40,681 nt of DNA from positions 1-40,681 of the forward strand of contig JAILZL010000028.1 in the NCBI GenBank assembly GCA_023512475.1, given 5' to 3'. This document shows, in pieces, positions 1 through 40,681 of this stretch. The position numbers were made by a program, and so were the translations under genes. Source of the stretch: Syntrophobacterales bacterium. GTDB lineage: Bacteria > Desulfobacterota > Desulfobaccia > Desulfobaccales > 0-14-0-80-60-11. The notes beneath the pieces were generated by a model. It made no database searches, was not told the origin of the DNA, and was given only the letters and a program-made list of their open reading frames with translations. The stretch's first letter is position 1, and the number at the start of each line of letters is the position of its first letter.

Positions 1-573
1 TCCCCGGAATTTCCGGTAAACCCGGTCAGTCAGATGAAGAAAAGGATATGAATAATAATTTTTATTCCAGGATTTGTGAAAAATCAGAAAAATCTCCTGA
101 AGAGTGCCGGAAATATTTTCTTTTTCCTGTTTGATCTCCTGTCTCATCCTCCAATAGCGGTTTTCATTGAACAGGGTGTCCATTTCATGGAATTCCACAA
201 AACCATGGTCGAAATTGGCGGCCCGGCTGATGAGGTAATTGCTGGAGATCCCCACGGTATGATACCCCAGGCTCCGGAGGATCTCCGGCAGGGGATAGTA
301 ATTGCCGGGATAGAGGAGGTTCCCGGTGGTGCAGCCGTGCCAGCTGGGGTAGAGGCCGGAAAACAGGGAGACGTGGGAAGGGAGTGTCCAGGTCGAGGAG
401 GCGAAGCAGTGCTCATAGACCATGCCCTGCGCCGCCAGGCGGGCAAGCCCCGGGGTGGTCTCCCGCCGGTGGCCATAGAGGGAGCAGCGCCGGGCCGCCA
501 CCGAATCCATGATGATGAGCACGATGTGGGGCAGGGTGGACATCCCATCACCCTCTGTGTCCTGGTTCGGCAT
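1..573 (-). CDS. Sulfatase/phosphotransferase-superfamily protein, N-terminal part (runs off left edge)
   Basis: An open frame of 191 codons runs from 573 to the window edge. The start of the protein carries the alkaline-phosphatase/sulfatase signature: a metal-binding Asp in IIMDSVAARRCSLYGH, then TTPGLARLAAQG, then the nucleophile region TWTLPSHVSLFSGLYPSWHG. Sulfatases need C/S-x-P-x-R for formylglycine formation. Here the motif reads T-L-P-S-H, so the nucleophile is probably Thr, as in phosphoglycerol and phosphoethanolamine transferases of the same fold. No signal peptide or membrane segment is seen in the visible part. Start: the ATG at 573 has GAGGA about 8 nt upstream; the ATG at 543 is an alternative with GAGGG. 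The gene follows the phosphoesterase gene by about 50 nt and may be co-transcribed. The substrate cannot be told; metal-site residues from the C-terminal half lie outside the window. Confidence 0.8.
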   Translation of the reverse strand, partial: MPNQDTEGDGMSTLPHIVLIIMDSVAARRCSLYGHRRETTPGLARLAAQGMVYEHCFASSTWTLPSHVSLFSGLYPSWHGCTTGNLLYPGNYYPLPEILRSLGYHTVGISSNYLISRAANFDHGFVEFHEMDTLFNENRYWRMRQEIKQEKENISGTLQEIFLIFHKSWNKNYYSYPFLHLTDRVYRKFRG

Positions 574-624
574 TTTCCGTTTCCTCAGTTGGGGCCGCCG
601 TGGGCCGCGACCCCGGGGCCTGCC

Positions 625-1407
625 TCAGCCCCTCACCGCCTCCTGGAGGCGCTGGATCTGCCGGCAGCGGCCGGTTTCGTCCAGCTCCAAAAGCACGCCC
701 TGCAGCTGCAGCTGGGCCGAGGCCACCTTGAAGGGCTGGGGCCGCTGGGTCAGGAAGCGCTCCAGGATGATCTCCTTTTTCATGCCGATGACCCCGTTTA
801 GGGGGCCGGTCATGCCCGCGTCGGTGATGTAGCCGGTGCCCCCGGGGAGGATGCGCTCGTCCGCGGTCTGGACATGGGTGTGGGTGCCGATGACCGCGCT
901 CACCCGGCCGTCCAGGTACCAGCCCAGGGCCAGCTTTTCGCTGGTGGCCTCGGCATGGAAATCCACCAGAATGGTGCGGAGATCCGGGGGGAGCTCCGCC
1001 AGGAGCCGGTCCGCGGTGCGGAAGGGGCACTCCAGGGGGCTCATGAAGACCCGGCCCTCCAGGTTGAGGATGGCGGCCCGGTGGCCGGCCGCGGTCTCCA
1101 CCACGGTGACGCCCCGGCCCGGGGTGCCCGGCGGGTAGTTGGCCGGCCTCAGCAGCCGGTCGCCCTCCTCCAGATAGGGGACGATCTCCTTGTGCTTCCA
1201 GATGTGGTTGCCGCTGGTGAGGACGTCCACCCCCTGGTTGAGGAGCTCCTCCGCCACCTGGGGGGTGATGCCGATGCCGCCGGCGGCGTTCTCACCGTTG
1301 GCCACCACCAGGTCCACCAGGAAGCGGTCCACCAGGCGGGGGACCAGCTCCGCCACCGCCCGCCGCCCCGGGGAACCCACAATATCGCCCACAAACAGGA
1401 TGCGCAT
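625..1407 (-). CDS. YmdB-like metallophosphoesterase (TIGR00282 family)
   Basis: A 260-residue protein, the usual length for the YmdB/DR1281 family, whose members hydrolyse 2',3'-cyclic nucleotides and influence RNA turnover and development in Bacillus. Family motifs are intact and in order: GDIVGSPGRRAV (D8), ANGENAAGG (E39, N40), GNHIWKH (N67, H68), VDFHAEATSEK near residue 150, and GTHTHVQTAD near 175. Together these supply the dinuclear metal site. It is cytoplasmic, with no leader. It lies directly downstream of ribonuclease Y with only 7 nt between them; the same rny-ymdB pairing occurs in Firmicutes, where YmdB and RNase Y are functionally linked, so co-expression is expected here. Confidence 0.92.
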   Translation of the reverse strand: MRILFVGDIVGSPGRRAVAELVPRLVDRFLVDLVVANGENAAGGIGITPQVAEELLNQGVDVLTSGNHIWKHKEIVPYLEEGDRLLRPANYPPGTPGRGVTVVETAAGHRAAILNLEGRVFMSPLECPFRTADRLLAELPPDLRTILVDFHAEATSEKLALGWYLDGRVSAVIGTHTHVQTADERILPGGTGYITDAGMTGPLNGVIGMKKEIILERFLTQRPQPFKVASAQLQLQGVLLELDETGRCRQIQRLQEAVRG

Positions 1408-1414
1408 CTCCGGC

Positions 1415-2977
1415 CTACCGGGCGTAATCCACCGCCCGGGTCTCCCGGATGACGGTGACCTTGATCTGGCCGGGGTAGGTGAGCTCCCGCTCGATCTTCT
1501 TGGCCACCTCCCGGCTCAGGAGGGCGGCCTCCTCATCGCTCACCTTGTCGCTCTCCACGATGAGGCGGATCTCCCGGCCCGCCTGGATGGCGTAGCTCTT
1601 GCTGATGCCGTTGAAGGAGCGGGCGATCTTCTCCAGGGCCTCCAGGCGTTTGATATAGGTCTCCAGCATCTCCCGGCGGGCGCCGGGGCGGGCCCCGGAG
1701 AGGGTGTCCGCCGCCTGCACCAGGACCGCCAGCACACTTTCGGTGGGCACATCCTCGTGGTGGGCGGCGATGGCGTGCACTACCTTGGGGGATTCGCCGT
1801 AGCGCTTGGCCAGTTCGGCGCCGATGAGGGCATGCACCCCCTCGGCTTCGTGATTCACCGCCTTGCCGATGTCGTGCAGCAGCCCCGCCCGCTTGGCCTG
1901 CTTCTCATTGAGGCCCAGCTCTGCGGCCATGATGCCGCAGAGGTAGCAGACCTCGATGGAGTGCTGCAGGACGTTCTGGGCGTAGCTGGTGCGGTACTTG
2001 AGCTTGCCCAGCAGCTTGATGAGATCGGGATGCAAGCCGTGGACGCCGGTGTCGAAGGCGGCCTCCTCCCCAGCCTCCCGGATGCTGGCCTCCATCTCCT
2101 GGGAGACCTTTTCCACGATCTCCTCGATGCGGCCCGGGTGGATACGGCCGTCGGCGATGAGGCGCTCCAGGCTGCGGCGGGCCACCTCCCTCCGGATGGG
2201 GTTGAAGGCGGAGAGGATGACGGCCTCGGGGGTGTCGTCGATGATGATGTCCACGCCGGTGGCGGCCTCCAGGGCCCGGATATTGCGGCCCTCCCGGCCG
2301 ATGATGCGGCCCTTCATCTCTTCGTTGGGGAGGGGCACCACGCTCACCGTCTGCTCCGCCACATAGTCGCTGGCGTAACGCTTGATGGCCAGGGCGATGA
2401 TCTCCTTGGCCTTGCGGTCCGCCATCTCCCGGGCTTCGGTGTCGATGCGCTTCACCAGCCGGGCGGCGTCGATGCGCACTTCCCGCTCCAGGGTCTTCAG
2501 CAGCAGATCCTTGGCCTCGGCTGCGGTCATGCCGGCCAGTTGTTCCAGGCGGGCGTTCTGTTCCGCCAGGAGGCGCTGGTACTCCTCCTGTTTGTCGGCG
2601 AGTTCCCTTTCCAGCTGGTCGGTGAGTTTCTGGCGGCGATTGAGTTCCGCCTCCCGTTCATCCAGGGCGGCGGCTTTTCTGTCCAGATGTTCTTCCCGCT
2701 GCAGGAGTCGTCGTTCGATCTGATTGAATTCGTTGCGGCGTTCCTGAGTCTCTTTTTCGAATTCCTGTTTCAGGAGAAAGATCTGCTCCTTGGACTGGAC
2801 CCGGGCTTCTTTCTTGATGGCCTCCGCTTCCTTGCGGGCATCATCCAGGATCTTTTTCCCCAGCGCCTCCAGCGAGCCGACATGGGAATCGATGACGTGC
2901 TTGCGGTAGAAGAAGCCCGCGGCGAATCCCAGCCCCCCCAGGATGGCGGCGAAAACGGTGTAAAACAGTATATACAT
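1415..2977 (-). CDS. rny: Ribonuclease Y
   Basis: A 520-residue protein with the full RNase Y architecture: one N-terminal membrane anchor (about residues 1-24), a long charged coiled coil (about 25-190), a KH RNA-binding domain around [15 protein letters not shown] (about 205-270), and an HD domain with [12 protein letters not shown] near residue 365 supplying the metal-binding His-Asp. It is the membrane-bound endoribonuclease that initiates mRNA decay. The length matches the family (about 515-525). The start is the ATG at 2977; the TM anchor begins at once, which supports it. The neighbours are the YmdB-like gene downstream and a 394-nt structured gap (see the 6S candidate) separating it from zapA upstream. 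Confidence 0.97.
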
Positions 2978-3145
2978 AAGGGTGAACCCCTACCCGAAAG
3001 AGATGATCCCGGCGGCCGGTCAGGGGCCGCCACAGGACGGGACTGGAAGGGGGGTCGCGTCACGGGGGCGGGGCGGTCAAGGAAGCGGGCAGGCGCACAC
3101 ACTGCCCTCTGCCGCGCCGGCGGGGGGCCTGAAGGGCGGCGCAGC

Positions 3146-3348
3146 GGTGCTGCCGTCTTAACGTCCTGCGGTTTACCTCCTTTCAGGGGAAGGTACATGG
3201 CACCGTGCCACCTGAAGGTGGTCAGCCGGGCGCCAGGAGCAGATATATGATGAATCGGGGCCCCGCTCACTTGACCCCGATGAAATCCCCCTCTTCCTTG
3301 ACCCAGGACCCGGATTTGCACGCCCGCTCCGGGCCGTATCGCCGCACC
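3146..3348 (-). ncRNA. ssrS: Candidate 6S RNA in the zapA-rny gap
   Basis: The 394-nt gap between zapA and rny has no credible gene but can fold into a long rod on the minus strand. Positions 3344-3348 (GGTGC) pair with 3146-3150 (GCACC). Further in, GTCCTGGGT at 3301-3309 pairs with ACCgCAGGAC at 3163-3172 with one bulged G. GGAAG near 3296 can then pair with CTTCC near 3190, leaving an asymmetric internal loop. A length of about 200 nt, a closed rod with a central bubble, and a position directly downstream of zapA are all 6S RNA traits; 6S lies next to zapA in many proteobacteria. The pairing was done by eye, primary-sequence similarity to known 6S is not obvious, and the ends are approximate. 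It could instead be a long rny leader. Confidence 0.38.
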
Positions 3349-3371
3349 TGTCGTATCGGGGCCTGTGGGTG

Positions 3372-3671
3372 TCAGGGCCCCGGAGGAGTGGCCGCGGCGA
3401 AGCCTTCCAGCCTTTTCAGCAAGCGCCGGGACCGAGCGTCGATCTCGGCCACCAGCTTCTGATGCTCCTCCCTGATTTCCATGGTTTCGCAGGCCAGATT
3501 CAAGGCCGCGAGGATGGCCAGATCGGCCAGGGGACTGGCAGGGAAGACCTTCTGCAGTTCCCGCAGCTGCTCATCCACCATCCGGGCCACCGCCTGGAGG
3601 GTTTCTGCAGGCACGCTGCTTTGAAGGGTCAAATGCCTGCCCAGGATTTCCACCATGACCTGTTCCGCCAC
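3372..3671 (-). CDS. zapA: Cell division protein ZapA
   Basis: A 99-residue protein with the ZapA layout: an N-terminal beta region (VEILGRHLTLQSS) and a C-terminal helix that forms the tetrameric coiled coil. The conserved LADLAILAALNLA core is at about residues 48-60. ZapA binds FtsZ and bundles its filaments at the division site. The GTG at 3671 has AAGG about 8 nt upstream; the ATG at 3656 would also give a normal ZapA N-terminus, and the two cannot be separated by sequence alone. It lies 10 nt downstream of a short coiled-coil gene (zapB-like), so the pair is likely one transcript. Confidence 0.88.
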   Translation of the reverse strand: MAEQVMVEILGRHLTLQSSVPAETLQAVARMVDEQLRELQKVFPASPLADLAILAALNLACETMEIREEHQKLVAEIDARSRRLLKRLEGFAAATPPGP

Positions 3672-3681
3672 CGGGATAACC

Positions 3682-3918
3682 TTAAGCTGATTCTCCCAGA
3701 TCCAGGATCTTCAGCCGGTTGAGAATCTTGTCCACCCGGTCCCGGACCTGATCCCGTTCCCGGGTGAGCTTCTCCAGGGTGGCCTGGGCCTCTTTCAGAG
3801 CCTGCTCCCGGGCCGCCAAGGCGGTCTTCAGCTCGGCGTTGGCCCGTTTCAACCCCTCCATCTGGCCCAGGAGGGACTCCAGTTTCTGCTCCAGTTCGGC
3901 AAAAAGCTCAGTGACCAC
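3682..3918 (-). CDS. zapB: ZapB-like coiled-coil cell division protein
   Basis: A short protein (78 residues from the chosen start) that is almost entirely heptad coiled coil: LFAELEQKLESLLGQMEGLK, then alternating Ala/Lys/Glu helix to about residue 70, ending LNRLKILDLGE. E. coli ZapB is an 81-residue coiled coil that binds ZapA. Position directly upstream of zapA supports the same role, although coiled coils are weak evidence of homology. The frame stays open back to a TTG at 3972, but that overlaps a TTGACT-17-CACAAT promoter-like pair at 3944-3972. The GTG at 3918, preceded by GGGGGAG, is therefore preferred, despite its short 3-nt spacing. Confidence 0.65.
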   Translation of the reverse strand: MVTELFAELEQKLESLLGQMEGLKRANAELKTALAAREQALKEAQATLEKLTRERDQVRDRVDKILNRLKILDLGESA

Positions 3919-3943
3919 GTGCTCCCCCTGGATGGCTGATATG

Positions 3944-3972
3944 ATTGTGCGTTTGCAAAGCCCAAAAGTCAA
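3944..3972 (-). promoter_or_regulatory. Putative sigma-70 promoter for zapB-zapA
   Basis: On the minus strand TTGACT (3967-3972) and CACAAT (3944-3949) are separated by exactly 17 nt. The start codon chosen for the zapB-like gene is 26 nt downstream of the -10 box. The fit is 5/6 and 4/6 to consensus. Confidence 0.5.
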
Positions 3973-4043
3973 GAATTTTTCCCGCCCAGCGCCCTGACCG
4001 GGCTCCTCCTGGCTCGGACATCCGCCCCTCGGGACGGCTTACC

Positions 4044-4259
4044 TCAGTCCGGCATCTCATCGGACCAGTGGATGCAGTGCACCGGACAGGCGTCCATGGC
4101 CTCCTGAATCTTTTCCTCCTCGCCGCCGCCGGGATTGATCACCTGGGCAAACCCCAGGGATTCGTTGAGGCTGAAGACCTCCGGGCAAATCTCCACGCAG
4201 GCCCCACAGGCGATGCATTCCTCCTCCACGATCACCGGAAAGTGTTCCGCCTTCGCCAT
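4044..4259 (-). CDS. Ferredoxin, [4Fe-4S] (single-cluster Desulfovibrio type)
   Basis: A 71-residue protein. The N-terminal CIACGACVEICPEVF and the distal ACPVHCIHW give the CxxCxxC...CP ligand set of a monocluster bacterial ferredoxin; the Cys of ICP is an extra one at the position of the lost second cluster. Such acidic, small ferredoxins carry electrons between redox enzymes in the cytoplasm of anaerobes. The start ATG at 4259 has an ideal AAAGGAGG 7 nt upstream. The upstream methyltransferase-like ORF stays open through most of this gene in another frame (203 nt overlap); codon pattern and family motifs show that the ferredoxin frame is the real one here. Confidence 0.93.
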   Translation of the reverse strand: MAKAEHFPVIVEEECIACGACVEICPEVFSLNESLGFAQVINPGGGEEEKIQEAMDACPVHCIHWSDEMPD

Positions 4260-5010
4260 GACTATCCTCCTTTCCCTTTGCGGCCGCCTCAGAAACGTCC
4301 GGGCGCAGAAACACCGTCACCCCGTGGCGGTCCGGGTCCGTGCGGCCGCGGCAGAAGCGGCTCAGTCCCGGAGAGAGGCGGTGCGGCAGGGTCTGCCAGT
4401 CCTCCCGGGCGCCCGTCACCCCGCCTCCGGGCTCCCCGGCCAGCAGCACCCAGCGCACCGCGCCGCCGTCGAAGAAGGGAGCCACCGACTGTCCCGGGGG
4501 CGGCCAGCCGTAGAAAATGGCGTCCGGCCGGAAATGCCGCGCCGCCTGAAAGGCATCCCCGGGCCGGACCAGCGAAGATGACGGCAGCTCGGAGATGAAT
4601 TCCCCTTCTCCCCGGTCCACGGCCAGAAAATCGACCCCCGCCTCCCGGGCCAGGGGCGCCAGGGCCTGGCTGAGATAGCCCCGGCCGGCCCCGGCCTCCA
4701 GCAGCCGCCGCACCTCCAGCCGGCGCAACCAGCGCACCAACCGAAGGGGCCACTCCCGGGACGGGAAAAAATAGATCCCGGTGGCCTGGGAGAGGGCGGT
4801 CAGGGCCGCGCCGGGGTCCGGAACCGCCCGGAGGAGCCTCTGCCACCAGGCCTCCGGCCGAAGATAGTCCGGCGCGCCGTCCCCGGGGAGGGGCAGCACC
4901 CTGCGGGCCCAGTCCATCAGGCGCCGCCGGGCCCGAAACCCGTCCGGCCGGGTCAAATAGTCCGTCAGGGGGGTGAAGTCCTCCGGCGCCGCCATCCGAG
5001 GGACGATCAT
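4057..5010 (-). CDS. Class I SAM-dependent methyltransferase-like protein; C-terminal end uncertain
   Basis: The open frame has 317 codons. Residues about 95-130 contain a clear SAM-binding motif I (LLEAGAGRGYLSQAL) followed by FLAVDRGEGEF, typical of a Rossmann-fold methyltransferase. The substrate is not recognised. The ATG at 5010 has GGGGAAAG about 8 nt upstream. The last ~65 codons are read out of frame through the ferredoxin gene and look like non-coding Gly/Arg-rich sequence, so the biological C-terminus is probably near 4270, where FLRPDVSEAA ends. Either the stop codon was lost, a frameshift lies near there, or the overlap is real. It runs divergently from tRNA-Phe. Confidence 0.7.
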   Translation of the reverse strand: MIVPRMAAPEDFTPLTDYLTRPDGFRARRRLMDWARRVLPLPGDGAPDYLRPEAWWQRLLRAVPDPGAALTALSQATGIYFFPSREWPLRLVRWLRRLEVRRLLEAGAGRGYLSQALAPLAREAGVDFLAVDRGEGEFISELPSSSLVRPGDAFQAARHFRPDAIFYGWPPPGQSVAPFFDGGAVRWVLLAGEPGGGVTGAREDWQTLPHRLSPGLSRFCRGRTDPDRHGVTVFLRPDVSEAAAKGKEDSHGEGGTLSGDRGGGMHRLWGLRGDLPGGLQPQRIPGVCPGDQSRRRRGGKDSGGHGRLSGALHPLVR

Positions 5011-5032
5011 AGCATTTTCTTTCCCCGGATGC

Positions 5033-5061
5033 TTGACAAATCCCGGGGCAGGGAGTAAACA
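5033..5061 (+). promoter_or_regulatory. Putative promoter of tRNA-Phe
   Basis: A perfect -35 box TTGACA (5033-5038) lies 17 nt from TAAACA (5056-5061), 10 nt before the mature tRNA 5' end. The -10 box is poor (3/6), but the -35 box, spacing and position fit a stable-RNA promoter. Confidence 0.5.
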
Positions 5062-5071
5062 AAACCGGTGT

Positions 5072-5147
5072 GGCGGGGTAGCTCAGTCGGTAGAGCAGGG
5101 GACTGAAAATCCCCGTGTCGGCGGTTCGATTCCGTCCCCCGCCACCA
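5072..5147 (+). tRNA. tRNA-Phe (GAA)
   Basis: A complete 76-nt cloverleaf: acceptor stem GGCGGGG/CCCCGCC, D arm AGCTCAGTCGGTAGAGC, anticodon stem GGGGA/TCCCC with loop CTGAAAA (anticodon GAA at 5105-5107), variable GTGTC, T arm GGCGG-TTCGATT-CCGTC, discriminator A and encoded CCA (5145-5147). It decodes UUC/UUU. It is preceded by a TTGACA promoter and followed by a hairpin with a T6 run. Confidence 0.97.
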
Positions 5148-5179
5148 GCACCGCCGAAAAGACCGGCTCGCCCGCCTTC

Positions 5180-5737
5180 TCACCAGGTAGCCGCCCGGAG
5201 GGCGCCCGCCCCTTGGGCGGTGCGGCCTTTTTTCCTGCCAAAGATTCCCCCGAAGGCCGTTGCGCTAGCACCATCCCTCGCGGTGGTCATCTGGGCCGGA
5301 GCTCCCCTCCTCTTCCCGCCCCGCCCCCTCTTTGCCCTCCTACTCCTCCTCCGGCGCACAGGGCCGCACCCGGGCCGGGGTGCCCTTGCCGGTGACCGGC
5401 AGGGAGCCAAGTCAGTCTCAGGGAAGGTGATGTTGATGAAGATGTCGATGGCGATCAAAACCGCCATGAAGGCCCCGAAGGTGGCCAGGATGTCGTTGAT
5501 GTTCAGGAGCAGGAAGGGCGGGGACATCAGCTGATTGTAGAGAATCCACACCACATCCCCGATGCCCCAGAGGATCACCGTGCCCAAGAGCACCGCCCGA
5601 AACCGGAAATGGATGATCTGGTGCAGGCAGACGGTGAGGGCCGGCGGGCGGCGGGCAGATATGACCCTGCCCTCCGTTGGGGCAGTCGGATCATTGTCCG
5701 GAGACTTCCTTTGCGGGGTGATCTCTCCGGCTGGCAA
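5180..5737 (-). pseudogene. PsiE-family membrane protein, C-terminally truncated
   Basis: The frame opens at a TTG (5737) behind GGAGAGGG. Residues ~40-105 match the N-terminal half of the PsiE-like (COG3431) family: a TM helix FRAVLLGTVILWGIGDVVWI, then SPPFLLLNINDILATFGAFM and the start of a second helix ending IAIDIFINIT near 5433. The family normally continues with a conserved third helix and an ARKVIILD-like segment; none of this is present in any frame down to the tRNA. Instead the frame runs on through ~80 codons of Arg/Gly/Pro-rich sequence and across the tRNA terminator. It therefore looks like a truncated remnant, though a shortened functional protein cannot be excluded. PsiE itself has no firmly established biochemical role. 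Confidence 0.55.
5190..5233 (+). terminator. Rho-independent terminator after tRNA-Phe
   Basis: CCGCCC (5206-5211) pairs with GGGCGG (5215-5220) around a 3-nt loop. An outer GCCGC (5190-5194) pairs with GCGGC (5222-5226). C and then TTTTTT (5228-5233) follow at once. This is a compact GC stem plus U tract on the tRNA strand. Confidence 0.7.
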
Positions 5738-5795
5738 GTTCCCTCTCCACAGAAACGGCCCGATCTTTTGTTCCGCTGACCCCGGCCAGCCGGTT

Positions 5796-6920
5796 TCAGA
5801 AACCCTCCCGTATCAGGCTCCGGAGCTCCCGCTCCTGGGCCTCGATACTCTGAAGGAGGCGGAACTGCACCAGGGCCCGGCGCAGGTTATGCTCCGGGTC
5901 GGCTGCCTGGAAATAGACATTGCCCGCCAGATGATCCGAAAAGAAGCGCAGCCCCAGCTCCCAGGCGAGCAGCCGCAGGGCCGGATAGAGATACTCCCGC
6001 TCCCGGGGGGTCAACAGCTCCGGGGCCCCTTCCCGGTAGCCCTGCAGGAAGGCGGCGGCCATCTCGGGGGCGAAGCGCACCTCCTCCCAGGCCCGGGTCT
6101 CCTCCCCCAGGGGGTTGCCGAGGGAGCGCAGGGCATCCCCCAGGTCATGGAGCACCAGCCCCGGCATGACGGTGTCCAGATCCACCAGCCCCACCGCCCG
6201 GCGGCCCGCCGCCTCCAGGAGGACGTTGTCCACCTTGGGGTCGCCATGGATGATGCGCACCGGGATGTCCCCCCGGGCCCGGGCCGCCTCCAGCACCCCG
6301 GCCAGACTCCGGCGGGCCTCGATCATGCGGCCGGCATGGCGCACTTCGGGCGGGGGCGGCAACGGCCTCCCGGAGCGCAGGGCGTCATAGGCCGCGAGAT
6401 ACGAAGGGGTATGGTGGAAGCCGGGGAGGGGGTCCCTCAGGCGCCGGGGAGGCAGGTCCGCCAGCAACACATGAAAACGCCCCAGGGCCCAGCCCACTTC
6501 CCGGGCATGGTCCCTTCCCTCCACTTTCAGGGGGGCGCGGGTGTGGGCCAGGTAGGTGAGGGCCCGCCACCAGGAGCCGTCCGGCCCCTGGAAGCCATCC
6601 CGGCCATCCGGGGTGGAAAGCAGCTCAGGCAGGGCGAGCTCCGGCGCCCCCTGGGGGGTGGCGCGGCTTCGCCGGCGGACATGGTCGCTCACCACCCGGA
6701 GGTTGGCCAGAATTACTTCCGGCCGGGGAAAGACGGCCAGATTAAGGCGCTGCAAGACGAACGGCGGCGCCCCGGCGCCCGTCACTGTCGCCAGAAAGGT
6801 CTGGTGGACATTGCCCCGGCCCAGAGGGGTGAGGGCCGCCACCCGGCCGGCGGGGCAGAAGGCGGCCGCCGCCTCCCAGGCGAGGGCGGCGACCGAGGGC
6901 GGTAAGGGGGGTGCGGTCAT
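5796..6920 (-). CDS. APH-fold phosphotransferase (NahK-like sugar/amino-sugar kinase)
   Basis: A 374-residue protein from the ATG at 6920. Kinase motifs: the nucleotide loop GRGNVHQTFLA (about 35-45), the Brenner motif HGDPKVDNVLL (about 224-234) with catalytic Asp and metal-binding Asn, and GLVDLDTVMPG (about 241-251) supplying the DFG-equivalent Asp. This set, and the long C-terminal helical part, resemble aminoglycoside phosphotransferase-family kinases such as N-acetylhexosamine 1-kinase; the substrate is inferred only. The frame remains open far upstream (to 7721), but that stretch is antisense to the next gene and is not coding. Start choice is weakly supported, with no clear SD. Confidence 0.82.
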   Translation of the reverse strand: MTAPPLPPSVAALAWEAAAAFCPAGRVAALTPLGRGNVHQTFLATVTGAGAPPFVLQRLNLAVFPRPEVILANLRVVSDHVRRRSRATPQGAPELALPELLSTPDGRDGFQGPDGSWWRALTYLAHTRAPLKVEGRDHAREVGWALGRFHVLLADLPPRRLRDPLPGFHHTPSYLAAYDALRSGRPLPPPPEVRHAGRMIEARRSLAGVLEAARARGDIPVRIIHGDPKVDNVLLEAAGRRAVGLVDLDTVMPGLVLHDLGDALRSLGNPLGEETRAWEEVRFAPEMAAAFLQGYREGAPELLTPREREYLYPALRLLAWELGLRFFSDHLAGNVYFQAADPEHNLRRALVQFRLLQSIEAQERELRSLIREGF

Positions 6921-6986
6921 GGGGGAGACCCGGGCCAGGTGCGCTTCCGGCTTGTCCTGCGGCGGGGAGGAGGCTACACTGCCGTC

Positions 6987-7646
6987 ATGCTGACCGTCCG
7001 CAGTCTGGCGGCCGACGCCTTTTTTCTCCTGCAGCTCACCCTGGCCGGTATCTCCGGAGGCAGCCAGGTGTGGCGCCTCCTGGAGACCACCCAGGGGGTG
7101 AATGTGAGCTGGCTGGCGGCCTGGCTCACCTATCTTCTCATCAACCTGGGCCTCACCGTCAAGGCCCACCTGGCCCAGCCCAGCCGGGTCACCCGCCAGA
7201 CGGTCATCACCTACAGCGCCTGGAGCCTGGCCATCGCCACCTGCCTGGGAGTGCTCCTCTGGAAAGGCCCGGAGCCCTGGGCCCCGGTGGACACGCTCAA
7301 CACCGGGCTGGTGGGCTCGGGTCTGGCCGCCACCTGGCTGGGGGCCCGCCTGAGGGGGCTGCCGGTGAGCGACCCCCTGGTGCGGGGCTGCTTCAGCCTC
7401 TGTTTCATCGGCCTGCCCCAGGTCATCCTGGCCTATAATATCCTGATGGTGGGCGGAGCCGGATTGGCGGGCGGCATGATCCTGGCCGGCCATATCGGCA
7501 TCAGCACCCGCCTGGGGCAGTTGTACTTCGCCCTGAGGGAGGCGGGCTGGGACCGGAACCGTCTGGGCGCGGCGGTCAGCGAACTCGCCAACGAAGTCAC
7601 CTGGCTGCTGGTGACCGCGGCCTGGCTGTGGCCGGGCGGAGGCTGA
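6987..7646 (+). CDS. PQ-loop-like multi-spanning membrane protein
   Basis: About 219 residues from the ATG at 6987 (GTG 6939 is an in-frame alternative; GGGGAGGAGG lies 13 nt before the ATG). The protein is strongly hydrophobic with about six helices. Two halves show a loosely repeated pattern: ISGGSQVWRLLETTQGVNVS early and IGLPQVILAYNILMVG later, each followed by two helices. This resembles PQ-loop/SWEET-type transporters, although only the second copy keeps the actual Pro-Gln. Transport function and substrate are unknown. It is divergent from the kinase gene and convergent with the RibA-RibD fusion, with a 7-nt gap. Confidence 0.65.
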   Translation: MLTVRSLAADAFFLLQLTLAGISGGSQVWRLLETTQGVNVSWLAAWLTYLLINLGLTVKAHLAQPSRVTRQTVITYSAWSLAIATCLGVLLWKGPEPWAPVDTLNTGLVGSGLAATWLGARLRGLPVSDPLVRGCFSLCFIGLPQVILAYNILMVGGAGLAGGMILAGHIGISTRLGQLYFALREAGWDRNRLGAAVSELANEVTWLLVTAAWLWPGGG

Positions 7647-7653
7647 GCCGGAC

Positions 7654-8874
7654 TCAGCTCCAGCAGGGGGAGCCCCACAGCACCAAATCCTCCCCCACCT
7701 GGTAGTAGGAGACGCCCTCAAGCCGGGGAAAACGGCGCTCCGCCGCCGGCAGGTAGCCGTCCAGCACCCGCACGCCGCCCACCAGGATGGGGGCCACGGT
7801 CACCACTACCTGATCCACCAGCCGGGAATTCAGGAAGCTGGTGATGACCTGGGCGCCGCCCTCCACCATTAGGGCCGTCACCCCCAGCTCCGCCAGCCGG
7901 TTCAGGAGCGCGGGCAGATGGATGCCGCCATTGGGTCCCACGGGAAGGCGCAGCACCAGGGCGCCCAGATCCTCCAGCTCCTGCTGACGCTCCGGGGACG
8001 CCTGGTCGCTGGTGGCCACCACCGGCTGACGGCGGCCCTCCCGGAGGAGCCGGGCGTAGGCCGGCAGGCGCAGCCGGGTGTCCATGATCACCGGCCGGGG
8101 GTGGGGGCCGGGGACCAGCCGCACCGTCAGGGCGGGATTGTCCGCCAGCACCGTGCCGATCCCCACCAGGATGGCGTTGTGCACCGCCCGGAGGGCGTGG
8201 GTGAAGGTCTGGGAAGCGGGGCCGCTGATGGCCAGGGGATGGCCGGGGCGGGCGGCGATGGAGCCGTCCAGGCTCTGGGCGTAGGTGAGGGTCACCAGGG
8301 GCCGCCCCTGGCGGTGGCGGAAGCGCCGGGCCGTCCCGGGCAGGTCAGCCAGCCGCCCATGCAGGGCGGTGCTCCCCGGAAAAAGGGAGGCCTCCCTCAC
8401 CAACGGGACCCGGCCGGCGACGGCCAGGCCGGGCAGGGGCGGAGGGGCGGGTTCTTCCGGATCCGTCAGCAGCCGGACCGTTTTTACCCCCAGATCCCGG
8501 AGGAGGGCCGCGGCCGCTTCCGCCAGGTGGGGGTCCGGCCGGGACAGGGGGCAGCCCCCGCCCGCTGCCGCCATCCCCGGGTTCTCGGGGAGGTCGAGGT
8601 ACAGGAGCACCCCCGCCCCGGCTTGTGCCAGGGCCGCCAGCGCGGCCTCCAGACGCTCGCCGCAGCCGCAGCTTCCCGCCCGGAGGAGCTCGCCGGCGGC
8701 ACAGCGCCGATGCAGCCTCAGGAGCACCTCCCCCTCCGGGGGGATTTCCCCCCGGATCAGGGCCAGATACCGGTAGTGAAGCCCCCGGTCAGCATAGTGC
8801 ACCACCCGCCACTCCCCCCAGGGGGAGCCAAGGCGCGTTTCGCCGTGCCGCAGTATCTCTGGGCCTTGCCTCAT
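7654..8874 (-). CDS. Fusion: degenerate GTP cyclohydrolase II-like domain + RibD C-terminal reductase domain
   Basis: A 406-residue protein from the ATG at 8874. Residues about 20-190 align with GTP cyclohydrolase II: the zinc ligand spacing C58-x10-C69-x-C71 is kept, as are GVLLYL and LLRDLGVKTVRLLTD. The catalytic RQEGRxIGL segment is replaced by LDLPENPGM, and the substrate-binding YALQ..DT region is missing. Residues about 195-406 are a well-preserved RibD_C (pyrimidine reductase) domain: TYAQSLDGSIAARPG, VGIGTVLADNPALTVR, IMDTRLRLP and ALMVEGGAQVITSF. The reductase is probably active with NADPH on a pyrimidine-type substrate, while the first domain is probably structural or binding. A separate canonical RibD lies at 33963, so this is not the only reductase. 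The frame is open upstream to 9162, but that part is antisense-like. Confidence 0.82.
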   Translation of the reverse strand: MRQGPEILRHGETRLGSPWGEWRVVHYADRGLHYRYLALIRGEIPPEGEVLLRLHRRCAAGELLRAGSCGCGERLEAALAALAQAGAGVLLYLDLPENPGMAAAGGGCPLSRPDPHLAEAAAALLRDLGVKTVRLLTDPEEPAPPPLPGLAVAGRVPLVREASLFPGSTALHGRLADLPGTARRFRHRQGRPLVTLTYAQSLDGSIAARPGHPLAISGPASQTFTHALRAVHNAILVGIGTVLADNPALTVRLVPGPHPRPVIMDTRLRLPAYARLLREGRRQPVVATSDQASPERQQELEDLGALVLRLPVGPNGGIHLPALLNRLAELGVTALMVEGGAQVITSFLNSRLVDQVVVTVAPILVGGVRVLDGYLPAAERRFPRLEGVSYYQVGEDLVLWGSPCWS

Positions 8875-8905
8875 GCCGTCCTCATGCCCGCGCTCACCCT
8901 CCGGC

Positions 8906-9394
8906 TCAGGGGGTGGCCACGAGGCTGTGAAAATTGAGGAGATTGCCGTCAGGATCCCGGAAGTAGAGGGTGCGGTGACCCCAGGGAAAGGTGGTGGGGG
9001 GCAGGACCATGACCAGCCCGGGGATCTTCTGCAGACGGGCGTATTCCTGATCCACGTCCGCCACTTCAAATTCCAGCATGACGCTGGCGTTGGCCCCGCC
9101 CCGCATGGCCCCGGGGGCGATGGCGGCCATGCTTTCCTCTTTGAACAACCCCAGCGCCGCACCCCCCACCTGAAACTCCAGGTAATCGTCGGAAAAGACC
9201 CGGGGCTCGGCCCGGAGCACCAGTCGGTAGAATTCTTTCAGGGCCTCAAAACGGCCGGTGATGATCACCGCATGGCTGAATCTTTTCACACCGCCCTCCC
9301 GGGATACATTCGGGATCTGGGAGGATGCCGGACCGGCCGCGCTCAGGAGCGCCGCCAGAATGAGGATTGCCATGGGGGGCCGGGTGGGGAGCAT
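8906..9394 (-). CDS. VOC-superfamily (glyoxalase/bleomycin-resistance fold) protein, probably exported
   Basis: A 162-residue protein. From about residue 38 it is a single VOC module: FSHAVIITGRFEALKEFYRL, then EFQVGGAALGLF, FEVADVDQEYARLQ and LYFRDPDGNLLNFHS, the typical metal-dioxygenase/glyoxalase beta-alpha-beta3 pattern. The ATG at 9394 has GGAGG exactly 7 nt upstream, and the resulting N-terminus (AILILAALLSAAGPASSQ) looks like a cleavable signal peptide, which is unusual for this fold. The GTG at 9289, behind GGGAGGG, would give a cytoplasmic 127-residue form starting right at the fold, so two starts are possible. Function is unknown. Confidence 0.8.
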   Translation of the reverse strand: MLPTRPPMAILILAALLSAAGPASSQIPNVSREGGVKRFSHAVIITGRFEALKEFYRLVLRAEPRVFSDDYLEFQVGGAALGLFKEESMAAIAPGAMRGGANASVMLEFEVADVDQEYARLQKIPGLVMVLPPTTFPWGHRTLYFRDPDGNLLNFHSLVATP

Positions 9395-9516
9395 GGGAAC
9401 GCCTCCGTCGCCGTAGCAAGCCCCCTGCCGGAATGGGGGCGGCTGCGCCCGCGCTCAGGCCGGCGCGAGGCAGGGCCCCTCCTGTGCAGACGGCCTGACC
9501 TGAGTGAAAGGGCGAT

Positions 9517-9547
9517 TGACTTTTTGGCCCGTTGGCCTGATATAGAA
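9517..9547 (+). promoter_or_regulatory. Putative promoter upstream of the GT2 gene
   Basis: TTGACT (9517-9522) and TATAGA (9542-9547) are separated by 19 nt, longer than ideal. This is the only AT-rich stretch in the divergent gap between the VOC and GT2 genes. Confidence 0.4.
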
Positions 9548-9630
9548 TAAGGTTTACACAATTTGGAGTTCAAAACAAGCCCGGGGGCCGGGTGAGACCC
9601 AGCCTGGCGGTGCAAGGGACACCGAAACGC

Positions 9631-10989
9631 ATGGACGACACTGCTTTGCTGCTCACCGCGCCGCGGGAAGGCCCGGGGACGGGCCTCCATCCCTGTGCCT
9701 GGGACCGGGCCCTCAAGGTCCTGGTGCCTGTGGCCTGGCTGGCCGTGGCGGTCCTGGGGCTGAAGTTCGGCTCCCTGGACTTTTTCCTGGCCCTCCTGAA
9801 GGGCCGGACCTACACCGCCTGGCTCCCCGCCCTGGCCGGGGTCTATGCCCTGCTGATGCTCTTTCTGCAGCTCTGGCGCACCGTGCTCTGGGCCATATAC
9901 CGCCCCCACCCGCCGGCCGCCGGACCGTTGCCCTCCCTCACGGTGGTGGTGCCGGTCTATAACGAAGGCGCCATGGTCAGCCGCTGCCTGATGTCCATCG
10001 CCGCAGCGGACTACCCCCGGGAGCGGCTGGAGGTCATCGCGGTGGACGATGGCTCCACGGATGACACTTGGAGGCATCTGGACCGCACCGCCAGGCGCTT
10101 TCCGGATCTCATCCGTCTCCTGCGCTTTCCCCGCAACCGGGGGAAGAAGGAGGCCCTGGCCGCGGGGTTCCGCGCCGCTTCCGGGGAGATTTTGGTGACG
10201 GTGGACTCCGACAGCGTCATCGCCCCCGACGCCTTGCGCCATCTGGTGGCGCCTTTGATGCACGACCCCCGGGTGGGCGCGGTGGCCGGATTTGTCCGGG
10301 TCCTGAACCGGCACCGCTCCCTCATGGGCAAGATGCAAGGGGTACGGTTCGTCAATCTGGATTTCCTGCGGGCCTCCCAATCCGTGTACCGCACCGTCAT
10401 CTGCACCCCCGGGTCTCTGTCCGCCTACCGGCGGGAGGCGGTGCTGCCCATCCTGGAGGCCTGGCTGACCCAGACCTTCCTGGGCGCGGCCTGCCACCAC
10501 TCCGAGGACCGGGCCCTCACCAACTTTATCCTGCGCCAGGGGTATGACACCTGTTACCAGCGCATCGCGGTGGTCTATACCCTGGTGCCGGAGACCTATA
10601 CCGGGGTGTGCCGCATGTATCTGCGCTGGGAACGGGGCAATGTCCGGGAATCGGCGGTGCTGGCCACCTTTCTGTTCCGGCGCTTCCGGCCCCGCTCCGC
10701 CGCGTGGGCCCGGCTGGAGTTTCTCCTCACGCAGCTGGAAGGTCCCCTGACCACCTTTTTCTTCGGGGTCTTTCTCCTCTCGGTGGCCGCCTATCCCCCC
10801 ATTCTCTTCAAGGTGCTGCTGGCCGTGGGGCTGATGTCGGTCCTCAACCTGATCTATTACCTGTGGCTGGAGCGGGACTGGGAGTTCATCTACGGCATCA
10901 TATACAGCTACTACGCCTTTTTCCTGCTGCAGTGGATCTACCCTTACGCCTTCGTGACCGTGCGGGACCGGCGTTGGCTGACCCGGTAA
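9631..10989 (+). CDS. Processive glycosyltransferase family 2 (hyaluronan synthase/NodC-like)
   Basis: A membrane GT2 of about 452 residues (start ATG 9631; GTG 9592 also in frame). Order: two N-terminal TM helices (about 28-48 and 62-85), a GT2 domain with VVVPVYNEG, DDGSTDD (D139-D140), the DxD motif VDSDS (D192, D194), PGSLSAYRREA, catalytic HSEDRA (D293), and LRW (R332-W333) equivalent to the QxxRW of processive synthases, followed by about four C-terminal TM helices. This arrangement polymerises and exports a beta-linked polysaccharide through the inner membrane, using UDP-sugars. The product sugar cannot be told from the sequence. No partner polysaccharide genes are adjacent. Confidence 0.88.
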   Translation: MDDTALLLTAPREGPGTGLHPCAWDRALKVLVPVAWLAVAVLGLKFGSLDFFLALLKGRTYTAWLPALAGVYALLMLFLQLWRTVLWAIYRPHPPAAGPLPSLTVVVPVYNEGAMVSRCLMSIAAADYPRERLEVIAVDDGSTDDTWRHLDRTARRFPDLIRLLRFPRNRGKKEALAAGFRAASGEILVTVDSDSVIAPDALRHLVAPLMHDPRVGAVAGFVRVLNRHRSLMGKMQGVRFVNLDFLRASQSVYRTVICTPGSLSAYRREAVLPILEAWLTQTFLGAACHHSEDRALTNFILRQGYDTCYQRIAVVYTLVPETYTGVCRMYLRWERGNVRESAVLATFLFRRFRPRSAAWARLEFLLTQLEGPLTTFFFGVFLLSVAAYPPILFKVLLAVGLMSVLNLIYYLWLERDWEFIYGIIYSYYAFFLLQWIYPYAFVTVRDRRWLTR

Positions 10990-11161
10990 CGGGGGGGCGC
11001 CTTAAACCGGCGGGGGGGGCCGTCAAAAGAGACGGGGGGGGGCCGGATCCCTCGCCCGAACTCAGGTCCCCCGGCCCTCCCGAGGGTGGGGAGGAGGCTG
11101 ACACGAGGCGGCCGGGGCCATGGCTTCCCGGTCCCCTCTCCCGGAAGTCCACCGCCCCGGT

Positions 11162-11722
11162 TCAGTCCGCCGGCCGGCGGTCCCGGCCCTGGACGTCGCA
11201 GACCATGACCACCAGGTCCCCCCGGTTGCCCTTGAAATCCTTGACCAGATCCTCAAACACGGCCTTGGCGGAAAAGCCGGCCTTTTTGAACATGGCCAAG
11301 GCGGCCTGGGCCTGGAGATGGATCTCCGCCACCAGCTTTTCCAGGCCGAATTCCGCCGCCAGCTCCACCAGTTCATTCACCAGGAGGGTTCCCAGGCCCT
11401 TGCCCTGCCAGTCCCGGGCCACCACCACCCGGACATTGCCCAGGTGGCGCTTCCAGCCCCGGCGGCGCATGTGCAGGGTGGCATCCCCCACGATCTTGCC
11501 GTCCGCCTCCGCCAGAAGGGGGAAGACCTTGTGGTAGTCAATATTGTTGACCCACTCTTCGATGACCTTGGGGTCCCGCACGTCGGAACGCAGGAATATC
11601 AGGTCCTCTTCGCTGACCCGCTGGAAGAAGTCCAGGAGTTTTTCCTTGTCCTCCTTCACCATGGGCCGCAGGATGACCCGGCTGCCATCCTTCAGGATTC
11701 CCTCTTTCTGAAATGGCACCAT
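11162..11722 (-). CDS. GNAT-family N-acetyltransferase
   Basis: A 186-residue protein with a single GNAT fold. An N-terminal strand region (ILKDGSRVILRPMVKEDKE) is followed by the acetyl-CoA pyrophosphate loop RDWQGKGLGTLLVNEL at about 106-121, and then MFKKAGF, typical of motif B. The N-terminus resembles the GNAT domains attached to acyl-CoA synthetase (Pat-like) enzymes, suggesting a protein acetyltransferase, but this is only an inference. It is translated 15 nt downstream of the phosphoesterase gene and is likely part of the same transcript. Confidence 0.85.
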   Translation of the reverse strand: MVPFQKEGILKDGSRVILRPMVKEDKEKLLDFFQRVSEEDLIFLRSDVRDPKVIEEWVNNIDYHKVFPLLAEADGKIVGDATLHMRRRGWKRHLGNVRVVVARDWQGKGLGTLLVNELVELAAEFGLEKLVAEIHLQAQAALAMFKKAGFSAKAVFEDLVKDFKGNRGDLVVMVCDVQGRDRRPAD

Positions 11723-11737
11723 TCCTTCCCCCCTGGT

Positions 11738-12478
11738 TCAGATGCCCTGGCCTAAGCGTTCCGCCAGCAGTTCCGGCAGGCCCGCCGCCAGGATGCGGCG
11801 CTGGGCCGCGGCGATGTCGTAAGGCACCGACTTGAACTGCACGGAAAATTCCTGAAAATCGAAGATGGCATAGGCCGCCTCGGGGTTGCCGTCCCGGGGC
11901 TGCCCCACGCTGCCTGGGTTGATGAGGTAGAGACAGGTGGGGTCCAGGCGGATTTTGTGCCGGGAGAGGGGCAGCAGAGCCACCTTGCCCCGCACGTCCC
12001 GGTACCACAGGGCCCGGACATGAGTGTGGCCGAAGAAGCACACCTTCAGATCCCGGCGTTCTTTCAGGAAATTGAGGAGGCGCCGGCTCTGGAAATGATA
12101 CACCACGTAGGCGTCGGCGCTGGCCGGGGTGCCGTGGCAGGCGATGAACCCCTCCCCCTCCCGGACCAGGGGCAGGTTGCGGAAGAATTCCAGGAATTCC
12201 GGCCGCACCGTCTCCCGGGCCCACCTCAGGGCCTGGTAGGCGATGAGGTTGAAGTGCCGGGCCCGCTCCTCCTCCAGGAGGGCCAGGTCGTGGTTACCGG
12301 CGAGACTCACCACCGGGCGGGCGGCCAGGAGCTCCAGGCAGTCGTTGGGCGCGGCGTTGTAGCCCACGATATCGCCCAGGTTGAGGATCAGGTCCGCCCC
12401 CTCGGCGTCGATGGCGGCCAGCACCGCTTCCAGGGCCTCAATATTGCTGTGGATGTCGGAAATTAGGGCCAGGCGCAT
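11738..12478 (-). CDS. YfcE/MJ0936-like metallophosphoesterase
   Basis: A 246-residue protein from the ATG at 12478, with GGAG 7 nt upstream. Calcineurin-like motifs are in order: ALISDIHSNIEALEAVL (D8, H10), LGDIVGYNAAPND, LAGNHDLALL, a single His in ACHGTP, and FFGHTHVRA. It should hydrolyse phosphodiesters using two metal ions in the cytoplasm. The substrate is not known; relatives include Ap4A-hydrolase-like and MJ0936-type enzymes. The frame stays open upstream to 12694, but the conserved SDIH motif must be near the N-terminus, so the shorter form is chosen. Confidence 0.88.
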   Translation of the reverse strand: MRLALISDIHSNIEALEAVLAAIDAEGADLILNLGDIVGYNAAPNDCLELLAARPVVSLAGNHDLALLEEERARHFNLIAYQALRWARETVRPEFLEFFRNLPLVREGEGFIACHGTPASADAYVVYHFQSRRLLNFLKERRDLKVCFFGHTHVRALWYRDVRGKVALLPLSRHKIRLDPTCLYLINPGSVGQPRDGNPEAAYAIFDFQEFSVQFKSVPYDIAAAQRRILAAGLPELLAERLGQGI

Positions 12479-12567
12479 CCCCGGGCTCCGGGCGAAGCCG
12501 TGCCGGCTCCAGTGGGGCGCTGGCGACCGGACCCGCTGCCGCCGGCTGGGGGCGGCCCGCCGCCTCG

Positions 12568-12595
12568 TTGACTTTTTTGATTTTTCTGGTAATTT
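12568..12595 (+). promoter_or_regulatory. Weak promoter-like pair upstream of the RNB gene
   Basis: TTGACT (12568-12573) is followed after 16 nt by TAATTT (12590-12595), inside an AT-rich island in the divergent gap 12479-12722. The -10 box is only 3/6. Confidence 0.3.
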
Positions 12596-12722
12596 TGCAC
12601 TTCTATTACCGACAAAGAATGACTTCCGGGAGTCCTCCCGGGTGAAAGGCAAGGAGGAGGCCGCCTTTTGCCTTTCCCCCGCCTGCGCCTCCATTCTCCC
12701 GAAAGCCTACTCCCATTCTACC

Positions 12723-14708
12723 ATGGAACCGGGCTGGCTGGTCGAATTCTTTGAAGAGAAGCGCATTCTGGTGGCGATGGTGCTGGAGCTCAAAGGGGAG
12801 CGTCTGCACGTCCTCACCCAGAACAGCCGGGAGATGACCCTGGCCCGCAAACGCCTGCTGCACGCCTGCCCGGGGAAGCTGCCCCCGGGGGGCTCCCGCC
12901 AGCAGATTCTGGAGCGCCTGCAGGAGACCGCCCGCCTGAGGGAGGAGCTGAAGCAGGCCATCGACCTCACGGAGATCTGGGAGCTGCTGGCGGCGGAAAA
13001 TGAGCCCCAAAGCACGGAAGAGCTGGCCCGCCTGTGGTTCAATGGCACCTCCTGCGATCAGGTGGCGGCCATGGGCCGGGCCCTCTTTGAGGACCGCTTC
13101 CTCTTCAAATTCAAAGAGGGGCTGTGGGTGCCCAATCCCCCGGAGGTGGTGGCGGCCCTTCAGGAGCGGGCCCGGCGGGAGGAGGAGGAGCGCCGGGAGC
13201 TGGCTGAGGCGGCGGAGTGGCTCCGGGCCGCCTGGGACCGGGGAGAGATCTCCGATCCCCTCTGGCGGGAGCGGCTGGTGGAGCTTATGAAGCAGGAGGC
13301 GGTCTTCGGTGAGGAGGCCCCGGAGCACGCCAGGATCCAGGCCTATCTCGACAAGGCCGGCCTCACCGCCCCCGATGCCGCCTTCCGCCTGCTGGTGCGG
13401 CTGGGGGTCTTTTCCGAGGATGAGAACCTGGACCTGTACCGCCTGGAGGTGCCCACGGAGTTCGAGGCGGAGACCCGGGAGCTGGCCCGGCGGCTGATGG
13501 CCGCGCCCCCTCCCGATCCCCTGGCCTCCCGGCGCCTGGACCTCACGGGCCTGGAGTGCTTCACCATCGACGGCGAGCGCACCCGGGATTTTGACGATGC
13601 CTTAAGCCTGGAGGAGACGCCCGAGGGCCTGAGGCTGGGGGTGCACATCGCGGATGTGGCCTCGGTGGTGGCGCCTACCACCCCTTTGGACGCGGAAGCC
13701 CGGGAGCGGGCCACCTCCATTTATCTCCCGGAGCTGCGTCTGCCCATGTTCCCCGAGGAGCTCTCGGAAAACACCCTGTCGCTCCTGGAGGGGGAGGAGC
13801 GCCTGGCTCTCAGTTTTCTCATCCACCTCACCCCGGCGGGCGAGGTCCGGGACGCCGCCATCCATCCCAGCGTCATCCGGGTGAAGCGCCGCCTCACCTA
13901 CGCCCAGGTGGACGCCATCCTGGAGGGCGACCCGGTGCTGCGGCGGCTGGCGGATCTAACCGCCCGGCTGAAGGCCCGGCGGTTGGCGGCGGGGGGGTAT
14001 GAACTCAAGCTGCCCGAGATCTGGGTCACCCTGAATCATCAGGGGGGCGTGCAGGTGGTGGTGGAGGACCAGGAGACCGTCAGCCATCAGATGGTGAGCG
14101 AAGCCATGGTGCTGGCCAACTGGCTGGCGGCCCGGTTTCTGGCGGAGCACCGGGTGCCGGCCATCTACCGCGGCCAGCCCGAGCCCCGGGAGCCCATCGA
14201 CCGGGAGGCCCCCAAAGACCTGGTGGCCCTGTGGCAGGACCGCAAAAGGCTCTCCCGGGTGGTCATGGACCTGGAACCCCAGCCGCACTGGGGGCTGGGC
14301 CTGCCCCTTTACACCATGGCCTCCTCCCCCATCCGGCGCTTCCTGGACCTGGTCATCCACCGCCAGCTCCTGGCGGTTTTGGGGGGCGGGCCACCGGCCT
14401 ATTCCCGTCCGGAGCTGGAGCAGATCCTCATGACCATCGAGCCGGCCATGCGGCGGGCGGGGCTGCTCAAGACCCGGCGGCTGCGCTATTGGCTGCTCAA
14501 GTACCTGGCCGGTCAGGTGGGGAGCAAAAAGGAGGCCCTGGTGCTGGAGCAGGTGCAGAACCGCTGGCGCCTGCTCCTGCCGGAGGTGCTGCTGGAGGTG
14601 CCCCTCACCGCGCCCGCCTCCCTGAAGCTCCGGCCCGGGGACACGGTCCTGGTGCGCCTGGACAAGGTGAGCCCCCGGGATGACCTGGTGAAGCTCTCCT
14701 TGGCCTGA
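12723..14708 (+). CDS. RNB-domain exoribonuclease (RNase II/R family)
   Basis: A 661-residue protein. The N-terminus (LVEFFEEKRILVAMVLELKG, then LHVLTQNSREM) is a small SH3/OB-like domain, then a helical linker to about residue 250. The RNB catalytic domain holds ECFTIDGERTRDFDDALSLE with the Mg-binding aspartates D283, D289, D291 and D292, followed by LGVHIADVASVV and SSPIRRFLDLVIHRQL. A short C-terminal OB/S1-like tail (RPGDTVLVRLDKV) closes it. It degrades RNA 3'-to-5'. It is shorter than RNase R and lacks recognisable cold-shock domains, resembling the RNB proteins of cyanobacteria and deltaproteobacteria. The ATG at 12723 has no strong SD; the open frame upstream to 12381 overlaps the divergent gene and is rejected. 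Confidence 0.88.
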   Translation: MEPGWLVEFFEEKRILVAMVLELKGERLHVLTQNSREMTLARKRLLHACPGKLPPGGSRQQILERLQETARLREELKQAIDLTEIWELLAAENEPQSTEELARLWFNGTSCDQVAAMGRALFEDRFLFKFKEGLWVPNPPEVVAALQERARREEEERRELAEAAEWLRAAWDRGEISDPLWRERLVELMKQEAVFGEEAPEHARIQAYLDKAGLTAPDAAFRLLVRLGVFSEDENLDLYRLEVPTEFEAETRELARRLMAAPPPDPLASRRLDLTGLECFTIDGERTRDFDDALSLEETPEGLRLGVHIADVASVVAPTTPLDAEARERATSIYLPELRLPMFPEELSENTLSLLEGEERLALSFLIHLTPAGEVRDAAIHPSVIRVKRRLTYAQVDAILEGDPVLRRLADLTARLKARRLAAGGYELKLPEIWVTLNHQGGVQVVVEDQETVSHQMVSEAMVLANWLAARFLAEHRVPAIYRGQPEPREPIDREAPKDLVALWQDRKRLSRVVMDLEPQPHWGLGLPLYTMASSPIRRFLDLVIHRQLLAVLGGGPPAYSRPELEQILMTIEPAMRRAGLLKTRRLRYWLLKYLAGQVGSKKEALVLEQVQNRWRLLLPEVLLEVPLTAPASLKLRPGDTVLVRLDKVSPRDDLVKLSLA

Positions 14709-14748
14709 ACCCCGTCCGCGCCCCCCTCAGCCCTCCCCGAAGACCCGG
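14709..14748. repeat. Palindrome-family repeat at the purB 3' end
   Basis: On the minus strand GGGGAGGGCTGAGGGG spans the purB stop codon (TGA inside the motif). It matches the core of the dispersed G/C-rich elements described at 27311, 37908 and 39473. Only the core is present. Confidence 0.4.
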
Positions 14749-16025
14749 CGATAGATCGCATCCACATGGCGCAGGTGGTGGCGGTAGTCGAAGAGCTCGG
14801 TGAGCTCGGCGTCGGTGAGGTGCCGGCGGATGTCCGGATCCCGGTGCACCACCTCGAAGAAGTTTTCCCCCTCCTCCCACACCTGCATGGCGGCCCGCTG
14901 CACCAGACGGTAGGCCGCGTCCCGGTTGAGTCCCTTCTGCACCAGGGCCAGAAGCAGGCTCTGGGAAAAGACCAGCCCCCGGCTGGCCTCCAGGTTCTCC
15001 CGCATGCGCTGGGGATAGACCAGGAGGTTTTTGAGGAGGTTCAGGAGGCGGTGGAGCATGAAATCCGCCAGGATGGAGCTGTCGGGGAGGATGATGCGCT
15101 CCACCGAGGAGTGGCTGATGTCCCGTTCATGCCAGAGGGCCACATTTTCCAGGCCCGCCAGGGCGTTGGCCCGCAGGACCCGGGCGAGCCCGCAGAGGTT
15201 TTCGGAGAGCACCGGATTGCGCTTGTGGGGCATGGCGCTGGAGCCTTTCTGGCCGGGGGAGAAATACTCTTCCGCCTCCCGCACCTCGGTGCGCTGCAGG
15301 TGGCGGATCTCCAGGGCGATGCGCTCCAGCCCGGCGCCCACCAGGGCCAGGGTGGCGAGATACTGGGCGTGGCGGTCCCGCTGGATGACCTGGGTGGCGA
15401 TGGGCGCGGGCTTCAGGCCCAGGCGGCGCATGGCGCTCTCCTCCACCGCGGGCGGCAGATGGGCGAAGGTGCCCACCGCGCCGGAGAGCTTGCCCACCGC
15501 CACCATCTCCCGGGCCTGCCGCAGGCGCTCCCGATGGCGCTGAAACTCCGCATGCCAGAGGGCGAACTTGAGGCCGAAGGTGATGGGCTCGGCGTGCACC
15601 CCGTGGGTGCGTCCCACCATCACCGTGTCCTTATACAGGAAGGCCTTCTCCTGGAGGACGGTGAGAAACTGGTCCAGGCCGGCCAGGAGCAGGTCCACGG
15701 ACTCCACCAGGCGCAGGGCCAGGGCGGTGTCCAGGATATCCGAGGAGGTGAGGCCGAAGTGAAAGTAGCGGCCCCATTCCCCCAAGCCGGCGGACACCTG
15801 GTCCACGAAGGCGGCCACGTCGTGGTGGGTGGTACGCTCGATCTCCAGGATGCGCTCCACGTCGATACGGGCCCGGGCCTCGATCTCCGGGGGCACCTCG
15901 GGCGGGATGAAGCCGTGCTCCGCCAAGGCGGCCAAAGCGGCCAGCTCCACCTTCAGCCAGGAGGCGAACTGGTTTTCCAGACTCCAGATGCGGGCCATGG
16001 GCTCCCGGGAATAACGGGGGATCAT
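14727..16025 (-). CDS. purB: Adenylosuccinate lyase
   Basis: A 432-residue protein, the usual length for the bacterial enzyme. The fumarase/aspartase-superfamily signature GSSAMPHKRNPVLSENL (about 260-277) is intact, with the catalytic Ser in the mobile loop. Other conserved stretches are TSSDILDTALALRL near residue 94 and VGRTHGVHAEPITFG near residue 138 (catalytic His). It acts twice in purine synthesis, splitting SAICAR and adenylosuccinate to release fumarate. The ATG at 16025 has GAGGTGAG just upstream. The last codons (GEG) and the stop lie in a copy of the dispersed repeat core. Confidence 0.96.
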   Translation of the reverse strand: MIPRYSREPMARIWSLENQFASWLKVELAALAALAEHGFIPPEVPPEIEARARIDVERILEIERTTHHDVAAFVDQVSAGLGEWGRYFHFGLTSSDILDTALALRLVESVDLLLAGLDQFLTVLQEKAFLYKDTVMVGRTHGVHAEPITFGLKFALWHAEFQRHRERLRQAREMVAVGKLSGAVGTFAHLPPAVEESAMRRLGLKPAPIATQVIQRDRHAQYLATLALVGAGLERIALEIRHLQRTEVREAEEYFSPGQKGSSAMPHKRNPVLSENLCGLARVLRANALAGLENVALWHERDISHSSVERIILPDSSILADFMLHRLLNLLKNLLVYPQRMRENLEASRGLVFSQSLLLALVQKGLNRDAAYRLVQRAAMQVWEEGENFFEVVHRDPDIRRHLTDAELTELFDYRHHLRHVDAIYRRVFGEG

Positions 16026-16049
16026 AACTCACCTCAATTGTGAAAAGAG

Positions 16050-16146
16050 GACTGGGGAACCTGGCTCCCTCATACCACTGCTACGGGGCGGGGGAAGGAG
16101 CAGAAGGTTGGGGCCTCTGGCCCCCTCACCCCGGGCACTGCCCCCA
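16050..16146. repeat. Dispersed G/C-rich palindrome, copy in the purB leader
   Basis: Plus strand: GGGGGAAGGAGCAGAAGG, then TTGGGGCCTCTGGCCCCCTC, an imperfect inverted repeat of G/C-rich arms around a GGCC centre. It resembles the family at 27311 and 28232. It lies between the purB -10 box and start codon, so it would be transcribed in the purB leader. Confidence 0.45.
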
Positions 16147-16156
16147 AAACGGCTTG

Positions 16157-16162
16157 ATTATA
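16157..16162 (-). promoter_or_regulatory. purB -10 box
   Basis: A perfect TATAAT on the minus strand (GGATATAATCAAG). No convincing -35 hexamer was found 16-18 nt upstream. It implies a purB leader of about 125 nt. Confidence 0.5.
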
Positions 16163-16201
16163 TCCCGGCGGCCGCAAAAGGGGAGGGGAAAAAATTTGTT
16201 A

Positions 16202-16236
16202 TTGCATCTCAGTAAAAATAGGTTAGGATGATTTCT
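16202..16236 (+). promoter_or_regulatory. feoB promoter with DtxR/IdeR-like operator half-site
   Basis: TTGCAT (16202-16207) and TAGGAT (16224-16229) are separated by 16 nt. Overlapping the -10 box is TAGGTTAGG (16219-16227), identical to the left half of the DtxR/IdeR consensus TTAGGTTAGSCTAACCTAA; over the full 19 positions (16218-16236) about 12 match. Iron-dependent repression of feoB by such a regulator would make sense. The right half-site is weak. Confidence 0.38.
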
Positions 16237-16364
16237 ACCGGCACCGTAGGAAAAACGGGCCGCCAGACCCGGACCGCCCTGCGGCCCCGGCGCCCCGTCG
16301 CCGCCCCGGTGAAGGGAACCGGCCCGGGGCGGGCTCCACACCATTATTCGGAAAGAGAACCTTT

Positions 16365-18290
16365 ATGATCCTGGCCTTCATCGGACAACCCAACTGCGGC
16401 AAGAGCACCATTTTCAACTATTACAGCGGCTATCAGGCCATCGTCTCCAATTTCCCCGGCACCACGGTGAAATACACCGTCAGCCGGGTGGTGCACGGCG
16501 GGGAGGAGCTCACCTGTGTGGACCTCCCCGGGGTCTATTCCCTGACCTCCATCGACCAGGCGGAGCTGGAGTCCCGCAATTACCTCCTCAAGGAAGAGGC
16601 GGATGTCATCATCAACGTCATTGACGCCTCGCTTCTGTCCCGCAGCCTGGAGCTCACCCTGGAGCTCATGAGTCTGGAGCGGCCCATGGTGGTGGTCCTC
16701 AACATGATGGACGAGGCGGAGCGCAAAGGCATCCGCCTCAAGCCCACGCTCCTGTCCCATCTCCTGGGGGTGCCGGTGGTGACCACGGTGGCCTCCCAGG
16801 GCAAGGGGCTGACGGAACTCCTGGACACCGCGGTGGAGGCCGGACGCCTGCAGATCCGGCCGGCGGCGGTCACCTTCAGCCGGGACGTGGAGGAGGAGAT
16901 CGCCGAGCTCTCCGACTCGCTGGACCCCAAGCTGGCCCAGGAGCTGGGACTGCCGTGGCGGTTTTTTCTCATCAAACTCCTGGAGGATGACCCGTATCTG
17001 TTGGAGGAGGTGGGGCGGCGCCATCCGGAGGTCATCCCTCTGGTGCGCAACCATCAGAAAATCCTGGCCCACAGCCACGGCCGGCCGCCGGAGACGGTGA
17101 TCTCCTCAGAGCGCCATGCCTTGGCGGTGAATCTCTTTGAGCAGGTGGCCCGGGTGATCCCGGCGGAAAAGCCCAAGTGGCGGGACCGCCTGGACTGGGT
17201 GGCCACCCACCGGGTCTGGGGGTATGGGCTGCTCATCCTCGTGCTGGGCCTGTTTTTTCAGGTGGTCTTCCGGGTGGGCCAGGCGGCGGAGGAGTTCCTC
17301 CTGTCGTATCTGGAGCTCTCCCAGGCATTCCTCAAAGAAAGCCTGGGGGAAGCCTCCCTGGCCTACCACTTGGTGGGGGAAGGGGTACTCCTGGGGATCT
17401 TTGGGGGCATCGGCATTGTGGCCCCGTACCTGGTGCCCTTCCTGGTGGGCCTGGCCCTGCTGGAGGATTCCGGTTACCTCCCCCGGGTGGCCTTCCTCAT
17501 GGACAATCTCATGCACCGCCTGGGGCTGCACGGCAAATCCATCATCCCCTTCATCCTGGGGTATGGCTGCAGCGTGCCCGCGGTGATGGCCACCCGCATC
17601 CTGGAGAGCCCCCGGGACCGGCTGGTGGTGGCCCTCCTGTCCATCCTCATCCCCTGTTCGGCCCGCTCCGTCATCATCTTCGCCTTGGTGGCGGCCATCC
17701 TGGGACCCTACTGGGGCTTGGCGGTCTATCTCCTCAACCTGGTGATCATCGCCCTCCTGGGCCGCCTGTCCACCTGGCTGGTTAAGGAGGTCTCCCCCGG
17801 ACTGCTGATGGAGATCCCCGAATACCGCCTCCCCACCCTGAAAAATGTCTTCCATAAGTCCTGGCGCAGTCTTAAGGACTTCATTGTGGTGGCCTGGCCC
17901 ATCCTCATCGTGGGGAGCACGGTGTTGAGCCTCCTCAAGTTCTACGGCTTCAACGACTGGGTGAACGCCCTGTTCACCCCCCTGACCGATGTCCTGGACC
18001 TGCCCGCGGCGGTGGGCACCACCCTCATTTTCGGCATCATGCGCAAGGAGCTTTCCCTGGTGATGCTCCATGAAGCCCTGGGCACCACCCAGCCGGAGAC
18101 CGTGCTCAGCCACGCCCAGCTCCTCACCTTTACGGTGTTTGTGTTGTTCTACATCCCCTGTGCCGCCACCATCGCCGCCCTGGGCCGGGAGGTGGGCTGG
18201 AAGGGCGCGGCCATCGGGGTGGTGGGCTCCCTCACTTTGGCCCTGGGACTGGCCTTGGTGACCCGGGGCCTGGCGACCCTTTTCCTCTGA
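16365..18290 (+). CDS. feoB: Ferrous iron transporter FeoB
   Basis: A 641-residue protein. The N-terminal G domain has G1 GQPNCGKST (7-15), the G2 Thr in NFPGTTV, G3 DLPG (53-56) and G4 NMMD (113-116). It is followed by a GDI-like helical domain to about residue 270 and a membrane part with the two gate segments and the core (for example GYGCSVPAVMATRILE, then the CSARS stretch LIPCSARSVIIFALVA). It imports Fe(II) across the inner membrane. It is shorter than E. coli FeoB (773) because the C-terminal cytoplasmic end is short; no feoA or feoC is adjacent. The ATG has GGAAAGAG upstream, and a stem-loop terminator follows the gene. Confidence 0.96.
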   Translation: MILAFIGQPNCGKSTIFNYYSGYQAIVSNFPGTTVKYTVSRVVHGGEELTCVDLPGVYSLTSIDQAELESRNYLLKEEADVIINVIDASLLSRSLELTLELMSLERPMVVVLNMMDEAERKGIRLKPTLLSHLLGVPVVTTVASQGKGLTELLDTAVEAGRLQIRPAAVTFSRDVEEEIAELSDSLDPKLAQELGLPWRFFLIKLLEDDPYLLEEVGRRHPEVIPLVRNHQKILAHSHGRPPETVISSERHALAVNLFEQVARVIPAEKPKWRDRLDWVATHRVWGYGLLILVLGLFFQVVFRVGQAAEEFLLSYLELSQAFLKESLGEASLAYHLVGEGVLLGIFGGIGIVAPYLVPFLVGLALLEDSGYLPRVAFLMDNLMHRLGLHGKSIIPFILGYGCSVPAVMATRILESPRDRLVVALLSILIPCSARSVIIFALVAAILGPYWGLAVYLLNLVIIALLGRLSTWLVKEVSPGLLMEIPEYRLPTLKNVFHKSWRSLKDFIVVAWPILIVGSTVLSLLKFYGFNDWVNALFTPLTDVLDLPAAVGTTLIFGIMRKELSLVMLHEALGTTQPETVLSHAQLLTFTVFVLFYIPCAATIAALGREVGWKGAAIGVVGSLTLALGLALVTRGLATLFL

Positions 18291-18317
18291 GCGGCGTGGC
18301 CGGCCCCGCCCCGCCCG

Positions 18318-18355
18318 GACCCCGCCTGCTCCACCCCCGGGAGGCGGGGTCTTTT
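18318..18355 (+). terminator. Rho-independent terminator of feoB
   Basis: GACCCCGCCT (18318-18327) pairs perfectly with AGGCGGGGTC (18342-18351), with a 14-nt loop and TTTT directly after. Confidence 0.75.
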
Positions 18356-18378
18356 GTGGACCTGTGTCCCGATTATGT

Positions 18379-18407
18379 TTGCAATTCCCGGGACTGCGGC
18401 TGACAAT
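18379..18407 (+). promoter_or_regulatory. Putative promoter of the small membrane protein/M15 pair
   Basis: TTGCAA (18379-18384) and GACAAT (18402-18407) are separated by 17 nt. This is just downstream of the feoB terminator and 33 nt before the next start codon. Confidence 0.5.
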
Positions 18408-18439
18408 GGCAGGAGACTGCCGCCAAGGAGGGCTGCGCC

Positions 18440-18802
18440 ATGCTCCGCTCCGCCGAAGTGCTGGTCGACCGGGTGCTGGCCGATGAGAAACTGCTGGCCC
18501 AGTTCAAAGACGACCCTCAGATCCTGAGCCGGGTGGCCCAGGAGGTCATCGGGGAGCTGCCTCCCATGCCTCCGGACACCTGGATCTACCGGCTGGTGGT
18601 GGGATCCCTGGGCCTCACGGTGCTCATCGTGGTGGTGGGGGCCATTATTCTCTCCCTCCGTAACGTTCAGGAAATCCCCGCCATCCTGACCGCCATCGGC
18701 TCCGCCGCGGTGGGAGCCCTGGCGGCCTGCTGGCCCCCTCCCCCGGCAGTGATCCCGGGCTGGGGCCGGAAGGCCGAGCCCTCCCTCACGAGGAAGAGGT
18801 GA
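18440..18802 (+). CDS. Small membrane protein with two TM helices (holin-like topology)
   Basis: 120 residues; the family is not recognised. A charged helical N-terminus (1-50) is followed by two hydrophobic segments: IYRLVVGSLGLTVLIVVVGA (about 54-77) and AILTAIGSAAVGALAACW (about 86-104), then a basic tail ending LTRKR. It has an ideal AAGGAGG before the ATG. The gene ends 4 nt before the next, a peptidoglycan-hydrolase-like gene without a signal peptide, so translational coupling is likely. Size, topology and partner resemble a holin, but there is no sequence match to claim. Confidence 0.6.
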   Translation: MLRSAEVLVDRVLADEKLLAQFKDDPQILSRVAQEVIGELPPMPPDTWIYRLVVGSLGLTVLIVVVGAIILSLRNVQEIPAILTAIGSAAVGALAACWPPPPAVIPGWGRKAEPSLTRKR

Positions 18803-18806
18803 CATC

Positions 18807-19538
18807 ATGGACATGACCCTGAGGATTCTGGGAAGAGATGAGAGATACCGGGGGGTGGTCCGGGTGCAGGTTCCGGGCATCTACCCCAAGGGGAGCCCCT
18901 TGCCGGCGCACATGGCCCGGCTGGTGGAACCGGCGGCCGAAGCGCTGGCCCGGGTCTATCAGGAAATCGTGGCGGAGGGCGGACATCTCTACATCAGCGA
19001 CATGTTTCGCAGCGCCGAGATGCAGCAGAAGGCCCATGAGGACTGGAAGGCGGGCCGGAAAACCGCCTACAGCCCCCCCGCCTGCGGCAGCGTGCATGAG
19101 TCGGGCCGGGCCATCGACATCGACGCCTTCGACACCGGCATCGGCCACAAGCGGGTGCGGGAGATCCTCAACCGCCACGGCTGGGTGAACATCGTCGCCA
19201 CCCTCACCGGCCCGGAGTGCTGGCACTATGAATTCCGGGAGGAGCGCTGGGAGCGCTACCGCAAAGAGCATGGCTACGCCGCCATGGCCCGGGCCATGAA
19301 AGAGGAGATCGGCAATGTGGCGGGCCGGGAGACCGCGGAAAGCACCGAGGCGGAGGTGAAGTGGCTCCAGGAGGCCTTAAACCGCATCCTGGGCCTCGCC
19401 CTCAAGGTGGACGGCGTCTACGGCGCGGCCACCAAAAAGGCGGTCAAAGAATTCCAGAAAAAATATCACCTGCAGGTAGACGGAGTGGCGGGGCCCATCA
19501 CCAAACGCAGGATCCGGGAGGTGCTGGAGGAGGCCTGA
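18807..19538 (+). CDS. M15-family peptidoglycan peptidase with C-terminal PG-binding domain (endolysin-like)
   Basis: A 243-residue protein. Residues about 55-145 carry VanY/M15 zinc-peptidase motifs: SDMFRSAEMQ, GSVHESGRAIDID (zinc ligands H97 and D104) and ECWHYEF (H140 zinc ligand, E137 catalytic position). Residues about 178-241 form a PG_binding_1 domain (WLQEALNRIL, then KVDGVYGAATKKAVKEFQ). It cleaves D-Ala or L-Ala/D-Glu peptide bonds in peptidoglycan. There is no signal peptide or TM segment, so it cannot reach the wall by Sec; this is typical of phage endolysins and fits the upstream holin-like gene. GAGG lies 7 nt before the ATG. Confidence 0.86.
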   Translation: MDMTLRILGRDERYRGVVRVQVPGIYPKGSPLPAHMARLVEPAAEALARVYQEIVAEGGHLYISDMFRSAEMQQKAHEDWKAGRKTAYSPPACGSVHESGRAIDIDAFDTGIGHKRVREILNRHGWVNIVATLTGPECWHYEFREERWERYRKEHGYAAMARAMKEEIGNVAGRETAESTEAEVKWLQEALNRILGLALKVDGVYGAATKKAVKEFQKKYHLQVDGVAGPITKRRIREVLEEA

Positions 19539-19712
19539 GGCCCGAATTTCTCCGGTGACCCGGGCCAAAAGTTTTCAGGGAGGGAGACCGGGGCGCTGGC
19601 CTCTGCCTCCTTACCCAGAGCCATTTCCTCAAGTCCTTATCCCGGGGTGCGGGGGATTGGCGAGGCGCCACTGCTCTGTTGCTTTCCCCTCCAAGCACTT
19701 CCGCCGCCGGTC

Positions 19713-21059
19713 TCATGTGAAGAGAGAGGCCACCAGCTCGGCCTGACGGGCCGCGGCCCCCTGATGAGCGGCAAGGCAGCTCCGGGCCCGGGCCCCGGCC
19801 CGGCGGGCGGCCTCCGGGTCGGCCAGCCGGGAGTGCACTGCCGCGGCGAGGGTCTCCGCGTCATGAACGATGGTCAGGGCGTCCACGGCCGTGAGCATCT
19901 CCTGGGCCCAGCGGAAATTGTGGAGGTGCGGGCCGCTGACGGGGGCCACCCCCCAGACGGCCGCCTCCAGCAGGTTCTGGCCGCCGTGGGGGATGAGGGA
20001 GCCTCCCACGAAGGCCACGCTGGCCAGGGAGTACAGATCGAACAGATCGCCGATGGTGTCCACCAGAATCACCGGCTCGCCGTGGCGGGCCTGGCCGGCC
20101 TGGAGGCGGCTGAGGCGCAGGGAGGGCAGGGACCTGGCCTCGGCCAGGGCGGCCACCGCGGGAGCCCGTTCCGGATGGCGGGGCGCCAGGATCAGAAGCA
20201 GGGCCGGGAAGGAGGCCCGCAGCCGGACAAAGGCCTCCAGCACCGCCTCTTCCTCCCCGGCGTGGGTGGAGGCGGCCAGAAACACCGGTGAGGCCAAAAG
20301 TCTCAGGGCCGCCAGCCACGGCGGCGGGCCGGGCGGCGGCGGGCCCGCCGGGGAAGGGGAGGGGAGGGGGGAGGCCCCCTGCCGTTCCTGCCAGGACGTC
20401 AGCAGCCGGTCCACCTTGAGATTGCCGGTGACCTGCAGCCGCTCCCGGGGTGCCCCCAACCGGCCGAGACGCGCCGCATCCTCCGGGGACCCGGCAGCCA
20501 GGACGTCAAACAGGGACAGAAAGGCGGCCGCCAGAGAGGGGACCCGGAGATAGCGCCGGAAAGAGCGCTCCGAGAGGCGGGCGTTCAGCAGGGCCAGCCT
20601 GACCCCCTGGTCCCTCGCCCTGAGCAGGAAGCCGGGCCACAGTTCCGACTCCAGGGCCAGGAAGGCATCGGGCTGAAGGACCCTCAGGGCCCGGAAGACC
20701 GCCCACGGCAGATCCAACGGGAAATAGCAGACGGTGGCCTGGGGCGCGAAGAGCCGCCGAGCCACCTCCTGGCCGGTGGCGGTGCCGGTGGAGATGGTGA
20801 GGGAAGCCTCCGGCAGCCGCCGCCTAAGTTCCGCCACCAGGGGCGGGGCGCTGGCGATCTCCCCCACGGACACCCCATGCAGCCAGAGCCGGGGGCGCCC
20901 CGGGGGTGGGGGCGGCGGCGGGGTGAGACCCAGGCGGGGGGCGAAACTCTCCTGGGCTCCCCGCCGGCAAAGATGGCGGTAATACAGGGGCCAGCCCGCC
21001 AGCCCGATAAGGCCGGTGAGGGTGAAGTAGCCCCCCAAAAAGAGTCGGCGTCCCAGCAT
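19713..21059 (-). CDS. waaA: 3-deoxy-D-manno-octulosonic acid (Kdo) transferase
   Basis: About 448 residues from the ATG at 21059 (a GTG at 21116 is in frame but adds an unlikely N-terminus). An N-terminal membrane anchor (about 8-26) is followed by HGVSVGEIASA with the catalytic Glu (E67), SELWPGFL, GNLKVD, and the C-terminal GT30 features STHAGEEEAVLEAF, PRHPERAP and GGQNLLEAAVWG. It adds Kdo from CMP-Kdo to lipid A precursor on the inner face of the inner membrane. A Pro/Ser/Gly-rich insert (about residues 222-246) and a run of seven prolines near 47-53 are unusual extras. The gene proves an LPS-type envelope. Confidence 0.93.
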   Translation of the reverse strand: MLGRRLFLGGYFTLTGLIGLAGWPLYYRHLCRRGAQESFAPRLGLTPPPPPPPGRPRLWLHGVSVGEIASAPPLVAELRRRLPEASLTISTGTATGQEVARRLFAPQATVCYFPLDLPWAVFRALRVLQPDAFLALESELWPGFLLRARDQGVRLALLNARLSERSFRRYLRVPSLAAAFLSLFDVLAAGSPEDAARLGRLGAPRERLQVTGNLKVDRLLTSWQERQGASPLPSPSPAGPPPPGPPPWLAALRLLASPVFLAASTHAGEEEAVLEAFVRLRASFPALLLILAPRHPERAPAVAALAEARSLPSLRLSRLQAGQARHGEPVILVDTIGDLFDLYSLASVAFVGGSLIPHGGQNLLEAAVWGVAPVSGPHLHNFRWAQEMLTAVDALTIVHDAETLAAAVHSRLADPEAARRAGARARSCLAAHQGAAARQAELVASLFT

Positions 21060-21691
21060 TCTTGTTTTATAAGAAATTTTATTGTCCTGTGAGAATATTG
21101 TGGGCCCCCTTCCCACGGCGGCAGGCCGGCCCAGTTCGCCGGGGAAGTCTCAGGGATAGCCCGCATTCTCAGGCGCCCGTGAGGCGGGTTACCCCGCGAT
21201 TAAGGGCCTCGGGGGATCTCCCCCAGGATTCCTGGGGCATCAGGTGCTCCTTGGGCCTGTCCTCCTTGCGGGCCGGACCCGCACTACTGGGTGCGCCATC
21301 CGCCTCTGTCCCGGCCCTGAAACCGGAGGAAACGCCAAAAACTGCGCCGCCGGAGGTCAGGCCCTGTCCCGGCGGGCAGCCGACCGCCCCGGGGATGAGT
21401 CCGGCCCCGCCCGGGACCGGGAAACGGCCTCGGGGCCGGGACCCAGGCCTCTCCCACACCTTGTCCCCCTCCCTTCCGCTCCCGGCGGGCAAGGGAGGCA
21501 GGCATGGCGCCTCTTTTCCGCCCGGCCGGGGAGGGCGCGGGCCGTGATCCTCTGCCCCGGCCCTCCCCGGGCCACCTTGCCGCTCCGCCGCCTCATCTCA
21601 GGGCAGCCGCGCAGGAAAAGCCTGCTTTGCCGGGCCAAGGCGAGGGTGAGGCGCCTCGGCGGCTTCCCCCTCCACCTATATTAACTATAGT
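21060..21691. other. Long gap between the Nudix gene and waaA, no gene recognised
   Basis: About 630 nt of very GC-rich sequence. Several open frames exist on both strands, but all are Arg/Pro/Gly-rich and match no family. No RNase P, tmRNA, SRP or tRNA signature was seen. A short AT-rich patch with ATAAAA lies just upstream of the waaA start and may be its promoter. Confidence 0.5.
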
Positions 21692-21702
21692 TCATAATAT
21701 CT
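21676..21702. repeat. AT-rich palindrome at the 3' end of the Nudix gene
   Basis: AACTATAGTT (21683-21692) is a perfect palindrome, flanked by ATATT and AATAT arms. It abuts the Nudix stop codon. There is no GC stem, so it is not a classical terminator. Confidence 0.5.
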
Positions 21703-22156
21703 TGGCCCGGGCCAGCCACTGGGGCCGTTCCCGGCGGTAGTCCGCCAGAATCCGGGCATGGTCGAAGGCCAGAGGCGCCGGCAGGTCCTCCAGGGGGAAC
21801 ACCCTGACCTCCGCGGCATCATCCGCGGCGTGGGGGTCGCCTTGGGCGGTGGCCACAAACACCACGGTGATGGTGTGCTGGCGGGGATCCCGGTCCGGAG
21901 CGGAGTAGGCGTGGAACTGCCCCAGCAGATGCACCTTGAGCCCGGTCTCCTCCCAGGCCTCCCGTTTAGCCGCGTCCTCCAGGGTCTCGCCATATTCCAC
22001 AAACCCCCCGGGCAGGGCCCAGCCGAAGGGCGGTTTGGCCCGGCGGATGAGCACCAGGCCCCGATCCTCCAGCTCGATGATCAGATCCACGGTGGGGACC
22101 GGATTCCGGTGTCGCCGGAACACGTAACCGCAGCGGGGGCAGGTTTCCTCTCCCAT
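21692..22156 (-). CDS. Nudix hydrolase with N-terminal zinc ribbon
   Basis: A 154-residue protein. C6-x2-C9 ([14 protein letters not shown]) is a short zinc-finger-like lead-in as in NudC/ADP-ribose pyrophosphatase-like Nudix proteins. The Nudix box spans residues 51-73 with G51, E57, R65, E66, E69 and E70 all present, so it should be an active Mg-dependent pyrophosphohydrolase. The substrate (ADP-ribose, NADH or a nucleotide) is not determined. No SD precedes the ATG at 22156; instead TATTAT ends about 12 nt upstream, suggesting a leaderless or very short-leader mRNA. AT palindromes lie at both ends of the gene. Confidence 0.9.
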
Positions 22157-22167
22157 GATTAGTTTAC

Positions 22168-22181
22168 ATAATATATATTAT
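22168..22181. promoter_or_regulatory. Perfect 14-bp AT palindrome at the Nudix promoter
   Basis: ATAATATATATTAT is self-complementary over all 14 bp. It lies 12 nt upstream of the Nudix start codon and supplies the likely -10 box, so it could be an operator, or simply the promoter's AT core. Confidence 0.45.
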
Positions 22182-22187
22182 CAGACA

Positions 22188-22763
22188 TTATTTGAATTCC
22201 TGCTTCACCAACCGCTTCAGGTCCTCATACGGCAGGGCCGCAATGCGCCACACCCCATCCGCAGGATCCCGCACCATCTCGAAGCGGAACTGCTCCTGGG
22301 TTTTGGGGTCCGCAAATATCACCGTGGCCCGCTCCCCCCGCTGTTCAATTCTGGCGGTGCTCACCGCCGCGGCCAGCCCCAGAATCTGGGCATTGCTGAG
22401 GTTGTGCAGGTATTTCTCCATCCCGGTCTTGATCAGGGGGATCAGCCCCTCCACCGCCTTGGGGGGGATGGCCCGGGCCAGCTTCTCCAGGACCCGCCGC
22501 CCGAAGCGCTCCACCGCATCCGGCTCCGGGGAGCCCGGCAGCACCTGAGCCAGATCCTCGGCCGCCTCCCGGCCCAAATGGGAGACGATGGACGGCAGGT
22601 CCAGATAAAAGAGCAGCCGGTCCAGGTCCCGGGTCTTCAGGGCTATCACCATCTGCTGCAGGGCATAGCGGGGGGAGTTGAGCCAGCGCCAATATCCATA
22701 ACCCCCGGCCACGGCGGCCAGGACCGCCACCAGGACCGCCAGTCTCGCCACCTGGCTGCGCAT
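22188..22763 (-). CDS. DUF2939-like membrane-anchored/exported protein
   Basis: A 191-residue protein with an N-terminal signal-anchor (VARLAVLVAVLAAVAGGYGYW, residues 5-25 approximately), then a helical region starting SPRYALQQMVIALKTRDLDR, typical of DUF2939 proteins, and a C-terminal beta part (ATVIFADPKTQEQF). Its job is unknown; it probably sits in the periplasm. The ATG has GGAGG 6 nt upstream. It ends about 30 nt before the Nudix start. Confidence 0.72.
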   Translation of the reverse strand: MRSQVARLAVLVAVLAAVAGGYGYWRWLNSPRYALQQMVIALKTRDLDRLLFYLDLPSIVSHLGREAAEDLAQVLPGSPEPDAVERFGRRVLEKLARAIPPKAVEGLIPLIKTGMEKYLHNLSNAQILGLAAAVSTARIEQRGERATVIFADPKTQEQFRFEMVRDPADGVWRIAALPYEDLKRLVKQEFK

Positions 22764-23001
22764 GTTACGCCTCCTCCATCACCGCAGGGCCGGGAGTTGA
22801 AAAGCCCCGGGAGATGGACTATGTATTAGGAAGTCGCGGCCGCGTGCTTACCGCCCGCCACGCCCGGGCCGCCGGACGGCAGCGCCCGGCCCCGATCCCT
22901 GCCTGGGGCGGGCAGCGCCGGCGGGAAAAGACGGCCAGGGGTGCCCGGCGCCTGCCCCTGTCCGTTTCATTATATGCCAACTCCAGCATTCGGCATCATT
23001 T

Positions 23002-23394
23002 ATGCTTGCAGAAAAAATCGTCTCCCGCCATCCGCTGGACAACGGCCTGACTTTGGAGTTCCGGGATCTGTCCCGCCACACCGCCGGCGACCGCTGGCAG
23101 GTGACCCTGGAAGCCCGCATCGCCGTGCCGGTGCGGCCGGAATTTCTGCCCCCGGAGCTCCAGGACCGCTGGGAGGAGGTGGCCCAGGCCCTGGGGCCGG
23201 AGGTGTATTTCTGCCATCAGGAGACCCGCAACTTTGTGGACGAGCGCCTGGTGCCGGAGCTCCTCCAGGAAATGGAGACCCGCCTGCTTCAGGGGGTGAA
23301 GCGTTACGTCAGCCATCCGGAGTTCGGGCCCCGTTTCCTGCGGCGGCGCTATCACGAGTATCTGGAGCGCTCCCGCTGGTGGCGGGAGGAGTAA
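23002..23394 (+). CDS. Conserved-looking hypothetical protein
   Basis: 130 residues, family not recognised. It is soluble, with balanced composition: an N-terminal beta-rich part (LTLEFRDLSRHTAGDRWQVT, then LEARIAVPV) and an amphipathic helical C-terminal half rich in Glu/Arg (VPELLQEMETRLLQG). Codon use follows its neighbours (G/C in third positions) and the composition is protein-like, unlike the shadow frames. A TTATAT stretch about 30 nt upstream may be a -10 box; no SD is visible. Confidence 0.65.
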   Translation: MLAEKIVSRHPLDNGLTLEFRDLSRHTAGDRWQVTLEARIAVPVRPEFLPPELQDRWEEVAQALGPEVYFCHQETRNFVDERLVPELLQEMETRLLQGVKRYVSHPEFGPRFLRRRYHEYLERSRWWREE

Positions 23395-23780
23395 GGGAAA
23401 AGCAATCCTCCCGGGGGAAAAGAGGCGCCCCGCCCCGTGTATCCCGCTCCTTTTCACTCCCTGGCGGCCTTCGCCCCCTTTTCCCCCGAGGGAAGACCTG
23501 GGCGCCGCCCGGGGGGAGGCACCGGCTGAGGCGGCCCAGAAACCGGAAGGGCGCGCCCGACCGGATCCGGGCCGGCGAAGACCCTCCCGCAGCGCCCGGG
23601 GAGAACGGCGGCAAGAACGTCGGCGGTGGCCGGGGCGACCTCCCGCCCCGGTGGGGGATGGCCCCAGGAATTCTGACCCCTGCCCTTCCCTGCCGCCCAC
23701 AAATCGGCCCCAGGCGAGGAGGACAGGGCCCTTTTTTGCCGCGGCGGATTTCAGACCCCCTTCCATGGAGGACGACGGAA
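23395..23780. other. Gap upstream of the RlmI-type gene
   Basis: 386 nt, with no credible coding frame or RNA recognised. It contains a terminator-like hairpin at 23706-23737 and otherwise GC-rich sequence. Confidence 0.5.
23706..23737 (+). terminator. Terminator-like hairpin
   Basis: GGCCC (23706-23710) pairs with GGGCC (23726-23730), then C and TTTTTT (23732-23737). The stem is short, but the U tract is good. Confidence 0.4.
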
Positions 23781-24977
23781 ATGGCGCAGACCAGCGGCCG
23801 GGCCTGGCAGGACCTGCCGGTCATCCGCCTCACCGGCAAAGGCCGGCGGTGGGCCAAAAGCGGCCACCCCTGGATTTACCGGGATGATCTGGCCGAGATG
23901 GTGCCCCTGCCCGCCGGGGAGCTGGTGGCGGTGGTGGGTCCCACCGGGGATTTTCTGGGGCAGGCGTTCTACAGCGCCACCTCCCGCATCGCCCTGCGCC
24001 TGGTCACCCGGCGGGAGGAGGCGGTGGACCGGGAGTTCTGGGCCGCCCGCCTGGAAGGAGCCCTGACCTATCGGGAGCAGGTGGCCCCCGGGGTGGAGGC
24101 CCGGCGCCTGGTTTATGGCGAGGCCGACGGCTTTCCCGGGCTGGTGGTGGACACCTACGGCCCCCATCTGGTCGTCCAGACCCTGCATCCCGGCCCGGAG
24201 CGCCTCCTGCCCCTTTTTCTGGAGCTCCTCACCTCCCGGCTGTCGCCGGCGTCCATCACCCTGCGCCACGATGCCGAGGTGCGTCTGCTGGAAGGGCTGG
24301 CGTTGGAGGTCAGAACCGTTAAAGGGGAAGTGCCGGAGCGTCTGACGATCCGGGAGGGAGATCTCACCTTCCTGGTGGACGTGCTCCGGGGGCAGAAGAC
24401 CGGCCTTTTCCTGGACCAGCGGGAGAACCGGCTGACCGTCCGACTTTACGGCCAGGGGGAGGTGCTGGACGCCTTCGCCTACCAGGGCGGTTTCGGGCTG
24501 CACCTGGCCCGGAACGCCCGGCAGGTCACCCTGGTGGACAGCTCCGCCGCCGCCCTGGAGGTGGCCCGGGAAAACGCCCGCATGAACGGCCTCTCCCACA
24601 TTATTGCCATAAAAGAAAATGTTTTTCATTTTTTGAGAAAGGCCGTCCAGGAGGGGCGGCGCTATGACACCATCGTCCTGGATCCGCCGGCCTTTGCCAA
24701 GAGCCGCCAGGACCGTCCCGGGGCGCTGAGGGGCTATCTGGAGATCAACCGCCAGGCTCTGGAGCTTTTGGCCCCCGGGGGCTGTCTCATCACCTGTTCT
24801 TGTTCTTATAATTTGAGAGAGGAGGAGTTCCTCGACCTTATCCGCCAGGCGGCCCAGGCGGCCGGCCGGGAGCTGCGCCTGGTGGAGCGCCGGGGCGCGG
24901 CCCGGGACCATCCGGCCCTCCTGTCCCTGCCGGAGAGCCTCTATCTCAAGTGCTTTATTTTACATGCCCTTTCCTGA
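23781..24977 (+). CDS. rlmI: 23S rRNA (cytosine-C5)-methyltransferase, RlmI type
   Basis: A 398-residue protein, the length of RlmI (396). An N-terminal PUA domain (about 10-80, including SGHPWIYRDDLAEM) is followed by a linker domain and a Rossmann methyltransferase with LDAFAYQGGFGLHLA (motif I), VLDPPAFAKS (motif IV) and CSCSYNL (catalytic Cys region). RlmI makes m5C1962 in 23S rRNA in E. coli; the exact target here is inferred. The ATG has GGAGG 9 nt upstream. The frame is open back to 22941, but that stretch overlaps another gene and is not coding. Confidence 0.88.
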   Translation: MAQTSGRAWQDLPVIRLTGKGRRWAKSGHPWIYRDDLAEMVPLPAGELVAVVGPTGDFLGQAFYSATSRIALRLVTRREEAVDREFWAARLEGALTYREQVAPGVEARRLVYGEADGFPGLVVDTYGPHLVVQTLHPGPERLLPLFLELLTSRLSPASITLRHDAEVRLLEGLALEVRTVKGEVPERLTIREGDLTFLVDVLRGQKTGLFLDQRENRLTVRLYGQGEVLDAFAYQGGFGLHLARNARQVTLVDSSAAALEVARENARMNGLSHIIAIKENVFHFLRKAVQEGRRYDTIVLDPPAFAKSRQDRPGALRGYLEINRQALELLAPGGCLITCSCSYNLREEEFLDLIRQAAQAAGRELRLVERRGAARDHPALLSLPESLYLKCFILHALS

Positions 24978-25363
24978 GCCACCGGGCCGGCTTGCCCCAG
25001 AACCACCGCGCCGGCTACTCCTGGCCTGTTGCCCCGGGGTCCCGACCTCCGGGGCGCGTCAAAAGATGTGCCCAGGCGGCCGGAGCCGCCTGTGGCAGCC
25101 GCAGGGCCCGGAATTGCCATCAGCGCCACACTTTGGGCACAGGCCCCGGGCGGGGGAAAGGAAGAGCCCGTCAGCCCCCTGTGACTCCCAGGTCTGCGGT
25201 TTCTGGCAAACCAGGGCACGGGCCTCGATGCTCCCGGCGGTAAGCCCCCGGGGCGGCCTGCGGGTGCGGCCCCGCCCTGATGCCCCAGAGCCGGAGAAAT
25301 CCTTGACAGGAGGAGAGGTTTGTTTACAATTAAGTGTTTTGATTCCCGGGTGAGCGTGGTGCC
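24978..25363. other. Gap upstream of yceD, promoter region
   Basis: 386 nt without a credible gene. The only recognised element is the strong promoter at its right end; the rest is GC-rich with short inverted repeats and no T-tract terminator. Confidence 0.5.
25303..25330 (+). promoter_or_regulatory. Strong sigma-70 promoter for the yceD-rpmF block
   Basis: A perfect TTGACA (25303-25308) and a 5/6 TACAAT (25325-25330) with a 16-nt spacer, 34 nt before the yceD start. This is the best promoter in the window. Confidence 0.8.
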
Positions 25364-25891
25364 ATGAAGACCTCCCCCTGGCTGGTGACCCTCAGCCGCA
25401 TCCCCCCGGAGGGGCTGGAGCTGAGTCTGACGCTGGACGAAGCCTGGTTCGCCCGCTGGCTGGCCCAGGACCCGGGCCTGGAGATTGCCGGGCCCGCCCG
25501 GGCCGAAGCCCGGGTCAGCCTGACCCGACACGGCCGGGACCTGCTGCTTCGGGGGCGGGTGGCCGGCACCCTGACCCTGGCCTGCAGTCGCTGTCTCACC
25601 CCCTTTGAGACGCCCCTTGCGGCCAGCTTTGAACTTCTCCTCACGCCCGGGCCGGAGCCGGTCCGGGGCGGAGAGGAGCCGCTCACCCCGGAGGAGCTGG
25701 ACCTGGACTTTTTCACCGGCGACACCCTGGACCTGGAGCCCTACCTCAAGGAGCAGGTGGTGCTCATGCTGCCGGTGAAGCCCTTATGCTCCGACACCTG
25801 CCGGGGCCTGTGCCCTCAGTGCGGCGCCGACCTCAATCTCGGGCCCTGCGCCTGCCACGGCGGGCCCTCCGGCCGCCCCGGCACCTCCTGA
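25364..25891 (+). CDS. yceD: YceD/DUF177-family protein
   Basis: A 175-residue protein. DUF177 features: LTLACSRCLTPFETPL (C74, C77) and the later acidic DLDFFTGDTLDLEPYLKEQV segment, then a Cys-rich end (LCSDTCRGLCPQCGAD). In bacteria it is almost always directly upstream of rpmF, as here (27-nt gap), and is linked to 23S rRNA/ribosome maturation. The molecular role remains unclear. Confidence 0.93.
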   Translation: MKTSPWLVTLSRIPPEGLELSLTLDEAWFARWLAQDPGLEIAGPARAEARVSLTRHGRDLLLRGRVAGTLTLACSRCLTPFETPLAASFELLLTPGPEPVRGGEEPLTPEELDLDFFTGDTLDLEPYLKEQVVLMLPVKPLCSDTCRGLCPQCGADLNLGPCACHGGPSGRPGTS

Positions 25892-25918
25892 TGAGACCCG
25901 TGACAGAGGAGACCACCC

Positions 25919-26101
25919 ATGGCACTGCCCAAACGAAGGCATTCCCCGACCCGCCGCAACAAACGGCGCAGTCATTACCGCCTGACCCTGCCGCACCTGT
26001 CGGTGTGCCCCAAGTGCAATGAACCCCGGCTGCCGCACCGGGCCTGCCCGGCCTGCGGCTTCTACAAGGGCCGGCTGGTGGTGCCCGCCGCCGCGGAATA
26101 A
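25919..26101 (+). CDS. rpmF: 50S ribosomal protein L32
   Basis: 60 residues, family length. The N-terminus ALPKRRHSPTRRNKRRSH is diagnostic. It keeps the zinc-ribbon form, CPKCNEPRLPHRACPACGFY, with four Cys (two CxxC pairs). It is part of the large ribosomal subunit near the peptidyl-transferase region. It is co-transcribed with yceD. Confidence 0.98.
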   Translation: MALPKRRHSPTRRNKRRSHYRLTLPHLSVCPKCNEPRLPHRACPACGFYKGRLVVPAAAE

Positions 26102-26124
26102 CCCCACCCTGATAAAGGTGCCCC

Positions 26125-27282
26125 ATGGACTATCTGTTGACCGAGGAGCAGCAGATGCTCCAGGACCTGGCGCGGCGCATCGCCTATGAAAAGATCAAGC
26201 CGGCCCGGGCCCGCCTGGACGAAGCCGAGGAGTTCCCCTGGGAGATACTGAAGGATCTGGCCCAAGCCGATCTGGCCGGCACCATCATTCCGGAGCAGTA
26301 CGGCGGCTTGGGGATGGGGGCCTTTGAAAACGTCCTGCTGCTGGAGGCCCTCTCCGAAGGCTGCGTGGGCGTGGCGGTGAGTTTCGCCGCCAGCTTCCTG
26401 GGGGCCTACCCCATCATGCTCTACGGATCCGAGGAGCAGAAACAGACCTATCTGCCGGGGATCGCCCAGGGCAACACCCTGGCCGCCTTTGCCCTCACCG
26501 AAGCCCAGGCCGGGAGCGACGCCAGCGCCATCGCCACCACCGCCGCCAAGGACGGCGACGCCTATGTGCTGAACGGCACCAAGCAATGGATCACCAACGC
26601 CGGGGTGGCGGACGTCAACGTCATCATCGCCCTCACCGACAAGGCCAAGGGGCCCCGGGGGGCCAGCGCCTTTATCGTGCATAAGGACGATCCGGGCGTC
26701 TCCTTTGGCAAGAAGGAGCGCAAGATGGGGATCCGGGCTTCGGTGACCCGGGAGATCATTTTGGAAGAGGTGCGCATCCCCAAAGACCGCCTCATCGGCC
26801 GGGAAGGCCAGGGCTTCATCATCACCATGAAGACCCTGGATCTGGCCCGCCCCGGTGCCGGCGCCATGGCCATCGGCCTGGCCCAGAGCGCCCTGGATGA
26901 AGCCGCCTCCTTCGCCAAGGAGCGCCACCAGTTCGGGCAGCCCATCTTCGCCATCCAGGCGGTGCAGCACATGCTGGCGGACATGGCGGTGAGGGTGGAG
27001 GCCTCCCGGGCCTTGGTCTATGCCGTGGCCCGCTACATCGACACCGACCCCAAGGACTTCTCCAAAGAGGCGGCCATGTCCAAGGTCTTCGCCACCGACA
27101 TGGCCATGCAGGTGGCCATCGACGCGGTGCAGGTCATGGGGGGGCACGGCTACATGCGGGACTATCCGGTGGAAAAGATGATGCGGGACGCCAAGATCCT
27201 GCAGATCTTCGAGGGCACCAACCAGATCATGCGTAACATCATCGGGCTGGCCCTGAGCAAGGAATACACCAAAAAGAAATAA
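26125..27282 (+). CDS. Acyl-CoA dehydrogenase (short-chain/butyryl-type)
   Basis: A 385-residue protein with a complete ACAD fold. FAD/substrate signatures are [15 protein letters not shown] (about 130-144) and [19 protein letters not shown]; the catalytic base is the Glu of [10 protein letters not shown] (about E363), the position used by short/medium-chain enzymes. It oxidises acyl-CoA to enoyl-CoA, or runs in reverse with bifurcating EtfAB. It lies 23 nt behind rpmF, where relatives usually carry plsX, and is followed by etfB and a ferredoxin-fused etfA, forming a Bcd-EtfAB or CarCDE-like unit. Chain length cannot be told with certainty. Confidence 0.95.
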
Positions 27283-27310
27283 AGGATCTGACGGGAGGGC
27301 CAGGGAGCCC

Positions 27311-27396
27311 GGCTCCCTCCCTGCCCCGCCCCCTCCCCCACCGGTCAGGGTGTGGGGGAGGGGGTTTTGGGGCCCGCGGCCCTTCAGCCCCCTCCC
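27311..27396. repeat. Dispersed G/C-rich palindrome between acyl-CoA dehydrogenase and etfB
   Basis: Two nested inverted repeats: CCCTCCCCC/GGGGGAGGG around ACCGGTCAGGG, then GGGGAGGGGG and CCCCCTCCCC around GGGGCCCGCGGCCC. The second stem would form a stable hairpin in the etfB leader, ending about 20 nt before its start codon. Similar copies lie at 16050, 28232, 29744, 35234, 37908 and 39473. Confidence 0.6.
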
Positions 27397-27415
27397 CTCC
27401 CCTGCTCCCACTCTC

Positions 27416-28204
27416 ATGCTGAAGATCATCGTCTGCATCAAACAGGTCCCGGAGACGGACAAGGTACGGCTGGACCCGGAGACTCACACCCTCATCCGGG
27501 AGGGGGTCCAGGCCATCATCAACCCCTTCGACCTCTACGCCCTGGAGGCAGGGCTCCGGCTCAAGGAGGCCCAGGGCGGTCAGGTGACCCTCCTCACCAT
27601 GGGGCCGCCCCAGGCCGAGGCGGCGCTCCGGGAGGCCCTGGGCTACGGGGCCGATGAGGCGCGGCTTCTCTCCGACCGGGCCTTTGCCGGGGCGGACACC
27701 TGGGCCACCGCCCTGACCCTGGCCCAGGCCGTCCGGAAACTCGGGGGCGCCGACCTCATCTTCACCGGCAAGCAGGCCATTGACGGCGACACCGCCCAGG
27801 TAGGGCCCATGCTGGCCACCATCCTGGGAATCCCTTACGTGGCCTGGGCCCGGAAACTCACCTGGGCCGGCGACGGGGTCCTGGAGGTGGAACGCCTTCT
27901 GGATCACGGCTATGATGCGCTGCGGGTGCGGCTGCCGGCGGTGGTGAGCGTGGTCAAGGAGATCAACGAACCCCGGGTGCCCTCCTTCAAGGCCAAGATG
28001 CAGGCCAAAAAGGCGGTCATCCCCACCTGGACCCTGGCCGACCTGGAGCTTGACCCCCATGAGGTGGGCCTGGCGGGCTCCTTCACCCAGGTGGTGCGGG
28101 TCTTTCCGCCCCCGGCCCGGGGGGAGTCCGAAATCTGGCGCGGCGACCCCCAGGAGCTGGCCGCCCGCCTGTGGGCCCGGCTTAAAGAGCTGGGAAGGAG
28201 ATAA
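27416..28204 (+). CDS. etfB: Electron transfer flavoprotein subunit beta
   Basis: A 262-residue protein. It opens KIIVCIKQVPETDKVRLD and has the conserved NPFDLYALEAGLRLKE and GKQAIDGDTAQVGP (118-131). The DGDTAQVGP form of that loop resembles EtfB subunits of bifurcating complexes rather than the mitochondrial DDxNQTG form that binds AMP. It pairs with the downstream EtfA. The ATG at 27416 has no SD and follows the palindromic element; the upstream GTG at 27350 would translate the repeat and is rejected. Confidence 0.94.
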   Translation: MLKIIVCIKQVPETDKVRLDPETHTLIREGVQAIINPFDLYALEAGLRLKEAQGGQVTLLTMGPPQAEAALREALGYGADEARLLSDRAFAGADTWATALTLAQAVRKLGGADLIFTGKQAIDGDTAQVGPMLATILGIPYVAWARKLTWAGDGVLEVERLLDHGYDALRVRLPAVVSVVKEINEPRVPSFKAKMQAKKAVIPTWTLADLELDPHEVGLAGSFTQVVRVFPPPARGESEIWRGDPQELAARLWARLKELGRR

Positions 28205-28231
28205 ATTTCCGGGGAGGGCCGCCGATGAATA

Positions 28232-28322
28232 CCCCTGCCCTCCCCGAGCCCTCCCCCGCCACCGGCGAGGGAGAAGGGAGATGGGGGAGGGGGCACGGCA
28301 GCCGCAGCCGTGAGCCCCTTCC
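28232..28322. repeat. Dispersed G/C-rich palindrome between etfB and etfA
   Basis: It shares the layout of the 27311 copy: CCCTCCCCC, ACCGGCGAGGG, GGGGGAGGGGGC, then an inner CGGCAGCCGCAGCCG and GCCCCTTCC. It forms the leader of etfA and ends about 14 nt before the start codon. Confidence 0.5.
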
Positions 28323-28335
28323 TTAGTCATATGCC

Positions 28336-29529
28336 ATGAGCCTGATCTTTTCTGCCGACAAATGCACGCTCTGCGGCGCCTGTGTGGACGCCTGCCCCTT
28401 CGGGGTGCTCTCCCTGGAGGGAGAGAGACTGAGCATCGGTGAGGGCTGCACCCTGTGCGGCGCCTGCGTGGAGGTCTGTGAGGCCGAGGCCCTGGCCCTG
28501 CCGGAGGCGGAGGGTCCCTCCCCCCGGCCGGGGGTGCCCCTCGGGGGCATCTGGGTCTTTGCGGAGCAGCGCCAGGGGCGGCTGGCGCCCGTGGCCCTGG
28601 AACTCCTGGGCGAGGCCCGGCGGCTGGCGGCGGAGCTCTCTGTCCCGGTGGCCGCGGTCCTCCTGGGGGACCGGGTGGCCCACCTGGCCCCGGAGCTCTT
28701 CCGGGCCGGGGCCGACAAGGTCTATCTGGCGGAGCATCCGGCCTTGGCCGAGTTCGTGGAAGGGCCCTACGCCGCGGCTCTCACCGAGATCGCGGCCCGC
28801 TTTGGGCCGGAGATCCTCCTGGCCGGCGCCACCTACGTGGGCCGGGCCTTCATCCCCCAGGTGGCGGCGGGCCTCAGGACCGGCCTCACCGCCGACTGCA
28901 CCGCCTTTGCCCTTGACCCGGAGAGACGGCTGCTGTTGCAAACCCGGCCGGCCTTCGGCGGCAACATCATGGCCACCATCATCACGCCCCGCACTTACCC
29001 CCAGATGGCCACGGCCCGGCCCGGGGTCTTCAAGCGCCTGGCGGACCCCTGCCCGGGCGAGGGGGAGGTGGTCCGGGTGGAGCTCGGCTCCCTGACGGCG
29101 GCCGGCCCCTGCACCTTTGTGGGCACGGTGGAGGAGATCCGGGAGCGCCTGCCCCTGGCGGAAGCCGAGGTCATCGTGGCCGGCGGCCGGGGCCTCAAGG
29201 AGGCCAAGCACTTCCGGATGCTGGAGGATCTGGCCGAGCTTCTGGGCGGCGCGGTGGGGGCCACCCGGGCGGCGGTGGACGCCGGCTGGATCCCTTACGC
29301 CCACCAGATCGGCCAGACCGGCAAGACCGTGGCCCCCAAGCTCTATATCGCGGTGGGCATTTCCGGCGCCATCCAGCATCTGGCGGGCATTCAGTCGTCG
29401 GATTTCATCGTGGCCATCAACAAGGACCCCGAGGCCCCCATCTTCAAGGTGGCGGACATCGGTCTGGTGGGAGACCTGTTTGAGATCGTCCCCGCCCTCA
29501 TCGCCGCCATCCGCCGGGAGCGGGAGTAA
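28336..29529 (+). CDS. etfA: Electron transfer flavoprotein subunit alpha with N-terminal 2[4Fe-4S] ferredoxin domain
   Basis: A 397-residue protein. Residues 1-50 are a two-cluster ferredoxin: C10-x2-C13-x2-C16-x3-C20 and C38-x2-C41-x2-C44-x3-C48. Residues about 70-397 are EtfA, with GATYVGRAFIPQVAAGLRTG and the FAD-binding end AHQIGQTGKTVAPKLYIAVG and SSDFIVAINKDPEAPIF. The same fusion occurs in CarE (caffeyl-CoA reductase) and in some lactate and butyryl-CoA systems, where it helps pass electrons between ferredoxin and flavins. With acyl-CoA dehydrogenase and EtfB next to it, an energy-conserving (bifurcating or confurcating) complex is inferred. Confidence 0.95.
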   Translation: MSLIFSADKCTLCGACVDACPFGVLSLEGERLSIGEGCTLCGACVEVCEAEALALPEAEGPSPRPGVPLGGIWVFAEQRQGRLAPVALELLGEARRLAAELSVPVAAVLLGDRVAHLAPELFRAGADKVYLAEHPALAEFVEGPYAAALTEIAARFGPEILLAGATYVGRAFIPQVAAGLRTGLTADCTAFALDPERRLLLQTRPAFGGNIMATIITPRTYPQMATARPGVFKRLADPCPGEGEVVRVELGSLTAAGPCTFVGTVEEIRERLPLAEAEVIVAGGRGLKEAKHFRMLEDLAELLGGAVGATRAAVDAGWIPYAHQIGQTGKTVAPKLYIAVGISGAIQHLAGIQSSDFIVAINKDPEAPIFKVADIGLVGDLFEIVPALIAAIRRERE

Positions 29530-29881
29530 AGGACCGGCCGGCAGGAGATGGACGGGGGGCGGGTGTGCCGCACCCGCTGCCGATTCCCCGCGGCCACCCC
29601 GGTGGGCCGTGGCTGTTGTCCTCACCTGCCAGGAGAAAACGAGGGATCGGGAGGGGAGGCGTGGGGCAGTTCTGAAGCGATAACTTTCCTGATTGAAAAC
29701 GAGGGGCGGAGGCGGGAGATTACGGCTCCTGGTCCGCTTCCCCAGTACCGGGGGCCATGGCCTCTCCTTCAGCCCCAAGAAAAAATCCGCCAGGGGTTTC
29801 ATTTTTTCCCTATTCGTTTTATGTTTTAGCGTTAATGTCGGCGGGCGCGGCCTTCAGGGCGGCGCCCGGGAAGGCGCCAGC
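29530..29881. other. Gap between etfA and fabG
   Basis: 352 nt, no gene seen. It contains a strong hairpin GCGGGTG/CACCCGC (29559-29577, 5-nt loop) without a T tract, a degenerate palindrome copy at 29744, and an AT-rich stretch (29796-29835) with TTTCAT-17-TATGTT that could be a weak promoter for fabG. Confidence 0.5.
29744..29776. repeat. Degenerate copy of the dispersed palindrome
   Basis: ACCGGGGGCCATGGCCTCTC followed by CTTCAGCCCC matches the GGGGCCnnnGGCCCTTCAGCCCC core of the 27311 copy. The outer G/C arms are mostly lost. Confidence 0.35.
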
Positions 29882-30625
29882 ATGACGGACGATTTTCAGG
29901 TAGCCTTGATCACCGGCGCGGCCCGGGGGATCGGGCGGGTGATTGCCGCCACCCTGGCGGCTCCGGGGCGGGTGCTCTATCTCAACGACGTGGCCTGGGA
30001 GGACCCTCCCGTCACCGCGACCCTGGTGGAGGAGAAGGGGGCCACGGCCCGGCTCCTCACCTTCAGCGTCACCGACCCGGCCCAGGTGGAGGCGGCGGTG
30101 GAGGGCATTGTCAAGGAGAGCGGCCGCCTGGACATCCTGGTGAACAACGCCGGCATCACCCGGGACCAGCTGGTGATGCGCCTCAAGGACGAAGACTGGG
30201 GCCAGGTGCTGGCGGTGAACCTCACCGGGGCCTTTTACTGCACCCGGGCGGCGGCCAAGCCCATGCTCAGGCAGCGCCGGGGCCGCATCATCAACATCAG
30301 TTCGGTGGTGGGGTTCATGGGCAACCCCGGCCAGGCCAATTATGCCGCCTCCAAGGCGGGGCTGGCGGGCCTCACCAAGGCGGTGGCCCGGGAGCTGGCC
30401 TCCCGCAACATCACGGTGAACGCTGTGGCCCCCGGCTTCATCACCACCGACATGACCGAGGCCCTGCCGGAAAAGACCAAGGAATTGATGCTGGCCCAGA
30501 TCCCCCTGGGCCGCTTCGGCACGCCGGAGGAGGTGGCCCAGGTGGTGGCCTTCCTGGCCTCCCCCCAGGCGGCCTATATCACCGGCCAGGTGATCCATGT
30601 GAATGGCGGAATGCTGATGGTATAA
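29882..30625 (+). CDS. fabG: 3-oxoacyl-[ACP] reductase
   Basis: A 247-residue SDR protein. TGAARGIG (11-18) binds NADP(H), NNAG is at 88-91, and the catalytic tetrad N113, S141, Y154, K158 is complete (SSVVGFMGNPGQANYAASKAG region). It ends in a typical GQVIHVNGGMLM. It reduces 3-oxoacyl-ACP in fatty acid elongation; 18 nt downstream lies acpP, which supports the ACP substrate. GGGAAGG lies 7 nt before the ATG. An open frame upstream to 29693 is not coding. Confidence 0.95.
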   Translation: MTDDFQVALITGAARGIGRVIAATLAAPGRVLYLNDVAWEDPPVTATLVEEKGATARLLTFSVTDPAQVEAAVEGIVKESGRLDILVNNAGITRDQLVMRLKDEDWGQVLAVNLTGAFYCTRAAAKPMLRQRRGRIINISSVVGFMGNPGQANYAASKAGLAGLTKAVARELASRNITVNAVAPGFITTDMTEALPEKTKELMLAQIPLGRFGTPEEVAQVVAFLASPQAAYITGQVIHVNGGMLMV

Positions 30626-30643
30626 TGAAGGAGGATCAATCCC

Positions 30644-30883
30644 ATGGCATCACTGGAAGAGAAAGTCATCAACATCATTGTGGACAAACTGGGGGTGGAC
30701 CGCTCAGAGGTGACCCCGGATGCGGTGTTTGTGGATGATCTCGGGGCCGACTCCCTGGATCTGGTGGAGCTCATCATGGCCATGGAAGAGGAGTTCGGCT
30801 ATGAGATCCCCGATGAAGAGGCAGAAAAACTGAGGACCGTGGGGGATGTCATCAGCTTCATCAAGGCCAAAGCCGCGGCCTGA
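30644..30883 (+). CDS. acpP: Acyl carrier protein
   Basis: 79 residues, acidic, helical. [15 protein letters not shown] holds the phosphopantetheine attachment Ser at S37. The AAGGAGG SD is ideal. It carries the growing acyl chain during fatty acid synthesis. The usual downstream partner fabF is missing; instead rpiB starts inside the acpP coding region. Confidence 0.97.
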
Positions 30884-31349
30884 GATCGAAGTCCTGGCCG
30901 TTGGCTGCGACCACGCCGGCTATCAGCTCAAGACGGAAATTCTGGACGTGCTCCAGGAGATGGGCATCCCCGTCCAGGACCTGGGCTGCACCGGACCGGA
31001 TGAGTCGGTGCATTATCCGGTCTATGCCAAGAAGGTGGTGGACGCGGTGCTGGCCAAACCGGGCCGGCGGGGCATCCTCATCTGCGGCACCGGCCTGGGC
31101 ATGAGCGTCGTGGCCAACCGTTTCCCCGGCATCCGGGCGGCCCTGTGCCATGATCTCTACACCGCGGAAATGAGCCGACGCCACAACGACGCCAACCTCC
31201 TGGTGCTGGGCGGCCGGGTGGTGGACCCCGCCCTGGCCCGGCAGATCGTGCGGGTGTGGCTCACCACCCCCTTTGAAGGCGGGCGGCATGCCGAACGCCT
31301 GGAGCTGCTGGAGCGTCTGGCCGCCCGGGAAACGCCCTCGGACACGTAA
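30846..31349 (+). CDS. rpiB: Ribose-5-phosphate isomerase B
   Basis: About 167 residues from the ATG at 30846. [11 protein letters not shown] (C21-D22-H23) and [13 protein letters not shown] with catalytic C80 are diagnostic, with the later [13 protein letters not shown] also typical. It interconverts ribose-5-P and ribulose-5-P. The chosen start overlaps acpP by 38 nt in another frame; no later ATG or GTG precedes the conserved fold, so the overlap seems real. The first ~13 residues ([12 protein letters not shown]) look non-conserved and may have been recruited from the acpP end. Confidence 0.92.
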
Positions 31350-31351
31350 CC

Positions 31352-32638
31352 ATGAATCGCAGCCCGCACCCCCTCCCCTGTCCCCTGATGGGCGCCCTGT
31401 CCCAGAGCGATCCGGAGATCTACCGGGCCATCGAGCTGGAGCATCAGCGCCAGTTGAGCAAGCTGGAACTCATTGCGTCGGAGAATTTCGTCAGCGACGC
31501 GGTGTTGGCGGCCCAGGGCTCCATCCTGACCCACAAGTATGCCGAGGGCTATCCCAACCGCCGCTATTACGGCGGCTGTGAATTTGTGGATATCGCCGAG
31601 ACGCTGGCCATTGAGCGGGCCAAGGCCCTGTTCGGCGCGCCGTATGCCAACGTCCAGCCCCACTCCGGCACCCAGGCCAACATGGCGGTGTATTTCGCCC
31701 TGCTGAAGCCCGGGGACACCATCCTGGGCATGGATCTGGCCCACGGCGGCCATCTCTCCCACGGCGCCCCGGTGAACTTCTCCGGCCGCCTCTTCAAGGC
31801 GGTGAGCTATGGGGTGGACCGGGAGAGCGAGCGGGTGGATTTTGAGCAGGTGGCAGCCCTGGCCCGGGAGCACCGGCCCCGGATCATCGTGGCCGGGGCC
31901 AGCGCCTATCCCCGCCTCCTGGACTTTGAGCGCTTCGCCGCCATCGCCGAGGAGGTGGGAGCCTATCTTTTGGTGGATATGGCCCACATCGCCGGGTTGG
32001 TGGCGGCCGGCCTCCATTCCAACCCGGTGCCGGTGGCGGACTTTGTCACCTCCACCACCCACAAGACTTTACGGGGGCCCCGGGGCGGCCTGATCCTGGC
32101 CCAGGAGAAGTACGCCAAGACCCTGGACAGCCAGATCTTTCCCGGCATTCAGGGCGGACCCCTCATGCACATCATCGCCGCCAAGGCGGTGGCCTTGAAG
32201 GAGGCCTTAAGCTCCAAGTTCACCCGCTACCAGCACCAGATTGTGGCCAACGCCAAGACCCTGGCGGAGGAATTCCGGGCCCGGGGCTACCGGCTGGTGG
32301 CCGGGGGCACGGACAACCACCTGCTCCTCGTGGATGTCACCCCCCAGGGGCTCACCGGCCGGGAGGCGGAGGAGGCCCTGGATCTGGCGGGCATCACGGT
32401 GAACAAAAACGCCATCCCCTTTGACCCCCATCCGCCCAAGATCACCAGCGGCATCCGCATCGGCACCCCGGCGGTCACCACCCGGGGCATGAAGGAGGCG
32501 GAGATGCGGGTGATTGCCGATTTCATCCACCAGGCCCTCACCGCCGCGGACGACACCGACTTTCTGGGCAAGCTGGAGGCCCAGGTGCGGGATTTCTGCC
32601 GCAGCTTCCCCCTCTTCAGCCCGGAGTGGCTGCCGTAA
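31352..32638 (+). CDS. glyA: Serine hydroxymethyltransferase
   Basis: A 428-residue protein. Motifs: [38 protein letters not shown], and [12 protein letters not shown] with the PLP-binding K238. It interconverts serine and glycine, loading one-carbon units onto tetrahydrofolate. The ATG at 31352 lacks a good SD; the ATG at 31388 ([12 protein letters not shown]) is a plausible alternative that removes 12 non-conserved residues. It lies 2 nt behind rpiB. Confidence 0.97.
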
Positions 32639-32650
32639 GGCCGGGAGGCC

Positions 32651-33127
32651 ATGCGCTGCCCTTTCTGCCACAGCACCCAGAACCGGGTCATTGACTCCCG
32701 CCCCAGCCGGGAGGCCAACGCCATCCGCCGCCGCCGGGAATGTCTCAAATGCGGCCGCCGTTTCACCACCTACGAGCAGGTGGAGGAGACCCTGCCCCTC
32801 ATCATCAAGAAGGATGGCCGCCGGGAGCCCTACCAGCGCACCAAGGTGGCGGAGGGCATCAAAAAGGCCTGCGAGAAGCGGCCGGTCTCCATCGACACCA
32901 TCGAGAATTTCCTGGATGACCTGGAGCGGGAACTGCTGGAAAGCGGTCAGCGGGAAGTGCCCTCCTCCTGGATCGGCGAGCGGGTGATGGCCAAACTGCG
33001 GGAGTGGGATGACGTGGCCTATGTGCGCTTCGCCTCGGTGTACCGCCATTTCACCGACGCCACCGATTTCATGGAGGAGATCCGGCAGCTGTTGGCTTCC
33101 CGGGGTCAGGACCCTAAGGGGCAATAA
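32651..33127 (+). CDS. nrdR: Transcriptional repressor NrdR
   Basis: A 158-residue protein. A zinc ribbon with C3, C6, C31 and C34 (RCPFCH, then CLKCGRRF) and an ATP-cone domain (about 49-139, starting [15 protein letters not shown]) define the family. It senses ATP/dATP and represses ribonucleotide reductase genes by binding NrdR boxes. It follows glyA by 12 nt with GGGAGG before the ATG; the glyA-nrdR-ribD order is common. Confidence 0.97.
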
Positions 33128-33510
33128 CCGGGGCGCACACCGGGTGGGAGCCCTCCCCGGCAGAGTCTCCCCGGGGCGGGAAGGGGCGAGGACCATTCCC
33201 CTCTGCTGCATCATGGACCTGAAGCGGGTTCCGCCTCACCCCCGGCCCCGACGCGGGGTGGAGGCGGCCGGGAGCCCCTCCCGGGACGCGAAGCCGGCGG
33301 GCCTGGCCCTGGTGGGGAAAATCCTGGGATTGCCGGTCCCGGAGTCGGCCGGCAGCCGGCCCCGGCGGAACCGCCGGCCGGCGGGAGCGATGAGACGCAC
33401 GATGGCGGATCTCAGATAACCTCTCCCCTTTTGATAAAAGGGCATTTGAGGTGAGATGCGCATCTGCCCGCAGCCGGGGGCCCTCCCCGGCGGCGAGAAA
33501 GGTAATGGCC
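33128..33510. other. Gap between nrdR and the DUF2703 gene
   Basis: 383 nt of GC-rich sequence, no credible gene. An FMN riboswitch was looked for because ribD lies downstream; its conserved blocks are not present. The one notable structure is the inverted repeat at 33419-33452. Confidence 0.5.
33419..33452. repeat. Inverted repeat upstream of the DUF2703 gene
   Basis: CCCTTTT (33426-33432) and AAAAGGG (33436-33442) form a perfect 7-bp stem with a 3-nt loop, enclosed by ACCTC (33419-33423) and GAGGT (33448-33452). No T tract follows, so an operator or mRNA leader hairpin is more likely than a terminator. Confidence 0.5.
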
Positions 33511-33930
33511 ATGCAACCTGTGACAATAATCTGGCAGCGCCTGGTGGACGAGCAGGGGCGCACCTGCGATCGCTGCGGCGCCACCGAGCAGGAGCTCATC
33601 AAGGCCCTGCGGTTCCTCACCAAGGCCTTCGCCCCGGTGGGCCTGAGCTTCACCCTGGAGCAGGAGGCCCTCAGCCCGGCGGAATTCGCCCAGGACCCTC
33701 TGCGCTCCAATCGTATTCTCATCGATGGCCGGGGGCTGGAGGAGTGGCTGGGGGCGGAAGTGGGCCAAAGCCCCTGCTGCGGCCCCTGCGGCGATTCCCC
33801 TTGCCGCACCCTGACCCTGGACCAGCGGGTCTATGAGACCATCCCGGCGGAGCTCATCATCCAGGCGGGCCTGAAGGCGGCCTACGCCCGGGCCACCCAG
33901 GCCGGCGGCGCGGCCGGCGCCCGCGGCTGA
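33511..33930 (+). CDS. DUF2703-like protein
   Basis: 139 residues from the ATG at 33511, with AAAGG 8 nt upstream. The opening VTIIWQRLVDEQGRTCDRCG (C19, C22) is typical of DUF2703, a small family of unknown function in anaerobes and archaea. The mid-region is followed by a second Cys cluster, SPCCGPCGDSPCRT, so the protein may bind metal or undergo thiol chemistry. No membrane segment. It sits between nrdR and ribD, 32 nt before ribD. Confidence 0.72.
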   Translation: MQPVTIIWQRLVDEQGRTCDRCGATEQELIKALRFLTKAFAPVGLSFTLEQEALSPAEFAQDPLRSNRILIDGRGLEEWLGAEVGQSPCCGPCGDSPCRTLTLDQRVYETIPAELIIQAGLKAAYARATQAGGAAGARG

Positions 33931-33962
33931 GTGGTTCCGCCTCCTTCGGGGTTTCTCCTGAC

Positions 33963-35201
33963 ATGGCCGATGAGCAGTACATGAGACTGGCCCTTCGGCT
34001 GGCGGCCCGGGGCGCCGGCTGGGTCTCCCCCAACCCCATGGTGGGCGCGGTGGTGGTGCGGGACGGCGAGATCGTCGGCCGGGGCTGGCACCGGCGCTAT
34101 GGCGCCCCCCACGCCGAGGTGGAGGCCCTGGCCCAGGCCGGGGAGCGGGCCCGGGGGGCCACCCTGTATGTCACCCTGGAGCCCTGCCACCATCAGGGCC
34201 TCACTCCGCCCTGCACCCAGGCGGTGTTGGCTGCGGGGGTCTCCCGGGTGGTCATCGCCATGGAGGATCCCAACCCCCACGTCACCGGGGGCGGCGCTCA
34301 GTTTCTGGCCGGCCGGGGGCTGGAGGTCCGGCTGGGGGTGTTGGAGGACACGGCCCGGCGCCTCAACGAAGCCTGGATCAAGTGGGTGACCTCCGGCCTG
34401 CCCTTTGTCATCGCCAAGGCGGCCTGCTCCCTGGACGGGCGCATCGCCACGGTGACCGGAGAATCCAAATGGCTCACCGGGGTCAAGGCCCGGGCGTTGG
34501 GCCACCGGCTGCGCCATGAATGTGATGCGGTCCTGGTGGGGGTGGGCACGGTGCTCGCCGACGACCCCCAGCTCACCGTGCGCCTGGCAGGACCGCGGCG
34601 CCTGGAGACGGTCCCGGGCCAGGGGCGGAAAGGCCCCTCCCCGGCCGCCGGCACCCCGGCCCTGCACCCTGTGATGGGAGAGGGTGTTCCCTCTTCCCGG
34701 GAGGCGGCGCCGGACACCGGCTCCCAACCCATGGGGAGGCGCCACAAGGATCCGCTGCGCATCGTGCTGGACAGCACCCTGCGCCTCCCCACCACCGCCC
34801 GGCTCCTGCATCTGGACAGCCCCGCCCCCACCCTCATCGCCACCACCCCCCAGGCCCCGGCGGAGCGGGTGCTGGAGCTGAGGCAAGTGGGGGCTGAGGT
34901 CCTCATTCTGCCGGAGGACCAGGGGCGGGTGGCTCTCAGGCCCCTTCTGGAGCGCCTGGGGAAACGCAAGATCACCAGTCTGCTGGTGGAAGGGGGGTCC
35001 GAAACTCTGGGTTCCTTTTTCGACGCCCGGCTGGTGGACCGCTTCTATTTCTTCTACGCCCCCAAAATCCTGGGGGGCAAGGAGGGCTATCCCATGATTG
35101 CGGGCCAGGGGGTGCGCCACCTGGCCGAGGCGCATCTGGCCCGGGAACTCACCATCCGCCGCCTGGGCCAAGATATCCTCATTACCGGCCGGCTGCGATA
35201 A
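33963..35201 (+). CDS. ribD: Bifunctional riboflavin deaminase/reductase
   Basis: 412 residues, longer than the usual 360-370. The deaminase domain (1-145) has zinc ligands H50, C75, C84 and proton shuttle E52 (PHAEVEAL; EPCHHQGLTPPC). The reductase domain has AACSLDGRIATVTG, GVGTVLADDPQLTVR, IVLDSTLRLP and LLVEGGSETLGSFFDARLVD. It catalyses steps two and three of riboflavin synthesis. An insert of about 52 residues (about 211-262), rich in Gly/Pro/Arg, splits the reductase domain between LTVR and the IVLDS strand, and accounts for the extra length. The window does not reach ribE/ribBA; on this strand the block stops here. Confidence 0.94.
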   Translation: MADEQYMRLALRLAARGAGWVSPNPMVGAVVVRDGEIVGRGWHRRYGAPHAEVEALAQAGERARGATLYVTLEPCHHQGLTPPCTQAVLAAGVSRVVIAMEDPNPHVTGGGAQFLAGRGLEVRLGVLEDTARRLNEAWIKWVTSGLPFVIAKAACSLDGRIATVTGESKWLTGVKARALGHRLRHECDAVLVGVGTVLADDPQLTVRLAGPRRLETVPGQGRKGPSPAAGTPALHPVMGEGVPSSREAAPDTGSQPMGRRHKDPLRIVLDSTLRLPTTARLLHLDSPAPTLIATTPQAPAERVLELRQVGAEVLILPEDQGRVALRPLLERLGKRKITSLLVEGGSETLGSFFDARLVDRFYFFYAPKILGGKEGYPMIAGQGVRHLAEAHLARELTIRRLGQDILITGRLR

Positions 35202-35233
35202 GATTACCCCACTGCCTGGGGTTTCCCCCATTC

Positions 35234-35276
35234 GGGATGGGATGGGGTTAAGGGGCCACGAACCTCAGCCCTCCCG
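35234..35276. repeat. Dispersed palindrome copy between ribD and the GNAT gene
   Basis: On the minus strand GGGAGGGCTGAGGTTCG, GGCCCCTTAACCCCATCCC: the same core as the trp copies. It lies at the 3' ends of two convergent genes. Confidence 0.5.
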
Positions 35277-35279
35277 GGC

Positions 35280-35771
35280 TCACTCTGCCATTGTCAGCCG
35301 GTAGGCAAGAGGGCCGGGGGTTTTCTCGAATTCCGGAGCCCGGACAAAGCCCAGGCGCTCGTAGATCCGGCGGGCGGCATGCATGAACTCCCCGGTGTAC
35401 AGATAAATGGTGCGGATCCCCAAGGACCTGGCCCGCCGGAGGCACTCCTCCACCAGGCGGCTGCCCACCCCGTGGCCCCGGAAGCGGGGGTCCACCGCCA
35501 GCACCCGCATGGAGGCGGCTCCGGCGGGCCACTTCCCCAGACCGGACTGGCGGGCGTCCGGGTAGAACTTCACCACTCCGGCCAGCTCCCCCGCCACCTC
35601 GGCCAGCAGCAGCACCCCTTCCGGGGCATGCACCGCCCGGGAGACATTCTCCATCCACTTCTGCCAGATCTCCTCCGGGAACTCCGGCCGGAATTCGGCA
35701 TAGGCCGCCCGGACCAGGGCTTCGGCCCGATCCTGATCCTCCTGCCGCGCCTCCCGGATGCTGACCTCCAT
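35280..35771 (-). CDS. GNAT-family N-acetyltransferase
   Basis: A 163-residue single-domain GNAT. MRVLAVDPRFRGHGVGSRL (about 88-106) is the acetyl-CoA binding loop, and ARRIYERLGFVR is motif B. It starts 9 nt after the trpA stop and so is the last gene of the trp transcript. The substrate is unknown. Confidence 0.9.
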   Translation of the reverse strand: MEVSIREARQEDQDRAEALVRAAYAEFRPEFPEEIWQKWMENVSRAVHAPEGVLLLAEVAGELAGVVKFYPDARQSGLGKWPAGAASMRVLAVDPRFRGHGVGSRLVEECLRRARSLGIRTIYLYTGEFMHAARRIYERLGFVRAPEFEKTPGPLAYRLTMAE

Positions 35772-35780
35772 CCGCCCCCC

Positions 35781-36584
35781 TCAGGCCCCGGAGGGCCGCA
35801 AGGGCGCCTTCAGGGCCGCCACAAAATCGCCGATCTCCTGGAGCAGGGCCTCGCCCTGCAGGCGGGCCACCCGCTCCACGATGGCGCTTCCCACCACCAC
35901 GCCGTCCACATACGGGGCCAGCCCGGCCACCTGTTCGGGGGTGGAGATGCCGAAACCCACCGCCACCGGGCAGGAGACGAGGCGGCGCAGCTCCCGGAGG
36001 GCCTCCGCCAGTTCCGGAGGCAACTCCCGCCGGGCCCCGGTGATGCCGGTGATGGACACATAATAGAGAAACCCCCGGGTGAGCCGGCCCAGGCGGCGGA
36101 GGCGTTCCGGCCCGCTGGTGGGCGCGGCGAGAAAGATGGGGGCCACGCCGTGGGCCACCGCCGCCCGGCGCCAGGGCTCCGCCTCCTCCAGGGGCAGATC
36201 CGGAATGATGAAGCCGTCCACCCCGCACTCCGCCGCTTCCCGGGCGGTCTTCTCCAGACCGTGCTGCAGGATGGGGTTGTAGTAGCCCATGAGCACCAGG
36301 GGGAGGTCCAGGTCCTGGCGGAGGCGGCCGGCCAGCTCCAGGACCGCGGGAAAGGTGGCCCCGGCCTTAAGGGCCCGCTGACTGGCAGCCTGGATGGTGG
36401 GGCCGTCCGCCAGGGGGTCGGAAAAGGGAATACCCAGCTCCAGGATATCCGCGCCGCTCCGGGCCAGGGTGAGGGCCAGGCGGCGGCTGGTCTCCAGATC
36501 CGGATCCCCCGCGGTGATGAAGGGAATGAGCGCCTTTTCGCCTCTGGCCTTGAGGCGCCGGAAAACCTGCGCAATGCGATTCAT
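35781..36584 (-). CDS. trpA: Tryptophan synthase alpha chain
   Basis: A 267-residue TIM barrel. LELGIPFSDPLADGPTIQAA holds the catalytic Glu and Asp; GVDGFIIPDLPLEE and GFGISTPEQV are the other signatures. It cleaves indole-3-glycerol phosphate to indole for TrpB. It lies 114 nt behind trpB. Confidence 0.97.
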   Translation of the reverse strand: MNRIAQVFRRLKARGEKALIPFITAGDPDLETSRRLALTLARSGADILELGIPFSDPLADGPTIQAASQRALKAGATFPAVLELAGRLRQDLDLPLVLMGYYNPILQHGLEKTAREAAECGVDGFIIPDLPLEEAEPWRRAAVAHGVAPIFLAAPTSGPERLRRLGRLTRGFLYYVSITGITGARRELPPELAEALRELRRLVSCPVAVGFGISTPEQVAGLAPYVDGVVVGSAIVERVARLQGEALLQEIGDFVAALKAPLRPSGA

Positions 36585-36698
36585 GAAGCTCTCCAGAAGC
36601 GGTCAGGGCAGGAGCACTGCAGCCCTCTTTCTGCCGCCCTTTCCATCAGAAAAATATATTGGCGGAATGCCCTGCACGGAGGCCCTGCCCCGCCGGTT

Positions 36699-37892
36699 TC
36701 ATTTCCCGCCCAGCTCTTTTTCCAGGATATCCGCCACCGCTTCCACGTCTTTGTCGCCCCGGCCGGAGAGGTTGACGATGATGCTGTCCTCGGGGCCGTA
36801 TTCCGGGGCCAGTCTCTTCAGGTAGGCGAGGGCGTGGGCGCTCTCCAGGGCGGGCAGAATCCCCTCGGTTTGGGCCAGGAGTTTGAAGCCCTCCAGGGCC
36901 TCTTCGTCGGTCACCGCCACATATTCGGCCCGGCCGCTGTCCTTGAAGAAGGCATGCTCCGGGCCCACCCCGGGGTAATCCAGACCCGGGGCCAGGGAGT
37001 GGGCCTCCCGGATATTGCCCCAGGGGTCCTGGAGGAGGTAGCTCAAAGCGCCATGGAGCACCCCCACGCTGCCGGCCACCAGGGTGGCGGAGTGCTGGCC
37101 GCTCTCCAGGCCGTGGCCGGCGGCCTCCACCCCGATGAAGCGCACCGGATCGTTCCGGAAAGGGTGAAACAGGCCCATGGCGTTGCTGCCGCCGCCCACG
37201 CAGGCCACCAGGACCGCAGGGAGCTTCCCGGTCTGCCGCAGGATCTGGGCCCGGGCCTCCTGCCCGATGACCGCCTGGAAGTCCCGCACCAGCATGGGGT
37301 AGGGGTGCGGCCCCGCCACCGAGCCGATGACGTAATAGGTATGCCGCACGTTGGTCACCCAATCCCGGATGGCTTCGTTCATGGCATCCTTGAGGGTGCA
37401 GCTCCCGGACTGCACCGGCACCACCCGGGCCCCCAGGAGCCGCATGCGCATGACGTTGAGGCGCTGGCGGCGGATGTCCTCCGTGCCCATGTAGATGTCG
37501 CACTCAAGGCCCAGAAGCGCCGCCACCGTGGCGGTGGCCACCCCGTGCTGGCCCGCCCCGGTCTCGGCAATGAGCCGTTTTTTACCCATGCGCCGGGCGA
37601 GCAGCCCCTGGCCCATGGTATTGTTGATCTTGTGGGCGCCGGTGTGGGAGAGGTCCTCCCGTTTGAGATAAACCCTGGGCCCCCCCAGGCGCTCCGTGAG
37701 ATGCCGGGCGAAATACAGGGGCGTCGGGCGCCCCACATATTCCCTCAGATACCAGGCCAACTCCCGCCGGAACTCCGGGTCCCGGCGGATGCGCCGGTAC
37801 TCCCGCTCCAGCTCCAGCAGGGCCGGCATGAGGGTTTCGGGCACAAACCGGCCGCCGTACGGGCCGAAATGCCCCCGCCGATCAGGTAACAT
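36699..37892 (-). CDS. trpB: Tryptophan synthase beta chain
   Basis: A 397-residue PLP enzyme. HTGAHKINN holds the PLP lysine K88; [10 protein letters not shown] binds phosphate. It is a TrpB1-type chain ([17 protein letters not shown] start). It condenses indole with serine. The leader contains a dispersed palindrome that also ends trpF. Confidence 0.98.
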
Positions 37893-37907
37893 AACGCCTC
37901 CTTATGT

Positions 37908-37982
37908 TTTTGGGGGAAGGCCGGGGAAACCCCGTTCCCCCGGAGAAAGGGTACGGACGTGCGGCCCTCAGCCCCCTCCTCC
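37908..37982. repeat. Dispersed palindrome copy spanning the trpF end and trpB leader
   Basis: Minus strand: GGAGGAGGGGGCTGAGGGCC, then GTACCC and C-rich arm CCTTCCCCC. The TGA in GGGGGCTGAGGG is the trpF stop codon. A further small hairpin CGGGG-aaa-CCCCG is included. Confidence 0.55.
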
Positions 37983-38606
37983 GGCAGTCCGTACCGCCTC
38001 CATAAAAGCCCGGAGTTTGGCCGGGTCTTTCTTCCCGGGAGCGGCTTCCACCCCGCTGGCCACATCCACCGCCTGGGGCCGGGCGGCCCGGATGGCCTCG
38101 GCCACATTGTCCGGGGTGAGGCCGCCGGCCAGGATGATGGGGCCGTAGTCCCTGGCTCGGTGCGCCAGCTGCCAGTCAAAGGTCTCGCCGGTGCCGCCGG
38201 GGGTGCCGGGTTTGTAGGTGTCCAGCAGCACGGCCTGGACCGCCCCCCGGTAGGGGGCCAGGAGCGGCAGGGTCTCTTCGCCCTGGACCCGGAAGCCTTT
38301 GATGACCCGGCGGCCCAGGGCCCGGCAGTAGTCCGGGGATTCATTGCCGTGGAGCTGCACCCAGTCCAGCCCGGCCAGAGCGGCGATCTCCCGCACCGCG
38401 TCCAGCTCTTCGTCCACAAACACCCCCACGGTGAGGACGAAAGGCGGCAGCTGCCGGATGATCTCCCGGGCCTGTTCCGGGCTGACAGAGCGGGGGCTGG
38501 GCGGATAAAAGATAAACCCCAGGGCGTGGGCCCCCAGCGCCGCCGCCAGCCGGGCGTCCTCCGGATCGGTGAGGCCGCAGATTTTCACCCGGATGTGAGC
38601 GTTCAT
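37968..38606 (-). CDS. trpF: Phosphoribosylanthranilate isomerase
   Basis: A 212-residue TIM barrel. VKICGLTDPEDARLA holds the catalytic Cys (C10); FIFYPPSPRSVSPEQAREI and LLDTYKPGTPGGTGETFDW (with the catalytic Asp) are family features. It overlaps trpC by 4 nt (ATGA), so translation is coupled. The last residues, AGGGG, and the stop codon are encoded by the repeat element. Confidence 0.97.
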   Translation of the reverse strand: MNAHIRVKICGLTDPEDARLAAALGAHALGFIFYPPSPRSVSPEQAREIIRQLPPFVLTVGVFVDEELDAVREIAALAGLDWVQLHGNESPDYCRALGRRVIKGFRVQGEETLPLLAPYRGAVQAVLLDTYKPGTPGGTGETFDWQLAHRARDYGPIILAGGLTPDNVAEAIRAARPQAVDVASGVEAAPGKKDPAKLRAFMEAVRTAGGGG

Positions 38607-39388
38607 GGAGCAACCCCCAAAAACTCGCGCAGCTTGGCCCCCGGGTCCCCGGAGGTCACCAGGCTCTCGCCGATGAGGAAGGCCCGGATACCCCCCGCCT
38701 CCAGGCGGGCCAGGTCCTGGGGGCCCTTGAGGCCGCTCGCCGCCACCAGGGTCACTCCCGGCGGGGCCAACGGCGCCAGCTCCAGGGCCCGGTCCATATG
38801 CATCTCAAAGGTGTGGAGATCCCGGTGGTTGATGCCGATGAGGTCGGCGCCCGCCGAAAGCGCGGTCTCCATCTCCTCCCGGGTGTGCACCTCCACCAGG
38901 GCCTCCAGCCCCAGGGAGCGGGTCAAAAGCAGGAGAGCCCTCAGTTTGCCGGCGTCCAGCACCTGGGTCAACAAAAGCAGGGCGTCCGCGCCCAGGGCGG
39001 CGCTCTCATACACCTGGACCGGCTCCAGGATGAAGTCCTTGCGCAGGACCGGGAGGTTCACCTCGAGCTTGATCTCCTGCAGGAATTCCGGGGAGCCGTG
39101 GAAATACCGCCGCTCGGTGAGGACCGAGATGGCCGCGGCGCCGTTTCTCTCATAGATCCGGGCCAGCTCCACCGGGTCCAGCCCCGGGGCCAGCTCCCCC
39201 TTGGAGGGGGAGGCCCGCTTCACCTCGGCAATGACGGCCCGCCCCGGCGCATCCTCCAGGGCCTTCTTGAGGCTCCGGGGCCGGGGCCGCGTAGCCAGGG
39301 CCGCCTTGAAGGCCGCCAGCTTCCCCGATTCAAAGAGCTCCAGGGACTCCTTCAGCGTGTGGGCCACGATTTTGGCTAAAAAATCCAT
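38603..39388 (-). CDS. trpC: Indole-3-glycerol phosphate synthase
   Basis: A 261-residue TIM barrel. AEVKRASPSKG (catalytic Lys) and LRKDFILEPVQVYES are diagnostic, with GINHRDLHTFEM and IGESLV near the end. It closes the indole ring. AAAGG lies 5 nt before the ATG. Confidence 0.98.
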   Translation of the reverse strand: MDFLAKIVAHTLKESLELFESGKLAAFKAALATRPRPRSLKKALEDAPGRAVIAEVKRASPSKGELAPGLDPVELARIYERNGAAAISVLTERRYFHGSPEFLQEIKLEVNLPVLRKDFILEPVQVYESAALGADALLLLTQVLDAGKLRALLLLTRSLGLEALVEVHTREEMETALSAGADLIGINHRDLHTFEMHMDRALELAPLAPPGVTLVAASGLKGPQDLARLEAGGIRAFLIGESLVTSGDPGAKLREFLGVAP

Positions 39389-39472
39389 GTGTACCTTTGG
39401 GTATCCGGGAGAGGGCCAGAAAACGCCGCCCCTGCCCGCCGCAGATGCCCCGCCTCCCGATCCTTTATGGGC

Positions 39473-39520
39473 TTGGGGGTGTGGGTAAGGAGCCGCCGGC
39501 CCTTAGCTCCCTCCCCCAAA
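39473..39520. repeat. Dispersed palindrome copy spanning the trpD end
   Basis: Minus strand: TTGGGGGAGGGAGCTAAGGG, CCGGCGGC, CTCCTTACCCACACCCCCAA, a near-complete inverted repeat. The TAA in AGCTAAGG is the trpD stop codon, and the C-terminal GGGS of TrpD is encoded by the arm. Confidence 0.6.
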
Positions 39521-40570
39521 ACTCCTGCTTTTGGCCACCAGGGCCTCCAGTTTGGCCAGGGCCTTGCCGGAGCGGATCACCTCCCGGGCGAGGGCGATGC
39601 CGGCGGGAAAATCCGGGACCAGGTCCGCAGCAATGAAGGCCGCGGCGGCATTCAGGGCCACCATGTCCTCCTTGGGCCCCCCCTCCCCGGCCAGCACCCG
39701 GCGCACGATGCGGGCGTTCTCAAAGACATCGCCCCCCCGGATGTCCGCCAGGGCCGCCCGTGGGAGGCCGAAGTCCTCGGGGGTGATGGTGTAGGTGCGC
39801 ACCTGGCCGTCCTTGAGTTCACTCACCCGGGTGGGGCCCACGATGCTGATCTCATCGTAGGAGCCCTCGCCATAGACCACAAAGGCCCGGCGGGTCCCCA
39901 GATGGTGAAGGACCTGGGCCAAGGGCTCGGTGAGCCCGGGGTCATACACCCCCAGCACCTGGACGTTGGCCCCCGCGGGGTTGGTGAGGGGCCCCAGGAT
40001 GTTGAAGATGGTGCGGATGCCGATCTCCCGGCGGGGGCCGATGGCAAAGCGCATGGCCCCATGGAGCTGGGGGGCGAAAAGAAAGCCGATGCCCACCTCC
40101 TGGATGCACTGGGCCACCTGCTCCGGGGTGAGGGAGAGGTTGATGCCCAGGGCCTCGATGACATCGGCACTGCCGCAGCGGCTGGAGACCGCCCGGTTGC
40201 CGTGTTTGGCCACCCTAAGCCCCGCGCCGGCCACCACGAAGGCGGTGGTGGTACTGACGTTGAAGGTCTGGGTGGCGTCCCCGCCGGTGCCGCAGGTGTC
40301 CACGATGGTCTCCCAGTCCACGTTGATTTCATCCCGGTCCAGGTCCACCAGGTTGTCCCCCAAAGGGATGCGGGTGGCCTTGGCCCGCATCACCCGGGCG
40401 GCGGCGGTGATCTCCGTCACCGTTTCGCCTTTCATGCGCAGGGCGGTGATGAAGGCGGCGATCTGGGCGTCGGTGGCCTCGCCCCCCATGATGGCCTCCA
40501 TGGCGGCGGTCATTTCCTCTGCCGTGAGGTCCTGCCTCTGCACCACTTTGAGAATGGCTTCTTTGAGCAT
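39503..40570 (-). CDS. trpD: Anthranilate phosphoribosyltransferase
   Basis: A 355-residue protein. [20 protein letters not shown] binds [24 protein letters not shown] is the second signature. It transfers phosphoribose to anthranilate. GAGG lies about 6 nt before the ATG. It is the first trp gene visible; trpE and trpG are not in the window. Confidence 0.98.
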
Positions 40571-40681
40571 TTTTACCTCATATGAAAATTCACTTGGTAG
40601 GCGCTTTGTCTTTAGGATGCTGGGGTTGATACGGCCAAAAATTAATAGGTTTTTGAGGATTTTTTGTTCTTAAGCCTCTGC
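40571..40681. other. AT-rich region upstream of trpD, window edge
   Basis: Much richer in A/T than the rest. On the minus strand one frame stays open from the edge to a TGA about 20 nt before the trpD start (ending DKAPTK), so it may be the tail of an upstream gene; alternatively it is a promoter or leader. It is too short to decide. Confidence 0.3.

Follow-up and report, generated by a model that had tools for sequence, protein, structure and literature searches.

The window, a 40,681-nucleotide stretch of a Syntrophobacterales genome, raises the question of why a bacterium with a canonical bifunctional RibD should carry a second RibD-type reductase, and what purpose is served by fusing it to a GTP cyclohydrolase II (GCHII)-like domain that appears to lack its active site. 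The features on which the answer depends are these:

7654..8874, minus strand: whole gene of 406 aa, a GCHII-like domain followed by a RibD_C reductase (open frame; same architecture in genomes G001 and G002)
8398..8874, minus strand: degenerate GCHII-like domain, residues 1-159 (Pfam PF00925, phmmer and alignments)
8662..8703, minus strand: zinc-ligand triad C58-x10-C69-x-C71 (alignment; kept in all three genomes of the genus)
8578..8601, minus strand: YLDLPENP, in the place of YLRQEGRGIGL of intact enzymes and of their RAY segment, which is deleted (alignments)
8551..8553, minus strand: extra Cys108 (CPLS), in all three genus members and in none of the 26 intact GCHIIs aligned
7657..8304, minus strand: RibD_C reductase domain, residues 191-406 (PF01872, 1.5e-48; phmmer matches to 7lrh, 6p8c, 2b3z, 4ha7 and 2azn)
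8284..8286, minus strand: Thr197, in the place of EcRibD Lys152 and ScRIB7 Thr35 (alignment; PMC3631187)
33963..35201, plus strand: canonical bifunctional RibD, for comparison only (TIGR00326, 361.8 bits against a cut-off of 156.35)

The fusion gene runs on the minus strand from an ATG at 8874 to a stop at 7654, and there is no open plus-strand frame across 7654-8874. A Pfam scan matches both halves far above chance, with GTP_cyclohydro2 (PF00925) on the N-terminal domain at 1.4e-21 (77.3 bits, cut-off 23.3) and PF01872 on the C-terminal domain at 165.7 bits (cut-off 24.1; residues 192-399), so the fusion proposed in the initial annotation is real. The possibility raised there that a sequencing error had joined two genes is excluded, because the fusion is one single frame in all three genomes of the genus (the window genome, G001 and G002). 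The G001 and G002 proteins show 78-80% identity and have the same Cys triad and the same QEGR, RAY and TK losses. No match to the cytidine-deaminase-like domain of RibD (PF00383) was obtained in the fusion protein up to an E-value of 1, and the Pfam scan found no RibB (DHBP synthase) domain in it. Across the whole genome PF00925 and PF01872 have two matches each (E ≤ 0.001); the other GCHII domain is intact and belongs to a RibBA (G000:C10, 265.8 bits), and the TIGR00326 match bears out the normal RibD reported at 33963. This RibD has an apparent Pro/Gly-rich insertion of ~45-50 residues in its reductase domain (residues about 210-260), with the Lys discussed below kept. A gene for a glyoxalase-superfamily (VOC) protein (8906-9394, minus strand) lies immediately upstream, separated by 31 bases from the ATG of the fusion; no such gene was recorded with the relatives' pathway genes.

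The N-terminal domain matches E. coli GCHII (2bz0) at 2.2e-16 by phmmer, and its best PF00925 stretch, residues 12-97, corresponds to profile positions 5-87 of 165, about the first half. We aligned the three genus proteins with 17 GCHII domains of RibBAs and nine fused intact GCHIIs. The zinc-ligand spacing C-x10-C-x-C is kept in all three genus members, as had been noted from the window. The QEGRxIGL segment and the RAY segment that follows it, present in the nine intact fusions and the 17 RibBAs, are absent from all three; DLPENP of the window aligns at (R/H)QEGRGIGL. At the ADERD column the window has PDPHL (His), G002 has SDPPL (Pro) and G001 has PDPRV, in which the retained Arg sits in a lost context. 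The C-terminal YLxTK...H segment, which reads YLLAK in the intact fusion of G010, is likewise missing from the three genus proteins. Tyr105 and Arg128 of E. coli GCHII, which lie within these segments, are catalytic. The full set of GCHII catalytic residues, the finding named at the outset as fatal to the claim of catalytic degeneracy, did not appear in the alignment, and the shared losses argue for that claim; GCHII activity of the window's N-terminal domain is not expected. Among the RibBAs themselves, all 14 aligned from family f1 (L001, L203-L214 and L218) read HQEGRGIGL, His replacing the Arg normally present, and the three aligned from family f2 retain RQEGR.

The two halves of the fusion differ in constraint. 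Among the three genus members the N-terminal domain is 60-70% identical with a dN/dS of 0.39-0.45, and the reductase is 93-94% identical with a dN/dS of 0.10-0.15 (Nei-Gojobori); the reductase is therefore firmly constrained and the N-terminal domain weakly so. With a dN/dS under 1, and with the Cys triad and one new Cys retained, the latter may still have some function. It could, for instance, have been repurposed to bind zinc and perhaps a nucleotide, and to regulate or hold together the reductase, as may be the case for the vestigial GCHII-like domain fused to RibB in RibBX (6mnz). The open frame and triad preserved in all three species, the conserved Cys108 and a dN/dS that is not about 1 would all suit such a role. 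An AlphaFold model of the window protein, of moderate quality (mean pLDDT 71.7, pTM 0.56; a model of an intact fusion was poorer, at 67.2), was used alone for the structure search; over 149 residues its N-terminal part aligns with the GCHII of E. coli (2bz0, Z 18.4), and RibBX is likewise matched by this domain in both phmmer and the structure search. GCHII rows were present in the alignment behind the model, however, so the GCHII fold match is expected and is not independent proof of folding. Repurposing is also hard to square with active-site segments that are deleted or replaced, with conservation far below that of the reductase, and with the nine genomes described below in which a standalone reductase adjoins an MDR dehydrogenase gene, so that the N-terminal domain is not required in general. 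We consider a new regulatory function unlikely, and the domain is probably in the main a remnant or scaffold.

To place the fusion among its relatives, 59 genomes were searched, 29 from the window's order and 30 more distant. A close copy of the reductase is present in 22 of the 29 order-level genomes (best match at least 238 bits), and in the other seven and the 30 distant ones the best match does not exceed 146.4 bits, the level of an ordinary RibD. Nine of these 22 copies are fused to an intact GCHII, three to a decayed one and nine stand alone; one, in G006, is broken by three stops. The intact fusions are confined to genera g7 and g9 (nine genomes, with Pfam run on two; G019 is counted here, its contig beginning inside the GCHII domain before the active-site segments), and the degenerate ones make up g1, the window's genus (three genomes). 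In a reductase tree of 32 rows, with seven canonical RibDs extracted from nine loci tried, the 22 paralogues form one clade (support 100/100) apart from the canonical RibDs and from three RibDs of plasmid clusters. The GCHII-like domain of the genus joins its tree by a long branch, and that of the window has a mean identity of ~32% to fused GCHIIs and to RibBAs alike; diagnostic cells over the three genus members favour the fused type (36 versus 28 of 144), and the split between fused GCHII rows and RibBA has support of 100/94, though another grouping is conceivable (30/0). A single fusion event is likely. Given the intact fusions of sister genera, the degeneracy is most likely derived, the outcome of decay.

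The reductase half had been described as intact, and the whole-domain PF01872 match and the conserved motifs GTVLADNP and MVEGG, aligned with those of 4ha7, are consistent with this; in the structure search, this part of the model matches structures of RibG and RIB7 at Z 19-21. Its local sequence around Thr197, PLVTLTYAQSLD, matches that of ScRIB7, PFVTLTYAQSLD. Selection of AROPP by riboflavin RibDs is attributed to a Lys (EcRibD 152, BsRibG 151), and the T35K substitution shifts ScRIB7 towards AROPP (PMC3631187). At this position our alignment has Lys in BsRibG, Thr in ScRIB7 and Asn in MjRED; Lys also in the window's canonical RibD and the six other canonical RibDs extracted; and Thr or Ser in all 22 paralogues of the order and in four of four further members from the phylum. 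The archaeal reductase equivalog TIGR01508 scores 120.5 bits, below its cut-off of 186.45, so the enzyme may work like ArfC without being classed with the archaeal ArfCs. Its substrate is probably 2,5-diamino-6-ribosylamino-4(3H)-pyrimidinone 5'-phosphate (DAROPP), a proposal drawn from the architecture and from one residue, itself a thin basis. An intact fusion makes biochemical sense on these terms (GTP to DAROPP to ribityl product), since the attached GCHII would deliver DAROPP. A Thr/Ser paralogue beside a canonical RibD, linked to the non-riboflavin genes described next, agrees with the suggestion that the fusion contains a second, specialised pyrimidine reductase.

In all 18 neighbourhoods fetched outside the genus, the reductase is followed by a gene for an MDR (zinc-ADH-like) dehydrogenase, of which G006 has a fragment; the search for the domain pair and its neighbours that the initial annotation had recommended returned, along with the intact fusions of nine genomes, this constant partner. 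Reductase, MDR, a PTPS-family gene and a GT4 glycosyltransferase gene are all matched in 21 of the 29 order-level genomes (the PTPS of G026 and the GT4 of G020 being cut by contig ends), and a methyltransferase is matched in 20 of these 21; none was found in G020, where the GT4 runs off the contig edge. Five of the methyltransferase matches contain a stop, that of G015 being in two pieces and those of G005, G010, G012 and G014 having one TAA each. None of the five genes was found in seven of the 29 order genomes (G007, G011, G017, G023, G024, G025 and G028); G011 is 84% and G017 72% complete, and G024, a single contig that is 99% complete, is without all five genes although three congeners have them. 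In G006, with its broken reductase and MDR fragment, PTPS, GT4 and methyltransferase were not found, and the pathway has apparently been caught during loss at this locus (L026, G006:C171). Of the 19 reductase-bearing genomes outside the genus, 12 have PTPS on the contig of the reductase, 11 have GT4 there and 7 a class I methyltransferase; in several of the remaining ones these three genes form a separate second cluster. PTPS, GT4 and methyltransferase lie together in the window genome as well (C32:54084-56439), with the MDR at C12:49879-50883, and the matches to these four genes are stop-free in all three genus members.

The MDR also occurs (E ≤ 1e-40) in eight of 148 sampled genomes of the phylum, four of which lie outside the order, in further families. 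In each of these four the reductase is just upstream of the MDR and a PTPS at most 0.1 kb downstream; GT4 is matched in all four (one weakly, at 23% identity) and the methyltransferase in one. The linked and co-occurring genes fit the other option offered initially, a different pterin- or flavin-like product, and on this genomic evidence the fusion gene very probably belongs to a non-riboflavin pathway. It counts against this reading that the pathway genes of the window genome are spread over three contigs, with the MDR unlinked to the reductase, and that stops occur in five of the methyltransferase matches; the window genome has nevertheless retained all of the genes.

The competing view is that the reductase is a second riboflavin enzyme, a backup for RibD that follows the archaeal and fungal step order of reduction before deamination. 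DAROPP as substrate would suit both the Thr position and the RIB7-like sequence, and a GCHII joined to a DAROPP reductase would cover that route's two opening steps. RibBA and RibD are both complete and intact, however; MDR, PTPS, GT4 and methyltransferase accompany the reductase instead of other riboflavin genes; and the gene is absent from seven and broken in one of the 29 order genomes. With Thr and not Lys at the specificity position, the complete RibBA and RibD and the patchy paralogue leave the moonlighting riboflavin step first suggested without support, and we regard a backup role as improbable.

Related gene sets occur on plasmids of other organisms. The MDR query matched 33 plasmid records, and we examined 11 loci, six haloarchaeal (L107, L108, L109, L224, L225 and L226; MDR identity 45-53%) and five proteobacterial (L110, L111, L112, L227 and L228; 34-37%). 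By annotation or tblastn, a PTPS lies at most 1 kb downstream in ten of the 11 and a GT4 within 4 kb in nine; a RibD-family gene lies within about 4 kb in four, all proteobacterial. A GTP cyclohydrolase adjoins the MDR in only three loci (a GCHII in L112 and L227, an archaeal GTP cyclohydrolase IIa in L107), and no reductase lies near the MDR in any of the six haloarchaeal loci (up to 7 kb in each direction, but 4 kb in one direction for L226), both of which weigh against the pathway reading; archaea carry such a reductase for riboflavin anyway. The CDP-alcohol phosphatidyltransferase present in L109, L110, L112 and L225 also weighs against it, as no orthologue was found in the order (best match 7.3e-8). 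L109 also has a creatininase-family gene; in rhizobia a creatininase-like formamidase acts on a GTP cyclohydrolase intermediate (PMC9478397). A formamidase-like role for the cluster's gene is only an analogy. Some further candidates were rejected. The adjacent GCHII and RibD_C genes of Streptomyces sp. BHT-5-2 (L056) represent another system, with a deaminase-like part and a Lys (VTLKLAATLDG) in the RibD frame, with WD40, FGE-sulfatase, GT, nucleoside hydrolase and transporter genes as neighbours, and with no MDR or PTPS match at the locus; a connection with SCO6655, a GCHII of S. coelicolor, is conceivable. In Haloterrigena L223 an archaeal reductase is annotated, but the remaining genes of the cluster are absent from its vicinity. 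A long upstream frame in L236 does not resemble a GCHII on visual inspection and yielded no match to one.

All 20 loci of the order's PTPS paralogue encode Glu in place of the catalytic Cys of QueD, and the HGH motif is replaced, by HSH in 19 loci and by HAH in one. The published signatures are CxxxHGH for PTPS-I and ExxHGH for PTPS-III, together with one for PTPS-II (PMC5041015); the paralogue fits none of the PTPS-I to PTPS-III signatures given there, and a PTPS-III assignment was dropped. The haloarchaeal PTPS of L108 carries the same Glu, and in the three proteobacterial PTPSs checked (L110, L111 and L112) HGAT replaces HxH. These residues suggest that the chemistry of the order's PTPS probably differs from that of QueD.

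A pterin-related role of another kind would have the reductase, in the manner of Rv2671, fill the place of an absent dihydrofolate (or dihydropterin) reductase. The DHFR family (PF00186) indeed has no match in any of the 59 genomes (G000-G058), and the modelled fold matches DHFRs as well as the structure of Rv2671 that contains a dihydropteridine ring (4xt4, Z 18.7). Similarity between the RibD_C and DHFR folds is general, however, and DHFR is missing throughout the sample when the paralogue is present in part of it only, with seven order genomes lacking both. FolB (PF02152) likewise has no match in the 29 order genomes (G000-G028), and because DHFR and FolB are missing with or without the paralogue their absence does not single out the fusion gene; we rate this role as very unlikely. 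The folate route of the genomes searched is, as a separate observation, without these two textbook enzymes. That the whole gene is becoming a pseudogene, as the decayed N-terminal domain and the three stops of the G006 orthologue might suggest, is scarcely credible given a reductase half under such firm constraint across the genus and stop-free MDR, PTPS, GT4 and methyltransferase genes in all three of its members.

Taken together, the architecture, active-site losses, intact sister fusions, co-occurrence, linkage, Thr/Ser signature and unequal constraint lead us to favour, with some reserve, a DAROPP reductase that feeds a dedicated GTP-derived pathway and whose private GCHII has decayed in this genus; from them we infer the substrate, the step order, the product and the role of the N-terminal domain. 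The reductase, of NADPH type, would act on DAROPP in the manner of archaeal and fungal RIB7, and not on AROPP. The MDR dehydrogenase, the PTPS-family enzyme, the GT4 glycosyltransferase and the methyltransferase would act in the same pathway, the product of which would be a glycosylated, perhaps methylated pteridine-like compound; its identification as a pteridine- or flavin-like glycoside is a tentative one. In the sister genera a single chain would convert GTP to DAROPP and on to the ribityl product. In the window's genus the GCHII half would have lost catalysis and survived as a scaffold or remnant, possibly one that binds zinc, with the housekeeping RibBA supplying DAROPP.

Comparison with known systems sets the fusion apart from each of them. 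With the DAROPP reductases ArfC and RIB7 (ScRIB7 4ha7, MthRED 6p8c, MjRED 2azn) it shares the RibD_C fold, the lack of a deaminase domain and a residue other than Lys at the discriminating position (Thr/Ser here, Thr in fungi, Asn in archaea), and with ScRIB7 also the VLADNP and MVEGG motifs. Unlike them, it is bacterial, stands beside a full RibD, has a GCHII-type N-terminal domain, falls short of the TIGR01508 cut-off and is linked to MDR, PTPS, GT4 and methyltransferase genes and not to riboflavin genes. The N-terminal domain is homologous to GCHII (RibA; 2bz0, 4i14) and has the same spacing of the Cys triad, but its active-site segments have been lost by deletion or replacement. As in RibBX, a degenerate GCHII domain is kept as the partner of another enzyme; here the partner is a reductase instead of DHBP synthase, the Cys triad survives and sister genera have the fusion in intact form. 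The reductase domain is common to the bifunctional RibD/RibG, from which the fusion protein differs in having no deaminase domain, in its Thr in place of Lys and in its own well-supported clade. The haloarchaeal and proteobacterial plasmid clusters of MDR, PTPS, GT4 and methyltransferase genes, some with a RibD or GTP cyclohydrolase, contain the same kinds of gene; they have no fusion, some add the CDP-alcohol phosphatidyltransferase or creatininase-family gene, and the three proteobacterial PTPSs checked are without the HxH motif of the order's PTPS. The DHFR-like RibD of the Rv2671 type has the same fold, 4xt4 being 18% identical when aligned by structure, with no specific support for a DHFR role.

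The titles and abstract openings listed in searches of open-access papers yielded no description of the fusion or of the gene cluster. What we tentatively propose is an undescribed pathway leading from DAROPP, by way of a RIB7-type reductase, a PTPS and an MDR dehydrogenase, to a glycosylated, methylated pteridine- or flavin-like metabolite. It would span part of the phylum, with a related form in haloarchaea and proteobacteria, and the GCHII fusion would be a private supply in some genera, dead in the window's genus while the pathway persists. The fusion is genuine and conserved, and represents the derived form of an enzyme type already known. Its domains are known, and the intact GCHII-reductase fusion set against its decayed counterpart in a sister genus provides a clean case of the loss of one catalytic half, in an enzyme whose pathway has seemingly been retained. 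The main interest lies in that wider pathway: its linked genes suggest a metabolite derived from GTP, and provide a set of five candidate enzymes with DAROPP as the predicted substrate. Labels such as riboflavin RibD or RibA for genes of this kind, or queuosine enzyme for the PTPS, may be incorrect.
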